From contig NZ_JNBA01000009.1 in NCBI RefSeq assembly GCF_000760295.1, positions 1-64,000 on the forward strand: DNA of 64,000 nucleotides, written 5' to 3'. This document shows, in pieces, positions 1 through 64,000 of the stretch. Numbering within the stretch: position 1 is the first letter of the stretch; the number at the start of each line of letters is the position of its first letter. The position numbers and the translations under genes are program-made. The notes under the pieces are model-generated. The model did no database searches, had not been told where the DNA came from, and saw nothing but the letters and a program-made list of their open reading frames with translations. Source of the stretch: Prochlorococcus sp. MIT 0701 (GTDB lineage: Bacteria; Cyanobacteriota; Cyanobacteriia; PCC-6307; Cyanobiaceae).

Positions 1-329
1 GTTCCTAAACTCTTAAGTTGTCCAGGTTCTGCTCCTCCACTCCCTTGTAAGGAGTGTCAGGCGCTGCGATCTTGCGATCGCTTCTAAAACCTACAACACC
101 AGCGGATCGCTCCTCTGATCTTGTAAGCACCCACTGACACCTCAAGCTTTCGCCATCAGCATCGCGTGGCCTGCGCTACAGGACTCAGCCCTTTGCGCAG
201 TCCAAAAACATAGCCCATTTCATACCCCTTACGCAATCGTTTCTCAATCGCTCCCATCTCCATAGTTGCTTCCACTGTTGGTCAAGGCTCCCATCACTAG
301 CGTTTGGCAAATGCATTGCAAATCAGTCC
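1..329. other. Non-coding leader at window start
   Basis: No convincing reading frame is visible. The octamer gcgatcgc (HIP1-type cyanobacterial palindrome) occurs at 74-81. The stretch probably holds the promoter of the invertase gene, but I see no clear -35/-10 pair. Confidence 0.4.
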
Positions 330-1817
330 ATGGCCGGACGCTTAAACCAGCAAAACCAGAGGGTTCGTCCCAACTCCAATGAAGACCAGGTGGTGCAGCA
401 GGTCAAGGAGCATTTCGAACGCACGCTGATCGAAGTAGGCGGCACTGTGGCTGGCAGCGTGGCGGCTCTTGAGCATCAGCCCCATAACAAAGCTCTCAAT
501 TACGGCGAGATCTTCCTGCGCGACAACGTGCCCGTGATGATCTACCTACTCACCCAAAAGCGTTACAAGGAGGTGAAGCAATTCCTCAGCGTTTGCCTAG
601 ATCTGCAAAGCACCACCTATCAGACACGCGGGGTGTTCCCCACCAGCTTCGTTGAGGAACAAGGCGAGCTCATTGCTGACTATGGCCAGCGCTCAATCGG
701 CAGGATCACCTCTGTGGACGCAAGCCTTTGGTGGCCAATTTTGTGCTGGCTCTATGTCAAGCGCAGCGGCGACAAGAACTTCGGCACAAACCAAAAGGTC
801 CAACGAGGTGTGCAGCTGATGCTCGATCTCGTGTTGCATCCCACCTTCGAGGGCACTCCAGTTCTATTTGTGCAGGATTGCTCATTCATGATTGACCGCC
901 CCATGGATGTTTGGGGGGCACCACTTGAAGTGGAAGTACTGCTCTATGCCTCCCTACGCAGCTGCATCGAGCTGATGGAACTGAGTCGCAAGAATAATGT
1001 CAGTCGGCTTCTCGACCAACGTCTCTTACTGACCCGCCAATGGGTGCATGACCTACGTCAATTCCTGCTCAAGCACTACTGGGTCACCAGCAAGACAATG
1101 CAGGTGCTGCGGAGAAGACCCACAGAGCAATACGGCGATAACCAGCACCAAAACGAGTTCAACGTTCAACCACAGGTCGTTCCCGACTGGCTTCAAGACT
1201 GGCTTGAAAACCGGGGCGGCTATCTCATCGGCAACATCCGCACCGGACGACCTGACTTTCGTTTTTACAGTCTCGGGAACTCCCTGGCCTGCCTCTTTGG
1301 ACTACTCACCGCCCCACAACAGCGCGCTCTGTTCCGACTGGTGCTTCACAACCGACAGCATCTGATGGCTCAGATGCCAATGCGCATCTGCCATCCGCCC
1401 ATGGAAGGGGCGGAATGGCAGAACAAGACAGGTTCAGACCCGAAAAACTGGCCATGGAGCTATCACAACGGTGGACACTGGCCCAGCCTGCTCTGGTTCT
1501 TCGGAGCCTCAATCTTGCTACATGAACGACGTCATCCTGAGGCCGACGTGCTGCTGATGGGTGAAATGCGCGCCCTGCTGGAGGAGTGTTACTGGAGCCA
1601 ATTAAACCAACTGCCGCGTCAAAAATGGGCCGAATACTTTGATGGACCAACAGGCACCTGGGTAGGACAGCAGTCAAGGACCTACCAGACCTGGACCATG
1701 GTTGGCTTTCTACTTCTCCACCACCTGCTACGCGTCTGCCCCGACGACGTGTTGTGGTTGGATCTCGATGAACTTCTGCCAAATCATGAGGTGGAGCCAA
1801 CAAAAAACCCGGCGTGA
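330..1817 (+). CDS. Alkaline/neutral invertase (GH100)
   Basis: A 495-residue protein that reads throughout like cyanobacterial and plant neutral invertases, which hydrolyse sucrose to glucose and fructose in the cytoplasm. There is no signal peptide. Family-like blocks include RDNVPVMIYLL (about residues 64-74), SVDASLWWPILCW (about 128-140, with an acidic residue in the position expected for the GH100 acid) and a Trp-rich C-terminal part. Its length is typical of the bacterial family. The role would be turnover of sucrose made as a compatible solute, which is inference. The last codons lie inside the hairpin that terminates the convergent petBD operon. Confidence 0.9.
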   Translation: MAGRLNQQNQRVRPNSNEDQVVQQVKEHFERTLIEVGGTVAGSVAALEHQPHNKALNYGEIFLRDNVPVMIYLLTQKRYKEVKQFLSVCLDLQSTTYQTRGVFPTSFVEEQGELIADYGQRSIGRITSVDASLWWPILCWLYVKRSGDKNFGTNQKVQRGVQLMLDLVLHPTFEGTPVLFVQDCSFMIDRPMDVWGAPLEVEVLLYASLRSCIELMELSRKNNVSRLLDQRLLLTRQWVHDLRQFLLKHYWVTSKTMQVLRRRPTEQYGDNQHQNEFNVQPQVVPDWLQDWLENRGGYLIGNIRTGRPDFRFYSLGNSLACLFGLLTAPQQRALFRLVLHNRQHLMAQMPMRICHPPMEGAEWQNKTGSDPKNWPWSYHNGGHWPSLLWFFGASILLHERRHPEADVLLMGEMRALLEECYWSQLNQLPRQKWAEYFDGPTGTWVGQQSRTYQTWTMVGFLLLHHLLRVCPDDVLWLDLDELLPNHEVEPTKNPA

Positions 1818-1826
1818 AGCCGGGTT
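1802..1826 (-). terminator. Rho-independent terminator of petBD
   Basis: An 8-bp perfect stem (1806-1813 with 1819-1826) and a 5-nt loop are followed, on the minus strand, by six T residues (1807-1802). It lies just downstream of petD and overlaps the stop codon of the convergent invertase gene. Confidence 0.8.
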
Positions 1827-1858
1827 GATTGCAGCAAAGCTTGACTTTTAAAACCCGT

Positions 1859-2341
1859 TCAGAACAAACCCAGAGTTAGCGACTTGTCGATGGGAAGACA
1901 AGCACCGATGCCAAGATAAATCGTAATCACAGTTCCGAATAGAAAGAAAGCCATAGCAATCGGCCTGCGAAATGGATTCTGATACTTATTAAAGCTTTCG
2001 ATGAAGGGAATAAGCATCAACCCGAGAGGAACAAGGGTCTGCAGAGCGATGCCAAGCAGCTTATTAGGAACGACCCGAAGAATCTGAAACACCGGATAGA
2101 GATACCACTCAGGAAGAATCTCTAGAGGCGTTGCAAAGGGGTCTGCTTTATCACCCAACATCGCGGGATCAAGCACGGCAAGACCAACAAGGCAAGCAAA
2201 CGTTCCCAGAATCACTACTGGGAAAATGTAAAGAAGATCATTCGGCCAAGCTGGCTCACCGTAGTAGTTATGCCCCATGCCCTTGGCCAGTTTCGCCCTC
2301 AATTTTGGATCAGAGAAATCTGGCTTCTTAAGAATGTGCAT
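1859..2341 (-). CDS. petD: Cytochrome b6-f complex subunit IV
   Basis: A 160-residue protein, the normal length for PetD. It starts with the typical [20 protein letters not shown] and contains the quinol-site motif PEWY (within [16 protein letters not shown]) and three membrane segments. It forms the Qo-side half of the cytochrome b6-f core in the thylakoid and passes electrons between the photosystems. It lies 91 nt downstream of petB on the same strand, the usual petBD operon, and a strong hairpin terminator follows. Confidence 0.97.
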
Positions 2342-2432
2342 GGGATTTTGGCCGAATAGTTAGCGAATGAAGTAGGTGCTGAACTGAGATATAAAAACGT
2401 GAAGTGGGGTAATGAGGATGAATGATTGACGC

Positions 2433-3089
2433 TTACAACGGGCCCGAAATGCCCTGCTTCCTGATCATCAGGAAATGCATGAGCATGAACACTGCAAGTA
2501 GCCAGGGCAGCACAAAGGTGTGAAGACTATAAAAACGCGTCAGGGTGGACTGCCCGACGCTCTCGCCACCGCGAAGCAATTCGACCATGAAGTCTCCAAC
2601 CACGGGAATAGCAGCAGGCACGCCTGAAACGATCTTCACAGCCCAGTAACCGACTTGATCCCAAGGGAGGGAATAACCGGTGACACCAAAAGAAACGGTA
2701 ATCACAGCCATCACAACACCGGTAACCCAGGTGAGCTCTCGAGGACGCTTAAAGCCGCCGGTGAGATACACGCGAAAGACGTGCAAGATCAGCATCAACA
2801 CCATCATCGAGGCGCTCCAACGATGCACAGAACGAATCAACCAGCCGAAACTGACATCTGACATCAGGTAGCTCACAGAGCTATAGGCCTCAGCCACAGT
2901 GGGCTTGTAGTAAAAGGTCATCGCGAAACCTGTCGCGAACTGAACCAGGAAGCACACCAGCGTGATTCCGCCTAAGCAGTAGAAAATATTGACGTGTGGA
3001 GGCACGTACTTGGAGCTGACATCGTCAGCTATGGCCTGAATCTCAAGACGTTCCTGAAACCAGTCGTAGACAGGTGAGGAGTTCGTCAT
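2433..3089 (-). CDS. petB: Cytochrome b6
   Basis: A 218-residue protein with four membrane helices. The bis-His heme ligands lie in [18 protein letters not shown] and in the [17 protein letters not shown] region. The Cys in [11 protein letters not shown] matches the residue that binds heme ci covalently in this family. It is the heme-bearing core subunit of the thylakoid cytochrome b6-f complex. It leads the petBD operon and is divergent from ctpA, with a 59-bp gap that must hold both promoters. Confidence 0.97.
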
Positions 3090-3148
3090 GCAAATGAGGG
3101 TCCGGATTGCGAGAGTCTACTTAACGTCCTGCATGGACAGCGCCCGGG

Positions 3149-4489
3149 ATGAAGCCAATGTTGCCGACTACTAATTCCCGATCACATCCGCTGAGGCGCC
3201 TATGGCTTGCGTTGCTGAGCCTGGGTCTTTGCTTGCTGCTGATGGCGACTCCAGCCATGGCATTGAATGATGCCCAACAACTGATCGTTGAAAGCTGGCG
3301 CCTCGTCAACCAGGCATATCTAGACCCAGCCAAGTTCGATCAGGTGCACTGGCGAAGGCTCAGAGAGCAGGCATTAGAAAAAGCAATCAACAGTAGTGAC
3401 GAGGCCTATGAGGCCATCGAAGCCATGCTGCTTCCGCTTGAAGATCCCTACACAAGACTATTGAGACCACAGGACTACACCGCCATAAAAACGACCAATT
3501 TGGGCAGCGAGATCAACGGCGTTGGCCTACAGCTGGGGGCACGCGCTGAGGATGGCCAGGTTGTGGTTATCGCTCCTCTTGAAGGCTCCCCTGCGGCCGA
3601 TGCAGGTGTCACAAGCGGCACGGCCCTACTCAGCGTGGATGGCCAGTCTCCACAAGGCCTTGGACTCGAGGCCACAGCTGCAAGGCTGAGGGGAGAAGTG
3701 GGCTCACAAGTTGTAGTAAAGCTGCAACCTCCAAATGGATCCAGCGAAGAGCTCACCCTGGAGCGACGCAGTGTGGACCTCAGACCAGTACGTACTCGCC
3801 GTCTTAGAAGTGCCAAACACACCCTGGGCTACCTACGCATCACCCAGTTCAGTGAAGGAGTGCCCGAACAGGTCAAAGAAGCGCTTCAGGAGCTGTCAGA
3901 AAAGGAGATTGAAGGCCTTGTTCTAGATCTTCGCAATAACTCCGGTGGGTTAGTGAGCTCCGGTCTAGCTGTAGCGGATGCCTTCCTGAGTGGCTCCCCA
4001 ATCGTGGAGACACGCAACCGAGAGCGGATCAACGAAGCAATCCCTTCTGCAATTGAAACCCTTTATGACGGTCCGATGGTGACACTGGTCAACGGCGGGA
4101 CTGCCAGCGCGAGCGAAATCTTGGCTGGTGCCCTCCAGGACAACAGCCGGTCACAGCTGCTTGGCAGCCGCACATTTGGCAAGGGTCTGATCCAAACACT
4201 CACCAACCTCAGCGACGGTAGCGGCCTTGCAGTGACTGTGGCCGGATACATGACTCCAAGCGGCCGAGACATTCAAAACCAGGGCATCGAGCCGGATCGG
4301 ATTCTTGATCCTCCGGAACCCCTCAATCCTGGAGGGGAAGAAGACCGTTGGTTGCATGATGCTGAACTCTGGATGGAGGCCCAAATCGACCGCGATCAGG
4401 AGGCCCAGTTAGAGAAAACAGAAGATGTTCAGCTGGATAGTGCTGAAGATGTTCAATCCAAGACTCAGCAGAATCGTGATGATTCATGA
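3149..4489 (+). CDS. ctpA: Carboxyl-terminal processing protease
   Basis: A 446-residue S41-family serine protease. Residues about 10-38 form a signal peptide (Arg-rich start, Leu-rich core, ATPAMA cleavage region), so it acts in the lumen or periplasm. A PDZ domain lies at about 110-190. The catalytic Ser is in NGGTASASEILAG and the catalytic Lys in SRTFGKGLIQT. Family members trim the C-terminus of the D1 precursor of photosystem II, and cyanobacteria carry several paralogues, so the exact substrate is uncertain. An acidic Glu/Gln-rich tail follows about residue 395. The stop overlaps the next start by 4 nt (ATGA), so the two genes are probably co-translated. Confidence 0.92.
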   Translation: MKPMLPTTNSRSHPLRRLWLALLSLGLCLLLMATPAMALNDAQQLIVESWRLVNQAYLDPAKFDQVHWRRLREQALEKAINSSDEAYEAIEAMLLPLEDPYTRLLRPQDYTAIKTTNLGSEINGVGLQLGARAEDGQVVVIAPLEGSPAADAGVTSGTALLSVDGQSPQGLGLEATAARLRGEVGSQVVVKLQPPNGSSEELTLERRSVDLRPVRTRRLRSAKHTLGYLRITQFSEGVPEQVKEALQELSEKEIEGLVLDLRNNSGGLVSSGLAVADAFLSGSPIVETRNRERINEAIPSAIETLYDGPMVTLVNGGTASASEILAGALQDNSRSQLLGSRTFGKGLIQTLTNLSDGSGLAVTVAGYMTPSGRDIQNQGIEPDRILDPPEPLNPGGEEDRWLHDAELWMEAQIDRDQEAQLEKTEDVQLDSAEDVQSKTQQNRDDS

Positions 4490-5727
4490 GTGTGCGCACA
4501 TATCACGACCCTCTCCATCGCGGTATCACCCTCAATGCCAGCGATGCAGCAGAGGCCATGGTGATGCAGTTGATCGATGCGGCGCCATTCCAGCGGCTGC
4601 GGCGCATCCGTCAGCTTGGACCAGCCTTCCTCACCTTTCATGGAGCTGAATCCAGTCGCTTCACCCATTCCCTTGGGGTCTTCCATCTCGCACGCCTTGC
4701 TCTGGAAAGGTTGCTGCAGTTCGACTCAGGCCTACATGAACATCGCGGACTGCTCTATGGAGCAGCACTACTGCATGACCTTGGCCATGCCCCACTAAGC
4801 CATACCGGAGAGGAAATATTTGGTCTGGACCATGAGACCTGGTCGGCGCGTGTGGTGAGAGAACATCCCGCCGTGCGTGCGCCACTTGAGGCCTACGCCC
4901 CGGGCACTGCTGATGCAGTAGCCGATCTTCTCGAACGGGGAAGTACACCCCGCAGCGTGATCAAGGCTCTAGTTAGTAGCCAGCTGGACTGCGACCGACT
5001 CGACTATCTCTTACGAGACAGCTACAGCACAGGCACCCATTACGGCCAGCTCGACCTCGAGCGAATCCTCTCCGCCCTAACCCTGGCGCCTGATGGAGCC
5101 ATGGCCATTCATCCAAAAGGCCTAATGGCAGTTGAGCACTACCTGGTCGTACGCAACCTGATGTACCGCAGTGTCTACAACCACCGTCTCAATGTTGTTT
5201 GCAACTGGCTACTTGAGCAGGTGGTGCGCACCGCTCGCCAACTCGGAGCTGCTCATGTTTGGGCCGACAAGATCATGGCCACCTGGCTCTGGAGCCTCAA
5301 TCAACTCGACCTCGACACATTCCTCGCCAATGATGACCTGCGCACCGGCTATCACCTACTGCGTTGGCAAGACGAGGGACCTGCACCTCTGGCCGAACTC
5401 TGCAAACGCTTCCTCAATCGCCACCTACTAAAAGCCCTTGCAGTGGAGCATCTGAGCCATAGCAACCAGCTAGAGGTACTCACTCTGACTCGGCAACTTG
5501 CTGAACGCCAAGGCTTCGATCCAGCGCTCTGCTGTGGATTACGCCATCAGCAACAGCGCGGTTATCACCCTTACAAAGGAGGGCTACGCCTTTGGGACGG
5601 AAAGCAATTGCGAGCCCTCGAGCAAGCCTCTCCTCTCGTCGCCAGCTTGATTACCCCAGCCGACTCTTCATGGTTGATTTATCCCCGAGAGATCCATGGG
5701 GAGCTTCAAGCTGAGCTGGCAACCTAG
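4486..5727 (+). CDS. HD-superfamily phosphohydrolase
   Basis: A 413-residue protein with an N-terminal HD domain. Metal ligands are visible in FTHSLGVFHLA, ALLHDLGHAPLSHTGE and DCDRLDYLLRDS, in the order H...HD...D. This is the YdhJ/dNTPase-like group of HD hydrolases, and its substrate in cyanobacteria is not established. It overlaps ctpA by 4 nt and sits 43 nt upstream of minC. Confidence 0.85.
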   Translation: MSVRTYHDPLHRGITLNASDAAEAMVMQLIDAAPFQRLRRIRQLGPAFLTFHGAESSRFTHSLGVFHLARLALERLLQFDSGLHEHRGLLYGAALLHDLGHAPLSHTGEEIFGLDHETWSARVVREHPAVRAPLEAYAPGTADAVADLLERGSTPRSVIKALVSSQLDCDRLDYLLRDSYSTGTHYGQLDLERILSALTLAPDGAMAIHPKGLMAVEHYLVVRNLMYRSVYNHRLNVVCNWLLEQVVRTARQLGAAHVWADKIMATWLWSLNQLDLDTFLANDDLRTGYHLLRWQDEGPAPLAELCKRFLNRHLLKALAVEHLSHSNQLEVLTLTRQLAERQGFDPALCCGLRHQQQRGYHPYKGGLRLWDGKQLRALEQASPLVASLITPADSSWLIYPREIHGELQAELAT

Positions 5728-5770
5728 ACAGACGGACTGACTGGCCTAGCCTCCTCATCTGACCAGGGTC

Positions 5771-6448
5771 ATGGAGATAAAGGTGGGCGAGCCTGAAACA
5801 CAACGACTCACACTCCCCTGGTGCCGAGAAGCACATTGGCGAGAAACATTGCCGGCCAAGCTCAATGAACTTGACCTTGGGCCCACCGAACTCGATTGCC
5901 GCGACTGGCAACTTGGTTGCCGGGACCTGCATCAGCTGACGGAGCTGCTGAACAGAGCAGGGGTGACGCTGACCAGAATTCACGCCAACTTGCGAGAAAC
6001 CCTTGTCAGCGCTGCTGCTCTGGGTTATCCAACGCATATGGCCTCTCCACAGGGACACAACTCCAAAACACGCTCGGGCGATGCACAACCCAAGCCCAAG
6101 ACACCCCCAAAACTGCTCTTCCACCAAGGCACTCTGCGATCAGGAGACCATCTGAGCGCAGAAGGAGACGTGCTGCTACTCGGGGATGTCAACCCCGGCG
6201 CACGCATATCAGCTGGAGGCGACGTGATGGTTTGGGGCCGACTACGCGGCATTGCTCATGCCGGACAGGACGGTGACACAAAAGCAAAAATTGTGGCCCT
6301 ACAACTCAGGCCACTTCAGCTGCGTATTGGCGACGCAGTTGCTCGAGGCCCTGAAGATCAACCCCAACCTGGCTTAGCGGAAGAGGCCCGGCTTGAGGGA
6401 GGCGCAATCATGATCGAGCCTGCTAGGGCTAACAGATTCAACGGTTAA
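5771..6448 (+). CDS. minC: Septum-site determining protein MinC
   Basis: A 225-residue inhibitor of FtsZ assembly. The C-terminal beta-helix domain is clear from about residue 120 (Gly-rich turns: GDVLLLGDVNPGARI, GGDVMVWGRLRGIAHAG) and is the part that binds MinD. The N-terminal FtsZ-inhibiting domain is less conserved. It is the first gene of minCDE; a 150-nt gap before minD may hold a second promoter. Confidence 0.92.
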   Translation: MEIKVGEPETQRLTLPWCREAHWRETLPAKLNELDLGPTELDCRDWQLGCRDLHQLTELLNRAGVTLTRIHANLRETLVSAAALGYPTHMASPQGHNSKTRSGDAQPKPKTPPKLLFHQGTLRSGDHLSAEGDVLLLGDVNPGARISAGGDVMVWGRLRGIAHAGQDGDTKAKIVALQLRPLQLRIGDAVARGPEDQPQPGLAEEARLEGGAIMIEPARANRFNG

Positions 6449-6601
6449 TTCTTCAGCATCAAAAGGCAAACACACTGAAGAATGATGCCTCCTGCTAACG
6501 CCCCGTTGAACAAAGCCCATTTGTTCCATTGCAAACCTTGGACCATTTCACTTGGGCCTATTACCTACGCCACTTAAGCTGACCGAACTTTTCAATGGCC
6601 C

Positions 6602-7417
6602 GTGGCGCCAACGACACGCACCATTCTGATCTGCTCAGGGAAAGGAGGCGTCGGCAAAACCACCCTCACCGCCAACCTGGGCATTGCTCTTGCCAAGCTT
6701 GGAGTTCACACCGTTGTGTTGGATGCCGATTTCGGCTTGCGCAACCTCGATCTACTACTGGGCCTGGAGAACCGAATCGTCTACACCGCTCAGGAAGTGC
6801 TCTCAGAGAACTGCCGGCTTGATCAGGCTCTGGTGAAACACAAGCAAGAGCCAAACCTCTCCCTTCTACCCGCCGGAAACCCCCGCATGCTCGAGTGGCT
6901 CAAACCTGAGGACATGCAACGCATTGGCGCGATGCTGGCCAAGCAATTCGACTATGTATTAATTGATTGCCCCGCGGGGATCGAAGACGGCTTCAAAAAT
7001 GCTGTTGCTGCTGCCAAGGAAGCAATTGTGATCACAACCCCTGAGGTTTCGGCAGTGCGCGATGCCGATCGTGTCATCGGCTTACTGAACACCCATGGTG
7101 TGCACCCTGTTCAACTGGTACTCAATAGGGTGCGTCCAAAGATGATGGCCAATCAAGAGATGCTGGCTGCAGACGATGTGACCGACATCCTGGCCCTGCC
7201 CTTGCTTGGTTTAGTCCTAGAGGACGAACAGGTGATTGTGAGTACCAACCGCGGTGAGCCGCTCACCCTCAGTGCCAACAACTCTCCAGCCGCTCGTGCC
7301 TACTCCAACATTGCGCGTCGCCTTCAAGGGGAAGATGTTCCTCTGATCGATCCGGCCAAGGAGGGACTTGGACTACGCGAAAAGGTGTGGCGTTTGATGC
7401 AAACCAAGATCTTTTGA
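6602..7417 (+). CDS. minD: Septum-site determining ATPase MinD
   Basis: A 271-residue ParA/MinD ATPase. The deviant Walker A motif GKGGVGKTT lies at about residues 13-21, followed by [15 protein letters not shown]. The C-terminus ([15 protein letters not shown]) fits the amphipathic membrane-targeting helix. Translation appears to start at GTG 6602; the nearby ATG at 6596 is in another frame. It recruits MinC to the membrane and is displaced by MinE, whose gene follows after 4 nt. Confidence 0.95.
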
Positions 7418-7421
7418 AGTA

Positions 7422-7823
7422 ATGGCAACCACTCTGCGAGACATCCTTGACAAATTGCTGGGCCGCCAACCAGCCAGTGCCAAAACGGCAAGGGAGCGCC
7501 TTCAGCTGGTGCTTGCCCATGACCGCAGCGATCTAAGCCCTGAACTGCTCGATCAAATGCGCCGCGAGATCTTTGAGGTCGTTGCCAAGTACGTGGAGAT
7601 TGACATTGAGGGAGGGGACGTAAGCCTTGAAACCGAAGATCGCATGACGGCCTTAGTGGCTAACTTGCCGATCAAACGTTCCAAATCCAAAGCTGTCAGC
7701 AGCCAAGAGATGGCTATCAGCAGCCAAGAGAAAGCTGTCAGCAGCCAAGAGAAAGCTGTCAGCAGCCAAGAGAAGGTTTCCAACAGCCAAGAATCCGTCT
7801 CAACTCCTGGAGCAATGGAATAG
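7422..7823 (+). CDS. minE: MinE with Ser/Gln-rich repeat tail
   Basis: A 133-residue protein. The first ~90 residues are an ordinary MinE: the anti-MinCD part, with [23 protein letters not shown], then the topological-specificity part ending near NLPIKR. It stimulates the MinD ATPase and sets the pole-to-pole pattern. Beyond residue ~90 there is an added tail of about 40 residues made of heptads close to AVSSQEK, encoded by a 21-bp tandem repeat. Most MinE proteins are 80-105 residues and lack this tail. The frame is intact and ends in a normal stop. Confidence 0.93.
7692..7796 (+). repeat. 21-bp tandem repeat inside minE
   Basis: Five consecutive 21-bp units start at 7692, 7713, 7734, 7755 and 7776. 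The middle units differ by one or two bases and the last is more diverged. The period is a multiple of three, so each unit adds one heptad of the form AVSSQEK. Such arrays can change length by slippage without breaking the frame. Confidence 0.9.
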
Positions 7824-7866
7824 GACGGAGAAGAGGGGGAATCCTTAAGGAAATTGCTTTGCTGCT

Positions 7867-8154
7867 ATGCAGCCAAAAAGTCAATCAAACTCTTTTCCAT
7901 TGCCTCCATCAGCTGAACCGCAACGACTAAGCCCAGCGGAGCAATCCGTGGTGACTTTGTTGCTTGAGGGTCTCAGTAACAAAGCCATCGCACAAAGACT
8001 GATCCTTAGTCCACGAACGGTGGAAAGTCACATCAGCCATGCCCTCGCCAAAACCGGCTGTCAAAGCCGACTCGAACTCACGTTGTGGCTGATTGCCAAC
8101 TATCAGCCAGAAGCACCCACATCCGTCGTTACACTTCCGGGATTGCCGGCTTAG
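7867..8154 (+). CDS. LuxR-type helix-turn-helix protein
   Basis: A 95-residue protein consisting almost only of a LuxR/GerE DNA-binding domain: LSPAEQSVVTLLLEGLSNKA, then IAQRLILSPRTVESHISHAL with the recognition helix, at about residues 20-65. There is no receiver domain, so it is either a small stand-alone regulator or the output half of a split system. It follows minE by 43 nt. Its stop codon (8152-8154) lies inside the downstream tRNA-Thr gene, so the last three codons share bases with the tRNA acceptor stem. Confidence 0.82.
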   Translation: MQPKSQSNSFPLPPSAEPQRLSPAEQSVVTLLLEGLSNKAIAQRLILSPRTVESHISHALAKTGCQSRLELTLWLIANYQPEAPTSVVTLPGLPA

Positions 8155-8216
8155 CTCAGTGGTAGAGCAGCGCTTTTGTAAAGCGAAGGCCATCGGTTCA
8201 AATCCGTTAGCCGGCA
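8145..8216 (+). tRNA. tRNA-Thr (TGT)
   Basis: A 72-nt cloverleaf. The acceptor stem GCCGGCT pairs with the 3' side ending at 8215, the D-arm reads AGCTCAGTGGTAGAGC, the anticodon loop TTTGTAA gives TGT, and the T-arm contains GGTTCAAATC. No CCA is encoded. The first ten bases overlap the upstream LuxR-type gene. Confidence 0.95.
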
Positions 8217-8335
8217 CTTCAGAATGATGAATGTCAACAGCCAAGCTGCCAAACAAGAAGATCAAGGGAGCACAAGAGCCCTTCCTTTTTGACACACTTG
8301 TCGAACTTCCTGTCCTAAAGAACTCTTCAAACCTC

Positions 8336-8509
8336 TCAACCATCAGCCTGATCCTTCACCTTCCCTGCGAGCAACCAAGCTCCAAGCAGCAACAGCACCC
8401 AACCGAGACCCCGTAATTCAAAGATCGGTGTAGTAATCACAGTCGCCTGCTCTAACAGCCAATGGAAACTGGCCTGAAGAAGCAATACCAAGCCGATCAG
8501 CCAGAGCAT
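8336..8509 (-). CDS. Small predicted membrane protein (57 aa)
   Basis: An ATG-started frame of 57 residues, beginning MLWLIGLVLLLQASFHWLLE and ending AGKVKDQADG. Two Leu-rich hydrophobic stretches (about 1-18 and 35-48) flank a short polar loop, and a basic tail follows. An in-frame stop shortly upstream fixes the start at 8509. It lies opposite a longer but amino-acid-poor plus-strand frame that I reject. The family is not recognised; picocyanobacteria carry many such mini membrane proteins. Confidence 0.55.
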   Translation of the reverse strand: MLWLIGLVLLLQASFHWLLEQATVITTPIFELRGLGWVLLLLGAWLLAGKVKDQADG

Positions 8510-8653
8510 GTGGGAGAAGGCAATTTAGGCATCAGAGCCACTTTTAGGTGACTGGCAACATTGTGAAGAGTTGATGGTAACCATCGTTGAACAACAGACT
8601 AATTTCTATTCGCCACGATCAAAGCACCTGAAGCTTACAAAGAGGTTGTAACC

Positions 8654-8809
8654 CTAAGCTCGCGGGAATGCCACCACCCAACCAGAAGCATCGGCAGCAG
8701 TGAACATCTGGGCAACGACCAAAACAATTGCAAGGAGACCTTGGCAAGCGGAAAAGATGCAATAGCAAAACATGAAAGCAAACAAAATACAAAACAGCCG
8801 CTGAAGCAT
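8654..8809 (-). CDS. Small predicted membrane or secreted protein (51 aa)
   Basis: A 51-residue frame starting at ATG 8809, MLQRLFCILFAFMFC, with a long hydrophobic stretch reaching to about residue 34 and a short polar end (ADASGWVVAFPRA). It could be a signal anchor or a single membrane helix. It lies 144 nt upstream of the other mini membrane gene on the same strand. No function can be assigned. Confidence 0.45.
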   Translation of the reverse strand: MLQRLFCILFAFMFCYCIFSACQGLLAIVLVVAQMFTAADASGWVVAFPRA

Positions 8810-9517
8810 CTATAAGGTCAGTAAAGCTACACTGCTACAGGAGATTGCTCAATCCCATTTAATGAGAGGGAAAGGTTTCAACGCATATAAAGCTGAAGAT
8901 CTTGCTTCTATCAGAAGACAGTCATCCCTTCAATGGTGAAAACAAAGTTTATCAATCTGCTGCCTATGCAGCAGCTAAGAAGTCTAGCTATCAATAAAGT
9001 TCTATCTCCTTTAAGAGATGCGAGATCACTACGGAATACTAACTACTTCTAGCCAAGCACTTTCAGGTCCACATCTTCTGAAGCTTGCATTTGCAATCAC
9101 CAAGCCACATCAGCAGTTCCAACAAGACCTAGCCATCCAAAGACCACTGGCTGGCTACTTAGCAAGCCCAATGTGAAGTTCCTAATCTTATATGAATCAG
9201 ATAAGTTTATGAAATCTACCTATCAAGCATCAGCCAATGTGCCAAACTACTCCTTGACATCAAGTAACTCTTTGAAGCAATTTCAGAATTAAATCTTGAA
9301 AAAGACTTAATCACTAGCGAAGCGCTAAGGCGATCACAAAAACAACACAGATGGATGAAAAACAAACATTGAGGGTTCCCAATCAAGAGCTCAATCATGC
9401 TTCTCGTCGGATCAGAAGCTGTCTACTGAAAAACGTCAAAGGATTGATGGCCCCAATGGTATTTGGGCCTAATAGAGAAGCTATTGCTAGGATCATGCTA
9501 AAACAAGAGACAAGGCA
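8810..9517. other. Gene-poor AT-richer stretch
   Basis: About 700 nt in which I see no credible gene. Short frames such as the plus-strand peptide starting at 8933 are unsupported. An imperfect hairpin (GCTGC-CTAT-GCAGC) lies near 8958-8973. Base composition is more AT-rich than in the flanking core genes, fitting an accessory region downstream of tRNA-Thr. Confidence 0.4.
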
Positions 9518-9829
9518 ATGAGATTTATAGAATTCCTGGACCAGCGCTTCTGCAATTCACAAGAGATTAGAGAGATTAACCATCGAGGCATATCTGCAGG
9601 ATTTGACGGCTTCAGAGAAGTATGGGAACTCGATTATCTTTACGAGCATTTTGAAGCCGATATCCATGAGATAATAGAGGAGACTGGATATATAGACTCT
9701 GACTTGAAAGACGAATTCGACAACGAAGAGACACTTAGGATGAAACTCGTATGGTTTGCAGTGAGCACATATTGCCTAAGTAGAACTGATGCTCTTGTCG
9801 AGGTAAAAGGTCAAGGAGTTGAGCAATGA
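9518..9829 (+). CDS. Hypothetical acidic protein (103 aa)
   Basis: A 103-residue, strongly acidic soluble protein rich in Asp/Glu and aromatic residues (WELDYLYEHFEADIHEIIEE). There is no signal or membrane segment. It ends in a 4-nt ATGA overlap with the next gene, which indicates co-translation. The family is not recognised. Its isolated position in an AT-richer stretch suggests accessory DNA. Confidence 0.6.
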   Translation: MRFIEFLDQRFCNSQEIREINHRGISAGFDGFREVWELDYLYEHFEADIHEIIEETGYIDSDLKDEFDNEETLRMKLVWFAVSTYCLSRTDALVEVKGQGVEQ

Positions 9830-10653
9830 TTGGCCAAGGGAAAGTTGACAACATACCAAGCGATTACTCTGAGAACAATGAAATCTCAACAGCCAGTGCA
9901 AAAACTATTGCCACTGAAATTCACGACTACTATATCCATGAGATTGTCGTCGCACTAGGTTGCTTACTGAGATGGTCAAGGCCAAATAAAGGATTGAGCG
10001 AAGTAGTTAAATGGATTGCTTCAGGCAAATACGCCTTGTCGAAGATCAAATCGATTGCAGTAAGCAAAAAAGATGACGTATCAAGTTTACTAACTGAGTC
10101 AATCAGAGAAACCCAATCTCGCCTTGATGTCACTGCCATCAAAGCTTCTATACGAACATTACTTCACTCATCCCAATCCAAAAGGAATGATCTAATGAAG
10201 TTTGTTGAGGCTATTCTTGCGGGTGACCCAAGTCAAACAGGTGCAGTAAAGACGTTGAGAGATGATCTAATGAAGAAAACAATCGAACTTGGCTACCCAA
10301 TTCCAATAATGCCCCAACCTACAAGTGCACAAGTTGCAGAGATCAACAAACAGCAAAAGGATCCTGTCAAGCTTCTGAGTGTTACTGCAACCATCCGAGA
10401 ACTGGCAATAAAGCTGAATCAAGGTGAGCTGGTGTTCGACAAGCAAACTTTTGAGCTTGGCATCAAAAATGAAGTTTTGAAGTTTTTTACTGAAGAAGAG
10501 ACTAAGAAGCTGGGCGGCTTATTCCCCAAGCATCTTCAAGAAGGAATCACCTTAGGCTTTCTTAACTTTGGCCTTTGCCGAAAAAATAACGGCTGGCGCA
10601 AAGATTCAAATGGTCGGGATATTGTTGATCTAAACAATTCAAGACCTGAATAA
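9826..10653 (+). CDS. Hypothetical protein (275 aa), partner of upstream gene
   Basis: A 275-residue soluble, Lys/Ser-rich, mainly helical protein. A mildly hydrophobic part (EIVVALGCLLRWSR, about residues 34-47) is too weak to call a membrane helix. No catalytic motif is recognised. Translational coupling to the acidic 103-residue protein suggests a two-component module; a toxin/antitoxin or defence pair is one possibility, without direct evidence. Confidence 0.62.
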   Translation: MIGQGKVDNIPSDYSENNEISTASAKTIATEIHDYYIHEIVVALGCLLRWSRPNKGLSEVVKWIASGKYALSKIKSIAVSKKDDVSSLLTESIRETQSRLDVTAIKASIRTLLHSSQSKRNDLMKFVEAILAGDPSQTGAVKTLRDDLMKKTIELGYPIPIMPQPTSAQVAEINKQQKDPVKLLSVTATIRELAIKLNQGELVFDKQTFELGIKNEVLKFFTEEETKKLGGLFPKHLQEGITLGFLNFGLCRKNNGWRKDSNGRDIVDLNNSRPE

Positions 10654-10969
10654 AGAGCGCAGGAAAACATTAAAAAAGCCTGATCATCAATCAATCTCAC
10701 TGTGCTTTACAAGCCTCGCCAACAAGCGGAAAATGAAGGGAAAAGATCAATTCAAAAGGCACACTTTGCCTCTTATTGCATTAGTTAGGCAACATACACC
10801 AGTTAATCAGGGCAATTACCCACTGATCTGACGATGCGCTTAACGAAATCAAATAATTCAATGAGCCTTGCGATAAGGTTTCGCAACAGTTAAAAAATGT
10901 AGCGATTGTTAAGGTCGTGGCAATTCGGCGCTGGTATTTCTATGTTTAAACATCACATCAAGGTATTGG
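10654..10969. other. Non-coding gap
   Basis: About 315 nt with no credible frame. A run of A residues follows the upstream stop, but I find no good hairpin. Promoter elements for the next small gene may lie near 10900-10960. Confidence 0.35.
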
Positions 10970-11209
10970 GTGAAGCTCACAAAACTCTCTCAATCAGAGC
11001 TCGATAGAGGCTGTGAGCTCAACAATGTCTTAAAAGAGTGTTGGAAAGCTTTTTACAGCCTGACAGCTCAAATGAATAATGTGGAGACAGATAGCACAAA
11101 ATATCTTCAACTAGACAGGCTTCGCCAGACTTGTGAAAGAAATATCGGCGAATTCAAGCACGAGCTAGATGAGCTCAACTGGCTGATACGAATAGGGATT
11201 CGTGACTAG
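10970..11209 (+). CDS. Hypothetical small helical protein (79 aa)
   Basis: A 79-residue charged protein that looks helical and possibly coiled-coil (QLDRLRQTCERNIGEFKHEL). It contains three Cys but no CxxC pair. The start appears to be GTG at 10970. The family is not recognised. It lies at the edge of the accessory stretch, just before the core genes on the opposite strand. Confidence 0.5.
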   Translation: MKLTKLSQSELDRGCELNNVLKECWKAFYSLTAQMNNVETDSTKYLQLDRLRQTCERNIGEFKHELDELNWLIRIGIRD

Positions 11210-11393
11210 GCATCAGAGCAGCAAAAGCTTTATAGCCAACCAACAACGGCTCTTCCTAAGCAGCAGCCTGAACAAATCACCCCCTTTGAGACGAGTTTTT
11301 TTTACATCCCTCAAGTTGTCTCTGCAATGCACCTCTTATCCGGCGTTGGTTAGACCATTGGAATCGCCATGCTCTAGTGATCGCGCGATTCAT

Positions 11394-11984
11394 TCAAAGC
11401 TCAAGCACCACTGCACCACGTCGCAACTCATGCCAACGCCCGGCCCCTTGCCAAGCCAACACCGTGCTGGCCAAACCAGAAGGCGTCGGCCATGGCAATG
11501 GCCCCAATAATGGCAATCCTGGGAAGCAAGTAGTAGCAGCCTCTGCAGAGAAAGTGGGAGCAGCACCAGACAAATTGGCGCTCGTTGTGGCTAGCGGCCC
11601 GCTCTGCTCCAGCAAGCACCTAATCACTCCACAATCCGGTACTCGCAACCCAAGCGTGAAAGCTCCGGGATTAAGAGCCTCAACAAGCACACCCGAAGCC
11701 GGTACAACCAAGGTGAGGGCCCCTGGCCAATAGCGCCTGGCCATCGTCCAGGCATCCTCCAAAGCAAGCGGCGAAGCATGCGCAAGTAACTCTTCAGGAT
11801 TAGCTCCCATCAGAATCAGAGGTTTATCGGCCGACCTCTGCTTCATGGTCCATAACTGTGCAGCGTGAACAGGAGAGGCCGCCAAAGCTGGCAAGGTGTC
11901 TGTGGGCAATAAGGCCGCTGAACCAGCCTCCAATCTGGATGCCAAGGCACTGGCGTCAAGAACAGCCGAAGGCAGAAGTGCCAT
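11394..11984 (-). CDS. tsaC: Threonylcarbamoyl-AMP synthase (YrdC/Sua5 family)
   Basis: A 196-residue single-domain YrdC protein that makes threonylcarbamoyl-AMP from Thr, bicarbonate and ATP for the t6A37 modification of ANN-reading tRNAs. Visible motifs are LLPTDTLPALAA near the N-terminus, KQRSADKPLILMGAN (the nucleotide-binding K-R and S-K pattern) and TSANLSG. It overlaps the upstream prmC gene by 29 nt on the same strand, so the two are probably one transcript. Confidence 0.88.
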   Translation of the reverse strand: MALLPSAVLDASALASRLEAGSAALLPTDTLPALAASPVHAAQLWTMKQRSADKPLILMGANPEELLAHASPLALEDAWTMARRYWPGALTLVVPASGVLVEALNPGAFTLGLRVPDCGVIRCLLEQSGPLATTSANLSGAAPTFSAEAATTCFPGLPLLGPLPWPTPSGLASTVLAWQGAGRWHELRRGAVVLEL

Positions 11985-12876
11985 GGTTCAAAGACTCGTG
12001 ATGTTCAGGATGCCGAGCAATGGCAAAGCGCCTTACCCCCAGTAAATCTGACTTGTACTCCAGATTCTCCAAACCCTGCTGACGCATCAAAGCCAGCACG
12101 GCATCGCTCTGGTCATGGTGGTGTTCCAAGAACAGCCAACCACCAGGCGCTAAGGCCTGCATGGCACCAGCAATGATTTGACGAGTGGCCACCAAACCAT
12201 CGGCTCCCCCGCATAGAGCCAAATGCGGCTCATGATCACGGACCACAGGTTCAAGTTGAGCCATTACAGCTTCTGGGATGTAGGGAGGGTTGACCAGCAC
12301 CAAGCTGAACTCTCCCCACCAAGGCCGCAAAGGCTCCCACCAACTGCCCTGATGCAGCTGCCATAAGGCATGGGGCGCAAGCCTTTGCAAGTTCCGTTTC
12401 GCCAAAGCCAAGGCCTCGATACTGCAATCCACTGCATGTCCGTGCCAAACAGGTAGAGCGCGAGCCAACGCCACAGCTAGTGCTCCTGAACCTGTCCCCA
12501 AATCGGCCCAGCGACCAAAAGGTTGCCGAGCCAATGCTTGCAAAGCAAAATCCACCAACAGCTCAGTCTCCTGACGGGGAATCAATGCCGCCGCACTGAC
12601 CTCCAGCTCAACGTCCCTCCAAGGGCAGCAACCGATCAAGTGCTGAAGAGGAATGTGATGATCAAGATGTTGCTTCCAGATCATTGCCAGTTGATCAAGG
12701 GGTCGCTCAAGCAGCAATGAACGTCGTGGATCGAGATAAAGCTGCTGAAGATCGCTCCAGCGCAAACCTCCACCCAAATCAAGCAACCAGTCAAAATCAA
12801 CAGCACGGCCTCCTCCCGCCAACTGCAAACGACGCCAGGCCAATAGCTCTGCTGCGGAAATCTCCAGCAATGCCAT
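11956..12876 (-). CDS. prmC: Peptide chain release factor N5-glutamine methyltransferase
   Basis: A 306-residue SAM-dependent methyltransferase that modifies the GGQ glutamine of release factors. The SAM-binding motif is WADLGTGSGALAVALA (about residues 142-157) and the catalytic motif NPPYIPEAV follows at about 216-224. The N-terminal helical domain that contacts the release factor includes LIPRQETELLV. It sits between dprA and tsaC on the minus strand. Confidence 0.93.
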   Translation of the reverse strand: MALLEISAAELLAWRRLQLAGGGRAVDFDWLLDLGGGLRWSDLQQLYLDPRRSLLLERPLDQLAMIWKQHLDHHIPLQHLIGCCPWRDVELEVSAAALIPRQETELLVDFALQALARQPFGRWADLGTGSGALAVALARALPVWHGHAVDCSIEALALAKRNLQRLAPHALWQLHQGSWWEPLRPWWGEFSLVLVNPPYIPEAVMAQLEPVVRDHEPHLALCGGADGLVATRQIIAGAMQALAPGGWLFLEHHHDQSDAVLALMRQQGLENLEYKSDLLGVRRFAIARHPEHHESLNHGTSAFGCS

Positions 12877-12885
12877 CGAAACAGG

Positions 12886-14004
12886 CTAGGCCAAACGCCA
12901 ATGCAATCCAGGCTCTGCCACCAAAACCCCCTGCAACTCCAACTGAAGCAATTTTTCTGTCAATCGCGCCGAAGACAGATTCAGACAGGTCATCAAATCC
13001 TCCAAGGACGCCCCATCGCCAATAGCCTGCAACAGTGCTGTATCGCCATGCTGGCCGGCTCGTGAGCTAGATCGAGAACCAGATAAATCACAAGCAACCG
13101 ACGGAGAAGGAATCGCCAGCGGACCAGTACCAAGTTGTTTTACAAGAGCTTCAGGGCTTAGCAAAGGGGAAGCCTGATCCAACAACAAAGCATTGCTGCC
13201 GAGGGCCGACCATCGCCTTGCATCTCCGGGCACGACCAACAGCTGACATTGCTGCTCTATTGCTCGCCGAGCTGTAATCAAGGCTCCACTTCTCTCGGGG
13301 CACTCGACTACGACCACAGCCTTTGCCAAGGCCACCAATAAGCGATTACGGGCTGCAAAACAACCCCGCTTGACCAAAATCTCACGAGGCTGCTCCGTGA
13401 CCAGCAGCCCTTGAGCCGCGACCAAAGCTTGAAGGCCCTCATTCTGCCGGGGATAGACCTTCTGCAAAGGTGTTCCCAGCACGCCCACTGGCGCACCACC
13501 GCCTTCCAAGCAGCCGCGATGGGCAGCCGCATCAATCCCTTCTGCAAGGCCACTGATCACAGGCCAACCCGCTAGTGCCAAAGCACGGCCCAATGCTTCA
13601 GCCATACGCAAACCATGGTTCGAAGGCCGTCGTGTGCCAACAATTGCTACCGCCCTATGAGCCCCAAGGCTTACCAAAAGCTCCTGCCGGCCCTGCCAGA
13701 AAAGCGCCAAAGGGGGGCGCTTCAAGGCACGAAACCCTTCCGGCCAAAGCAAATCCACAGGCAACAGGACATCCTCCGGCACGTCGACACTTGGACAAGT
13801 TCCCCACTTGCTGCGGTGGATGCTCAAGTCTGTGAACAAGGCTGTCGGCCAGGAGAGCACCTTGCGCAACCTTTCCTCAGGCCAAGTCCATAGCTCAGCC
13901 AGACTGACCTCGTGAGCATGGCCTACCGCCTCGAGATCCCCCATTCGAGCAACTCCAATCCCTGGACAGCGGCTCCAGAGCCACCACCAATACCGACATT
14001 CCAC
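12886..14004 (-). CDS. dprA: DNA processing protein DprA/Smf
   Basis: A 372-residue protein. The Rossmann-like domain contains AIVGTRRPSNHGLRMAEAL, SGLAEGIDAAAHRGCLE and LVTEQP, the motifs that bind incoming single-stranded DNA and load RecA during natural transformation. The C-terminal ~60 residues look like the winged-helix part. The core shows no break. Together with comFC at 23.4 kb it suggests that at least part of a competence pathway is kept. Confidence 0.92.
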   Translation of the reverse strand: MECRYWWWLWSRCPGIGVARMGDLEAVGHAHEVSLAELWTWPEERLRKVLSWPTALFTDLSIHRSKWGTCPSVDVPEDVLLPVDLLWPEGFRALKRPPLALFWQGRQELLVSLGAHRAVAIVGTRRPSNHGLRMAEALGRALALAGWPVISGLAEGIDAAAHRGCLEGGGAPVGVLGTPLQKVYPRQNEGLQALVAAQGLLVTEQPREILVKRGCFAARNRLLVALAKAVVVVECPERSGALITARRAIEQQCQLLVVPGDARRWSALGSNALLLDQASPLLSPEALVKQLGTGPLAIPSPSVACDLSGSRSSSRAGQHGDTALLQAIGDGASLEDLMTCLNLSSARLTEKLLQLELQGVLVAEPGLHWRLA

Positions 14005-14034
14005 AAGTAAAATGGTACATATGAACCATCAATC

Positions 14035-14490
14035 TTACAGGTGCAGCTCTGGCCCCTTCTGGAGTTGCCGTAAAGCACTCGCAAGAGGCTCTGGGGGTTG
14101 ACGTAGAACCCGCCGCCTCAAGTCCATGACATTGACCAGGACAAGATCCACCTGAGCATCAGCGACCCGATCCCCTGCCTCCGTTGCGAAAACTGTGAAC
14201 CAGGGCCATCGCACCCCATCGCACGGCAGAGACCAACTCTCCAGCACTACCACCTCACCATGGCGAAGCGCACGACGATAGTGAATCTCAAGACGCACCA
14301 CAGGCATCTCCAATCCGTCTGCCGAGATGCGGTCATAGGGCAAGCCTGCCTGCGCCAAAGCCTCCACTCGAGCCTCCTCCAGCCATGCCAAATAGGCCCC
14401 ATGCCACATCACGCCAGCGTGATCTGTGTGCTGCGGCAACACCCGCTTACGCAGCGTCCAAGGCTGAGTCTTCTCACTCTTAATCAGCAT
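14035..14490 (-). CDS. 4HBT-fold acyl-CoA thioesterase
   Basis: A 151-residue hotdog-fold thioesterase. The motif QHTDHAGVMWHGAYLAWLEE contains the conserved catalytic Asp of the 4-hydroxybenzoyl-CoA thioesterase family. In cyanobacteria a member of this family hydrolyses 1,4-dihydroxy-2-naphthoyl-CoA in phylloquinone synthesis, which is the likeliest role here. The reaction cannot be proved from sequence. Confidence 0.8.
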   Translation of the reverse strand: MLIKSEKTQPWTLRKRVLPQHTDHAGVMWHGAYLAWLEEARVEALAQAGLPYDRISADGLEMPVVRLEIHYRRALRHGEVVVLESWSLPCDGVRWPWFTVFATEAGDRVADAQVDLVLVNVMDLRRRVLRQPPEPLASALRQLQKGPELHL

Positions 14491-15015
14491 GCCGAACTCC
14501 TAGCTAACTCGCCATAGGCTGCTGCAAAGCCTGGTACAGCTTGCACAAGAACCTAATGACCAAGAACTAACTCGAAGGAATGCTGAAAATGCTCTACCCG
14601 AACTGACCTTCCCAAGTTCAAAACAGCTGTTATCTGTCGTCTAAGTCTGATTACTGAAAGCTGTCCAGCTAGATAGCGCAACCCCACCAAAAGAGTTGTG
14701 GCCCATTCCCCGCCGAAACATTGGCAAGGTAATGAGAATCAGCCCCAACGCAATCGAAACGCCCATAAAGCAGGGGAGAACCAAAGCGAACGTGGCCCAG
14801 ATGGTGGTTGAAGTGAACGCAGATCTAGTTTCAATTGCTTAGGAAAGTCGCCAACAAGAACTGATCAAGGGCCTTTTGGACCTCGACAAACTGGTTGGGA
14901 GTTCCGGTGAGCAACTTCACCTGAGTTGATGAAACCGCTTCAGTCCTGATTGACCAGGACCAAGAACCCAGTTGAAACTGGCAAGCGGATTGCCTTCAAA
15001 CCGGCAAGAAGTTGA
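14491..15015. other. Long intergenic stretch upstream of thioesterase gene
   Basis: About 525 nt between the thioesterase gene and psbM, all genes here lying on the minus strand. It contains one hydrophobic small frame without an ATG (14641-14835, listed separately). A short hairpin (CCAGT-TTCA-ACTGG) lies downstream of psbM near 14967-14980. Nothing else is supported. Confidence 0.4.
14641..14835 (-). CDS. Possible small membrane protein without canonical start
   Basis: A minus-strand frame of up to 64 residues between two stops. It encodes a clear hydrophobic helix (IWATFALVLPCFMG and VSIALGLILITLPMF) followed by RRGMGHNSFGG and a polar end. No ATG, GTG or TTG precedes the helix in this frame. 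An ATT at 14835 is the only codon able to include all of it, while the first ATG (14766) begins mid-helix and gives 41 residues. It may use a rare start, be a decayed gene, or start at the internal ATG. Confidence 0.35.
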   Translation of the reverse strand: METRSAFTSTTIWATFALVLPCFMGVSIALGLILITLPMFRRGMGHNSFGGVALSSWTAFSNQT

Positions 15016-15120
15016 TCAGCTTTTGTTGCTGTTGGTCTGGATATAAAGACCAATCAGAAACAACATCGGAACCGCTACGAACAGAAGGGTGGCTAGGAAG
15101 CCGAAGTTGTTTACAGGCAT
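15016..15120 (-). CDS. psbM: Photosystem II reaction center protein PsbM
   Basis: A 34-residue protein with one membrane helix (FGFLATLLFVAVPMLFLIGL) ending YIQTNSNKS, which closely matches PsbM (typical ending LYIQT-S). PsbM sits at the dimer interface of photosystem II. The gene lies on the minus strand upstream of psbB, next to the ferredoxin gene, a familiar cyanobacterial arrangement. Confidence 0.93.
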   Translation of the reverse strand: MPVNNFGFLATLLFVAVPMLFLIGLYIQTNSNKS

Positions 15121-15244
15121 GGTCGCAGAGGATTACTCCGGGAAAGTATCACCCGCAAGCTACCCAAACTGCAATCTGCTCAAGCCTCGTCACCGGGCGT
15201 AGCAGCCCACGCCCTTTCAAAACAAGCTGAGATCACACCATCAA

Positions 15245-15262
15245 CCCCTCTGATTCGAGGGG
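15245..15262 (-). terminator. Weak hairpin downstream of ferredoxin gene
   Basis: A perfect 6-bp stem (CCCCTC/GAGGGG) with a 6-nt loop lies 13 nt past the ferredoxin stop on the minus strand. No good T-run follows, so termination would be weak. Confidence 0.35.
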
Positions 15263-15274
15263 ATAGCTGGCCCC

Positions 15275-15637
15275 TTAAGACAGCTTTTGCGCACGTGCAG
15301 CCTCAAGACGACTCTTGGCATTGAGCAGAGTTTCCTGTGGTCGAGTCACGACGATCACTGACGACATGACAATGGTCTGACAAGCAAGGCGCCAATTCTC
15401 AGGACGACGCCTGAGCTTGATTTCCTCAACCTCAGTTCTTGGTGAAAGCGCTCCAACTTTGCTCTCCCCCTCAATTCCAACAAAACAAGTAATGCACTGA
15501 CCACAACCTCCACAGTTCCCCAGCTTTCCTTTCAGCCCGTAGAGCTCCATTCCCTCGCGCAAGGCAACCTCCCTGAGATTTTCGCCCTGCTTGCACTCAA
15601 CATCTTTGCCTTCCCTAACAAAGCGAATGATGGGCAT
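15275..15637 (-). CDS. [2Fe-2S] ferredoxin
   Basis: A plant-type ferredoxin of 120 residues from MPIIRFVREGKDVEC. The cluster ligands appear in GNCGGCGQCITC and in RLACQT further on. I start at ATG 15637 because an upstream in-frame codon would only add nine Arg/Ser-rich residues absent from the family. It has a C-terminal extension compared with the ~97-residue photosynthetic ferredoxin and is probably a specialised paralogue. It is divergent from psbB. Confidence 0.88.
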   Translation of the reverse strand: MPIIRFVREGKDVECKQGENLREVALREGMELYGLKGKLGNCGGCGQCITCFVGIEGESKVGALSPRTEVEEIKLRRRPENWRLACQTIVMSSVIVVTRPQETLLNAKSRLEAARAQKLS

Positions 15638-15887
15638 GGATCTGGAACGCAAAAGACAACCCATTTTGTCTCAAGCGTGGCATTGCAGTTTGTAACCAAA
15701 CCTCCACATCAGCCAAACCTCACCTTTGCCAAATCGGCAACCCGTTACAACCGCTCCATAAGAGCCGTTCCTGTATCACTACACGTTGCAGCTAGCGACA
15801 ACCTTGTCCACACTTAATGCTGAACGTCTTACGATCTGCGGGTCTGTCTGCATCAGCAGCTTCGTTTCGTTCCCCCGAACCTGACCC

Positions 15888-17420
15888 ATGGGATTGCCCT
15901 GGTATCGGGTGCACACGGTCGTTATCAACGACCCCGGCCGACTTCTGGCCGTGCACCTCATGCACACAGCCCTGTTAGCCGGCTGGGCCGGCTCCATGGC
16001 CCTCTACGAATTAGCCATCTTCGATCCTTCGGATCCCGTCCTCAACCCCATGTGGCGGCAAGGCATGTATGTCATGCCGTTCATGACCCGCTGCGGAATT
16101 ACTGGCAGCTGGGGGGGCTGGAGCATCACCGGTGAAACCGGCGTTGATCCAGGCCTCTGGAGCTTCGAAGGTGTTGCTGCCGCTCACATCGTCTTCAGTG
16201 GCCTTTTAATGCTGGCCGCGATCTGGCATTGGACCTACTGGGATCTTGATCTTTGGCTAGATCCACGCACTAAAGAGCCTGCATTAGACCTGCCAAAAAT
16301 CTTCGGCATCCACTTAACCCTTGCTGGGTTCCTTTGCTTCACATTTGGAGCCTTCCATCTCTCCGGCCTTTGGGGTCCTGGGATGTGGGTCTCTGATCCA
16401 TATGGACTAACAGGTCATCTGGAGAATGTGGCGCCGGAATGGGGTGCTGCAGGATTCAACCCCTTCAGCCCAGGCGGCATTGTGGCTAACCATATTGCTG
16501 CTGGCCTTTTTGGATTCCTTGGTGGCCATTTCCAAATGCTCAACCGCCCACCAGAACGGCTCTACAAAGCCCTTCGAATGGGCAATATCGAAACAGTTCT
16601 AGCCAGTGGCTGCGCGGCTGTTTGCGCTATCGCCTTCATCGTTTCAGGAACGATGTGGTACGGATCTGCAGCAACGCCTGTTGAACTGTTTGGACCTACC
16701 CGTTATCAGTGGGACCAAAATTTCTACAGAACTGAAATCAACCGTCGTGTTCAGTCAGCCATGGATGACGGCGCTACTCAAGAGGCGGCTTATGCCGCTA
16801 TCCCTGAGAAGCTTGCCTTCTACGACTACGTAGGTAACAGCCCTGCCAAGGGTGGTCTATTTAGAGTTGGCGCCATGGTGAATGGCGACGGCCTTGCTAC
16901 TGGCTGGCTCGGCCACATCACTTTCAAAGACAAGGCAGGCAATGATCTGCAGGTACGTCGAATTCCCAATTTCTTCGAGAACTTCCCTGTATTACTCGAA
17001 GATCAGAACGGCGCCGTGCGTGCTGACATCCCCTTCCGCCGTGCTGAAGCAAAGAATTCCTTTGAACAGCAAGGCGTGACGGCAACCATCTATGGCGGTT
17101 CCATGGATGGAAAAACCTTCACTGATACCGCTGATGTGAAGCGTCTCGCTCGCAAGGCTCAACTTGGTGAGGCCTTTACATTCGACCGTGAGACCTATGC
17201 TTCAGATGGTGTTTTCCGAAGCTCACCTCGGGGCTGGTTCACCTTTGCTCACGTCAACTTTGCGCTCTTGTTCCTGTTCGGCCACTGGTGGCATGCAGCT
17301 AGGACCTTGTACCGCGACGTGTTTGCCGGTATCGATCCTGACCTTGGCGACCAGGTTGAATTCGGTGTTTTCCAAAAGTTGGGCGACTCTTCTACTCGTC
17401 GCGTTCCAGGGCAAACTTAA
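15888..17420 (+). CDS. psbB: Photosystem II CP47 chlorophyll apoprotein
   Basis: A 510-residue core antenna protein of photosystem II with six membrane helices and many paired His ligands for chlorophyll ([20 protein letters not shown] at the start; [23 protein letters not shown] near the end). The large lumenal loop lies at about residues 260-450. Its start and length match the family. It is followed after 51 nt by psbT and a strong terminator, so psbBT form an operon. Confidence 0.98.
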
Positions 17421-17471
17421 GCCCTCCACAGGAGCTACACCTTCAGCTGATCGACCCTACGGAGACTCTCA

Positions 17472-17579
17472 ATGGATGCTTTTGCTTACACCCTCTTAAT
17501 GACCCTGGTGGTTGCCACACTGTTCTTCGCGGTTGCATTCCGTGATCCGCCGAAAATCGGCAAAGACAGTGGCAAATAA
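17472..17579 (+). CDS. psbT: Photosystem II reaction center protein PsbT
   Basis: A 35-residue protein. The sequence [20 protein letters not shown] followed by DPPKI is diagnostic of PsbT, which helps stabilise the PSII dimer and the QA region. It has a short Lys-rich end beyond the usual ~31 residues. The terminator 16 nt downstream closes the operon. Confidence 0.96.
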
Positions 17580-17594
17580 AACGCCAATCTCTTC

Positions 17595-17623
17595 AAAGCC
17601 CCGCTTCGGCGGGGCTTTTTTTT
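17595..17623 (+). terminator. Rho-independent terminator of psbB-psbT
   Basis: A 10-bp perfect GC-rich stem (17595-17604 with 17609-17618) capped by a TTCG tetraloop and followed by a run of eight T residues. It is the strongest terminator in the window. Confidence 0.95.
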
Positions 17624-17791
17624 CTCTTTAAGCACTTCTGCTGCCAATCTCGTTGATCCAAATAATCATGCAGTCTCATTGCCTCGCAAAGGATTTACAG
17701 CACTAACGCCTGAGAATGCAGATCAACAGGTCCTTCTCAAGGCTCGAATTACTGTCTAGACTTAGTTCACTACCTTTGGAGTCTTACGGGC

Positions 17792-18268
17792 ATGCAATGC
17801 CCCTCCTGCCAAAACACTGATAGTCGGGTACTTGAATCCCGCGCTGCTGATGCCGGGCGAAGTGTAAGAAGGCGCCGTGAATGCTTACATTGCGACTTTC
17901 GCTTCACTACCTACGAACGCGTCGAAACTGTGCCAATCACAGTTTTGAAGCGTAATGGCAATCGAGAGACTTTCAATCGCAGTAAAATCCTTAATGGCCT
18001 TACCTTGGCCTGTGAAAAAACCGGTCTCGAGCAAGACAGACTTGAGTCAGTGGTGAATGAGCTTGAACTGCAGCTCCAACAACGAAGTGGGCGTGAAGTT
18101 AATAGTGCTGAAATCGGTGAAATGATTTTGGACCAACTATCCGAAATGAGCGAGGTCGCTTACGTACGCTTTGCGTCGGTATATCGTCATTTCCGTGGAA
18201 TTAATGATTTCGTAGCAGCACTTGAAGGCATTCATGCCAACAAAGAACAGCTCGCAGCCGTTCGCTGA
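17792..18268 (+). CDS. nrdR: Transcriptional repressor NrdR
   Basis: A 158-residue protein. An N-terminal zinc ribbon (MQCPSCQ...[12 protein letters not shown], four Cys) is followed by an ATP-cone domain from about residue 49 ([16 protein letters not shown]). NrdR represses ribonucleotide reductase genes in response to dATP/ATP. The motif order and length are standard. Confidence 0.96.
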
Positions 18269-18369
18269 GATTAAGAAGTCAATCTGTAGAGTGATCGATT
18301 AATTCCGAAAGGTCGGCGGGCCACTCGGATTTCCCTGCGCACTGCCATAAGGCAGACCGCCATCCAACA

Positions 18370-19473
18370 ATGTCTGCGACTCCAACTGAACAAGTTCAGG
18401 ACTCTGCTGCTGAAAGCTCTAGCAGCGAGCAGCTAATAGATACCGCTTCTGAGACAGCCGAAGCTGCTAAGCAAGCCTTGGCTGAAGAAGACCTGAGCAT
18501 TCCAGAGGATGTCCCAACAGCCGACGACCCGAGCAGCCGGGCAGCCAAAAATGACCTGAGTGGAGCTGGATTCACCCTTGATGAATTTGCATCGCTACTG
18601 AGCAAGTACGACTACAACTTCAAGCCCGGTGACATTGTCAACGGCACGGTGTTTGCCCTTGAATCAAAGGGCGCAATGATCGACATTGGGGCCAAGACCG
18701 CAGCCTTCATGCCCCTTCAGGAAGTGTCGATCAATCGGGTCGAAGGACTCAGCGACGTCCTCCTACCCGGAGAGATCCGCGAGTTCTTCATCATGAGTGA
18801 GGAGAACGAAGACGGACAGCTCTCCCTTTCAATCCGCCGCATCGAATACCAACGTGCATGGGAACGGGTAAGACAGCTGCAAAAGGAAGATGCCACCATC
18901 TACTCCGAAGTATTTGCGACAAATCGCGGGGGTGCCCTGGTAAGGGTGGAAGGCCTGCGAGGATTCATCCCCGGATCACACATCAGCACCCGCAAACCAA
19001 AGGAAGAGCTTGTCGCTGACTTCCTACCTTTGAAATTCCTGGAAGTCGACGAAGAACGCAATCGCTTGGTACTGAGCCATCGCCGTGCTCTTGTTGAAAG
19101 GAAGATGAATCGCCTCGAGGTTGGCGAAGTCGTCATCGGCGCCGTTCGCGGCATCAAGCCCTACGGAGCCTTCATCGACATCGGTGGCGTGAGTGGCCTA
19201 CTTCACATCTCCGAAATTAGTCACGAGCATATCGAGACCCCCCACTCGGTTCTCAACGTGAATGATCAGATGAAAGTCATGATCATCGATCTCGATGCGG
19301 AGAGAGGGCGAATTTCACTATCTACAAAGGCCCTTGAACCCGAACCCGGAGACATGCTCACCGATCCCCAGAAGGTCTTTGACAAAGCTGAAGAAATGGC
19401 CGCCCGTTACAAGCAGATGCTGCTCGAGCAGGCCGAGGAAGGCGAAGATTCAGAAGTTGTCCCCCTCGACTAA
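18370..19473 (+). CDS. rpsA: 30S ribosomal protein S1
   Basis: A 367-residue cyanobacterial-type S1. After an acidic Ala/Glu/Ser-rich N-terminus it has three S1/OB repeats, at about 77-147 (FKPGDIVNGTVFAL), 165-230 (RGFIPGSHIS) and 246-320 (VGEVVIGAVRGIKPYGAFID). It binds mRNA at the ribosome during initiation. The acidic tail is typical. It begins 101 nt after nrdR. Confidence 0.95.
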   Translation: MSATPTEQVQDSAAESSSSEQLIDTASETAEAAKQALAEEDLSIPEDVPTADDPSSRAAKNDLSGAGFTLDEFASLLSKYDYNFKPGDIVNGTVFALESKGAMIDIGAKTAAFMPLQEVSINRVEGLSDVLLPGEIREFFIMSEENEDGQLSLSIRRIEYQRAWERVRQLQKEDATIYSEVFATNRGGALVRVEGLRGFIPGSHISTRKPKEELVADFLPLKFLEVDEERNRLVLSHRRALVERKMNRLEVGEVVIGAVRGIKPYGAFIDIGGVSGLLHISEISHEHIETPHSVLNVNDQMKVMIIDLDAERGRISLSTKALEPEPGDMLTDPQKVFDKAEEMAARYKQMLLEQAEEGEDSEVVPLD

Positions 19474-19489
19474 TCCTGACAGTTAGCCC

Positions 19490-20302
19490 ATGCCTCAACT
19501 GTTGCTGAGGGGGACGCCCATCGGCAAGATCCAAGGGGTGCTGTTCGACAAGGATGGCACCCTTTGCCATAGCGAACCCCACCTTCTCACTCTGGCGAAG
19601 GGAAGAATCGAACAAGCCATTCTTAGCTTTCACGGGGGGAATGCCAGCCTCAGTGAGATTTCCAAAATTCAGGAGCTTCTCTCTGCTGCCTATGGACTCA
19701 ACGCTGAAGGACTCGATCCAGGCGGAACCATCGCCGTAGCGTCAAGGCATCACAACCTAATCTCCACAGCAACGGTGTTCTGTCTGCTCGGAGAAGGCTG
19801 GCCACAGGCTCTTGCTCTGGCCAATGAAGTGTTCGCAGCTGTGGATGCTCTTGAGAATGAAGTGCCCTGCCTAGCAACAACCAGAACTCTGCTACCAGGT
19901 GCCCTTTCGCTCTTGGAATCGCTGCGACAACAAGGGGTGATCTGCGCCGTGATTAGCAATGACAGCGCCTCAGGGATTGAAACCTTCCTGAACCAAAACA
20001 ATCTTCATGACACGGTGACCGAACTCTGGAGCGCTGAGCATCAACCAGCTAAGCCCAATCCAAATGCCGTCAAAAGACTGTGCCATTTAATGGGATTAGC
20101 CCCGGCCCAGTGCGCCCTCATTGGTGATGCCGATTCCGATTTACAGATGGCTCGCCAGGCTGGTATAGGTCTCAGCCTTGGTTACATGGCCGGCTGGAAT
20201 CAACCGCCAACATTAACGAACTACCACCACCTCATCCACCACTGGAATGATCTAGTCGTCAAGGCAGACCCTAAAGTTACGCATAACTTCAGTTCTCCAT
20301 GA
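19490..20302 (+). CDS. HAD-superfamily hydrolase
   Basis: A 270-residue HAD phosphatase of the phosphoglycolate phosphatase-like group. Motif I is [13 protein letters not shown] (nucleophile Asp), motif [10 protein letters not shown], the Lys lies in AKPNP, and motif IV is [17 protein letters not shown]. The substrate is not fixed by sequence; 2-phosphoglycolate from photorespiration is one candidate. It overlaps metK by 4 nt, so translation may be coupled. Confidence 0.85.
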
Positions 20303-21558
20303 GCCGTTACGTCTTCACCTCTGAGTCCGTCACAGAAGGGCATCCCGACAAGATCTGTGATCAAGTGAGTGATGCCGTTCTCGACGCCCTACTCGCTCAA
20401 GACCCCAGCAGCCGAGTGGCCTGTGAAACAGTTGTCAATACAGGGCTCTGCCTCATCACAGGCGAAGTGACCTCAAACTCCCAGGTTGATTTCATCCATC
20501 TAGTTAGAGACGTGATTCGCGAGATTGGCTATAGCGGTGCTCGTGCAGGTGGGTTTGATGCCACGAGTTGCGCCGTGCTCGTTGCCCTGGATCAACAATC
20601 ACCAGACATCGCCCAAGGGGTTAATGAAGCCGACGACCATTCAGGTGATCCTCTTGACAAGGTGGGAGCCGGAGACCAAGGGATCATGTTTGGCTACGCC
20701 TGCGACGACACCCCTGAGCTGATGCCCCTACCCATCAGCCTCGCCCATCGCCTTGCCCGTCAACTCGCTGCAGTCCGTCATGACGGGTCTCTGAACTACT
20801 TGCTACCTGATGGGAAGACCCAAGTCAGTGTGGTCTACGAAAACGACCGTCCTGTCGCGATCGACACGATTGTGATCTCAACTCAACACACCTCGGAGGT
20901 AGAGGGCATCTCGGATGAGAATGGAATCCGTGAGCGGATCACTCAAGACCTCTGGACCCATGTCGTAGACCCAGCGACTGCTGACCTCCCCCTCAAACCC
21001 AATCGTGAGGCGACCCGCTTTTTAGTCAATCCAACCGGTAAGTTTGTGGTCGGAGGCCCACAGGGGGATGCTGGCCTTACTGGCCGAAAGATCATCGTAG
21101 ATACCTACGGCGGCTATGCCCGCCATGGTGGGGGAGCCTTTTCCGGCAAAGACCCAACCAAAGTGGACCGTTCTGCCGCCTACGCCGCACGATTTGTGGC
21201 CAAGTGTCTTGTAGCAGCAGGCCTCGCTCAACGTGCAGAGGTGCAACTCAGCTATGCAATTGGCGTGGCTAAACCTGTCTCGATCCTCGTCGAATCTTTT
21301 GGCACCGGAAAATTGACAAATGACGAACTTACAGCCTTGGTGCAGGAACATTTTGACCTGCGACCTGGTGCCATCATCGAGCAATTCAAGCTGCGACAGC
21401 TGCCTCAGCAACGCGGAGGACGCTTCTACCAAGACACTGCTGCCTATGGCCACTTCGGCCGCCCTGATCTAAATCTTCCCTGGGAAGACGTTACGGACAA
21501 GGCCTCCACCCTGCTTCAGGCAGAGGCCCAGCAACAAAAGCAGGGAAGTAGCCTCTAG
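20299..21558 (+). CDS. metK: S-adenosylmethionine synthetase
   Basis: A 419-residue enzyme making SAM from Met and ATP. Family signatures are present: [34 protein letters not shown] and [19 protein letters not shown]. The length matches cyanobacterial MetK. It follows the HAD gene with a 4-nt overlap and is 7 nt from the FGGY kinase. Confidence 0.97.
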
Positions 21559-21565
21559 ATACCCC

Positions 21566-22849
21566 ATGCCTAACTCGTCCCTGGCGCTCGGCATCGACCT
21601 TGGCACCAGCGGCGTACGCCTTGCCGTTCTCAACGAGCAAGGACAGCTGATCCACACAGGCACAGCGGACTATCCAAAAGGGCTTGAGATTCCTGAAGAC
21701 TGGCAAACCTGCTGCACAGAGCTGATTCGGGCTTTGCCCACCAACCTGCGGCTGTCCCTGAGGGCAATAGCCGTGGATGGCACATCAGGAACTCTGCTGG
21801 CCTGCGACCGCACTGGGAAAGCCCTTAGTAGAGCCCTTCCATACCATCTGAGCTGCCCAGAACAAAGGCAAGCACTCATCTCCCTTGTATCCCATGAAGA
21901 ACCAGCCTCAAGTGTGAGCAGCAGCCTGGCAAGGGCTCTACGACTGATCAGCAAACATGACGACACCGTTCTGCTACGCCATCAAGCGGACTGGATCAGC
22001 GGCTGGTTGCTAGGCAATTGGTGCTGGGGAGAAGAAGGCAACAACCTGCGCTTAGGCTGGGATTTGATCAATCAAGCCTGGCCTGCCAGCTTTGCCGAAA
22101 CAGCCTGGCGGGCAGCACTTCCTGAGATCGTAAGCAGCGGCAAAATATTGGGTTGTGTGTCACCTGAGCAGACCCAAAGCCTTTGCCTACCGAAACAACT
22201 CCTCGTAGTAGCAGGAACAACCGACGCCAATGCTGCTGTTTTAACAGCTAATCCAGGTCCCGACGACGGCATCACCGTGCTGGGTAGCACCCTTGTACTG
22301 AAACGTTTTACAGAAGGTCCCCTCCGGGGTGCTGGCATCACCAACCATCGAGTTGGCGGACGATGGCTGTGCGGCGGAGCCTCCAATGCAGGTGGCAACG
22401 TCCTTCGACAACTGTTCAGTGATGCCGAGCTGAAAGAGTTAAGCCGTCAGATCAACCCAGAGTTCGACAGTGGTCTAATGCTGCGCCCTCTTCCCGGCCC
22501 CGGCGAACGCTTCCCAATTGACGATCCCACACTCGAACCACAGCTGGCTCCAAGACCTGTGAGCGATTCCCTCTACCTCCATGGCCTGCTGGAAGGCCTC
22601 GCACACATCGAATTCCAAGGCTGGCAACGTCTCAAAGAACTTGGCGCCCCCCCTCCCAAGCAAGTGATCAGCCTGGGAGGGGGGGCCCGCAATCCCCAAT
22701 GGCGTCGATTAAGAGAACGGATCCTTGGCGTACCTATCAAGACTTGCACCAACCCACCAGCTGCCGGAGTAGCCCGTCTTGCTTTGAAAGCGATCTCTCC
22801 ACAACACAACTTGGTTAGTACCAAGCAAGAATCGAATCACCAGCTCTGA
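21566..22849 (+). CDS. FGGY-family pentulose kinase
   Basis: A 427-residue sugar kinase. The N-terminal ATP/sugar domain begins GIDLGTSGVRLAVLNEQGQL; further signatures are AVDGTSGTLLACD, AGTTDANAAVL, GSTLVLK and SLGGGARNPQW. Cyanobacterial relatives of this shorter type include a D-ribulose kinase of Synechococcus and plant homologues, so D-ribulose or D-xylulose is the likely substrate. Its assignment to one sugar is uncertain. Confidence 0.85.
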   Translation: MPNSSLALGIDLGTSGVRLAVLNEQGQLIHTGTADYPKGLEIPEDWQTCCTELIRALPTNLRLSLRAIAVDGTSGTLLACDRTGKALSRALPYHLSCPEQRQALISLVSHEEPASSVSSSLARALRLISKHDDTVLLRHQADWISGWLLGNWCWGEEGNNLRLGWDLINQAWPASFAETAWRAALPEIVSSGKILGCVSPEQTQSLCLPKQLLVVAGTTDANAAVLTANPGPDDGITVLGSTLVLKRFTEGPLRGAGITNHRVGGRWLCGGASNAGGNVLRQLFSDAELKELSRQINPEFDSGLMLRPLPGPGERFPIDDPTLEPQLAPRPVSDSLYLHGLLEGLAHIEFQGWQRLKELGAPPPKQVISLGGGARNPQWRRLRERILGVPIKTCTNPPAAGVARLALKAISPQHNLVSTKQESNHQL

Positions 22850-23038
22850 ATGGTGCCAACGAAATGACACAACCACATTCTGACTGGACTTTTTGTCATG
22901 AAGATGAGTTCAATGGGCTTCAATTTGATCAAACTACAGACAATCCCTTCTTTAGCAGCGCTTTGACTAACTCCTATTGGTAAGAGCTAACTGCAGTCTC
23001 TCCAATTTCTAATCTCAACATTTCCAACACCACTGCTG

Positions 23039-23314
23039 ATGAGCTCCGACCCCCTCACCCCTGATGTCAGTAAACGCATCTGTAGGCACATGAATGACGA
23101 CCATGCCGACGCTGTTATTAATTATGCGCGTTACTACGGAGGAATTAAAGATCCCCAAACAGCCAAGATGATTTTAATCACCTCGGAAACGATGGAACTT
23201 GAAGTGGATGGGGACGTCTTAGAAATCAAGTTCGACCACACCCTTACCGATAGTGAAGATGCCCATCACACTCTGGTGGCCATGCTGAAAGCCATGCCGA
23301 AATCATCCTGCTGA
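23039..23314 (+). CDS. DUF2470-type protein
   Basis: A 91-residue protein with the pattern RICRHMNDDHADAVINYARY at its start, which is the DUF2470 domain found alone or at the C-terminus of heme-oxygenase-like and pyridoxamine-oxidase-like flavin/heme proteins. A heme-related role is likely by family. The gene stands alone between the kinase and comFC. Confidence 0.8.
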   Translation: MSSDPLTPDVSKRICRHMNDDHADAVINYARYYGGIKDPQTAKMILITSETMELEVDGDVLEIKFDHTLTDSEDAHHTLVAMLKAMPKSSC

Positions 23315-23380
23315 GATTGCCTCACAAGAGAGCCCTGCCATAAGAGCGAGGGGAATCCTTGTTTCAGAAGCTGAACTGAA

Positions 23381-24046
23381 TTGCTTGCATCAATAATTCG
23401 AGCAGGTCATGACCTGCTCATGCAACCCCAGTGCCCTATCTGCAGGGCAACGATTACCTCAGAGGCCGAGTCTTCAAAGCCTTGCCCGAACTGTTGCATG
23501 AAACTCGATCTACCAGCCGATGGGTTAATAGGCCTCAGTCCCCTGAACTGGCGGGCTCTGGGTTGGTACGAAGGGCATCTCCGCCGACTGTTGTTGAATC
23601 TGCGTCGCGATCGAACGCTCTCATCGATACATGCCTTAGCAAAACTGCTGACCCCGCTCGTACCCATCAACGCTGTACTGGTACCGATCCCAAGCTGGAA
23701 AAACCTAAGACGAGCAAATCCTTTACCCCAGCTTCTGGCCAGTGGCCTATGCCGTCCCTGCCATGGCCTCTTACGCCGCCGCCATGCAACCGTGGGACAA
23801 CACCATCTCGACCGACAGCTACGCCAGCGAAATCAAATTCATTCATTCGAGGCGGTGCCAGGCCTGATCAACAACGCAACTGACTGGTCATTTCATCGGG
23901 TTTGGATTGTGGATGACATCCTCACCACCGGTGCCACAGCTCAAGCAGCCAAAAGTTGCTTGCAAAATCTTGGCATTACTGTAGGCGGTGTGATCTGCCT
24001 AGCCAAAACTCCTAAACATCAACCCTCTAAATATTCACAACCATGA
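23381..24046 (+). CDS. ComFC-like phosphoribosyltransferase
   Basis: A 221-residue ComF/GntX family protein. An N-terminal zinc ribbon (CPIC ... CPNC) is followed by a PRTase fold with VLVPIPSWKNLRRAN and the PRPP-binding motif VWIVDDILTTGATAQAA (about residues 172-188). It is used in DNA uptake in competent bacteria. The start appears to be TTG 23381, because the helix before the first CxxC is typical of the family; ATG 23438 would remove it. Confidence 0.85.
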   Translation: MLASIIRAGHDLLMQPQCPICRATITSEAESSKPCPNCCMKLDLPADGLIGLSPLNWRALGWYEGHLRRLLLNLRRDRTLSSIHALAKLLTPLVPINAVLVPIPSWKNLRRANPLPQLLASGLCRPCHGLLRRRHATVGQHHLDRQLRQRNQIHSFEAVPGLINNATDWSFHRVWIVDDILTTGATAQAAKSCLQNLGITVGGVICLAKTPKHQPSKYSQP

Positions 24047-24077
24047 TCTTCATGTTCAAGCGTGCTTGAAATAATAT

Positions 24078-25583
24078 TTAAGGATGAGTTTTTTGCTGAC
24101 AGTTCAAGACCATTGCACCCCTAGGCAAATCATCGAGCTGAAAACACTGATAGCCATTTTGATCGCTAATTACTTTTAGATCATTCAAGCGTTTATTCAT
24201 TTTCGATTTGCGCCCAGATGCTGCCAAATAAAACTGCTCTGGTGAATTACCTTGTGTCAGTCGAGAGAGCAAATCATCCTTATCTCCCCAGGGCTTCTGA
24301 TTAGACTTGAGAGAACCTGCCGCGACCAGCATCTGATCGCTTGCATTGAAAAGTATAGAACGGTCTGCATAACGCCAAGACTCATCCGCAAGCCGCAAAG
24401 ATACAGATCGAAAATCAGAGCGTTCTCGCCGAAACTCACCTTGGGGGGGATTGATATCAACAAAGGCAGCATGCCAGTAATGCAATACCACCATTGTCAG
24501 AATCACCAATGCGAACCATTCACCTCGATAACGAAGCGACCAATCCGCTGCTGCCGCTGCCAAGGCTGGCACCAACACAGGAACCAAAACAACAAAATAG
24601 CGAGAAAATGCAATTGGCTTTAGATAAGACAACCCCATAACTATGAGTACCAAAACACACCCCCCCCATATGCCACTGCGATCTAACAGCTGATTCAAAC
24701 CTGAACGAGCATCAGCATCTAAAACTTCCATAAACCTCTTCCGATGCCCCCAACTGTTTAGGGCCAAGATCAGCAAGATCAAACCACCCAGCTTCCAAAA
24801 TGGATACACACCCAATGCCCGAATCAACGTATTGCTAAGCAAAGAAAACTCTGGTGGAGCAATCCAACGATTGGTGGAAGGATTAAAAAGATGTCCCGAG
24901 GAATAGATAATCCAAAGCGAACTGGGAACAATTCCGATGAACGCAGCAAATACCAGTGACCAACGTCGACGCAACCCATCCCAAAACAACAGAGCACAAA
25001 TAAGTCCAAAACCGTAGTAATGGGTGAGGCTGGCTAGGGCGACTGCAAGTCCATAGGCAATGATTAGCGTTGGCCTAAAAGATGCACGGTCAAGAATTAG
25101 GCGGCGTATCAAAAGAGCCAACGCCAGCATGGCTACCAACAGGGCATAACCTTTACCCTCAATTGAAAAGCGCACAGGGAAAGGTGTGCAGAAAGCCAAC
25201 AGAGCAGCAAAAGCAACCGCTCGAGCACGGCACCGAGCCAATCCGGCAGCCTGGGTGATCATGAGAATTCCTCCAACCAAATAGGCCAACCAGGAGAAAA
25301 GACGCAGGCTGATCGCGCTTTGCCCAACGGACTGTCCCCAGCCCCAGAGCATCAAGTAATAGAGGGGAGGGTGTGAGTCGGTTTTCAGATAATCAAAGAT
25401 AAAAAGAACTGAAGGCTGAAATGCCTTGATCACAGTGCGCAGCTCATCACCCCAAAGACTAGAGCGATCGATCAGGCACAAGGCTTTGATAGCAAAAAGC
25501 AAGCTCACAATCATCGCCAGGGAGAAGAGAGCAGCTCTTAAGTTCAGATGGCCTTTGACTGCACGCTGAAGCATCATGATCAT
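24078..25583 (-). CDS. Polytopic membrane glycosyltransferase (PMT/ArnT-like)
   Basis: A ~501-residue membrane protein with about ten or more hydrophobic segments and an early lumenal loop containing WGDELRT (acidic catalytic-type pair), SHPPLYYLMLWGW and GQSAISLRLFSWLAYLVGG. This is the pattern of lipid-linked sugar transferases of the dolichyl-phosphate-mannose transferase superfamily. The open frame extends to a TTG at 25619, but ATG 25583 gives a better start. The substrate is unknown; a cell-surface glycan role is inferred. Confidence 0.82.
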   Translation of the reverse strand: MIMMLQRAVKGHLNLRAALFSLAMIVSLLFAIKALCLIDRSSLWGDELRTVIKAFQPSVLFIFDYLKTDSHPPLYYLMLWGWGQSVGQSAISLRLFSWLAYLVGGILMITQAAGLARCRARAVAFAALLAFCTPFPVRFSIEGKGYALLVAMLALALLIRRLILDRASFRPTLIIAYGLAVALASLTHYYGFGLICALLFWDGLRRRWSLVFAAFIGIVPSSLWIIYSSGHLFNPSTNRWIAPPEFSLLSNTLIRALGVYPFWKLGGLILLILALNSWGHRKRFMEVLDADARSGLNQLLDRSGIWGGCVLVLIVMGLSYLKPIAFSRYFVVLVPVLVPALAAAAADWSLRYRGEWFALVILTMVVLHYWHAAFVDINPPQGEFRRERSDFRSVSLRLADESWRYADRSILFNASDQMLVAAGSLKSNQKPWGDKDDLLSRLTQGNSPEQFYLAASGRKSKMNKRLNDLKVISDQNGYQCFQLDDLPRGAMVLNCQQKTHP

Positions 25584-25720
25584 CGCCCTCAAGGCTCGAT
25601 TCAGTTTGCCCCAAAGCAAGATCCCCCAGCCCAGCGGCCGAAGGGCATCATTTCATCGCCACCCTGGCAATGGTTAGCCTCACCCTGTGATCTAAGATTC
25701 CGAGGTCGCGAAGGCGACGA

Positions 25721-25793
25721 GCCGGGATAGCTCAGTTGGTAGAGCAGGCGACTGAAAATCGCCGTGTCCCCAGTTCAAATCTGGGTCCTGGCA
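25721..25793 (+). tRNA. tRNA-Phe (GAA)
   Basis: A 73-nt cloverleaf. The acceptor stem GCCGGGA pairs with TCCTGGC (one G-U), the D-arm reads AGCTCAGTTGGTAGAGC, the anticodon stem-loop is GCGACTGAAAATCGC with GAA, and the T-arm contains AGTTCAAATCTGG. No CCA is encoded. Confidence 0.96.
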
Positions 25794-25803
25794 TCAATTT
25801 AAG

Positions 25804-26058
25804 ATGCCCAATACCGTGTCTTTCTCTCCGTCCAACGAAAAGAGCGACCGCCTGTTCAATAATGCAGACAATTTTGCGATGATATTTGATGAGGCCTGGA
25901 AAAACTATCAGTCTAAAAAAGGAGAGAATAAACTTAGTCAGGAGACGAAACTAAATCTAGTCCTAGATACGATCAAGGACCATCCATTCCTATTGGGGTC
26001 ACCATCCATTGCCAAAGAAGTGGCTCAATTTCGCATCCGACTTCTTGATCTAATCTAA
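25804..26058 (+). CDS. Hypothetical protein (84 aa)
   Basis: An 84-residue soluble protein starting 11 nt after tRNA-Phe. It is Asn/Lys/Ser-rich at first, then helical (IAKEVAQFRIRLLDLI at the end). The family is not recognised. Composition and position, between a tRNA and the phycoerythrin region, suggest a lineage-restricted gene. A minus-strand frame overlapping its end (25973-26203) is weaker. Confidence 0.5.
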   Translation: MPNTVSFSPSNEKSDRLFNNADNFAMIFDEAWKNYQSKKGENKLSQETKLNLVLDTIKDHPFLLGSPSIAKEVAQFRIRLLDLI

Positions 26059-26291
26059 ATAATAGATCAGGCTGAAAGCAGATTTGTTTGCGCATCCTCC
26101 AAGCAATGAGTGTCGCCAACATCACCGTCAATAATCCCATCCCCATTCTCAATACCCTGATCAACATTCCCCTCTGCTTGGAAAGCTTCTGTCGCCAAAT
26201 CAAAGACTTGGGCTGATTAACTATTCTCAGGCTTAACCTCTTAAAGGATCTGACCTTCTAATGAAATGGAGTGAATGACATTGAAAGAAGT

Positions 26292-26720
26292 TCATCGGTC
26301 TGGATCAACATCTAAAAGCCCCTGTAGAGGCCTGACGCGCTCCTGACTATCAACAAGGAGCGACTTAGTGACTTCCTGGCAACCATCATCTATCAAGGAT
26401 TGACTACTCTCAAGTCTTGCGACCCTTTCTTCGAGCTGAACTAACCTCAAGACCAAGGCCTTACTCAACTGACTAAACCCATGTAGTTGCTTACCAAGCA
26501 ACTTCTCAAAAGAGGCCTGGTTTTCACTGAACGTCATCAGATATTTCCTCCCAGAAAGAGTCTTGCCGATGGTATCGGTGCCAAGCTGACTGTCCATCTC
26601 AGAAGGTTCAACGAGGCAAGATTGCCACGTGACATCTTCTTCAATGCAATCTAAATGCCAAGAAGACCTGGCCATGAAACCAACACAAGGCTGACTGCAG
26701 ATCAACGGAATCGAGACCAT
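26292..26720 (-). CDS. Hypothetical coiled-coil protein (142 aa)
   Basis: A frame of up to 142 residues. The middle (about 65-105: FEKLLGKQLHGF, then LVLRLVQLEERVARLESSQ) has the heptad pattern of a short coiled coil. The first ~40 residues are less protein-like, so translation may start at an internal ATG, giving about 100-127 residues. No family is recognised. It points away from the cpe genes. Confidence 0.45.
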   Translation of the reverse strand: MVSIPLICSQPCVGFMARSSWHLDCIEEDVTWQSCLVEPSEMDSQLGTDTIGKTLSGRKYLMTFSENQASFEKLLGKQLHGFSQLSKALVLRLVQLEERVARLESSQSLIDDGCQEVTKSLLVDSQERVRPLQGLLDVDPDR

Positions 26721-26902
26721 TGATCGCGATGATCAACACAAAACCCAAAAGCACCATTACGGATCAAGCTGCGATCGGTGCAAATTCGAGCGATATCTCG
26801 ATTGATCAAAAAAAGTTTGGTCGACTGGGCTCGTTCACTACTCCAAAAGGGGTCATAAAGAAGCCATCAATGACTCCCGTTTGCAATGAGCCTCTCTACT
26901 GA
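26720..26902 (+). CDS. Doubtful small ORF (60 aa)
   Basis: A 60-residue frame, Thr/Lys/Ile-rich and without membrane or signal features. It is divergent from the 142-residue frame and overlaps the next plus-strand frame by 17 nt. There is no family match that I recognise. It may be a remnant. Confidence 0.25.
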   Translation: MIAMINTKPKSTITDQAAIGANSSDISIDQKKFGRLGSFTTPKGVIKKPSMTPVCNEPLY

Positions 26903-27339
26903 AGCCAGGATGTATACCTTGCTACAGCATGAGCAAGGTAAATCCGAACTAAAGACTGAAACCATCTCTGGAGTTTTCAGGATTGACATCAAGCCTGAAA
27001 ACCTCCGCCTTTGGCAAAAGACCCTCCAGAGACACTCCGAACCCTGCAACCTCCTGTTCGCCTGCGAAAGCAACCAAGCAAAACTATCTGAAACCCATTT
27101 GACATGGGTTGTCGGCTCGGCCATCCGAGCAAATCGACAGCCCAAGCCATGCAGTCGAACTTCTTGAGACCCTAGGAATCCAAAACAAACTGGCTGAGGT
27201 GGCCAAAGAACAATGCCCAGGCCTCGGGAAAGACTTCACCTGGGCCTTCTATCTCGAAAGACATGGATGGCTAACAGCTTCACAAGTACTTACCACTACT
27301 CAAATCTTGTCGATCGGACAAATTAATCCTCCAAGCTGA
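26886..27339 (+). pseudogene. Possible frameshifted hypothetical gene
   Basis: Two overlapping frames (26886-27167 and 27109-27339) each look protein-like. The first has YTLLQHEQGKSELKTETIS and FRIDIKPENLRLWQKTLQRH; the second has AVELLETLGIQNKLAEVA and FYLERHGWLTASQVL. Joining them with a single frameshift near 27110-27165 would give a protein of about 150 residues. They could instead be two unrelated short genes. The family is unknown. Confidence 0.3.
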
Positions 27340-27927
27340 GCCAAGCACCCAAGATCAACACCAACTTTGCGGATTCGGGCAGGATTTCAAAACTCGTCAA
27401 AGCGGAAAACGTGCTCAGTCTTCCATCCACAGATGAGCGGCCTAAAGAGTACGCAAGCTTCTAGGTCTGTTTGCCCACAAAAAACATTGGATCCTGGCGA
27501 GATAAAAAGCCATCTTTAGCCATAAAAAGGGATGTAGAGCTTCTAGAGCTTCTTGATGAAACTATTCGAGCACTACAAATATGAAATCAACAAGATGGCC
27601 ACCATGAGCTCATAAAACCAGTCAATGGCCCCTCAGCGGCATCCTGTCAGACAGGCCTTGAGTATTTCTACTCAGAAATCTCCCAATTGGTCTTCTTCTC
27701 TCCCTTACTGGCGACTGACGAGGATGAATCTATAGGTTGATGGCCTTACATCCAAGCCGAAAAAATCATGAAACCCTGCAAACTGAAAACAATTAAAGAT
27801 TTTGTCTTCCACCTCATAGGAAGACACGTCTTGCTTGTTTATCATGGGATAAGGAAGTTGATTTCCCTGCAAACCATTGAGCTGTCGACAGGGCTAGAGC
27901 CTAAACTTTCCATCACCGTCTTTCCCC
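27340..27927. other. Non-coding stretch before the cpeS operon
   Basis: About 590 nt with no convincing gene. A 62-residue plus-strand frame at 27768-27956 is rich in Lys/Leu but unsupported. The region may carry the promoter of the cpeS-cpeT transcript. Confidence 0.35.
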
Positions 27928-28116
27928 ATGCCTCTGTTTCGCCCCCCTTCAAGTGAACAACCGGGTGATCAATCTGCCCAGACCCCCTCAGGGAAAGAAA
28001 TTCCCATGGCGATGTCGATGATGGTTGACTCCATGGTACGCATGATTCAAAAAGCCAGCGGCAATCAGCCAAGTATTAAAAACGAAGAATCAAACGAATC
28101 TCTTGATGAACATTGA
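27928..28116 (+). CDS. Hypothetical small Met/Ser-rich protein upstream of cpeS
   Basis: A 62-residue frame with a Pro/Gln-rich start and a Met-rich middle (MAMSMMVDSMVRMIQKA), ending acidic. It overlaps the start of cpeS by 11 nt, so it could be the first gene of a cpeS-cpeT operon. The family is not recognised. Confidence 0.4.
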   Translation: MPLFRPPSSEQPGDQSAQTPSGKEIPMAMSMMVDSMVRMIQKASGNQPSIKNEESNESLDEH

Positions 28117-28639
28117 GAAGTTCGTTGCTCAAAGTGAAGGCATATGGCGGTCAATGCGAAGTAGCCATTCATTAGCCTTCCAACAATTTGAGGAAGTACT
28201 AAGCGAGATTCGCATCCAAAAGGTCAATAGCGAAGAGCCGGAAGTTGTCCAACTCCTAAAATCCAAGACAAGTTTCAACAGAATGCCCGTATCGCCGTTC
28301 AAAATGGAATGGCAAGCTGAAAGTGACTGGGAGCCAAATGTAAAATCAGAGGTCGCATCTGGCTCATGCCTTTTAATACCTATCCCAAAAACTCATGAGA
28401 AAGGGGTGATATTGAGAAGTATGGGCTACGCAGAAGCTGAAAAAGCTGTCTCAAATTACCAATTCCTATCAGACGGGACTTGCCTGCTGGTGACCAAATA
28501 TGGACAGTCCATTGCTGAAGAGAGAATCTGGTTTGTTTCCAAACACATTCGTTGCCGAGCATCTGTTATACGAACATCAGAAGGCTCAGGCGTCCTGCAA
28601 ACATCTTTTGCCTCGGAAGTACGCAGGCTAAAAAACTAA
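28106..28639 (+). CDS. cpeS: CpeS-like phycobilin lyase
   Basis: A 177-residue protein of the CpeS/CpcS lipocalin-type lyase family: FVAQSEGIWRSMRSSHSLAF at the N-terminus, then the beta-barrel segment with FKMEWQAESDWE and the late ERIWFVSKHIRCRASVI. Family members attach phycoerythrobilin to the conserved Cys-82-type site of phycobiliproteins, here presumably CpeA/CpeB. I use ATG 28106 rather than the preceding TTG. cpeT follows after 17 nt. Confidence 0.85.
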   Translation: MNIEKFVAQSEGIWRSMRSSHSLAFQQFEEVLSEIRIQKVNSEEPEVVQLLKSKTSFNRMPVSPFKMEWQAESDWEPNVKSEVASGSCLLIPIPKTHEKGVILRSMGYAEAEKAVSNYQFLSDGTCLLVTKYGQSIAEERIWFVSKHIRCRASVIRTSEGSGVLQTSFASEVRRLKN

Positions 28640-28656
28640 AGTGGCAACAAAAAAAG

Positions 28657-29271
28657 ATGCATCAGAGTTCATTACTACGTTTCGCCAAAACATTAGCTGC
28701 TCACTACAGCAACAAGGCTCAGGCTCAGAAAAATCCAATCAACTTTGCTAGAATCAATATCTACTTTAGACCACTATTATGGGATATATTTCAAGGGCCT
28801 GGATATTATTCAGAGCAAAGTTATGACTATGATCCCTGGCGTCCTTATCGTCAGGGCGTGCATAAATTAATAGCAAGCAAAGAAGCATTCATATTGGAGA
28901 ATTATAGTTTGCAAGAGCCTAAGCGCATGGCTGGCGCAGGTTTTTATCCTGACCTGCTCAATCACCTATGCGCTGATACGCTTGTCCCGCGACGCGGTTG
29001 CGCTATGCACTTCAAGGAAGTAAAGCCAAACCATTATCGTGGACAAGTTGAACCTGGTAACTATTGCCTAGTTCCTCGCAACAACACAATGACTTATCTG
29101 GTCAGCGAGGTGGAGTTTGATGAAAAAACTTGGATTAGTCGTGATCGCGGATTTGACCCCAAAACACATCAACAGCTCTGGGGATCAAAGCACGGTCCCC
29201 TTTACTTCCAACGTATTATCAATCTAGGTGATCATCTTAACGAAAGCTGGTTGCGCAATACATCACAATGA
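28657..29271 (+). CDS. cpeT: CpeT-like phycobilin lyase
   Basis: A 204-residue protein of the CpcT/CpeT lyase family (PF06206 type): LRFAKTLAAHYSNKAQAQ at the start, INIYFRPLLWD, FYSEQSY-like and YDPWRPYRQGVHKL segments, and the late RDRGFDPKTHQQLWGSKHGP. These enzymes attach bilin to the beta-subunit Cys-165-type site or act as chaperones. I choose ATG 28657; the longer upstream frame would overlap cpeS. It is convergent with cpeY. Confidence 0.88.
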   Translation: MHQSSLLRFAKTLAAHYSNKAQAQKNPINFARINIYFRPLLWDIFQGPGYYSEQSYDYDPWRPYRQGVHKLIASKEAFILENYSLQEPKRMAGAGFYPDLLNHLCADTLVPRRGCAMHFKEVKPNHYRGQVEPGNYCLVPRNNTMTYLVSEVEFDEKTWISRDRGFDPKTHQQLWGSKHGPLYFQRIINLGDHLNESWLRNTSQ

Positions 29272-29588
29272 GCTAACACATCCAAAACATCTTGATTTGT
29301 GGTGAGTCTGAAATGGCAATAGGGAGAAATCCCATTGCAAATCAATGCTTCTATCAACTGCCTATGGACTCACATCGTGCTTTCCAGGCCACTAAGCCAT
29401 TGACGTTTTTTAGCTTGCAAAAACCAGAGACTGTCGAACACTTCGGGGAAAGAGGCCGAGGGAATTCATAGGCGCAATGTCTTTACAGTTGATCAGTAAG
29501 ATAATAATAAAGCAAGTACAAAATCTCTAATTAATACTACTGTCGAAGATTCAAGAGCACGGCAACTTAGCAAAGCAGAATAATACCC
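29272..29588. other. Convergent gap between cpeT and cpeY
   Basis: About 317 nt without a gene. An imperfect hairpin (GCAAT-A-GGG ... CCC-ATTGC) lies near 29317-29339 and could stop cpeT transcripts, but no T-run follows. Confidence 0.4.
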
Positions 29589-30938
29589 TTAACTTGCAGG
29601 AGGAGAAGCCCCGATATGATTCATCTCAAGACTATTCGCTTTAGCACGAACAAAGCGATGTGGGTCCTCCTTATTGCTAGAAATATTTTCTAACAATGCA
29701 CCCCATCCTTCTAGATGAAGTAAAGGCTCAATAGCCAATAATGCTGCATAGCGACAGGCCCAGTAAGGAGACTTCTCTGGGTTCAGCCATTGAGACAAAT
29801 GAGAGCAAGCAATTTCGGGGCTATAGTGCATCAGCGTAAGGATGGAAGCCGGTTTAAATTTAATAAAGTCAGGCCAACGCCTATCAAGTGCAAAGAAACA
29901 GAAATCCTGAATTTTCTGTTGTGCTTTTTCAGGCCAATCTGTAATACATCTAAAGAGAATCATAAAGAAATAGATCGCGCCATAATCCTTCTTGGCTCTT
30001 TCCCAGCATTTCAACAACAAAGGCCAAAGCTCTTTTGGATTGCGACTACGCAAGGTCTGAACAGCAAGATAACAGCGGCTGAAGTCAGTCCCGAATAGTT
30101 CCTCTATCAGGAAGGAGTCTGTAGGAGATTCGTCATAACGATGCACAAGGTCAAGATCATCTGGGTCATCACGCATCAGCGCATCCAAAACAACCAACAG
30201 ATCAAGATCATTCTGCTGCCCCACCTCTTCAGGCCAAAGAGAATTTAATGCCCGCATTCGAAAGGTCGGAGACACGGGTGCCCTTAAAGTGGCCTTAAGT
30301 AAGCCAAACTCACCTGCATCTATAACATCCTGAATTGCAAGATGCCGGTCCACCTGAACAGGAAGGGCCAGATGCAACTCCAGCTCCAGCAAACGATCTC
30401 TGTGCCCGCAAAGCCTAAACATTGCAGCAAGAGCAGCCCCACGAACCCCAGGCGTAGCATCATCCTGCAAAGACTTAATTCTTGGTGCCGCTGAAACCAC
30501 CCCAAGACAAGCCAGACTCTGAATCAACACGCGCCGATGCTGCTTTCGATCATCTAGCAAAGACATCATGACTTGATGTAGATCAGGGTCCTGACAATCC
30601 AACTCTTGTAGTGCCCAAGCAGAAATCTCCACCAAATATGGATCACTGCTTGTAAGGCAGCGACCAATGGCAGGAATTGCAGCGATACATCGAAGACGAG
30701 CTAAGCCCTCAACGGCCTTTTTACGGGCAATCACAACAGGCAATTCAGAGGATTCTGACTCAACCAGGCGCAACAAGGCTCGTTCCGTCAAGGGTCCAGG
30801 GAATTTGCTTAGGTGAAAGGCTGCCTTGTAGTAATCACTGGCCAACTCCAACTTATTGATAGGAGTACAAAGAATTTTGAGTGCCTCTTCCTGACTGAGA
30901 GATGGAAGATTGTCGAATGGGCTCTTCAGCTCTTTCAC
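29589..30938 (-). CDS. cpeY: CpeY-like bilin lyase subunit (HEAT repeats)
   Basis: A 449-residue protein built of HEAT-like repeats, for example AVEGLARLRCIAAIPAIGRC and ISAWALQELDCQDPDLHQVM in the first half. Size and context match CpeY of the E/F lyase clan, which with CpeZ attaches phycoerythrobilin to Cys-82 of CpeA in phycoerythrin-containing cyanobacteria. The start is GTG 30938. The lyase activity is assigned by family and neighbourhood. Confidence 0.82.
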   Translation of the reverse strand: MKELKSPFDNLPSLSQEEALKILCTPINKLELASDYYKAAFHLSKFPGPLTERALLRLVESESSELPVVIARKKAVEGLARLRCIAAIPAIGRCLTSSDPYLVEISAWALQELDCQDPDLHQVMMSLLDDRKQHRRVLIQSLACLGVVSAAPRIKSLQDDATPGVRGAALAAMFRLCGHRDRLLELELHLALPVQVDRHLAIQDVIDAGEFGLLKATLRAPVSPTFRMRALNSLWPEEVGQQNDLDLLVVLDALMRDDPDDLDLVHRYDESPTDSFLIEELFGTDFSRCYLAVQTLRSRNPKELWPLLLKCWERAKKDYGAIYFFMILFRCITDWPEKAQQKIQDFCFFALDRRWPDFIKFKPASILTLMHYSPEIACSHLSQWLNPEKSPYWACRYAALLAIEPLLHLEGWGALLENISSNKEDPHRFVRAKANSLEMNHIGASPPAS

Positions 30939-31510
30939 TAGATCAGAATATGAACGAGGAGCAAGGCCGAAAGGTTGGCCAAGTCATTACTCTGGAACAC
31001 TGCATTCCTATCTCAGTCATCTTTTAAGAAATATAAGGCAATCGCAAACTCTGCTGTTTTGCAAAAGATACTGATATCACATTAGAGGCATGCCTCCTGA
31101 ATGAAACTGGAATAGAAAAATATCGCTACAAACTGATAATGAATCCGAGAGTCAATAGAGGCAACAGTCATTGAAATATCTAATGAACAAATTGACACTT
31201 ATAATCTTGCCAAGACTCTCCAAGCCTCTCAATCAATCGTTCTCTCCCATAGCCTCAGTGCTGATTACGGAGGGACTCTTTGCGCCTGACAGGGAAGCGA
31301 AATGTTCCTCCCAATTCAGCATGGGGGAAAACTAGCCTGATTTCAGCAAGCACAATGTGATAGATGCGTCGACTGAAGATGCATTGATTAGAGAGGTGCC
31401 AACATCATAATGCAATTTACAGGTGAATTGATGAGTTTATATTGCTGACTGCTCAGGGGTAGGAGTCTCTGGTGAGACTAGAACAATAGCTTCAACACTG
31501 GTTGACTGAT

Positions 31511-31627
31511 TCAACCAGAAAAGCTTACTGCTATCTCTTTTCCCCAATATGACGAAGCAGAGAAATAACCAATCATGCCCAGGAATCCACAAATAGCTGC
31601 TAAAAGAATGATTAGCCAAAGAGCCAA
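31511..31627 (-). CDS. Possible mini membrane protein (38 aa)
   Basis: A 38-residue frame from TTG 31627. It is one clean membrane helix (LWLIILLAAICGFLGMIGYF) followed by a short tail with SYWGKEIAVSFSG. A longer overlapping minus-strand frame (31437-31640) is less protein-like. Size and topology resemble small photosynthetic-complex subunits, but it matches none that I know. Confidence 0.38.
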   Translation of the reverse strand: MALWLIILLAAICGFLGMIGYFSASSYWGKEIAVSFSG

Positions 31628-31957
31628 ACAGTAAGTTCAAAACCCCGGAAGCAAAAATCTATGCGCTGATTTAGGCAAAGAGGTGTTATCGACTTATCCA
31701 TTCCTTTTCGGCAAAGAAATCTACCATCATCTACTTAATGCAAATGCCGCACTATTGACTGCCCAATTGAACTCACTTTTGCCGAGCCAACATATTACTA
31801 GCTCTAGCCATATTATTACTGACTTATGAATCGCTCACGCGGCTCAGTCTCAACCAAAGAAGCTATTTCCGCCCAGCGCACTATAACCTGTAGCTTTTGA
31901 TTCATCCATATGAGTCATATTGATCAACAATAAAGCATGTTCTGAGATAGAAAGCCT

Positions 31958-32143
31958 GTGGGAATAAGCAAGGAATTCCATTCCATGGAAATAGAACGGC
32001 GGGCTAAAACTGTTGGCACATTGAGTAATCTACAATCTGGAAAGCACTCGAGACTTGCAGAAGCATTGGTAATAGCCTTAAAAACAAAACCAGCTTTCAA
32101 GCATCTAACAAGGGAATTGGAGTGCCTCAATAATCAATGTTGA
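31958..32143 (+). CDS. Possible small basic protein (61 aa)
   Basis: A 61-residue frame from GTG 31958, or 52 residues from ATG 31985. The segment SRLAEALVIALKTKPAFKHL looks like an amphipathic helix, and the C-terminus has two Cys. The antisense frame of similar length is less convincing. The family is not recognised. Confidence 0.33.
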   Translation: MGISKEFHSMEIERRAKTVGTLSNLQSGKHSRLAEALVIALKTKPAFKHLTRELECLNNQC

Positions 32144-32248
32144 CTCTGAGAGATGAAGCGACACTGCATAGCTTGCCGTTGCTTAACTAATCTATTACAT
32201 CGACAATTCAATCACCCTAGAAAGGGAAACTCTCAAAGCTTCAGATCA

Positions 32249-32341
32249 ATGGCCTCAAAGACCCTTTTGGCTTATCTCACGATCCTGGGGCTGTTCTAGT
32301 TAATAGCAATTATTAAGCTATTGGAATCTACAATCTTCTGA
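32249..32341 (+). pseudogene. Possible mini membrane peptide split by an amber codon
   Basis: From ATG 32249 the frame reads MASKTLLAYLTILGLF, then TAG (32297-32299), then LIAIIKLLESTIF and TGA. If the TAG is ignored this is a 30-residue single-helix protein, the size of small cytochrome b6-f or PSII subunits. It may be a recent pseudogene or chance. Confidence 0.2.
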
Positions 32342-32394
32342 ATACCAAAACTTCACTGCTCAGGAAACAAGCTAAACACAATCCCAAGCTCCTT

Positions 32395-32571
32395 TCAAGG
32401 CCCAATAGGTATCACAATGACGCTGACCATGCCTTGAACAAAGACATGGCAGCCAACCTTCACAATGCAATTAGGATGAAAAGGAGTTTCGATAACTTCA
32501 ACATTAAAGAAACGCAGCGAGAAGCTTCGGCCAGGATCCTGCCTAGAAAAATCCCAAGAGAGTAAAGACAC
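32395..32571 (-). CDS. Possible small protein (58 aa), divergent from MpeU-like gene
   Basis: A 58-residue frame from GTG 32571, reading like a folded beta-rich protein: SLLSWDFSRQDPGRSFSLRF, then EVIETPFHPNCIVKVGCHVF and a hydrophobic end (SVIVIPIGP). An in-frame stop two codons upstream limits the start. It is unlike the flanking non-coding DNA. No family is recognised; it may be a fragment of a larger lost gene. Confidence 0.38.
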   Translation of the reverse strand: MSLLSWDFSRQDPGRSFSLRFFNVEVIETPFHPNCIVKVGCHVFVQGMVSVIVIPIGP

Positions 32572-32657
32572 AATTTATAATTAAAGCCAAAATCCTGCAC
32601 CATTCACAAACGACATCATGGTCTCGTTGTTATCCCCTTAGCTTCTATGAGGCAGGC

Positions 32658-33674
32658 TTGCATAAGGGCCTGAACCATGAGAACAGTGGATCTCTCGACT
32701 CTAGTGATTCCCTTGCTCACATCGATAATGCATGCATTATCAAGTCGATAACATTGACAAAGGAGCACCCCTTCAGCATCAATCCTGACGAGACGTTGCT
32801 GAATGAAGGAGAAGCCGCTGAACTGGCCGATGAGTTAAAGGCTCTGCTCAGACGTGGAGACACACCGAAAGCCGATACAGAGCAGATCCAGCGCATGGTG
32901 TCTGGTCTTGGCGATCATCGAGGCTTGCTAAGACGTACCTTTGCAGAAAGTCTCGGGGTCGTAGGCAAGGCCGCGGTGCCGGCACTTTGTGAGGCCCTAC
33001 AAAATCATTCCAGTGCCACGGTGAGGCGCGCCGCCGCAAAGACCCTGAAGTTAGTGGGCGATCCAAGCACCTTGCCAAATCTCCTCGAGGCCCTTCTCAA
33101 CGATCCAGATCCTGTCGTTCAGGGATCAGCGGCAGGGGCCATGGCGATTTTTGGTGCAGATGCAGTAGAGCTCCTGCTAGAGGTACTCATCAATCCCAAC
33201 AGCACAGCAATGCAACGTGGATTCGCCTGCTGGGGGCTGGCCTTTGTGGGAGCTCAAGCACCTGATGCTCTTCGCAATGCAGCCCAATCCGACCATGCAG
33301 AAATTAGAGCGGCAGCCATCGCCGGCCTGGGAGAGCAAATACAAGCCTTGGGTGATACGGATGCTCGAGAGCTTCTCCTAGGAGCTTTAGTTGACCCTGC
33401 AAGCGATGTGCGGGCTGAAGCAACCATATTGCTTGGCAAGCTACACGAACCATCCTGGGCACAGCCAATGTTATTGGCCAGGCTCGATGATTTACACCCT
33501 CAAGTCCGAAAGAATGCAGCCTTATCTCTAATGAAACTGAAGGCAACAGAAGCGCTCAATGAACTGCTTGCGAGAAAGTCTGCAGAACAAGATGAAAGCG
33601 TCAATAGGATTTTGCAGCTCGCAATTGATCAGCTTTCGAGCGAAGATCCAAAACACCATAATGATGAAAGCTAG
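32658..33674 (+). CDS. MpeU-like HEAT-repeat bilin lyase homologue
   Basis: A protein of up to 338 residues made of PBS-lyase HEAT-like repeats from about residue 75 onward (LLRRTFAESLGVVGKAAVPA; VRRAAAKTLKLVGDPSTLPN; VRAEATILLGKLHEPSW; VRKNAALSLMKLKATEALN). The E/F clan includes CpcE/F, CpeY/Z, MpeU and NblB. Length and position in the phycoerythrin cluster favour MpeU, a bilin lyase or lyase-isomerase. The longest frame begins at TTG 32658; TTG 32754 would give about 306 residues, nearer the family size. The start is uncertain. It is convergent with cpeZ, 3 nt apart. Confidence 0.75.
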   Translation: MHKGLNHENSGSLDSSDSLAHIDNACIIKSITLTKEHPFSINPDETLLNEGEAAELADELKALLRRGDTPKADTEQIQRMVSGLGDHRGLLRRTFAESLGVVGKAAVPALCEALQNHSSATVRRAAAKTLKLVGDPSTLPNLLEALLNDPDPVVQGSAAGAMAIFGADAVELLLEVLINPNSTAMQRGFACWGLAFVGAQAPDALRNAAQSDHAEIRAAAIAGLGEQIQALGDTDARELLLGALVDPASDVRAEATILLGKLHEPSWAQPMLLARLDDLHPQVRKNAALSLMKLKATEALNELLARKSAEQDESVNRILQLAIDQLSSEDPKHHNDES

Positions 33675-33677
33675 TCA

Positions 33678-34313
33678 TTATTGAGAGCTGGGATTGCCTG
33701 CATTACGTTGCTCCAATGTATTGAGAGCATCAATCACGCTCCCTCGCAACAAATCATCAATTAAATCGTCCGCCTGAAGCTCTTTCAAGCAAGCTTCAGC
33801 TGCAGGATCATCAACTTCCCCAAGAGCAGTTACTGCAATAGCGGCCCGCAAGATATTCTTACTTTTGCAACTCTCTAGCAGAAGTGGAAGCCCCTGCTTG
33901 CCGAGAAGAGATAGAAGCGGAACCACTGTAAGTATCAACTCAGGGATATCATCATGTAGAGCCAATTCGACAACCTCCATGGCCTCCTTTGGAAAGGCTT
34001 CACCAGGGGACTTAGCTGCCACTTGCACAAAAGCCTTGAGACAACTTGTGCGAACTATTCTGTTCTCACTGGCATGAAATATCTGCGCCAAAGGGAGCAA
34101 GGAACGTCTACCAAATACACCAAGGGCTTTTACAGATGATCTTCTAAGTCCAATATCCCCCTGATGCAAGTTTGCCAGCAGCCTAGGCATTGACTCCTCA
34201 GGCCAGTAGCGAGCCATTCTCAAATAAGCTTCTTCTTTGATTTGGGGATTTGGATGAGCAAAGTCATCAAATAAATCCTCAAGATCAGGCTTGCAGTTCT
34301 CATCCTTGCTCAT
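33678..34313 (-). CDS. cpeZ: CpeZ-like bilin lyase subunit (HEAT repeats)
   Basis: A 211-residue HEAT-repeat protein (YLRMARYWPEESMPRLLANL; LRRSSVKALGVFGRRSLLPL). Its length matches CpeZ (about 205 residues), the partner of CpeY in attaching phycoerythrobilin to CpeA. It lies 169 nt downstream of cpeA on the same strand, so cpeB-cpeA-cpeZ may be co-transcribed. Confidence 0.82.
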   Translation of the reverse strand: MSKDENCKPDLEDLFDDFAHPNPQIKEEAYLRMARYWPEESMPRLLANLHQGDIGLRRSSVKALGVFGRRSLLPLAQIFHASENRIVRTSCLKAFVQVAAKSPGEAFPKEAMEVVELALHDDIPELILTVVPLLSLLGKQGLPLLLESCKSKNILRAAIAVTALGEVDDPAAEACLKELQADDLIDDLLRGSVIDALNTLEQRNAGNPSSQ

Positions 34314-34482
34314 GTATGTAGGCTCAGCACATCTAAAGTCACTAGCGACAAGAGTAATTCAGAAGAGCTGGATGGAGATCTTCAAATCAAATAGATTCCC
34401 AATACTTTTAAAGACAACGCCAACCAACCCAAAAAACAAGATGCAAAGACCTTCAGAGGCAGCCGCCTAAAGGCATTGAGGT

Positions 34483-34950
34483 TCAGGAGAGAGCATTAAT
34501 CAGGTAGTTAAGAAGGTCCTTAAACTCGTTGGCAGCTTGCTCATCCATATCACGAGGAACACATACACGCTCACGGATGTAGCTAAAGGCCTCGATATAT
34601 GCAGAAGTAGGGATACCAAGTGTGCGAAACACTTCTCGAACACCGGCAATACCCCACTCATCAAGAGGTCCAGTGCTACCGGCTATCAAGCAGTAGTTAA
34701 TCAGGCGCAAGTAGTGGTTGATATCTCTTGCACACTTGTCCCTAGTTGCAATGTCATACTTACCGTCGCTGTAAACAGCTTTAAGTGCATCAGCAGTCAC
34801 ATTGTCTATGCCAGAAGCCAGCTTTTCAGCGGCTTCCATGCGGGCAGCAGCACGATCGAAGGATGCCTTAACAGCTTTAAGGTCGCTTATATCAGGGAAA
34901 CGACCTGCTGCATCTGCTGCAGTGATCACTGTTGTGACAGCAGATTTCAT
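34483..34950 (-). CDS. cpeA: Phycoerythrin alpha subunit (Prochlorococcus type)
   Basis: A 155-residue phycobiliprotein alpha subunit. The start MKSAVTTVITAADAAGRFPD and the globin-like core (HYLRLINYCLIAGSTGPLDE) are typical of CpeA. Cys73 (DKCARD) corresponds to the alpha-82 chromophore site and Cys130 (RERVCVPRD) to alpha-139, so two bilin sites are kept. Canonical CpeA has about 164 residues; roughly nine are missing just before Cys73. This fits the reduced phycoerythrin III of low-light Prochlorococcus. It follows cpeB by 56 nt. Confidence 0.95.
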   Translation of the reverse strand: MKSAVTTVITAADAAGRFPDISDLKAVKASFDRAAARMEAAEKLASGIDNVTADALKAVYSDGKYDIATRDKCARDINHYLRLINYCLIAGSTGPLDEWGIAGVREVFRTLGIPTSAYIEAFSYIRERVCVPRDMDEQAANEFKDLLNYLINALS

Positions 34951-35006
34951 CGTGTGATTCCTTCTATGGAAATGTGATGCCTAACTTGGAGAAGCGCACG
35001 AATGAT

Positions 35007-36030
<1,024 letters not shown>

Positions 36031-36237
36031 ATGCCTGAAGCCACACGAGCAGAGCTGCAGGAGACCATTGGGGATTTAAACGCCTATCGCAAGCGATTAC
36101 GAAATGAAATTATTTCGATTGGGCAAAAGCTAAGGATGCCTCAACAAAAGATCGACGCCTCATTAGCCGAACATACCGAATTGCAGCGAATCGACTTGAT
36201 TCTCACTGAGCTCGTCGCACAGCGTGATCAGGATTAG
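36031..36237 (+). CDS. Hypothetical small helical protein (68 aa)
   Basis: A 68-residue charged, fully helical protein (ELQETIGDLNAYRKRLRNEI; HTELQRIDLILTELVAQRDQ), likely a short coiled coil. It is the first gene of the plus-strand group leading into ho1. The family name is unknown to me; its position suggests a link to phycobilin metabolism. Confidence 0.6.
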   Translation: MPEATRAELQETIGDLNAYRKRLRNEIISIGQKLRMPQQKIDASLAEHTELQRIDLILTELVAQRDQD

Positions 36238-36349
36238 TCCAGCGTCATTGCCGTTGCATCCTCTTCAAGTGCGAATCCTTCTTTTAAGGTCTTACTGAAA
36301 CTGCCATTTAGCCTCCTAGGGTCAATCAAGACATCCGACTTCAAGCACC

Positions 36350-37069
36350 TTGGCGGTAGCCCTTGCGAGCCAACTGAGAGAAGGCACCAAGGCAGCCCAC
36401 ACGATGGCCGAGAACACTGGTTTCGTGAGCTGTTTCCTTAAGGGCGTGGTTGATCAGTCCAGTTATCGCATCCTGGTGGCTGATCTCTATTTCGTGTACT
36501 CCGCATTGGAAGCAGAAATCGGCAAGCTGCGTGAGCAAAAGCATCCGGTGGTGGCGCCTGTGGGTTTCCCCGAGCTCAATCGCTGCGAGGCCTTAGAACA
36601 AGATTTGATTTTTTATTTCGGGAGCGACTGGAGCAATCTGGCCAAGGCGACGCTGGCTGCTGAGGAGTATGTGGCCCGCATTCACAAGTTGGCTCAGGAG
36701 TCGCCTGAGTTGCTGGTGGCTCATCACTACACCCGCTATCTCGGTGACCTTTCAGGCGGTCAGATTCTCAAGACCATCGCCCAGAAGGCCATGAAGCTAG
36801 AGGGTAATGACGGCGTGCGCTTTTATATCTTTGATGACATTGCAGACACCAAAGCGTTCAAGACTCAGTACAGCGCCACCCTTGATAGTCTGCCGATCGA
36901 TCAGCAGACTGCCGAACGCATGGTCGCAGAGGCAAATATGGCCTTTCACTGCAATATGGCCATGTTCAAGGAGTTGGAAGGCAACCTGGTTGCGGCAATT
37001 GGAAAGGTCCTGTTTGGATTCCTCACCCGCCGTCAGCGAGGAGGCAGCACCGAGGATGCGGTGGCCTGA
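36350..37069 (+). CDS. ho1: Heme oxygenase
   Basis: A 239-residue biliverdin-forming heme oxygenase. It opens with (M)AVALASQLREGTKAAHTMAE, including the proximal His in KAAHTMAEN, and has the distal helix signature RYLGDLSGGQIL. It uses ferredoxin to open heme to biliverdin IX-alpha, the first step of bilin synthesis. Translation appears to start at TTG 36350, as homologues begin M-x-VALASQLREGT and no ATG is available. pebA and pebB follow. Confidence 0.95.
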   Translation: MAVALASQLREGTKAAHTMAENTGFVSCFLKGVVDQSSYRILVADLYFVYSALEAEIGKLREQKHPVVAPVGFPELNRCEALEQDLIFYFGSDWSNLAKATLAAEEYVARIHKLAQESPELLVAHHYTRYLGDLSGGQILKTIAQKAMKLEGNDGVRFYIFDDIADTKAFKTQYSATLDSLPIDQQTAERMVAEANMAFHCNMAMFKELEGNLVAAIGKVLFGFLTRRQRGGSTEDAVA

Positions 37070-37084
37070 GAAGAAAGCAAGAGG

Positions 37085-38815
<1,731 letters not shown>

Positions 38816-39016
38816 GAGCTCTCTGACCAAGACCCTCCAAAGTTTCAGATAAACTCATTAGAAAGCGAGATTCTTTTGTGCATGGTTGACTTCAACTCAA
38901 CAAACATGAGCTAAGGCAAGGCATCAATAGACTTCCAAGTGTTTGTAAGTTCAGCCAAAGATGCCTCATTGGTGTGTAAAGCGATTCACTCTCATCCCGC
39001 AACGCTTGGAGTCTGA

Positions 39017-39496
39017 ATGAATCATCGGCTGCTGTTCGTTTGCCTCGGCAACATCTGTCGCTCCCCAGCTGCAGAAGGGGTTTTCCTGCATCAACTAAAA
39101 AACCAAGACATGGAGGAGCACTTCGTAGTGGATTCGGCCGGCACCAGTGGATGGCACGTGGGCAGGCCAGCGGATTCGCGCATGCGTAGTGCTGCCCAGC
39201 AACGAGGGATCCTTCTCCCCAGCCGAGCGCGACAGATCACCCCGGCGGATCTGCAGACTTTTGATCTAATCCTGACCATGGACGCAGATAATTTGGCGAC
39301 TGTTCAAAGCCTGGCCAGTGAAGTAGGCCCCATGGCAACAGCCAGGATCGAGCCCATGCTCAGCTATGCCACCAAAACATCACTTAAGGAGGTCCCAGAC
39401 CCTTATTACGGAGGAGATGCAGGCTTCGAGAAAGTGCTCGATCTGCTTGAAGACGCCTGTGAAGGCCTGCTGGTTGAACTCAACTCCCAGGTGTAG
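39017..39496 (+). CDS. Low-molecular-weight protein-tyrosine phosphatase
   Basis: A 159-residue LMW-PTP. The P-loop CLGNICRSP (C-x5-R) lies at about residues 9-17 and the general-acid motif DPYYGG near 130. The family also includes arsenate reductases, but the DPYY motif favours a phosphatase. Its target is unknown; surface polysaccharide kinases are common substrates. Its end overlaps the convergent panC-cmk gene by 17 nt. Confidence 0.9.
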   Translation: MNHRLLFVCLGNICRSPAAEGVFLHQLKNQDMEEHFVVDSAGTSGWHVGRPADSRMRSAAQQRGILLPSRARQITPADLQTFDLILTMDADNLATVQSLASEVGPMATARIEPMLSYATKTSLKEVPDPYYGGDAGFEKVLDLLEDACEGLLVELNSQV

Positions 39497-41030
39497 GCCA
39501 AACCTCCTCGGGGACCTGCACGCGAAAAAGATCCATCAGGACCTGAATCACCTCCTCAATCGACATGCCGTCAGTGATCAACTCAGTGGCATCTTCAGCT
39601 TGCCGCAAAGGAGCAACCTCGCGGGTGCTATCCATTCGATCACGTTCCTCGATTTGTGTTTCCAACTCAGCTAGATCAGGAACCGGGAAACCACGATTGT
39701 CCAGATCCAGAGCACGACGCCTGGCACGTTCCGCCGGGCTGGCGGTGAGGAACACCTTCAACTCAGCATCTGGGAAAACGGCCGTACCGATGTCCCGTCC
39801 TTCAGCAACCAAACCGCCTCGTAAACCCATCCTCTGTTGCTGAGCCGTCAAAGCCTTACGAACACAGCCGTGAGCAGCAACCACTGAAACCGAGGTCGTA
39901 ACTTTCGGCGATCTGATCGCCTCTGTAACGTCGTGACCATTAATCCGAACCCTCTGTGGTCCTGATTGAGATGACTCAAGCTCAAGCTCAAGATTCTCAA
40001 GGATGGTTTTGACTTCCACAGGGTCGTGCGGATCAACATCATGTTGCTGGGTCAACCAAGTGACAGCCCTATACATGGCCCCCGTATCGAGGTAGAGCAG
40101 GCCAAGCCGTTCAGCAAAGGCTCGTGTCACGGTGCTCTTACCAGCACCGGCAGGTCCGTCTATAGCAACGATTGGCTGACGAATCATCAGAAAAGTGTGA
40201 TCGATGAGGCGAGTCTCCCCGCAACGCACGGCCGCCGCCAGAAGGCAAAGCTTCCTACCAGCATGCAAAGGCTGCAGGGTAAAGGCATCTACCGTTTCTA
40301 CATACTCAACCTCCAAACCAAGTTGCTCCCATGCTGACCGGAGCCCAGCAAGATCAACTGCTCGTCCATCCTGAGACTCCCGAGCAGCAAGGGCTAGTAG
40401 CTGAGGCAAGGCCAACGCCTGCTGGCGCTGTTGAGTCATGAGGTAACGATTACGGGAACTACAAGCAAGTCCATCGTCATCCCGCACTGTGGCGACCCCA
40501 TACACCCGCACCGGCAAACCCAACTGGGCAACCAAATGGCGCAGGATCACCAATTGCTGCCAATCCTTTTCGCCAAGCACAAGCACCTCTGGCCGAACCA
40601 GAGCCAAAAGGCGAGCCACCACCGTGACCACACCATCAAAGTGACCGGGCCTACTCGCCCCACACAAATGTGCCTGAAGCTGAGAAGGAACCTGGATCCT
40701 GAACTGGGAAGAAGCCCCCCCAGGAAAAACCTGATCAACTGAAGGAGCCCAGAGTGCAGAAGCACCTGATCTTGATGCCAACTCACAGTCGGCCTCAAGA
40801 TCACGAGGATAACTATCGAAATCTTCAGCAGGGCCAAACTGCAAAGGATTCACGAAAACGCTCACCAACACAGCGGCTGGTTGAACTCTGCCAAATCCTT
40901 GAACTGACTTGATCAGCTGGCTATGACCTCGGTGCAACGCGCCCATGGTGGGTACGAAATGAACCGAAGACTCCTGATGCTTACGCCATCGATGTAACTC
41001 AGCCGCTGAACTGAGAACAGAAAAACTCAG
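39480..41030 (-). CDS. panC: Bifunctional pantoate-beta-alanine ligase / cytidylate kinase
   Basis: A fused enzyme. The PanC part makes pantothenate (VHFVPTMGALHRGHSQLIKS, ATP-binding HxGH type; VLVSVFVNPLQFGPAEDFDSY; VLGEKDWQQL). The Cmk part follows from about PIVAIDGPAGAGKSTVTRAF, with LYLDTGAMYRAVTW and LVAEGRDIGTAVFPDA. Cyanobacteria are known for this PanC-Cmk fusion. The first ATG (40946, 488 aa) cuts off the conserved start of PanC. The open frame continues 31 codons upstream to a TGA with no ATG/GTG/TTG. A CTG at 41030-41028 overlaps the rlpA stop as CTGA and would give about 516 residues; I propose it. Confidence 0.85.
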   Translation of the reverse strand: MSFSVLSSAAELHRWRKHQESSVHFVPTMGALHRGHSQLIKSVQGFGRVQPAAVLVSVFVNPLQFGPAEDFDSYPRDLEADCELASRSGASALWAPSVDQVFPGGASSQFRIQVPSQLQAHLCGASRPGHFDGVVTVVARLLALVRPEVLVLGEKDWQQLVILRHLVAQLGLPVRVYGVATVRDDDGLACSSRNRYLMTQQRQQALALPQLLALAARESQDGRAVDLAGLRSAWEQLGLEVEYVETVDAFTLQPLHAGRKLCLLAAAVRCGETRLIDHTFLMIRQPIVAIDGPAGAGKSTVTRAFAERLGLLYLDTGAMYRAVTWLTQQHDVDPHDPVEVKTILENLELELESSQSGPQRVRINGHDVTEAIRSPKVTTSVSVVAAHGCVRKALTAQQQRMGLRGGLVAEGRDIGTAVFPDAELKVFLTASPAERARRRALDLDNRGFPVPDLAELETQIEERDRMDSTREVAPLRQAEDATELITDGMSIEEVIQVLMDLFRVQVPEEVWPTPGS

Positions 41031-41716
41031 CGCAACACCTCAAGACGCACTTGGGCAATACCACTCGATACCAAACCAAGCTCATGGGCAGCACCATGAG
41101 CAAGATCGATGACGCGATGAGCGATAAAAGGGCCGCGATCGTTGATTGTCACAACAGCAGAACGATCATTCCAAAGGTTGGTCACCCTTACCTTGGTACC
41201 AAAAGGCAAGCTGCGATGAGCCGCTGTCATCGTGCCTGGCCTGAAAACTTCACCACTTGCAGTTCGGTTTCCGAAAAAGCCCGGGCCGTACCAGCTTGCT
41301 TCGCCAGTGCTCACTTGAACAACAGTGGGAGTTGGCTTGACAGATCGGTTGAGCTTGGCAACTGGAACGATTGGTAACTCTGGTGGTGTCTCAACAACTG
41401 AATCAACAGTTAAACCAGTAACGACATCAGCACTGCCTTGATCTGAGCTGCCTTGATCTGAGCTGCCTTGATCTGAGCTGCCTTGATCTGAGCTGCCTTG
41501 ATCTGAGCTGCCTTGATCTGAGCTGCCTTGATCTGAGCTGCCTTGATTGGCAGAGAAAGGCGTCGCCAGAAGCGAGATTCGTTCAAGCAGGGCTGTCTTT
41601 ACCTGTTCCCTGGTGACCTTTTTGTCGAGGTCAAGATCAAGGGCAAAGGCTGGTAAAAGTGCAGCACTGCTGGAGCAAACACCAGCAAGAACAAGAAGCG
41701 AAACGGAAAATCTCAT
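41027..41716 (-). CDS. rlpA: RlpA-like protein with GSSDQ repeats
   Basis: A 229-residue secreted protein. An N-terminal signal peptide (VSLLVLAGVCSSSAALLPA) is followed by a linker of seven SSDQG repeats (about residues 59-95), then a double-psi beta-barrel RlpA domain: GEASWYGPGFFGNRTASGEV, MTAAHRSLPFGTKVRVTN and VVTINDRGPFIAHRVIDL. RlpA proteins act on peptidoglycan in the periplasm, often at the septum. Its stop overlaps the proposed panC start. Confidence 0.88.
   Translation of the reverse strand: MRFSVSLLVLAGVCSSSAALLPAFALDLDLDKKVTREQVKTALLERISLLATPFSANQGSSDQGSSDQGSSDQGSSDQGSSDQGSSDQGSSDQGSADVVTGLTVDSVVETPPELPIVPVAKLNRSVKPTPTVVQVSTGEASWYGPGFFGNRTASGEVFRPGTMTAAHRSLPFGTKVRVTNLWNDRSAVVTINDRGPFIAHRVIDLAHGAAHELGLVSSGIAQVRLEVLR
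41432..41550 (-). repeat. 15-bp tandem repeat inside rlpA
   Basis: Near-perfect 15-bp units (gctgccttgatctga on the plus strand) repeat about seven times with partial units at both ends. Each unit encodes GSSDQ on the minus strand. The units are almost identical in DNA, which points to recent expansion. Confidence 0.93.
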
Positions 41717-42035
41717 TACTAGCAGACGACACTTGAATGAGGAGAAAAAATCATCCCCTGCAGGAATACGTCCTTAAGCCAACCAAAGTTCAGGCAAACC
41801 GTACGAATTACATCCTCTCTTTAGGAGAGCTCGAACAACACCTCCTCGTCAGATTGATTCATCTTTAACCAGCTAAATAACAGATCCTCACTGGGCTTGC
41901 AAGGGCCAGAGCAATGCCGCGCTGATCAGCCGCACTGATGCCATGCAGAGGCCCAGCTAATGCAAGGCAGGACAATCGTGGCATTGGCTAAATGGAAGGC
42001 GACAGAGGAGGATCTAGAGAGGGCCAGTCGAAACC

Positions 42036-43073
42036 ATGGACTACAAGACCGCGGGCGTTGACGTCCAAGCCGGTAGGGCATTCATCGAGCGGATCAGATC
42101 TAGCGTCGAAGCCACCCACCGCCCAGAGGTAATCGGTGGCCTGGGAGGGTTTGGAGGCTTAATACGCCTCCCAGCAGGGCTAAACAAGCCTCTGCTTGTC
42201 GCAGGAACTGATGGGGTCGGCACCAAGCTCGAACTAGCTCAGCAACATCAAGCTCACTACGGAGTAGGGCTGGACCTGGTTGGAATGTGTGTCAACGACG
42301 TCATCACCAGTGCCGCTGAACCCCTCTTTTTCCTCGATTACATCGCCACCGGAACCCTCAGTCCAGAGGCCATGGCACAAGTTGTGGAGGGAATCTCAGA
42401 GGGATGTCGCCGCAGCGGCTGCGCCCTACTAGGAGGAGAAACAGCCGAGATGCCTGGGTTTTACAACCCAGGTTGCTACGACTTAGCCGGCTTTTGCGTA
42501 GCAGTGGTGGAAGAAGACGAGATGATTGACGGTCGCAAGATCAAGCCTGGAGATCAGATTATCGGTGTGGCCAGCAGTGGCGTTCATAGCAACGGCTTCA
42601 GTCTGGTGCGCAAAGTGCTCGCCCTTACTGAGGCCAATAAGAACACTCGCTTCGGATCCGACAACAAACCTCTAATCGAAAGCCTGCTAACCCCTACCAC
42701 CCTTTACGGCCAACTGGTAAAAAATCTCCTAGCAGCAAAAGTTCCACTCCACGGCATGGCACATATCACCGGTGGAGGCCTACCAGAGAATCTTCCCCGA
42801 TGTTGTCCAAAAGGCCTTGTTACCGTCATAGATCCAAGCAGCTGGACCAGACCAGAACTTTTCCAATGGCTCCAAGATGCTGGCCAGATTCCAGAGCATG
42901 ACCTCTGGCACACATTCAATCTTGGAGTGGGTTTCTGCCTAGTGGTCGCAGAAGAAGCAGTAAATGCTGCCCTGCAGGTTTGCAACGAACAAGCTCTTCA
43001 AGCTTGGCCTATTGGTCAAATCGAAACTGCCTCTCCCTCAACCGGGGAGAGATTACGAGGGCTACCCGCCTAA
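42036..43073 (+). CDS. purM: Phosphoribosylformylglycinamidine cyclo-ligase
   Basis: A 345-residue AIR synthetase of purine biosynthesis. Signatures: [71 protein letters not shown] and [13 protein letters not shown]. Length and motifs are standard. It lies alone between rlpA and a conserved hypothetical gene. Confidence 0.97.
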
Positions 43074-43243
43074 AGCATTGCATCGCAAGGGCTCTTGAAT
43101 CGAAAGATCTCTCTAACTAATTACATCGGACTTGTACGACCATATTCTCGAGCCGATCTTCAGACACGCATTCAAGTAATATTTACCTATGCAAGCCGAG
43201 AGAATATTTCGGCAACAGCGTCGTCAGATCTCACTTAAATCCA

Positions 43244-43879
43244 ATGCCCTTTGATAGCCCCCAGCGCATAACGCGTCGACGTAGCTCAGCAGGCCCTGTG
43301 CCTCCACGACGTCAGATCAACGATTACGACGATCGCAACGCCCCCCACCGCCAGGGTCAGGGTCCGAGGCCAACCTTTTTAGCCCTGAGGGACCACGGCA
43401 AGGTTTATGTGGCAGACCTACCCAATCTCTCTGACGGGCAACTGGTACACATCTGCAAAGAAGCTGAGGAAGTTCTTGAAAGCCTGGAGCGTCGCATCAG
43501 CGATCTCGAACGCGAAACACACAACGGTTTCGGTGATAGCGACACCTTCATCAAGGCATCCACCAAACGAGATGTGACTCGTCGCTTCATCCGAGCCATC
43601 CAAGGTGAGCAAGAACATCGCCTCAGCAATCCAGCCCTACGAAAGGCGGCCGCTGAATCTCTGCCTCGCACTTTCCTCGAGATCTCACGCCACCGCTTGC
43701 CTGGAGCAACTTTTGATTCACTGCTTCAAGAAGCATTGGCAGCCTGCGAACTGGAGGGACTGGATTCCGACATTGCTCCAGAGGCACCCGTCAAGGTGGT
43801 CCCCATCCGCTCTACTGCAACCAGTCTTCCGGTCGTGGTGACACCTGATCCAAATCTTCCCAGCTCAACCAGCGCCTGA
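43244..43879 (+). CDS. Conserved hypothetical protein (211 aa)
   Basis: A 211-residue soluble protein. An Arg/Pro-rich, probably disordered N-terminus is followed by a helical region (about 50-90, LSDGQLVHICKEAEEVLESL) and FLALRDHGKVYVADLPNL before it. It looks like a picocyanobacterial conserved hypothetical. I do not recognise a function. It is the last core-like gene before the accessory stretch. Confidence 0.75.
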   Translation: MPFDSPQRITRRRSSAGPVPPRRQINDYDDRNAPHRQGQGPRPTFLALRDHGKVYVADLPNLSDGQLVHICKEAEEVLESLERRISDLERETHNGFGDSDTFIKASTKRDVTRRFIRAIQGEQEHRLSNPALRKAAAESLPRTFLEISRHRLPGATFDSLLQEALAACELEGLDSDIAPEAPVKVVPIRSTATSLPVVVTPDPNLPSSTSA

Positions 43880-44023
43880 CAGGGATTAATCACTCCAAAT
43901 GGATTGCCGTCACTTAGCTAAATACTGCCAAGTGAGCTAATCGAAAGACTCTAGAACTTGCAACGTAAAGGTTGAGATGCTTGGGCCCACTCCTGTTCCC
44001 CCAGCGCTCCCTTCTGAAGGGAC

Positions 44024-44239
44024 ATGATCACAAAATCGAATCAAATCGCCATCCTCGCGACCATGACGAGAACCGGCAAATCATCCGATCCATTTCACTC
44101 CAGGAAACCTCTAAGGGGAAAGGAGGCAAAAGCGGTTGACACACCAGAGGATGAGGATGTCCTTTGCAACCACTGTCGGCGAACCGCAATCAATGGCATA
44201 CGTTGTCTGGGAATGTGTGTCGCTGATAGCGACTATTAA
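44024..44239 (+). CDS. Small Cys-rich hypothetical protein (71 aa)
   Basis: A frame of 71 residues (58 if translated from ATG 44063). The C-terminus LCNHCRRTAINGIRCLGMCV has four Cys in the pattern CxxC...CxxxC and may bind a metal. The N-terminus is basic and likely disordered. It ends 4 nt before the next gene, so the two may form an operon. Confidence 0.55.
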   Translation: MITKSNQIAILATMTRTGKSSDPFHSRKPLRGKEAKAVDTPEDEDVLCNHCRRTAINGIRCLGMCVADSDY

Positions 44240-44243
44240 CTAG

Positions 44244-44738
44244 ATGCGCACTCCGATTTTTTCCCTCTTACTGATCAGCCTGTCCATGGTTGCTGGAACA
44301 AGTTCGATCGCCGATCCACTCCAAGCTATCGGTCGCTTTGAAACGATTACCAGCAAATGTAAATACAGATTGGGGAGCGGCTCTCTGCAGACTTGCCATG
44401 TTGTTCAGATGGATCGCAAGACCGCGACAGTTACCGGGGTACGCTTCATCGGCCGAGGCGTAGTGCACGGATCCAGCCGTCATCTCACCTTTGTAGCCAA
44501 CGCGCCGGATCAGACCATCCCATTACGCTGTATATCAGGCAGCTGCACCCTGAAGGGGAAAAGATGGACAGCCACGGTGAGCAGCGTGGCAGAAAGCAAG
44601 TTTGATGGGCGAGGGGTTGCAGAAGGACTGCCACAAGCCTGGCCCGTAAACGGTGTTTGTGAGCTCTCTTTGAAAAAACTCCGCTGCAAGGCACGGGCCA
44701 TGAGTGGAGAGATCTTGACCGGAGAAGCCCAACTTTGA
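44244..44738 (+). CDS. Secreted hypothetical protein (164 aa)
   Basis: A 164-residue protein with a clear signal peptide (FSLLLISLSMVAGTSSIADP). The mature part has several Cys (CKYRLG, TCHVVQ, LRCISGSCTL, GVCELSLKKLRC), likely disulfides in a beta-rich exported domain. No family is recognised. Confidence 0.68.
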   Translation: MRTPIFSLLLISLSMVAGTSSIADPLQAIGRFETITSKCKYRLGSGSLQTCHVVQMDRKTATVTGVRFIGRGVVHGSSRHLTFVANAPDQTIPLRCISGSCTLKGKRWTATVSSVAESKFDGRGVAEGLPQAWPVNGVCELSLKKLRCKARAMSGEILTGEAQL

Positions 44739-45218
44739 GAGACCAGCAAGAGCGGGCAGCTTCAAGGCGAGGAGCCATATGACTGGCTAGCGAACCTACC
44801 TACAAGATTGTCTATCCAGCGCACCACAAGAACTGACTACCCCTTCTGTCCATGATTGCAAGCACCACAAGAAGAGCCAAGGCCAAATCCGGCTCGTTGT
44901 AGCTGTAGTGAAGGGAAAGGTTTGCCCCGTTAACAGTCAGAAAACAGCAATGATCCTTTCTAAGCAGCAAAGAAAGCCGCTTAAGAGAGCTCAGCAGAAG
45001 CAGCAGAAACTCAGCGAGCAGAATGGCGCAAGGCATATAGAACGGGTTAATTCAATATGCCCTAATCCAGAATTAACAACTTCATTTTACAAGAGAGAGC
45101 GCAAAAGAGCATCCATGCAGTTTGACAAAGTGAAGACTTGGAAAATTTCAAGCTTGATCAGCCAAAAGTGAACCAACCTTGCTCCCAAATTGCATTGCGT
45201 AGACAGCAAGAACCTAAT
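44739..45218. other. Gene-poor gap in accessory stretch
   Basis: About 480 nt. Two mutually antisense frames (44908-45171 plus, 44812-45036 minus) span a Gln/Lys or Leu-coding CAG-rich tract and neither is convincing. I call nothing here. Confidence 0.4.
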
Positions 45219-45827
45219 TTAGCGGCATGACTCTTTCACCCACTTAGCAGCGATTTCATCACCCAATGCGGAGGCCTCTCTCCAATCAGCACAAGCACCT
45301 GTTAGGTTGCCATCATTCTCTTTTGAGATTCCACGATTTAGGTAAGCAACCGCAAGTTGAGAATCAATCTCTAGCGCCTTATTATAATCAGCAATTGCCG
45401 CTCGATTATCACCTGATTTCCTGTTTGCAACGCCGCGATTATTGTATGCAACAGCATGCCTGGCGTCAATTTCCAGAGCCTTGCTGTAATCATCAATAGC
45501 ACCTTTGTAATCCTCTAGTTCATCCTTGGCATTACCACGATTATAATATGCAAGGGCATATTGAGGATTAATGATTAATGCCTTGCTAAAATCTTCAATT
45601 GATCCTTGATAGTCACCAATCTCATATTTAGCATTGCCGCTTTTAATATAAGCATTTGCATCATTCTCTTCCCCCTCGCTTCTTGCTGAGACCGCCACCC
45701 CGGCAACTCCCACAACAGCCGCAGAAACAATCACCAAGGGTTTTCCTACCCGCAAGAACGACAAGCCAACAGCAGTGACAGCAGCTGTGGCAACACCTAC
45801 AGCAATGGCAGCAGTACGGCGTGGCAT
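45219..45827 (-). CDS. Membrane-anchored TPR protein
   Basis: A ~202-residue protein. Two hydrophobic segments (AAIAVGVATAAVTAVGLSFL and PLVIVSAAVVGVAGVAVSA) are followed by four TPR repeats (about residues 57-195; for example NAKYEIGDYQGSIEDFSKAL, GNAKDELEDYKGAIDDYSKA). TPRs mediate protein contacts. I choose ATG 45827, which has AGGAGA 9 nt upstream, over GTG 45848. Its partner is unknown. Confidence 0.8.
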   Translation of the reverse strand: MPRRTAAIAVGVATAAVTAVGLSFLRVGKPLVIVSAAVVGVAGVAVSARSEGEENDANAYIKSGNAKYEIGDYQGSIEDFSKALIINPQYALAYYNRGNAKDELEDYKGAIDDYSKALEIDARHAVAYNNRGVANRKSGDNRAAIADYNKALEIDSQLAVAYLNRGISKENDGNLTGACADWREASALGDEIAAKWVKESCR

Positions 45828-46034
45828 CGAGGTCATTCTCCTATTCACTCAGCCTAGACAAAAGGTGCCCCCCTCCCAAGAGGGAAGCAGTTTTTCGGCA
45901 TCAAGGTTAAAAAGAACACCCTCAACCGACGTCCTTAAACCCAAGACGAATTCTTGGGTATCTACGACCTCAGACTGACAAGCAATTTCAAGCAAGGCGA
46001 AATCCAAGCTTCAACAAACAAAGCGGCCCCTCCC

Positions 46035-46307
46035 TCAGGTGCCTCCATTGCAGAAACGAACTGCTGCAGAGACGCTCTTACCGCTGTTCCTTGTCTCTTC
46101 AATACAGGCATTAAAAAACTTTGCTTCCTGCTTAAGCGGATACAACTTGATCGCAATTGCCAAAAGAGCAAATGCTGCTATCCACCTGGCGGCTAAACCT
46201 CCAGCCCCAAATGCATACCAAAGGATCCGCCTACTACCGGAGGAGCTCGCGCATTTCTTGGATTTCTTGGTCTTCTTGCCCTTTCCGTTACCGTTGTCCT
46301 TTGCCAT
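46035..46307 (-). CDS. Lys-rich small membrane protein (90 aa)
   Basis: A 90-residue protein. A very basic Gly/Lys/Ser N-terminus (GNGKGKKTKKSKK) is followed by one membrane helix (about 37-54, AARWIAAFALLAIAIKLYPL) and a C-terminal domain with two Cys (FFNACIEETRNSGKSVSAAV, then RFCNGG). The C-terminal pattern looks like a picocyanobacterial small-protein family. Its function is unknown. Confidence 0.6.
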   Translation of the reverse strand: MAKDNGNGKGKKTKKSKKCASSSGSRRILWYAFGAGGLAARWIAAFALLAIAIKLYPLKQEAKFFNACIEETRNSGKSVSAAVRFCNGGT

Positions 46308-46426
46308 TGAATCAGTGATGATTAAGCAAACACTAGGCTCTTCGAGCTCAAAGCAGCTTTAGGTCTTCCAAAAGACCGCCAGGATAGTAGAGCAAGACCA
46401 GATCAATATTCCTAGCAGCACTTCAC

Positions 46427-46543
46427 TCACTCCTTAACAGCCATGAATTTGCCTTGATGAAATTGGAGTGCTTTGTCCTGACTGATCCAGGTGGCAGTGG
46501 GCAGCTCACCAATCCAAACGAAGACCCAGGGGAAGGGCCTCAT
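46427..46543 (-). CDS. Possible small protein (38 aa)
   Basis: A 38-residue frame from ATG 46543, rich in Trp and Phe (MRPFPWVFVWIGELPTATWI), ending with HQGKFMAVKE. Composition is protein-like, but it is too short for certainty. It may be a fragment. Confidence 0.3.
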   Translation of the reverse strand: MRPFPWVFVWIGELPTATWISQDKALQFHQGKFMAVKE

Positions 46544-46593
46544 GCTTTGCAGGAATAAACAAAGATCATGGATTGAGCTATACCCCCTTCAGA

Positions 46594-46860
46594 TCACCAT
46601 GCAATCAAAGACACACCTGCAAGCAAGAGTGTTGTAACTACAAAGCCAATCCCAAAGATAATTGCCCCTATTCCTGTATTCCAATAAATAGACATGTTTA
46701 GCAACTCATCTCCTTCCTTTAAAGATTGATCTGAGGATGAGCCCAACTGAAAAGACACATAGTCATTGATCCATACCTGTGTTGCTGATCGATAGGGTGA
46801 TTCGGTCGTCACAAAATCGACCACCTCTATGACTCTCTCTTTAATTGTCGCTCGTGTCAC
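46594..46860 (-). CDS. Small membrane protein (88 aa), paralogue of upstream gene
   Basis: An 88-residue protein from GTG 46860, which directly follows the TAA of the upstream gene. A soluble N-terminal half (VVDFVTTESPYRSATQVWIN) leads to a C-terminal membrane helix, LNMSIYWNTGIGAIIFGIGF and onward. That part aligns with the upstream 53-residue protein (VSVYLNTGIVAGIFAVGF), so the two are paralogous. Function unknown. Confidence 0.6.
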   Translation of the reverse strand: MTRATIKERVIEVVDFVTTESPYRSATQVWINDYVSFQLGSSSDQSLKEGDELLNMSIYWNTGIGAIIFGIGFVVTTLLLAGVSLIAW

Positions 46861-47022
46861 TTATACAACCGCCCTTGCAATCAAGGTGATAGCAGCAAAC
46901 AGAACCGCTGAAACGAGGAATCCAACCGCGAAAATACCTGCAACTATGCCTGTATTCAAATAAACGGAGACAGTCGCTAACTCCTGTCCTTTTTTTTCTG
47001 CCACTGCTTTTTTCTCTGCCAC
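46861..47022 (-). CDS. Mini membrane protein (53 aa), paralogue of downstream gene
   Basis: A 53-residue frame from GTG 47022 (the only start; TGA lies seven codons upstream). A Lys/Glu-rich start (AEKKAVAEKKGQELA) leads into one membrane helix (LNTGIVAGIFAVGFLVSAVL). The S-V-Y-x-NTGI motif and following helix are shared with the next gene, which begins immediately after the stop, so the two form an operon. A minus-strand frame in another phase (46841-47044) is rejected. Confidence 0.55.
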   Translation of the reverse strand: MAEKKAVAEKKGQELATVSVYLNTGIVAGIFAVGFLVSAVLFAAITLIARAVV

Positions 47023-47401
47023 TGGATGACGCTGAAGGAATCAATATCCTATAACCCCACCTCTTTGGATTACTTGTGACCCGCTCTGCAGAGCCTTCCC
47101 TTAAGGACGCCAGTACTACTAACGCCTTAATCGCATCGTCAATGGCTTAAGCAGAGAAGTAGAGATCTCAAGCAGGGCAATTAGGACTGCATCAAGACTG
47201 TGAATGGACCAAGCTGACGCCTTTCTGCAAATGGAGAGGATTTGGACTGCCACTCAAAGAAAGCTAAGGCAAGCAAAAATGAGAACGATCACGGAATCAG
47301 CCAGGATTGAACTTTTCATTTGCTTTGCAGCTAAAAAACTGGTCTTTTCCGAGAAGTATCAAAACCTAGGCAAGCTCCTGCGCCCATCCCACCTCCAACT
47401 C

Positions 47402-47656
47402 TCATCGCTTAATCCACTGCTTGCATCGCATGTTGAGATGCTCCCCTTGATTGATGAGTTTTTGATGGACAGGGCAAATCAACAGGGTGATGCACTGCTT
47501 GGCACAGGCATAACGGAAGTGGTTACAGGTCATGCAAACGTCACCAGAGCGTGGACATTCAAGTGCTCCGCAGTCGAAATACTCCCAACCTTCCACCTCA
47601 GCTGCAGCATCAAGCTCAGGAGCAACTTTTATGTTTCTGACACACCCCAAGAGCAA
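47402..47656 (-). CDS. Cys/His-rich, probably zinc-binding small protein
   Basis: A frame of up to 84 residues (TTG 47656; GTG 47596 gives 64). It is rich in Cys and His: YFDCGALECPRSGDVCMTCN, HFRYACAKQC, LLICPVHQKL, RCKQW. The spacing looks like a small zinc-ribbon protein. It is antisense to a 169-residue plus-strand frame (47204-47713) that I find less likely. Confidence 0.45.
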   Translation of the reverse strand: MLLGCVRNIKVAPELDAAAEVEGWEYFDCGALECPRSGDVCMTCNHFRYACAKQCITLLICPVHQKLINQGEHLNMRCKQWIKR

Positions 47657-47717
47657 GCAGGCCCACTAAAGAAGAAACGGCAATCCACTTGGCAAGCACC
47701 TTTGCCTCAATGATCAT
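47616..47717 (-). CDS. Possible mini membrane protein (33 aa)
   Basis: A 33-residue frame from ATG 47717: MIIEAKVLAKWIAVSSLVGL followed by LALGVCQ and a basic end. It is a single predicted helix overlapping the start of the Cys-rich gene by 41 nt. Support is weak. Confidence 0.28.
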   Translation of the reverse strand: MIIEAKVLAKWIAVSSLVGLLALGVCQKHKSCS

Positions 47718-47944
47718 GGCCACCTCATTCGTGACAAGAGAGCTCAACCCGCTTTGAATGCTGACCCTTGCACCACAACACAACAGGTTCTCCCCCCCAT
47801 AAAGAGCCTTAGGGTCAAGCCTGAAATAGGGCACCGCATCGGATGCCCTATTTCAGGCCTCATTTTCTGAGTATCTGCATCTAGAACTCCTAAATCAATC
47901 CTGAGCTGTCGGAATCAAAGCATCAGCAAGTAAAGCCGACCCAT

Positions 47945-48535
47945 TTGATTGACATTCAAGCGCTTAGGCAAAGCCCCCCTGCCAGCACTTCACGTCAGAG
48001 CGCCGAGCCTCAAGCTGAGGCATTCAATCAAGCAGAGTGCTGTCTTGCCTTTCACGAGACCATAAGCACTAGGGTGAAAGAAGTTGGCAGACCACAACTG
48101 CAAATTGCTTTGGCAGCAATCGATGAAGGTGATGAATTGGTGGTCGTGAAGTTGAACCGACTAGAACGAAACCAAGTGGAGGTGATTGCAAGGCTCCACG
48201 ACCTTCAAAAGCAAGGCATCCATATCAAAGCACTGGATGGTCTGATCAACACAAGAGCATGAGGCAAGTTTGCGCAAGCCCTTCTTGGACTTCTTTCTGG
48301 TCTTGCTGAAGTAGAGCATTCGCTGACCCGTGACAAAACACTTGAGCAGATTCAGCACCGCTTGAAAACAGGAGGGAAAGTTGGAGGACGACCCAAGACA
48401 ACTGCTGCAAAGGAGAGTTTGGTGCTTAGGTTGAGGGATGAAGGGTGCTCTTTTCGTTCCATCAGAAAACAAACAGGTCTTGCACTCTCATCAATCCGCA
48501 GGATCATCATGAAAAAGGAAGCATTAGCAGCATGA
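47945..48535 (+). pseudogene. Decayed serine recombinase (resolvase)
   Basis: A broken copy of the serine recombinase at 54.9 kb. After a degraded N-terminus (STSRQSAEPQAEAFNQAECC aligns with the intact catalytic-Ser region) it keeps HETISTRVKE-GRPQLQIAL and GDELVVVKLNRLERNQVEVI. An in-frame TGA interrupts it at 48260-48262. It then continues GKFAQALLGLLSGLAEVEHS, GGRPKTTAAKESLVLRLRDE and the HTH end SIRKQTGLALSSIRRII. The canonical N-terminal YARxSTxxQ is damaged. It sits just outside the tRNA-Cys element and looks like the end of an older insertion. Confidence 0.88.
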
Positions 48536-48672
48536 ACCTGATCGAAGCACACAAGAGATCTATTGAACGTGAAAAGAAGAAGCTTGGGGTTTCTGACTAT
48601 GGGTTGCTCTGGATTTCCTTCCTAAGAGGAGCATTTGTCGCCCTGATCATTGAGAGGTTAATCGTCCATTAA
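48532..48672 (+). CDS. Small membrane protein (46 aa) after recombinase pseudogene
   Basis: A 46-residue frame from ATG 48532, overlapping the pseudogene stop (ATGA) and the next start (TAATG). A polar N-terminal helix (MNLIEAHKRSIEREKKKLGV) leads into a hydrophobic segment (YGLLWISFLRGAFVALIIER). The coupling suggests an original operon with the recombinase. Confidence 0.5.
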   Translation: MNLIEAHKRSIEREKKKLGVSDYGLLWISFLRGAFVALIIERLIVH

Positions 48673-48848
48673 TGAAAACAGTCTTACTTGGCGTCATCCT
48701 TGCCCTTCTCTGGTCTTCGCCTCAATCAAGAAACACAACAGCCAATGGTCTAAGGATGGCGGCAAACTGGTTGGATCCAAAGGAGGAACCAACAAAGAAC
48801 CCCACACACATAAAAATCCCCAACCCCTTATATGTTGAGCAAGAATAA
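48672..48848 (+). CDS. Small membrane protein (58 aa), paralogue of 55434-55616 product
   Basis: A 58-residue frame from ATG 48672. Its N-terminus (MKTVLLGVILALLWSSPQSR, then NTTANGLRMAANWLDPKEEP) aligns with the small protein that follows the intact recombinase (VGLGFFLFTNPEARQITADL, then LRSTANAIAPEQD). This makes the recombinase plus mini-protein module duplicated. One membrane helix is predicted; function unknown. Confidence 0.55.
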   Translation: MKTVLLGVILALLWSSPQSRNTTANGLRMAANWLDPKEEPTKNPTHIKIPNPLYVEQE

Positions 48849-48888
48849 AAATAGAGCTCATTTCTAATTAAGAGATCAAAACTATTCA

Positions 48889-49020
48889 ATGGCCTCTATA
48901 ATTCGAGATGAGCAAGCTTTAAAAAAGGCGGCAGAGCAAAAACCACCCTCCCCCTACGCTGTTGGAATGGGAATTCTACTTAAACCATTTTCATATTTGC
49001 TCTTATTTCCTACCCATTGA
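48889..49020 (+). CDS. Possible small protein (43 aa)
   Basis: A 43-residue frame from ATG 48889, beginning MASIIRDEQALKKAAEQKPP and ending with a hydrophobic stretch (ILLKPFSYLLLFPTH). It may be a peripheral membrane peptide. Weak support. Confidence 0.33.
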   Translation: MASIIRDEQALKKAAEQKPPSPYAVGMGILLKPFSYLLLFPTH

Positions 49021-49075
49021 ATAAATAAGAGCATCAGCGATGTTAGTTTAAGCAAAGTTGGTTTATTGCCCTCAT

Positions 49076-49342
49076 ATGAAAGACGCTGATGAGCAAGTTT
49101 TAAGCGAAGAGAGGAAAGAGGAATGGCGAGATCATGTTCTTCAAGAAATAGTTAATTTTCTTGGGTCCCGCAAGGAGGAAATTTATGAGAACTACGCCAA
49201 GCAGAGCGAAGGAAGACTCTCCAAAGAAGTGATTGAGGATGAAGGATTGATGGACTTTGAACTCGCGATTACTTTCCTACGAGACAAGAAAAAATGGTTT
49301 GGACTTGGCTCCGGTTTCTTCAAGGCTAATCTCATTCGTTAA
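49076..49342 (+). CDS. Hypothetical acidic protein (88 aa)
   Basis: An 88-residue charged helical protein (DEQVLSEERKEEWRDHVLQE; FLGSRKEEIYENYAKQSEGR). I start at ATG 49076; the frame is open to 49058. The family is not recognised. It is the last gene before the left att repeat and probably belongs to the older insertion. Confidence 0.5.
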   Translation: MKDADEQVLSEERKEEWRDHVLQEIVNFLGSRKEEIYENYAKQSEGRLSKEVIEDEGLMDFELAITFLRDKKKWFGLGSGFFKANLIR

Positions 49343-49457
49343 GTTAATGGAATGGTTACAACGTTGGATGAGAAGTAGCCCAACTCCCCTTCCGCTTTTG
49401 CAGAGAACTAAGACGAGAACACGCCAGTTACTGCAACTTGCTTGGAGGACATTGTCG

Positions 49458-49488
49458 AAGGCGGCACCCAGATTCGAACTGGGGATAA
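49458..49488 (+). repeat. Left attachment repeat (partial tRNA-Cys 3' end)
   Basis: 31 bp identical to 56213-56243, covering the acceptor 3' strand and T-arm of tRNA-Cys (in antisense on the plus strand). The rest of the tRNA is absent here, as expected for the distal att site after integration into a tRNA 3' end. Confidence 0.93.
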
Positions 49489-49536
49489 GTTTCTAAAAAT
49501 GCGGATATAACTGGGATTATAGGTAGGAAAAGCGCC

Positions 49537-49560
49537 GATTCACCTTCCACTCACCTTCCA
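49537..49560 (+). promoter_or_regulatory. Candidate integrase arm-type sites, left end
   Basis: The pair gattcaccttcc-a-ctcaccttcca lies 49 nt inside the left repeat. It matches 56127-56150 near the right end with one central difference. Short repeats near both att cores are typical arm sites of tyrosine integrases. Confidence 0.55.
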
Positions 49561-49623
49561 GTCGCGCTAAAAAGAACACTCCCAGACCTTCACGTTCAGA
49601 GGTCTGCAGAAGGTGACTTCAAG

Positions 49624-51006
49624 GTGCCCCGCTCTCTTCCCGATAACTGGTCGAACCTGAGCGTCTCGGACTTGGGCATCAAGGGTTCGTTCCCCAACAA
49701 CCTGAAAATCAAGAGGGTCGCGAGGAGCGAAAACCTCTACGCGTCCTGGTTGCCCGACGCCGAGGCGGATACACGTCCGAATCAGGGAAGGAGCGGCAAG
49801 ACCAACAAAAGAGTGCCGCTAACGGCATCTATGGGGACCTCTGACCCGCTTGAAGCAGGGAAACGGGCAGTTGAGTGGGTTGGCAAGCAGCAGCGCGCTC
49901 AAGAGGCGCAGAAGGCGGAGAGAGGAAACAACCTCGGCGTCTATTGGGACAGTTGGTTCGCCAACGAGTGCAGAACCAGAGAGACGAAGCGCAACTTCAC
50001 CAGGTGGAAGCGTGATGAGCGCCTGAAGTGGGAGGGCGAGGCATATGGGATTAAGCACCAACCCTGGGCGCTCAAATCTGTTGAAGACATCACCGCCCTC
50101 GACTTTGAGGACTACTGGCGAGTGCTGGATGCACGCAGAACCGCCAAAAACGATATGGGCGGCACCAAAGCAGCACAGAAGACCCTGATTCGGAAACTGC
50201 TGCGGGAAGCAAGAAGCGACCACCCCCGCCTAAGCATTCCCGAGTTTCCGACCATCACCCGTCAGACAGAGCAGGTGGTGCATTTGAAGAAGTCCGACTG
50301 GGAGCGCCTGGTCAAAAAGGTGGTGGAACTCTCTGGAGGTGCTGCAAGGAAGCAACTAAGCGCCAAGCAATACGAGGCACTTCAGTTCTCCAAGGCGAAG
50401 AGACAGTCCCAACGGAACTGGGTGGACCTCTACGACGCGTTGCACCTGCTCTGGTTCTTCCATCTACGAGCAGAGGACCTCCCACGCCTGCGGGCGGAAT
50501 GGTTCAGCGACACAGGCGATGACGAAATCATCTGCCTACTGGAGGAGACCAAAGGCAATCGCCACAAGCACGAAACTCGCTCTTATCGGGTCGATGCTCC
50601 CTCGAACTGGAGACGCTTGGCACAGAGGAAACCGAGCGGTTATTTGGTCTTCCCTCACATCGTCAGACCCAAAGGAAATCCAGCAGAGAGTTCTGTTCTC
50701 GACAACTTCAACGACCTCCTACGCACAGCGATGGATGCCTGTGACCCGCCAATCCCGTCGAAGGGGATGACAGCAACCAACATCCGTCACACAGCATTCC
50801 GACTGATGCTTGAGGAAGTTCCTGCACTAGGACGACCTCCACTCATCCATTCCTTTGCAGAAAATGGAATGACCTCAGCAGCGATGCTGGAGAGAACGTA
50901 TCTGAAATACATCGACCAAGAGAGCACCGCCAAGAAGGTCAGAGCACAAACAAAATCAAGCGAATGGTCCCTTCAAAAGAGAGCAGAGAAGCAGAAGGGC
51001 GTGTGA
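49624..51006 (+). CDS. int: Tyrosine recombinase (phage-type integrase)
   Basis: A 460-residue integrase. The N-terminal arm/core-binding region includes VYWDSWFANECRTRETKRNF. In the catalytic domain the first Arg is in LWFFHLRAEDLPRLRAEWF (about 285-303), the Lys in LEETKGNRHK, the H-x-x-R-like box in TNIRHTAFRLM (about 385-395) and the nucleophile Tyr in ERTYLKYID near 435. Start is GTG 49624. It lies 135 nt inside the left repeat, reading inward, and is the likely driver of integration at tRNA-Cys. Confidence 0.92.
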   Translation: MPRSLPDNWSNLSVSDLGIKGSFPNNLKIKRVARSENLYASWLPDAEADTRPNQGRSGKTNKRVPLTASMGTSDPLEAGKRAVEWVGKQQRAQEAQKAERGNNLGVYWDSWFANECRTRETKRNFTRWKRDERLKWEGEAYGIKHQPWALKSVEDITALDFEDYWRVLDARRTAKNDMGGTKAAQKTLIRKLLREARSDHPRLSIPEFPTITRQTEQVVHLKKSDWERLVKKVVELSGGAARKQLSAKQYEALQFSKAKRQSQRNWVDLYDALHLLWFFHLRAEDLPRLRAEWFSDTGDDEIICLLEETKGNRHKHETRSYRVDAPSNWRRLAQRKPSGYLVFPHIVRPKGNPAESSVLDNFNDLLRTAMDACDPPIPSKGMTATNIRHTAFRLMLEEVPALGRPPLIHSFAENGMTSAAMLERTYLKYIDQESTAKKVRAQTKSSEWSLQKRAEKQKGV

Positions 51007-51013
51007 CAGTTTT

Positions 51014-51033
51014 CCCCTCTATAAGAGGGGTTT
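51014..51033 (+). terminator. Hairpin after integrase gene
   Basis: A perfect 7-bp stem (51014-51020 with 51024-51030), 3-nt loop and a short TTT tail, 8 nt past the integrase stop. The short T-run makes it a moderate terminator. Confidence 0.6.
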
Positions 51034-51156
51034 GAAAAGCGTCAAAACGAACGCCGAGAACCCTTTCCACCACTCAATACCTGCCACTTATTTACGCACA
51101 GATATAGGGTCCAAATAAACTGTCCCACACCAGGCAGATTCACCCAATAAACGCCG

Positions 51157-51162
51157 TATAAT
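51157..51162 (+). promoter_or_regulatory. Candidate -10 element upstream of 51322 operon
   Basis: A perfect TATAAT hexamer lies in the 315-nt gap between the integrase gene and the next gene. The expected -35 position shows no good TTGACA match, so the promoter would be weak or activated. Nothing else is recognised in this gap. Confidence 0.4.
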
Positions 51163-51321
51163 ATGTCTATCGAAACGAAGGGCGAACACCTTCCTCTGCG
51201 GTATATAAATCAAATACACGCCACCGCGCTTGCCGCCCTGGCGAAGTCAATAAACTGACTATAAACCCTACGCAGAAGACTGCGAGAACAACGTACCCAT
51301 ACTGCTTTTCCAGGAAATCAA

Positions 51322-51636
51322 ATGAACGCACAAGAACTCTATTCTGAACTCTCCGCTTGGATGAGAGATTCTGATGTTATTCCAAGTGATTGGGAAGAGG
51401 TTATCTGGGAGTATCTAAATGAGGAATACTCCGAAGATGTGGCAGACAACTTCACCGAACAGGTAATGGACCTATTTGGAGTCAAGAAGCAGTCCCAAAA
51501 AACTATTCAGGAATGGTTGTCCGAATGTCCCACTTCCTGGAATATGGAGTACCACGAAGATTTTGGCAAAATGTGCTTTTTCATTCGTGAAGAGAACGAA
51601 GACGAAAAATCTTTCGTTGAAGCATTCAACTGCTGA
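51322..51636 (+). CDS. Hypothetical acidic protein of the element (104 aa)
   Basis: A 104-residue, very acidic, Trp-rich protein (SELSAWMRDSDVIPSDWEEV; IWEYLNEEYSEDVADNFTEQ). Such composition occurs in DNA-mimic and anti-defence proteins, but there is no family match that I recognise. The stop overlaps the start of the zinc-ribbon gene (TGATG), so the two are translationally coupled. Confidence 0.65.
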   Translation: MNAQELYSELSAWMRDSDVIPSDWEEVIWEYLNEEYSEDVADNFTEQVMDLFGVKKQSQKTIQEWLSECPTSWNMEYHEDFGKMCFFIREENEDEKSFVEAFNC

Positions 51637-52076
51637 TGCAGTCACCAGAGCAACTACTGCAGCGCCTTTATGGACGCTTCCCTGGATGGAGAAAGACCCA
51701 GGAAAATACTGCCTATCGGTTCAGGTGTCCCTACTGCCAGCACAGCACCGATACGCGTGCTCATAAGCACAAGGGATACATCCATCCAGACCAGGGACGA
51801 CCAGGAAGGTTTCGCTTCAAGTGCCACAACTGTGGCGAACACAAATCACTACTGGACTTCGTGAAGGAGCAAGCGCCCGACTTGCTTCTGTCGCCTGCAG
51901 CACCCTCAGAGACGGTCTCTGAACCCTCTGAGAGCAGCAGTAGCGGTCAGAAGGTGACCAAGTTGCCAAGGGGTCAGAGCGTCTCGGACAACCTCTGGAG
52001 GTCCAGGCATATGCCCAGGCATCTTTACAGGGGTAATCCGAGAACCATTAAGAGCAACAACGAAGACAGGGACTGA
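51636..52076 (+). CDS. Primase-like zinc-ribbon protein
   Basis: A 146-residue protein. Residues about 28-70 hold a zinc ribbon: RCPYCQHSTDT, RFRFKCHNCGEHKSLLDFVK, in the spacing seen in the N-terminal zinc domains of phage primases (T7 gp4 type, CxxC...CxxC). The remainder is Ser/Pro-rich with a basic end. No catalytic primase or helicase domain is present. It may prime or regulate element replication, or be a stand-alone DNA-binding factor. A terminator hairpin overlaps its stop. Confidence 0.7.
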   Translation: MQSPEQLLQRLYGRFPGWRKTQENTAYRFRCPYCQHSTDTRAHKHKGYIHPDQGRPGRFRFKCHNCGEHKSLLDFVKEQAPDLLLSPAAPSETVSEPSESSSSGQKVTKLPRGQSVSDNLWRSRHMPRHLYRGNPRTIKSNNEDRD

Positions 52077-52098
52077 AGAGTCTCTGTCTTTTTCTTTG
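52066..52098 (+). terminator. Strong terminator of the 51322-52076 operon
   Basis: A 10-bp stem (52066-52075 with 52080-52089, one G-U), GAAG loop, then TTTTTCTTT. It includes the stop codon of the zinc-ribbon gene. Confidence 0.88.
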
Positions 52099-52452
52099 CC
52101 TCTAACAAAATCATTTATCCTTGTTTGATAACAATCGTTTATCAATGGTCTTTTCTGGCAGATAACTCTTATACATAGAGGTGAAGAATATGATGATTCA
52201 TCTTCAAGTCCATTCTTGAAGAGGACTTGAAACCTCAGAGACTAAATAGTTGCAAGAGGTTTGACTTCCGCGTTCCATCCGCATAAGAAGTTTTCTGGAT
52301 ACCTTCTGTTCTTATTTTGACCAGAAGTTCATCAAATGGATATTATTGTTGAAATAAAGGGATTTACCTTGTCCCCTTAGTGTGTTGTCTATCAGTAGAT
52401 TGTTTCATCCAGAACCTCTTTTTTGTTGTATGTATTTCCACTAGAAAGGATT
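52099..52452. other. Regulatory gap in the element
   Basis: About 354 nt with no gene. It holds an inverted repeat (TTGATAA at 52125-52131 and TTATCAA at 52139-52145, 7-nt spacer) and CTAAATA at 52242-52248. AT-rich, likely carrying the promoter and operator of the downstream small-gene operon. Confidence 0.5.
52125..52145. promoter_or_regulatory. Inverted repeat, possible operator
   Basis: Perfect 7-bp half sites TTGATAA/TTATCAA separated by 7 nt, upstream of a gene for a ribbon-helix-helix-like protein. It could be that protein's operator; a second terminator is less likely as no T-run follows. Confidence 0.4.
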
Positions 52453-52623
52453 ATGAACCAAACAAAGACTCCCTCTTCAAATGTTTCGTTTAACTCTAGA
52501 GAGGTTCCTTATTTTCGTGCTTTAGAGCAGGACTTGGTGCGTAAGACAAAGATGACTAAATCCGCTGTCTATAAACAGGCGCTTAAGGAGTATCACGGCA
52601 AACACTTTACCCATCAAATGTGA
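52453..52623 (+). CDS. Small ribbon-helix-helix-like protein (56 aa)
   Basis: A 56-residue protein from ATG 52453, preceded by AGAAAGGA. A beta-strand-like start (NVSFNSREVPYF) leads to helices LEQDLVRKTKMTKSAVYKQA, then LKEYHGK, as in CopG/Arc DNA-binding proteins. I drop the 10-residue upstream extension because this start has the better ribosome site. It is probably a regulator of the element. Confidence 0.58.
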   Translation: MNQTKTPSSNVSFNSREVPYFRALEQDLVRKTKMTKSAVYKQALKEYHGKHFTHQM

Positions 52624-52624
52624 A

Positions 52625-52930
52625 ATGAATATCAATACGCTCGTGAGCATTCGTAAATGGTACGAAGACCAGTTAGAACCATTAAAAGGGTCTCCTGGTC
52701 ACTCAACTGTTAGGCGATATATCTATCAGCGTATTAATGAAATCAATATGATTTTGTTTTCGCAGGATGAGCAAGAGACCTTGAGGTCACTTGATGCTTT
52801 GTTCTTGCTTGAACCGATAAGTAGAAATGCATCCCCAGTCAATCCTGATATCAATACAACCTATGAGGTGACCGATGAAGAGACACCCGATTTCGTTTTC
52901 AACCTTTGCAGCAGAAGCAAAGGCGTCTAA
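52625..52930 (+). CDS. Hypothetical protein (101 aa)
   Basis: A 101-residue protein. The N-terminal helical half (LVSIRKWYEDQLEPLKGSPG; RRYIYQRINEINMILF) is followed by an acidic, probably disordered tail. It begins 1 nt after the preceding stop and overlaps the next gene by 56 nt, so it is in a tight phage-like operon. No family recognised. Confidence 0.55.
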   Translation: MNINTLVSIRKWYEDQLEPLKGSPGHSTVRRYIYQRINEINMILFSQDEQETLRSLDALFLLEPISRNASPVNPDINTTYEVTDEETPDFVFNLCSRSKGV

Positions 52931-53186
52931 GACTAAGCAAGAAAAGCGAAGGAAGAAAATCAGCAAACTCCAGAGCAGAACTGGCGGTTCTGAGGAACTC
53001 TGGTCTGGACTTGAAGGCAAGGAATACAGCAATCCAGCAGACCTCAACTGGAAAGCAAAGGACACCTATACAGAGCAGTTCCTGGACCGCTTAAGAGACT
53101 TGCTCAGGACTAATACAGAGATGACCCCGCTTGAGGTCACACAGCGTCTCTACATCATTTACGACGAAACTATTGGACAACGATGA
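52875..53186 (+). CDS. Hypothetical basic protein (103 aa)
   Basis: A 103-residue protein. The Lys-rich N-terminus (KASKTKQEKRRKKISKLQSR) is followed by a helical part (YTEQFLDRLRDLLRTNTEMT). It overlaps both neighbours, and its stop shares bases with the next ATG. It may bind nucleic acid, but this rests only on charge. Confidence 0.52.
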   Translation: MKRHPISFSTFAAEAKASKTKQEKRRKKISKLQSRTGGSEELWSGLEGKEYSNPADLNWKAKDTYTEQFLDRLRDLLRTNTEMTPLEVTQRLYIIYDETIGQR

Positions 53187-53329
53187 TGAATATCAAGATT
53201 AACCGACTCAACGAACGATACCTCAGAGAGATGATTCAAAAGAACTCTAGATATGGTTCTATGGAGTCCCTTGTCAATGAAGCAGTAGACCAGTTCTATC
53301 AGCAAGAAAAGAAACGAAGATTTAAGTGA
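53183..53329 (+). CDS. Ribbon-helix-helix-like mini protein (48 aa)
   Basis: A 48-residue frame from ATG 53183 (second ATG at 53186). MNIKINRLNERYLREMIQKN, then GSMESLVNEAVDQFYQQEKK, shows the strand-helix-helix layout of CopG/ParD-type antitoxins and regulators. It is too short for standard gene callers. Its start overlaps the preceding stop. Confidence 0.55.
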   Translation: MMNIKINRLNERYLREMIQKNSRYGSMESLVNEAVDQFYQQEKKRRFK

Positions 53330-53340
53330 TTTTAGAATGA

Positions 53341-53697
53341 TTGGATGATACAAATCATTTTCAAGTCGGTAAATTCAAAGTAATCTTTGAAATCGTGCTT
53401 GATGACAGCGACAGGAATGGAAAAACGCTGTCGCATATGAGGGAACTCATCTTCAAGCATGACAATCAGGAAGATCCAGCATCTGCTTTGAAGGACTTCT
53501 ATGAGCAATTCCAGGAGATGGCGATTCTCGGGAACAGCGTTAATGATTTTCCTGCACTTATTTTTATAGTATTTGCAATGGGAGAAGTCGGTCGCTTTGA
53601 ATTTAATGCAAAAGATGCATGGTTTGCATCATTCTTCGCACGAAATCGCCCTAAGTGTATAATAGAATCAAACCACAGTTCAAGTGCATCATGTTAA
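53341..53697 (+). CDS. Hypothetical protein (118 aa)
   Basis: A frame of 118 residues from TTG 53341. Strand-rich start (FQVGKFKVIFEIVLDDSDRN), then FKHDNQEDPASALKDFYEQF, which resembles small phage or plasmid proteins of unknown role. The end overlaps the next gene. Its start is uncertain. Confidence 0.48.
   Translation: MDDTNHFQVGKFKVIFEIVLDDSDRNGKTLSHMRELIFKHDNQEDPASALKDFYEQFQEMAILGNSVNDFPALIFIVFAMGEVGRFEFNAKDAWFASFFARNRPKCIIESNHSSSASC
53658..53663 (+). promoter_or_regulatory. Candidate -10 element for the 53691 gene
   Basis: A perfect TATAAT 28 nt upstream of ATG 53691, inside the end of the preceding frame. No clear -35 box stands at the usual spacing. Confidence 0.35.
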
Positions 53698-54641
53698 GAA
53701 CTCTTGGGAGACTTGTCTCGACCGCTTTTTCGCTCGGTCTTATTTGGTTCGGGTATACCCAGATTAGATCTGGTGTATCGACGATGAGTGGTTCCTCCTC
53801 TGCGTCAAATGACAAAGACAAAAAAGAATACTCAATTGACGATGCAGAAATGGTTAAAACTATTGCTGGATTGTCTGAAGAGTTTGAGCAAAATTCTGTT
53901 CGAGCAGAGAATGCTTACATGGGTAGAATTATAGCATTCGATGGGATTGTTAATTCGATCGATGACTCTCCCTTTGGAGATAATAGCGCAATAGTTTCGA
54001 TTCGAGATCCTTCCTCTAGTGAGTACACTTTAGAAGGGTTTGATTGTCGTCACAAGCGTGATGATGTCGCAATTGTAAGTCTAAATAAAGGTGAATTTGT
54101 GTCGGTTGTAGGAAAACTAAAGTCAGAAACAATGGGTCTAAGTTTTGCAGGATGCACATACAACTTGGATGGAGTGGGGTCATTTCAAAGGTTTGATGCT
54201 GCGGAATACGAAAGGAATCAAAAATTGAGCATGGAGAAAATGGTAAAACTAAGAAATTCTTTGAGTGAATTTACTGTCGACGACGCTTGCGGAAAATCGA
54301 AAATTTTGGAGGATTGCGATGGCGGAGTGTCCAAGTCTGCTGACAAAAAGAATTATATGATTGTCTGGAACAGCAAGTTTGCAGATCCTAGGTATAGACA
54401 AGACGAAAATGGTATTGAAGTGGCAATAAAAGAAGACGGCGAATTTAAAAGATATATGGGTTCTTGGGAAAACTCGAGAAACTCTTTAAGGGTGTACTTC
54501 AACCCTTATGGGAGAGTGGTGGTTTACGCAGATAATAAAGGTGATTTTAGTTTGAGTCCTTCGTCTATGGGACCTGCAAAAATGTCCTTTGGGTCTTCAA
54601 ATGCAGAAACAGTATTCGTGCACAATCTCGGCGCTCAATAG
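53691..54641 (+). CDS. Membrane-anchored protein with OB-fold-like region
   Basis: A 316-residue protein from ATG 53691. An N-terminal membrane helix (LVSTAFSLGLIWFGYTQI) is followed by a Ser/Lys linker and a domain at about 70-170 (AYMGRIIAFDGIVNSIDDSP; GEFVSVVGKLKSETMGLSFA) that resembles the tRNA_anti-like OB fold of lipoprotein-type proteins. The C-terminal part has paired Cys (DDACGKSKILEDC). It is the largest cargo gene besides the recombinases and has a low-GC codon choice unlike the integrase. Function unknown. Confidence 0.6.
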   Translation: MLRTLGRLVSTAFSLGLIWFGYTQIRSGVSTMSGSSSASNDKDKKEYSIDDAEMVKTIAGLSEEFEQNSVRAENAYMGRIIAFDGIVNSIDDSPFGDNSAIVSIRDPSSSEYTLEGFDCRHKRDDVAIVSLNKGEFVSVVGKLKSETMGLSFAGCTYNLDGVGSFQRFDAAEYERNQKLSMEKMVKLRNSLSEFTVDDACGKSKILEDCDGGVSKSADKKNYMIVWNSKFADPRYRQDENGIEVAIKEDGEFKRYMGSWENSRNSLRVYFNPYGRVVVYADNKGDFSLSPSSMGPAKMSFGSSNAETVFVHNLGAQ

Positions 54642-54739
54642 ATTGGTGCAGTTAGCAGTTAAGAGTTTTTATTTAATAGTCCTGCTCTCTTTGTAGATCT
54701 TCGAGTGGACCAACTCAAGGAAATGCTTTCGGTTTTCGA

Positions 54740-54855
54740 TGTTCCAACAACCGAACGGTTGCGATAACACCTGGGAAATGAGCAGGCACTGGGATCAGGG
54801 TGTTCCAATAACAATGTTCGGTTGCTATGGTTTCACTAACACCCTTTTTGGAACA
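54740..54855 (+). promoter_or_regulatory. Candidate resolution (res) site of the serine recombinase
   Basis: TGTTCCAA occurs at 54740-54747 and 54801-54808, and inverted (TTGGAACA) at 54848-54855 just before the recombinase ATG. The two direct copies are followed at similar distance by CGGTTGCGAT (54756-54765) and CGGTTGCTAT (54819-54828). Clustered direct and inverted subsites next to the gene are typical of resolvase res sites and of autoregulation. Confidence 0.6.
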
Positions 54856-55440
54856 ATGACCGCCCGCAGCGTTGGATATGCCCGCTGTTCCACGGCATCA
54901 CAGAAAACAGACGCTCAGGTTGCAGCGTTGAAAGAAGCAGGTTGCGCGGTCGTCTTTGAGGAGACCATCAGCACGAGGGTCAAAGAGAAAGACCGACCTC
55001 AACTGCAGGCGGCACTGAATGCCGTCGTGGAAGGCGATGAATTGGTGGTGGCGAAGTTGGATCGCCTAGGCAGAACTCAGGTGGAAGTGGTTTCCCGTCT
55101 GCATCAACTGCAGGAGCAAGGGATCCATGTCCGAACGCTTGATGGATTGGTCAACACCAAAGGACTAGGCAAGTTCGCCCCTGTCCTTATTGGTCTGCTT
55201 TCTGGTTTGGCGGAAGTGGAACGCTCACTGATCCAAGAGCGAACCCTGGAGAGCATCCAGCACCGCAGATCAATAGGCGGGAACTTGGGCGGTCGCCCAA
55301 AGACCAACGAAGCAAAGGAGCGCCTGGTGCTGCGCCTAAGGGAGGAGGGGTGCTCCTATCGCTCCATTCGAGAGCAGACAGGACTGGCGCTCTCAACGAT
55401 CCGTCGGATCATTGCTGAACAGGAGGCGGTGTCGTGCTGA
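54856..55440 (+). CDS. Serine recombinase (resolvase/invertase family)
   Basis: A 194-residue protein from ATG 54856. The catalytic domain starts TARSVGYARCSTASQKTDAQ, with the nucleophile Ser in the ARxST motif. Other family blocks: VVAKLDRLGRTQVEVVSRLH, GLLSGLAEVERSLIQERT, GGRPKTNEA and a C-terminal HTH (YRSIREQTGLALSTIRRII). The longer frame from 54739 would run through the res-like repeats and is unlikely. It probably resolves dimers or rearranges the element. A decayed paralogue lies at 47945. Confidence 0.92.
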   Translation: MTARSVGYARCSTASQKTDAQVAALKEAGCAVVFEETISTRVKEKDRPQLQAALNAVVEGDELVVAKLDRLGRTQVEVVSRLHQLQEQGIHVRTLDGLVNTKGLGKFAPVLIGLLSGLAEVERSLIQERTLESIQHRRSIGGNLGGRPKTNEAKERLVLRLREEGCSYRSIREQTGLALSTIRRIIAEQEAVSC

Positions 55441-55616
55441 AAATCCTTGTTGGCGTTGGACTTGGGTTCTTTCTCTTCACCAACCCAGAGGCAAGGCAGA
55501 TCACCGCAGACCTGCTGAGATCAACTGCGAATGCGATTGCCCCTGAGCAAGACGGCAAGACTTTTCAGGACAGGGTGAAGGATGCCGTGGTGGAGAAAGT
55601 TAAGGAGGGCGACTAA
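55434..55616 (+). CDS. Small membrane protein linked to serine recombinase (60 aa)
   Basis: A 60-residue protein from GTG 55434, overlapping the recombinase stop by 7 nt. One membrane helix (KILVGVGLGFFLFTNPEARQ) is followed by an amphipathic polar tail (DGKTFQDRVKDAVVEKVKEG). A paralogue follows the decayed recombinase at 48672, so the pair is a conserved module. Function unknown. Confidence 0.65.
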   Translation: MLKILVGVGLGFFLFTNPEARQITADLLRSTANAIAPEQDGKTFQDRVKDAVVEKVKEGD

Positions 55617-55668
55617 TGGGAAGGGGAAGAGGGTAGTTCCGAGTCGAAGAACTGAACCCTTTTATGGA

Positions 55669-55812
55669 ATGGCACCTACATACGACAGAAGCGTCATTAG
55701 AGATCGCCTCTGCATCAGCAAAGAGGATCGCCAGGGTGATCGGACGAAGAACATGAGTCCTGAGCGAAGACGGAGCATTATTGACTCAGGTGGATCCTTA
55801 AAAGCGCCCTAG
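55669..55812 (+). CDS. Doubtful small basic ORF (47 aa)
   Basis: A 47-residue frame from ATG 55669, Arg/Asp-rich (YDRSVIRDRLCISKEDRQGD). No family and no clear ribosome site. It may be chance. Confidence 0.25.
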   Translation: MAPTYDRSVIRDRLCISKEDRQGDRTKNMSPERRRSIIDSGGSLKAP

Positions 55813-55826
55813 TTGACTTGCGACTT

Positions 55827-56057
55827 ATGAGGTTCCTGCTGCTCCCCCTACTGCTCTTGTCCCTTGCCACTCCAGCAATCGCTCAGATGAAGTTCGTTCT
55901 GCAATACCAAGACCAGTTCGGTTCCTGGAGGAGGTGGGGTGAGAAGCACAACGAGGGTGATGCCTACAGGACTGCCACGGCGAGAGCGAAGGCAACGGGC
56001 AAGCGGTTTCGCATCGTTGATGGCAACGGCAACCTCGTCGACCTTGTGACCCCCTAG
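55827..56057 (+). CDS. Small secreted protein (76 aa)
   Basis: A 76-residue protein from ATG 55827 with a textbook signal peptide (RFLLLPLLLLSLATPAIAQ) and a ~56-residue mature domain (FVLQYQDQFGSWRRWGEKHN; KRFRIVDGNGNLVDLVTP). Such a compact domain reads like a picocyanobacterial or cyanophage small exported family. It is the last gene of the element, before the right-end repeats. Function unknown. Confidence 0.62.
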   Translation: MRFLLLPLLLLSLATPAIAQMKFVLQYQDQFGSWRRWGEKHNEGDAYRTATARAKATGKRFRIVDGNGNLVDLVTP

Positions 56058-56081
56058 GAGCACACCCCCTCTACGTCACTC

Positions 56082-56150
56082 GGAAGGTGAATCTGGGAGA
56101 CTTCTTTGCGGCGAATCAGAACTGCTGATTCACCTTCCGCTCACCTTCCG
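56082..56150. promoter_or_regulatory. Candidate integrase arm-type sites, right end
   Basis: gattcaccttcc is present inverted at 56082-56093 and direct at 56127-56138, the latter followed by ctcaccttcc as at the left end. The cluster lies about 63 nt inside the right repeat. This mirror of the left-end sites supports arm-binding by the integrase. Confidence 0.55.
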
Positions 56151-56212
56151 TGTCGTTCAAGAAGAAATCCCCGAGAATGCAGTCACAATCAGCACTCTCA
56201 GGGATTTTCTCA

Positions 56213-56243
56213 AAGGCGGCACCCAGATTCGAACTGGGGATAA
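56213..56243 (-). repeat. Right attachment repeat within tRNA-Cys
   Basis: 31 bp identical to 49458-49488. It covers the last 30 nt of the tRNA-Cys gene (plus one base), so integration leaves the tRNA intact. Confidence 0.93.
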
Positions 56244-56284
56244 AGGATTTGCAATCCTCTGCCTTACCACTTGGCCATGCCGCC
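56214..56284 (-). tRNA. tRNA-Cys (GCA)
   Basis: A 71-nt cloverleaf on the minus strand. The acceptor stem GGCGGCA pairs with TGCCGCC, with U as discriminator base as expected for Cys. The anticodon loop ATTGCAA gives GCA and the T-arm contains CAGTTCGAATCTG. Its 3' end is the integration site of the adjacent element. Confidence 0.96.
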
Positions 56285-57586
56285 GTGAGGGAGACTCAAT
56301 TCCCTGCAGCGGATCGTATCAGCCACTCTGCTAGCTCTCTGCTCGTAATTTGCAACGGGCATGGCGAGGATCTGATTGCCCTACGGGTCTTGGAGGCATT
56401 ACATCACAAATGTCCGAATCTGACCATTGAAGTGCTTCCCCTCGTAGGGGTAGGACAAGCTTTTGAGCATGCCTTAGCCGCTGGATGGCTTAAGCGCCTG
56501 GGCCCTTCAGCGCCCTTGCCAAGTGGTGGCTTCAGCAATCAAAGCTTGCGGGGCTTGATTGCTGATCTTGCCGCCGGACTCACTCTGCTCAGCTGGCGAC
56601 AGTGGCGATGTGTGCGTCGCTCAGCCAAAGGTGGCAAAGCCATTCTGGCAGTAGGAGACCTGCTTCCCCTGCTCATGGCATGGAGCAGTGGTGGGACCTA
56701 TGGCTTCATCGGCACACCAAAAAGTGATTACACCTGGAGAAGTGGACCAGGCCGGGCCTTTAGCGACCACTACCACCGCCTCAAAGGCAGTGAATGGGAT
56801 CCCTGGGAATGGGCCCTAATGCGATCTTCTCGATGCCGAGTGGTTGCCGTTCGTGATCAGCTCACCGCCAGAGGACTACGACGCCACGGGGTAGCCGCAA
56901 AAGCGCCTGGAAACCCAATGATGGATGGATTCAAGGTCGAATCAATTCCTACCGCCCTCAACCGATACCGGCGACTGTTATTGCTCTGTGGAAGTCGAAT
57001 GCCCGAAGCAGGCACGAATTTCAAGCGACTCCTTGAAGGCCTAGGCCAGCTCGAAAGCGATTTACCGCTAGCAGTACTTGTAGCCCTTGGCTCCCAACCC
57101 AGCTTCAACCAGATCGAAGCCATTCTAAGAACCGATGGCTATCTACCATCCATCCCCCCCATCGACACCCTGGGAGCCAAGGCCTGCTGGGTCAAAGGTA
57201 CAAAGCTCGTACTGCTCGGGCCTGGTCAATTCAGCCGCTGGGCGGCCTGGAGCGAAGTGGGCCTTGTCACCGCTGGAACCGCCACAGAGCAACTTATAGG
57301 TCTAGGGATTCCGGCCTTATCCATGCCTGGACCAGGACCACAATTCAAACAACAATTCGCCATGCGCCAAAGTCGCCTCTTGGGAGGAGCCGTACTGCCC
57401 TGTCAAAGCAAAGAAGAACTGGCAGAAAGGATGCAGAGACTGTTAAAAGACGACTCCCTTCGACAGCGGTTAGGCAGGATTGGCAACAGACGAATGGGAA
57501 CAGCTGGCGGGAGTGATGCACTCGCAGCACTGATCTCACAGCTTTTGTTAGGGCATACGAGAGCACCTAGACAACGCTCTGTTTGA
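56285..57586 (+). CDS. LpxB-related glycosyltransferase-like protein
   Basis: A 433-residue protein from GTG 56285, immediately after the tRNA. It opens ASSLLVICNGHGEDLIALRV and includes FIGTPKSDYTWRSGPGRAFS, RCRVVAVRDQLTARGLRRHG and, in the C-terminal half, GTATEQLIGLGIPALSMPGP, the donor-site pattern of the LpxB-type GT-B fold. This cyanobacterial/plant family is related to lipid-A-disaccharide synthase but its reaction is unproved. The frame runs upstream through the tRNA, so earlier ATGs are artefacts. Confidence 0.82.
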   Translation: MRETQFPAADRISHSASSLLVICNGHGEDLIALRVLEALHHKCPNLTIEVLPLVGVGQAFEHALAAGWLKRLGPSAPLPSGGFSNQSLRGLIADLAAGLTLLSWRQWRCVRRSAKGGKAILAVGDLLPLLMAWSSGGTYGFIGTPKSDYTWRSGPGRAFSDHYHRLKGSEWDPWEWALMRSSRCRVVAVRDQLTARGLRRHGVAAKAPGNPMMDGFKVESIPTALNRYRRLLLLCGSRMPEAGTNFKRLLEGLGQLESDLPLAVLVALGSQPSFNQIEAILRTDGYLPSIPPIDTLGAKACWVKGTKLVLLGPGQFSRWAAWSEVGLVTAGTATEQLIGLGIPALSMPGPGPQFKQQFAMRQSRLLGGAVLPCQSKEELAERMQRLLKDDSLRQRLGRIGNRRMGTAGGSDALAALISQLLLGHTRAPRQRSV

Positions 57587-57626
57587 CCCGCCATAGCGGA
57601 TACTGAACGCTTGCAGCACCACTGCC

Positions 57627-57896
57627 ATGGCGGCCATGCAGGACCATGCCTTAGTGAAAATCTGCGCCGAACTGGCTAGCTGCCTCAGCATTAGCCTTGC
57701 CTCGGCCCGAAGAAAGGTTGAACTGACAGCAAGTCGAGAGGAGGTTAGGGATCTTGAAGGCCGCAAGGCCATTGCCGAACGTCTACTTGAGGAGGCTCGC
57801 TCACGCCCAACAGAAGGAGAAAACTCCTCAGGTTCCCAACTCGACCGACTTCTGGAAGCTGTGGCCAGTGAAGAAAACTTCATGGTCGAGGACTAA
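57627..57896 (+). CDS. Conserved hypothetical protein (89 aa)
   Basis: An 89-residue helical protein (ALVKICAELASCLSISLASA; REEVRDLEGRKAIAERLLEE) with an acidic tail. It follows the LpxB-like gene by 40 nt and is convergent with rnd. It looks like a picocyanobacterial conserved protein of unknown role. Confidence 0.62.
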   Translation: MAAMQDHALVKICAELASCLSISLASARRKVELTASREEVRDLEGRKAIAERLLEEARSRPTEGENSSGSQLDRLLEAVASEENFMVED

Positions 57897-57911
57897 AGCC
57901 CACGACACTCT

Positions 57912-58556
57912 TCAATGTTCAAAGATCTGGGTGAATCGCAAACGATCCAGTTCCGCGATGACAGGAATGCAGCTGAAACAACGCTGAGCCATCTCCCAGC
58001 GCCCCTCTCGTCGCAACATCATTTCTAGACGGTGCCTAGCCGGAAGCAGATATCGAGCATCGTTGGCTGCATAGGCCAACTGAACATCGCTGAGTTCCTC
58101 AACCCTTCCCCAATCACTGCTCTGGGCCTGCTTATCCAGTTCAACTCCAACCAACTCCATCACCACCTCCTTCAACCCATGGCGAGGGCTATAGGTTCGT
58201 GCAAGTCGACTGGCAACCTTTGTGCAGAAAATGGGCAAAACGGAAATGCCCAACCCGCTAGCAAGTGCAGCCACATCAAAGCGAGCAAAGTGGAACACCT
58301 TTTCAACAGAAGTGGCCTCCATTAGCTTCTGCAAGCGAGGGGCAGAGGTCTGACCCAAACCGATCCGCACGCATGCCACATTGTCGGCAGGGTCACAAAT
58401 CTGCACGAGACAGAGGCGGTCACGGCCATGAATAAGTCCCATGGCCTCAGTGTCTACCGCGATGGCAGATGCTCTGAGATATCGATTCGCCCAATCGGCG
58501 TCGAGATCCCCATCGAAAACGACAAAGCTTGCAGGAGCTTGAGAAAAGTCGGCCAT
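57912..58556 (-). CDS. rnd: Ribonuclease D-type 3'-5' exonuclease
   Basis: A 214-residue DEDD exonuclease. The first acidic pair is in IAVDTEAMGLIHGRDRLCLV, with further sites in KVFHFARFDVAAL and VQLAYAANDARYLL. It has only the exonuclease domain and lacks the HRDC domains of E. coli RNase D, as is common in cyanobacteria. It trims structured RNA such as tRNA precursors. Confidence 0.9.
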   Translation of the reverse strand: MADFSQAPASFVVFDGDLDADWANRYLRASAIAVDTEAMGLIHGRDRLCLVQICDPADNVACVRIGLGQTSAPRLQKLMEATSVEKVFHFARFDVAALASGLGISVLPIFCTKVASRLARTYSPRHGLKEVVMELVGVELDKQAQSSDWGRVEELSDVQLAYAANDARYLLPARHRLEMMLRREGRWEMAQRCFSCIPVIAELDRLRFTQIFEH

Positions 58557-59077
58557 TAAGCAAATGGCGCAGGGCCAGGACAGATCCTCACCACTCTGAA
58601 GGGCAACAACGCCGGCTCGCTCATTTTGCTGATTTGAAAACGGTGTCGAGACTGGGTTGAATCGGGCATGATCACTCGCTCGCCTTGAGCATCCGACGCA
58701 TGCCCTCGCTGAACTGTCTGGCCGATATCAAGCAGGATTTTTTCAACCACCGCCACAGTTTCTAGATCTGGGAGCAACCGTCTACAGGTGGCTGATCTAC
58801 TTGCTCAACGCAGTCAAATATCAAGCAAGAATCTTGCATCAACTAGCACTGAAGCAGCCACGCCATCGGCTTGCGAAACGCATGCTGCAAAAAGCCCAGA
58901 ATTTTCTAGAGAGCTAAGGCTCATATAGCAACACCAACCAACGCTGTCGAAAACGTGATCCGACCAAATCGAATGCTTCTTACAGCACAAGCTGATGCAA
59001 AGCAACTGATAGAGCCCTGCCATGGCATCGTAAAGACCTAGAACAGGTGGGTTCATCAGCACCCATGCACTAACGCG
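58557..59077. other. Non-coding gap upstream of rnd
   Basis: About 520 nt between divergent rnd and the CCB-type gene. Two minus-strand frames (58556-58777, 58814-59062) and short plus-strand frames are not protein-like. I see no RNA gene that I can name. Confidence 0.4.
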
Positions 59078-59632
59078 ATGCCGGCGGTCTTCTCCTCGAC
59101 CCTGCTACTCACAGTGCTACTGGCCATCGGCCTGGTGTTCTTTCTGCGGGCAGCAAGTAAAGACCGAACCACGGTTGTAGATGTTCACTCACCGCGGCCC
59201 CCACTAGAGGTCCTCAATGGAATGATCCACTGGCTGGAGGAACGAGGCTGGAAGCAAGATAGTGGCGATGCTGATAGACAACTACTTCGCTTCAGTGGAA
59301 GCGTTGCCTCCAGCCAATCGCTGGCAGTCCTGTTATCCCTATACGCTGCAGTTGGTTCAGGCTGCCTTGGACTGGTTGTCCGCCAGCTGTATCCCGTACT
59401 GGACTGGTGGCCGCTTCTGCTTATTGGTCTGGGCCCACTCGCAGGATTGATCTATAGCAAACGTGCTAACCGCATTGAAGCCGTTGAACTTCGCTTAATC
59501 AGCGCCAACGACGACGAAGGCAGCACCCTGCGGCTGAGGGCCCATCGCGACGAATTGATTGCCATGGAATTAGAACTCTCCCAGCGCCTTGAGCTGGCTA
59601 GCGACGGCTCTCTTCTTTCCTCTCCAATCTGA
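59078..59632 (+). CDS. Complex C (cytochrome b6-f) cofactor assembly protein, CCB2/CCB4-like
   Basis: A 184-residue protein with an N-terminal membrane helix (LLLTVLLAIGLVFFLRAASK) and a pair of helices (VLLSLYAAVGSGCLGLVVRQ; WWPLLLIGLGPLAGLIYSKR), then a soluble tail with LRAHRDELIAMELELSQRLE. This matches the CCB2/CCB4 family, which attaches heme ci to cytochrome b6. It would serve the petB product at 2.4 kb. It is directly followed by the amidase-like gene. Confidence 0.75.
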   Translation: MPAVFSSTLLLTVLLAIGLVFFLRAASKDRTTVVDVHSPRPPLEVLNGMIHWLEERGWKQDSGDADRQLLRFSGSVASSQSLAVLLSLYAAVGSGCLGLVVRQLYPVLDWWPLLLIGLGPLAGLIYSKRANRIEAVELRLISANDDEGSTLRLRAHRDELIAMELELSQRLELASDGSLLSSPI

Positions 59633-60484
59633 GTGATTTCAAATCTCATCTGGAGAGGCAGAAGCCTATTGCTTCTGAGCACAGCTTTCAGCTTTGGGAT
59701 CAGCTTGCTTGGCCCGGCCACTGCATTAGAAGCATCGCCTTCGCCAGCGATTGCAGAACTAAACATCGGTCCCCGCACGCGCTTAAGGGGCAATTGGGTA
59801 GGTCGCCAACCTGTGTCTTCCTGGTTAAAGATTGTGGTCATGGCAGGACATGCCGACTCCCAAGACATGCATGGATCTGGCACCTCTGGTGCTGCAGTTG
59901 ATCGAAGAGGCGCAACACCGATGAGTCCCCACATGCGTGACGAACTCTTTTGGAACCGGAAGGTACGCGATGCAGTCGTTGCCCTCAGCAAGCAAAAAGG
60001 ACTCAATATCATCGGCTACGACCCAGGAGCACTCTCAATTGCTAAAGCGAGTGATCCACGTACCAACTGGTCAGTAGCTCGCCGCCTTTCCAGGCAAGGC
60101 GACTACATCCTTGAGATTCACTTCGATGCATACAGCCCGCATGGATATGGATCTGGACTGATCCCGGCCCTAAATCGCAACCTCAACCGAGTGGATGAAA
60201 GTCTTGCTCAGAGCTTCGGCCGCTTTCCCAGACTCTTCCGGGGAGGCCTTGGTGGACCACGACGCGGCATCAGCATCCTTGAGATCGGAATGCTGGAAGG
60301 GATTCTGGAGGCCAATCTCCGCAACCCCAAAACCAGAGAAGCAACCATTCAAGCCATCGCCCTTAAAGTCACCGATGCTTTGATGCTGGGAGTACGTGGA
60401 AAGACGTCTTCTAATCCACCGCCTGATGAGGTCGACAACGCTCATCCAACGTCGAATCCTCAAACCAATTCTGAGGTCGAGTAA
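59633..60484 (+). CDS. N-acetylmuramoyl-L-alanine amidase-like protein
   Basis: A 283-residue protein from GTG 59633, one base after the upstream stop. An N-terminal signal or anchor ([20 protein letters not shown]) precedes a domain with [33 protein letters not shown] and [11 protein letters not shown]. Their His/Glu spacing resembles the zinc amidase_3 fold that cleaves peptidoglycan stem peptides. The fit is moderate. Its end overlaps convergent hemF by 74 nt. Confidence 0.65.
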
Positions 60485-61529
60485 ACAAATCAGTGAGCAA
60501 AGCCTCCCTTGAATCAGCTGGTGCGACATATCCATACTCCCAACGAGCCAGTGGTGGCAAAGACATCAAGATCGACTCAGTTCGGCCATTGGTTTGCAAT
60601 CCGAAAATCGTGCCCCGATCCCAGACCAGATTGAACTCCGCATATCGCCCACGGCGATATAACTGGAATTGACGCTCTCGATCGCCATAGGTCTGCTCCT
60701 GACGTTTCTCCACAATCGGCACATAAGCCGGCAAGAAAGCCTTCCCACAAGCCTTGGCCAGGTCAAATAACTGATCCCAGCTCTTCGGATGAGGCCCTAA
60801 CTCCCGTGAGACCTGTGCAGCCGGACCCTCAGGGTTTTGACCTTTGTAAAGCACTCCAGATCCATCCTGGTAGTCGTAAAAAATTCCACCCACACCACGG
60901 GTCTCACCACGGTGCTTCAGATAAAAATATTCGTCACACCAAGGTTTAAAGACCTTGTGGAGCTCCGGTCCAACCGTATCGCAAGCCTGCTTGTGAACGC
61001 GATGGAAATGGCGGGCATCTTCCAGGTAGGGATAAAACGGCGTGAGGTCAGCGCCACCGCCAAACCACCACACCGGCCCCGCCTCGAAATAGCGGTAATT
61101 AAGGTGGATCGTAGGCACATAGGGATTGCGCGGGTGTAGCACCATCGAAGTGCCGGTAGCGAACCAGGGATGCCCCTTTGCCTCAGGCCGCTGATTCAGG
61201 ATCGATGGAGGCAACTCCTCGCCATGCACCTCAGAGAAATTAACGCCGCCCTGTTCAAAAACTCTGCCCTCACGCATCACCTTGGATCGCCCACCACCAC
61301 CTTCAGGCCGCTCCCAACTGTCAGTCCTAAAAGATTGGCCACCATCAAGACGCTCCAGTTCATTACAGATCTCATCTTGCAATCCGAGTACCAACTCACG
61401 TGCACGTTCGCGCGAGTGAGGAGGAGGAGCTTGGCCAACATTCTCAGAAGCACCCATAACCTTGCCAATCAAAGTAGGAACCATGCAGACAACAGTAATA
61501 GAATTGCGTTGTATTTTGCGACAGGACAA
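60411..61529 (-). CDS. hemF: Oxygen-dependent coproporphyrinogen III oxidase
   Basis: A frame of 372 residues. It converts coproporphyrinogen III to protoporphyrinogen IX for heme and chlorophyll synthesis. Signatures: [50 protein letters not shown] and [20 protein letters not shown]. The first ~25 residues may not be translated; an internal ATG (MGASENVG) is a better start. Convergent with the amidase-like gene. Confidence 0.96.
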
Positions 61530-61615
61530 ATCTGTCTTTGTGTCTTTTACAGATATCGCCCTTGAGAACTGTCACGAGAGTCCACACATAGGATCCTCTC
61601 ACCTGAAGGAAAGGC

Positions 61616-62692
61616 ATGGCCACGGCCGAGCAGGCACACACTGCGCTTGATCAAGTCAAGGATTCAGGCAGCGGCCGCTCGGCTCTTGAAATGGGATGGA
61701 TTGACCAGGTCCGTGTCATTCCTCCTCGCGCCGTCATCCGCCTCACCTTGCCTGGATTTGCCCAAAGCCAAAGGGATCGATTGGCACAAGAAGCTCGACA
61801 AGTGCTCCTAGAACTCAACGGAATCAGTGAGGTACAAATTGAGCTTGGAGAAGCTGCCAGCCAGGGACCTATAGGCCAGGCGGGCCATGGACAATCTGCC
61901 GAGCCCCAGGCCATCCAAGGGGTTCGGCAGATTGTCGCCGTAAGCAGTGGTAAGGGAGGTGTTGGCAAAAGCACCGTGGCCGTCAATCTGGCCTGCGCAC
62001 TAGCCCAGGAGGGCCTAAGCGTGGGACTGCTCGATGCCGATATCTATGGACCAAATACTCCAACCATGCTTGGAGTCGCTGATCGCACGCCTGAGGTCAG
62101 CGGCAACGGTGCTGAGCAATGCATCATTCCGATCGAAAGTCATGGGATAGCCATGGTGTCGATGGGTCTGCTTATCGAGGAGAACCAACCAGTGATCTGG
62201 CGCGGCCCAATGCTCAACGGGATTATCCGCCAGTTCCTCTATCAAGCTTTGTGGGGGGAGCGGGATGTTTTGGTGGTCGATCTACCTCCAGGCACTGGCG
62301 ATGCACAGTTGTCACTAGCGCAGGCAGTTCCCATTGCGGGGGTGGTGATTGTCACCACCCCCCAGAAAGTTTCACTGCAGGATGCTCGCCGAGGGCTGGC
62401 AATGTTCAAGCAAATGGGCGTCAACGTGCTTGGTGTGGTCGAAAACATGACCGCCTTCGTCCCCCCCGATCAACCAGAGCGTCGTTACGCCCTATTCGGC
62501 TCTGGAGGGGGAGAGCAGCTGGCGATGGAAAATAATGTCCCTCTGCTGGCACAGATCCCTATGGAAATGCCTGTGCAAGAGGGGGGTAATGAAGGTAGCC
62601 CCATCGTTCTTAGCCGACCCGAATCAGTGAGTGCCAAAGCCTTCAAGCAATTAGCCAAACAAGTTCTGGATTGCGCCTCCCAGGCCAGCTGA
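61616..62692 (+). CDS. Mrp/ApbC-family Fe-S cluster carrier ATPase
   Basis: A 358-residue protein. An N-terminal DUF59-like domain (about 10-85) is followed by a deviant Walker P-loop [20 protein letters not shown] (about residues 107-126), LLDADIYGPNTPTMLG and VVDLPPGTGDAQLSLAQ. The family carries [4Fe-4S] clusters; the usual CxxC near the C-terminus is not visible here, which is a point to check. rodA follows after 2 nt. Confidence 0.9.
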   Translation: MATAEQAHTALDQVKDSGSGRSALEMGWIDQVRVIPPRAVIRLTLPGFAQSQRDRLAQEARQVLLELNGISEVQIELGEAASQGPIGQAGHGQSAEPQAIQGVRQIVAVSSGKGGVGKSTVAVNLACALAQEGLSVGLLDADIYGPNTPTMLGVADRTPEVSGNGAEQCIIPIESHGIAMVSMGLLIEENQPVIWRGPMLNGIIRQFLYQALWGERDVLVVDLPPGTGDAQLSLAQAVPIAGVVIVTTPQKVSLQDARRGLAMFKQMGVNVLGVVENMTAFVPPDQPERRYALFGSGGGEQLAMENNVPLLAQIPMEMPVQEGGNEGSPIVLSRPESVSAKAFKQLAKQVLDCASQAS

Positions 62693-62694
62693 CC

Positions 62695-63978
62695 ATGCTT
62701 TCAAGCCAGAGGCGGAGACGCAATGGTGGCAATTCCTTCCGTTCTAAGGGGCATCTACGCAGATGGTGGAAAGAACTGGATCTAGTGCTCTGGGGGGTGC
62801 CATTGGCCATGGTGATCCTTGCGGGCGTCCTGATCGCCAGCACTCAAAGACAGGCTGATTACGCCGACTGGTATCACCACTGGATCACCGCTGGACTGGG
62901 ATGCTTGGTCGCTCTGTTGCTGGCCAGATTGCCACTCCAGAAGCTTCGCCCGCTATTAATTCCCCTCTACGCACTCACTGTTCTGAGCCTGGTAGCCGTT
63001 CGCCTCATCGGCACCTCCGCCCTAGGCGCTCAGCGTTGGATCAGCATCGGTGGGGTGAATGTTCAGCCATCTGAATTCGCCAAACTTTCAGCAATCCTCC
63101 TTTTGGCAGCAGTACTTGACCGCCACCCGATAGAACGCCCCATCGACCTGATGAGGCCTTTGGCCGTGATTTCTGTGCCCTGGACACTGGTCTTCCTGCA
63201 ACCGGACCTCGGTAGTTCACTCGTGTTCGGCGCCTTGCTGGTGACAATGCTCTATTGGTCCAGCATGCCCTGGGAATGGGTCCTGTTGCTCCTATCACCT
63301 CTAGCGACAGCACTCCTTGCCGGTCTATGGCCTTGGACTCTCTGCGCATGGATCCCTCTGATGGGTTTCCTGGCCTATCGCTCACTGCCATGGAAACGCC
63401 TAGCCAGTTCGCTCACTTTGGCGTTGCAAGGAATCGTGGCTGTTACCACCCCTTGGCTTTGGTTGCATGGCCTCAAGGACTATCAAAGAGAACGGCTGGT
63501 GCTGTTTCTCGATCCCACCAAAGACCCCCTAGGTGGTGGCTATCACCTCCTGCAGAGCACTGTGGGCATTGGCTCTGGCGGTCTATTTGGCACAGGGCTG
63601 CTGCAAGGTCAACTCACCAAGCTACGTTTCATCCCCGAGCAGCACACCGATTTCATCTTTAGTGCCCTAGGGGAAGAAACTGGCTTCATAGGGACCATCC
63701 TTGTCGTAACAGGCTTCGCGCTACTAATGGGACGCCTACTACAAGTTGCCAGAGAAGCCCGCACTGACTTCGAATCACTGGTTGTCATAGGAGTCGCCAC
63801 GATGGTGATGTTCCAAGTGGTCGTGAACATCTTTATGACCATTGGCCTTGGTCCTGTAACTGGCATTCCCTTACCCTTTATGAGCTATGGCCGCTCAGCA
63901 ATGGTGGTGAACTTCGTAGCACTTGGACTCTGTCTTTCGGTGGCACGCAGAGGCCACACAAGACTCAACAACTGGTGA
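62695..63978 (+). CDS. rodA: Rod-shape determining protein RodA (SEDS glycosyltransferase)
   Basis: A 427-residue polytopic membrane protein of the SEDS family, which polymerises lipid II during cell elongation. Visible signatures are QRWISIGGVNVQPSEFAKLS, LQPDLGSSLVFGALL, FIPEQHTDFIFSALGEETGF and GLGPVTGIPLPFMSYGRSAM. I use ATG 62695, since the TTG at 62671 lies inside the upstream gene. The window ends just after its stop. Confidence 0.95.
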   Translation: MLSSQRRRRNGGNSFRSKGHLRRWWKELDLVLWGVPLAMVILAGVLIASTQRQADYADWYHHWITAGLGCLVALLLARLPLQKLRPLLIPLYALTVLSLVAVRLIGTSALGAQRWISIGGVNVQPSEFAKLSAILLLAAVLDRHPIERPIDLMRPLAVISVPWTLVFLQPDLGSSLVFGALLVTMLYWSSMPWEWVLLLLSPLATALLAGLWPWTLCAWIPLMGFLAYRSLPWKRLASSLTLALQGIVAVTTPWLWLHGLKDYQRERLVLFLDPTKDPLGGGYHLLQSTVGIGSGGLFGTGLLQGQLTKLRFIPEQHTDFIFSALGEETGFIGTILVVTGFALLMGRLLQVAREARTDFESLVVIGVATMVMFQVVVNIFMTIGLGPVTGIPLPFMSYGRSAMVVNFVALGLCLSVARRGHTRLNNW

Positions 63979-64000
63979 GTCATTCCATCTCGCTCACCAC

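Follow-up and report, generated by a model that had tools for sequence, protein, structure and literature searches.

A 6.8-kb integrative element at the tRNA-Cys gene of a picocyanobacterium, with likely integrase arm sites and a res-like site

The window analysed here, a 64,000-nucleotide stretch of Prochlorococcus sp. MIT 0701, contains a 6,755-bp insertion at tRNA-Cys that is almost certainly an integrative element. Open-ocean picocyanobacteria exchange genes; to our knowledge, conjugation machinery and typical prophages have seldom been reported in them. A 2023 preprint (PMC10187409) describes, in its passage on such elements, an integrase family at tRNA-Phe and tRNA-Cys genes (cluster158946, reference protein WP_052038630), often with a small serine recombinase nearby, and states that the mechanism is unknown. 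We conclude that the 6.8-kb element is a member of these picocyanobacterial tRNA-Cys/tRNA-Phe integrase elements; it matches every feature reported in that passage, including a divergent integrase with catalytic residues, a tRNA-Cys site and a serine recombinase, the match being to features and not to reference sequences. Relatives occur in 35 of 300 genomes of the family, at tRNA-Cys or tRNA-Phe, and element counts given below are based on 14 relatives with resolved boundaries. Coordinates are collected in Table 1.

Table 1 Features of the tRNA-Cys element, by position in the window
Feature	Position	Strand	Basis
Distal copy of att; its 31-bp core matches the 3′ end of tRNA-Cys exactly	49458..49488	+	Repeat search, empty-site alignment
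Left arm-type pair, TCACCTTCC twice, 11 bp apart	49540..49559	+	Repeats computed, function inferred
Left inverted arm-type copy, 1 mismatch	49608..49616	-	Computed
Divergent tyrosine integrase, 460 aa	49624..51006	+	Catalytic residues, predicted fold
Conserved stretch outside the ORFs, non-coding; small hairpins at 51219-51243, 51245-51260 and 51271-51284	51099..51303	+	
104-aa ORF, no database match	51322..51636	+	
Stand-alone protein of 146 aa, homologous to the cyanophage gp61 primase zinc domain	51636..52076	+	Homology
56-aa small protein, ribbon-helix-helix-like by inspection	52453..52623	+	
Three small ORFs (101, 103 and 48 aa)	52625..53329	+	ORF list, profile searches
316-aa protein, tRNA_anti-like OB domain, PHROG superinfection-exclusion (Sie-like) match	53691..54641	+	E 7e-9, E 1e-10
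Res-like site; dyad of crossover type (2-bp centre) at 54738-54771, another dyad at about 54800-54856	54738..54858	+	Conserved block
Small serine recombinase, probable resolvase	54856..55440	+	Pfam Resolvase, E 3.6e-31
Two small ORFs recurring with the serine recombinase (60 aa, 55434-55616; 76 aa, 55827-56057)	55434..56057	+	
Right inverted arm-type copy	56082..56090	-	Computed
Right arm-type pair, TCACCTTCC twice, 11 bp apart	56130..56149	+	Computed
Intrinsic terminator serving tRNA-Cys, supplied by the element	56158..56206	-	Computed
tRNA-side att copy	56213..56243	+	Repeat search
tRNA-Cys(GCA), intact, single-copy in genome	56214..56284	-	ARAGORN, genome search

The insertion is flanked by an exact 31-bp direct repeat. 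The inner 29 bases of this repeat occur only twice in the window, where shuffled sequences predict no occurrence, and only twice in the whole genome. ARAGORN identified an intact tRNA-Cys(GCA), the sole cysteine-tRNA gene of the genome, and its overlap with the right-hand repeat means that this copy is the 3′ end of the tRNA gene. The first-pass annotation had proposed a small integrative element bounded in this way, and repeat search and ARAGORN agree with it. The empty tRNA-Cys site that it suggested looking for in related strains is also present: in two close relatives, one of them a closed genome, the same flanks are joined by a single repeat copy. These relatives are ~95% identical and lack the element, whose own integrase is intact and whose att repeats are identical. 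A fossil element adjoins the 6.8-kb element; this fossil and the terminator at the tRNA end are both new here.

The ORF next to the distal att copy matched no Pfam or NCBIfam family. We nevertheless call it a tyrosine integrase, as the first-pass annotation had done, because the catalytic residues R282, K310, R388, H389 and Y426 are conserved and the protein is predicted to fold like a tyrosine recombinase. A housekeeping Xer recombinase was considered and ruled out, since the protein belongs to its own divergent family and lies in a mobile context. Scans of genome contigs found nothing with the single integrase as query and 16 loci with an alignment as query. In all 14 boundary-resolved elements the integrase lies beside the distal att copy, at tRNA-Cys or tRNA-Phe; some relatives carry broken integrases.

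Inside each end of the element are two direct repeats at 11-bp spacing and one inverted copy. This layout is found at both ends in 13 of the 14 elements and is never reached by shuffled sequences. The repeat sequence itself differs between integrase groups, with types that include TCACCTTCC and TTACCTACC; the right ends of the window element and its relative L051 are 89% identical over 113 bp, yet carry different arm repeats. The repeats are likely integrase-binding sites, and it is very probable that the protein is a tyrosine integrase working with arm sites. Both the layout and its change of sequence with integrase group are new.

The serine recombinase lies near the tRNA-side att copy, as previously annotated, but is not the last gene of the element, since two small ORFs follow it. 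Its pairing with a tyrosine integrase had been regarded as unusual. We find a serine recombinase in 13 of the 14 elements, so the pairing is typical, and the preprint passage also notes the association (PMC10187409). A conserved dyad block with sharp limits precedes the gene, a res-like site not previously described. It fits the Tn3-type pattern in having a dyad crossover site with a 2-bp centre; the accessory part is delimited as a whole, as a second dyad. The position of this site implies multimer resolution, and the recombinase probably acts as a resolvase.

Between the two recombinases, the element encodes a stand-alone gp61 primase zinc-domain homologue, newly recognized here by homology, that lacks the catalytic primase part. 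The homologue is common to elements with other integrases, in which the small protein resembling a ribbon-helix-helix factor accompanies it. The Sie-like protein is likely cargo, judging from its profile matches. Pfam, PHROGs and NCBIfam detected no structural gene, conjugation gene or relaxase among the proteins of the window, in line with the earlier reading, and the element contains no packaging or transfer gene, no identified excisionase and no recognisable catalytic replication gene. PADLOC found no defence system. A rolling-circle initiator was considered but gained no support: relatives L047-L051, L056 and L060 encode proteins with HUH-like motifs (e.g. FHTHLHL), for which Pfam and PDB profile searches were empty and structure prediction gave a pLDDT of 35, and the window element has no such gene.

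The hairpin stretch is a candidate RNA leader or origin. It folds slightly better than shuffled sequences on the plus strand (z -1.9), with no gain on the minus strand. Support for the hairpins comes from paired base changes counted by eye, the MAFFT alignment being one column off in the third hairpin. Rfam gave no real match besides the tRNA.

We propose that the integrase recombines the 31-bp core, bridging to the arm-type repeats at both ends, which would leave the tRNA intact and place the element's terminator behind it. Excision would yield a circle and an empty site like that of the relatives, and the serine recombinase would act at the res-like site to reduce multimers, whether of the circle or of a replicating form, to monomers. 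On sequence grounds, we consider this scheme of integration and resolution probable. The zinc-domain protein may act in replication, or in interference with it, involving an infecting T4-like cyanophage. The presence of a stand-alone gp61 homologue suggests phage involvement, which is plausible for transfer; a link of the element to phage is nonetheless tentative, and we would put it at somewhat short of even.

That the serine recombinase instead inverts DNA, or is a passenger that moves between islands on its own, is rather unlikely. Its phage homologues match at <60% identity and include DNA invertases, the closest being of the Gin type. The module is also found in islands at tRNA-Ser whose integrases are different, its DNA is 93% identical to a copy in another genus, and the orientation of the gene relative to the integrase is not constant. 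Against inversion, the res-like site is single-copy in the window, so there is no invertible segment, and the presence of the gene in 13 of the 14 elements is above the expectation for a passenger. We therefore prefer a resolvase.

Whether the element as a whole depends on phage can be weighed in a similar way. A full phage satellite would excise on infection by a T4-like cyanophage, recruit or divert the helper primosome through the zinc protein, replicate, and be packaged by the helper. The recurrence of a gp61 homologue devoid of its catalytic part in elements with other integrases, the Sie-like cargo, and the existence of small capsid-less satellites such as PICMI (PMC10803314) are consistent with this. 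However, the element has no packaging, capsid or terminase gene, and searches of IMG/VR and phage records did not find its integrase, att end or serine recombinase, the phage hits of the recombinase lying below 60% identity; we regard a full satellite as unlikely. A broader proposal, doubtful on present sequence evidence, is that the element is a simple example of a wider picocyanobacterial class. The backbone of this class would comprise a swappable tyrosine integrase, a resolvase and its res site, a small protein that binds DNA, a stand-alone zinc domain of gp61 type, and a conserved hairpin array as origin or regulatory RNA; through the zinc domain the element would parasitise or block the replisome of infecting T4-like cyanophages. 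At the other extreme, the locus might be a decaying, immobile island in which the repeats are merely retained, as the broken integrases of some relatives and the adjoining fossil might suggest. This is improbable: integrase, serine recombinase, arm sites and res site are intact, the att repeats are identical, and the ~95% identical relatives lack the element. With the ends placed to the base, and with empty sites, arm repeats and a res-like site located, the mechanism of the published class becomes testable by simple means. The zinc protein resembling a cyanophage primase is a concrete lead on the relation between these elements and the phages that kill picocyanobacteria.

The element had also been labelled a tycheposon, that is, a Prochlorococcus element moving at tRNA genes. 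It shares with tycheposons a tRNA anchor, here with integration at the 3′ end, a divergent tyrosine recombinase and a Prochlorococcus-type host, and its 6.8 kb falls within the 4-200 kb range given in PMC10872708. Tycheposons use seven tRNA genes, of which tRNA-Met is one (PMC10872708). In its treatment of these integrases, PMC10187409 sets the tRNA-Phe/Cys group phylogenetically apart from those of tycheposons, and our integrase fits the former by reported features, the separation coming from the published tree and not from direct comparison. The 6.8-kb element also carries no nutrient cargo. The label is very improbable.

With the cluster158946 elements, as the preprint passage presents them, the element shares a divergent tyrosine integrase that family models fail to detect and that has a lambda-Int-like model, a downstream tRNA-Cys or tRNA-Phe, a nearby small serine recombinase, variable cargo, and hosts in Prochlorococcus and Synechococcus; att cores, arm sites, a res site and a primase-like protein do not figure in that passage and are given here. 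PICMI satellites of Vibrionaceae (PMC10803314) are likewise small, with an integrase, few genes, a primase-related gene and no capsid genes, but they combine integrase, AlpA and primase beside fis, whereas our element lies at tRNA-Cys, has no match to AlpA or a complete primase, and retains only the primase zinc part. Integrases of the lambda or Tn916/Tn1549 type also use a core and arm-type repeats at both ends; the 6.8-kb element differs in its fixed 11-bp pair and single inverted copy per end. Tn3-type res/resolvase systems have the same small serine recombinase and adjacent dyad site with a 2-bp centre, but here, with no transposase, a res system and an arm-type integrase system are joined in one 6.8-kb element.

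The tRNA-Cys insertion is bounded by a direct repeat that is identical across 31 bp. Its right copy serves as the 3′ end of tRNA-Cys, which is intact and lies on the minus strand; within the source genome (G000; 2.59 Mb in 53 contigs), the inner 29 bases of the repeat are confined to these two places. Base-level alignment with two relatives, G001 (the nearest closed relative of the source genome, 2,410,873 bases) and G002, which are ~95% identical at the right flank and lack the element, showed the left flank joined straight to the tRNA with a single core copy: window 47930-49488 continues at 56207 onward, with an overlap of 37 bp. We conclude from this junction that the element is 6,755 bp long. 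Two further relatives, G003 and G004 (~80% identical), likewise carry one core copy each. The first-pass annotation had proposed an integrative element at this tRNA and named an empty site in related strains as a check; both are supported.

A fossil element lies immediately left of the insertion, which suggests that the same tRNA was probably hit at least twice, and means that the empty site of the relatives is not pristine. In G001 and G002 its remains include a TCCCCTTCC pair with 11-bp spacing, lying about 73-84 bp away from the end of the tRNA; the window retains one copy. The closest DNA relatives shift along the element, giving it a mosaic character (see table).

Coordinates of features in and around the element (window positions unless stated), with closest DNA relatives along it
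Feature	Position	Detail	Closest DNA relative
Short tandem repeat, outside the element	41430-41550	GATCTGAGCTGCCTT units	
Fossil element	47945-49393		
Fossil serine recombinase pseudogene	47981-48529	internal TGA stop; 65% identical	
Fossil companion-like small ORF	48672-48848		
Remaining TCCCCTTCC arm copy	49385		
Direct repeat	49458-49488; 56213-56243		
Left arm pair TCACCTTCC	49540, 49551	inverted copy at 49608	
Integrase	49624-51006		L047/L048, 65%
Hairpin array with paired changes	51099-51303; L049:6453-6506; L158; L159 (two copies); L160	in elements with different integrases	
Zinc protein (in the zinc region)	51636-52076		L158-L161
Res-like block	54738-54858		
Serine recombinase (in the resolvase module)	54856-55440		L126, 93%
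Right arm pair TCACCTTCC	56130, 56141	inverted copy at 56082	
Right end			L051, 89%

Pfam placed neither the window integrase nor any of 16 homologues in an integrase family, and the window integrase had no NCBIfam match either. R282, K310, R388, H389 and Y426 are nevertheless invariant across the 17 aligned integrases, and the best solved structures for an AlphaFold2 model (pLDDT 82) were the Tn1549 integrase (E 8e-4) and lambda integrase (9e-4), followed by XerA and Cre. Homologues were present in 35 of 300 genomes of the family, and all eight matches in a phylum-wide search of 386 genomes fell within that family; named matches belong to Prochlorococcus, Synechococcus and Vulcanococcus, and searches of phage, plasmid and IMG/VR collections found none. 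Both att copies could be located in 14 elements (6.1-10.7 kb), in every one of which the site is tRNA-Cys or tRNA-Phe and the integrase adjoins the distal att. Several integrase-family loci (L047, L048, L049, L051, L056 and L060) also encode 180-223-aa proteins with HUH-like motifs (e.g. AFHTHLHL ... YNLKDYY), which are possible replication initiators, an identity that no search or model confirmed for these loci.

Inside each element end, a 9-bp repeat occurs twice at a spacing of exactly 11 bp, usually with one inverted copy further inward. Repeat pairs common to both ends had 0-3 summed mismatches in 13 of the 14 elements, and shuffles never gave fewer than 7. The repeat varies with integrase group (TCACCTTCC, TTACCTACC, TTTCCTACC, TCACCTACC, CTCCCCTACC, TTACATACC and others). 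Because the right ends of the window element and L051 are 89% identical over 113 bp, yet their arm repeats are unlike, the data fit a model in which arm repeat and integrase are matched to each other. L050 (G168:C4), whose arm sites at the tRNA end are unlike those at the integrase end, looks composite; its flank beyond the distal att holds a terminator of the same type as the window element's.

Directly behind the tRNA-Cys lies an element-borne intrinsic terminator (-23.9 kcal/mol). Such a tRNA-side terminator is present in 10 of the 14 elements; on the other side, in the flank outside the distal att, a strong one occurs in a single case. This pattern suggests that insertion probably supplies transcription termination.

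A serine recombinase is present in 13 of the 14 elements, so its pairing with a tyrosine integrase, previously considered unusual, is the rule in this class. One integrase family is paired with several serine recombinase subfamilies, whose identity to the window copy can be as low as 27%. The block directly upstream of the gene is conserved at 0.67-0.89 across relatives, compared with roughly 0.43-0.54 further upstream. The outer part of the block forms a dyad around a 2-bp centre (16+2+16 in L126), as expected of serine-resolvase crossover sites, and the inner part forms a second dyad. Inversion and multimer resolution are both conceivable roles; because the window holds only one copy of the site, we favour resolution as the likely function. 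The resolvase module also occurs in islands near tRNA-Ser beside other integrases, and G230, which belongs to another genus, has a copy with 93% DNA identity and 98% protein identity. That G230 island (L126:3469-14873), next to tRNA-Ser(CGA), has a different integrase and three large ORFs resembling a type I restriction-modification system.

The 146-aa zinc protein resembles the 332-aa gp61 primase of T4-like cyanophages over roughly the first 80 residues of the phage protein (tblastn E-values as low as 5e-9; 529 phage records; HHalign 99.1%) and lacks the gp61 catalytic part. It may allow the element to use the phage replisome or may block the phage. Relatives in Synechococcus-type genomes come with a small protein of 55-60 aa, and the tyrosine integrases that they accompany are quite different. 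This piece is thus common to elements whose integrases differ; remote versions occur within the window integrase family (L052, L053 and L059; HHalign about 94-95%). L158-L166 form a separate integrative-element family whose integrase has about 355 aa; the primase-zinc and small proteins are the same, and the elements mostly adjoin a gene fragment reading MIDNKTVITGSFNWSP. The conserved non-coding stretch (51099-51303) shares 72-75% identity with elements that have other integrases, compared with 61-66% for adjacent coding sequence, and matches L049 at 94% over 54 nt. It contains three small hairpins; in hairpins 2 and 3, 4 of 10 pairs (counted by eye) are altered on both sides between copies, e.g. 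AGTC/GACT to AGAC/GTCT and CGCAG/CTGCG to CGGTG/CACCG. The stretch may be a structured RNA or an origin.

The element is real and probably still functional; the class to which it belongs was described in 2023, and what we add is the mechanistic anatomy. The preprint in question (PMC10187409) describes a novel tyrosine integrase family that occurs in Prochlorococcus and Synechococcus. Its genes typically lie upstream of a tRNA-Phe or tRNA-Cys and frequently near a small serine recombinase. The authors suggest that this recombinase may resolve insertions, and they state that the mechanism is not yet known. They set this family apart from tycheposon and VEIME integrases, leaving the earlier assignment to tycheposons unsupported. 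Compared by description rather than by sequence, the window integrase family agrees with the published one in every feature reported there.
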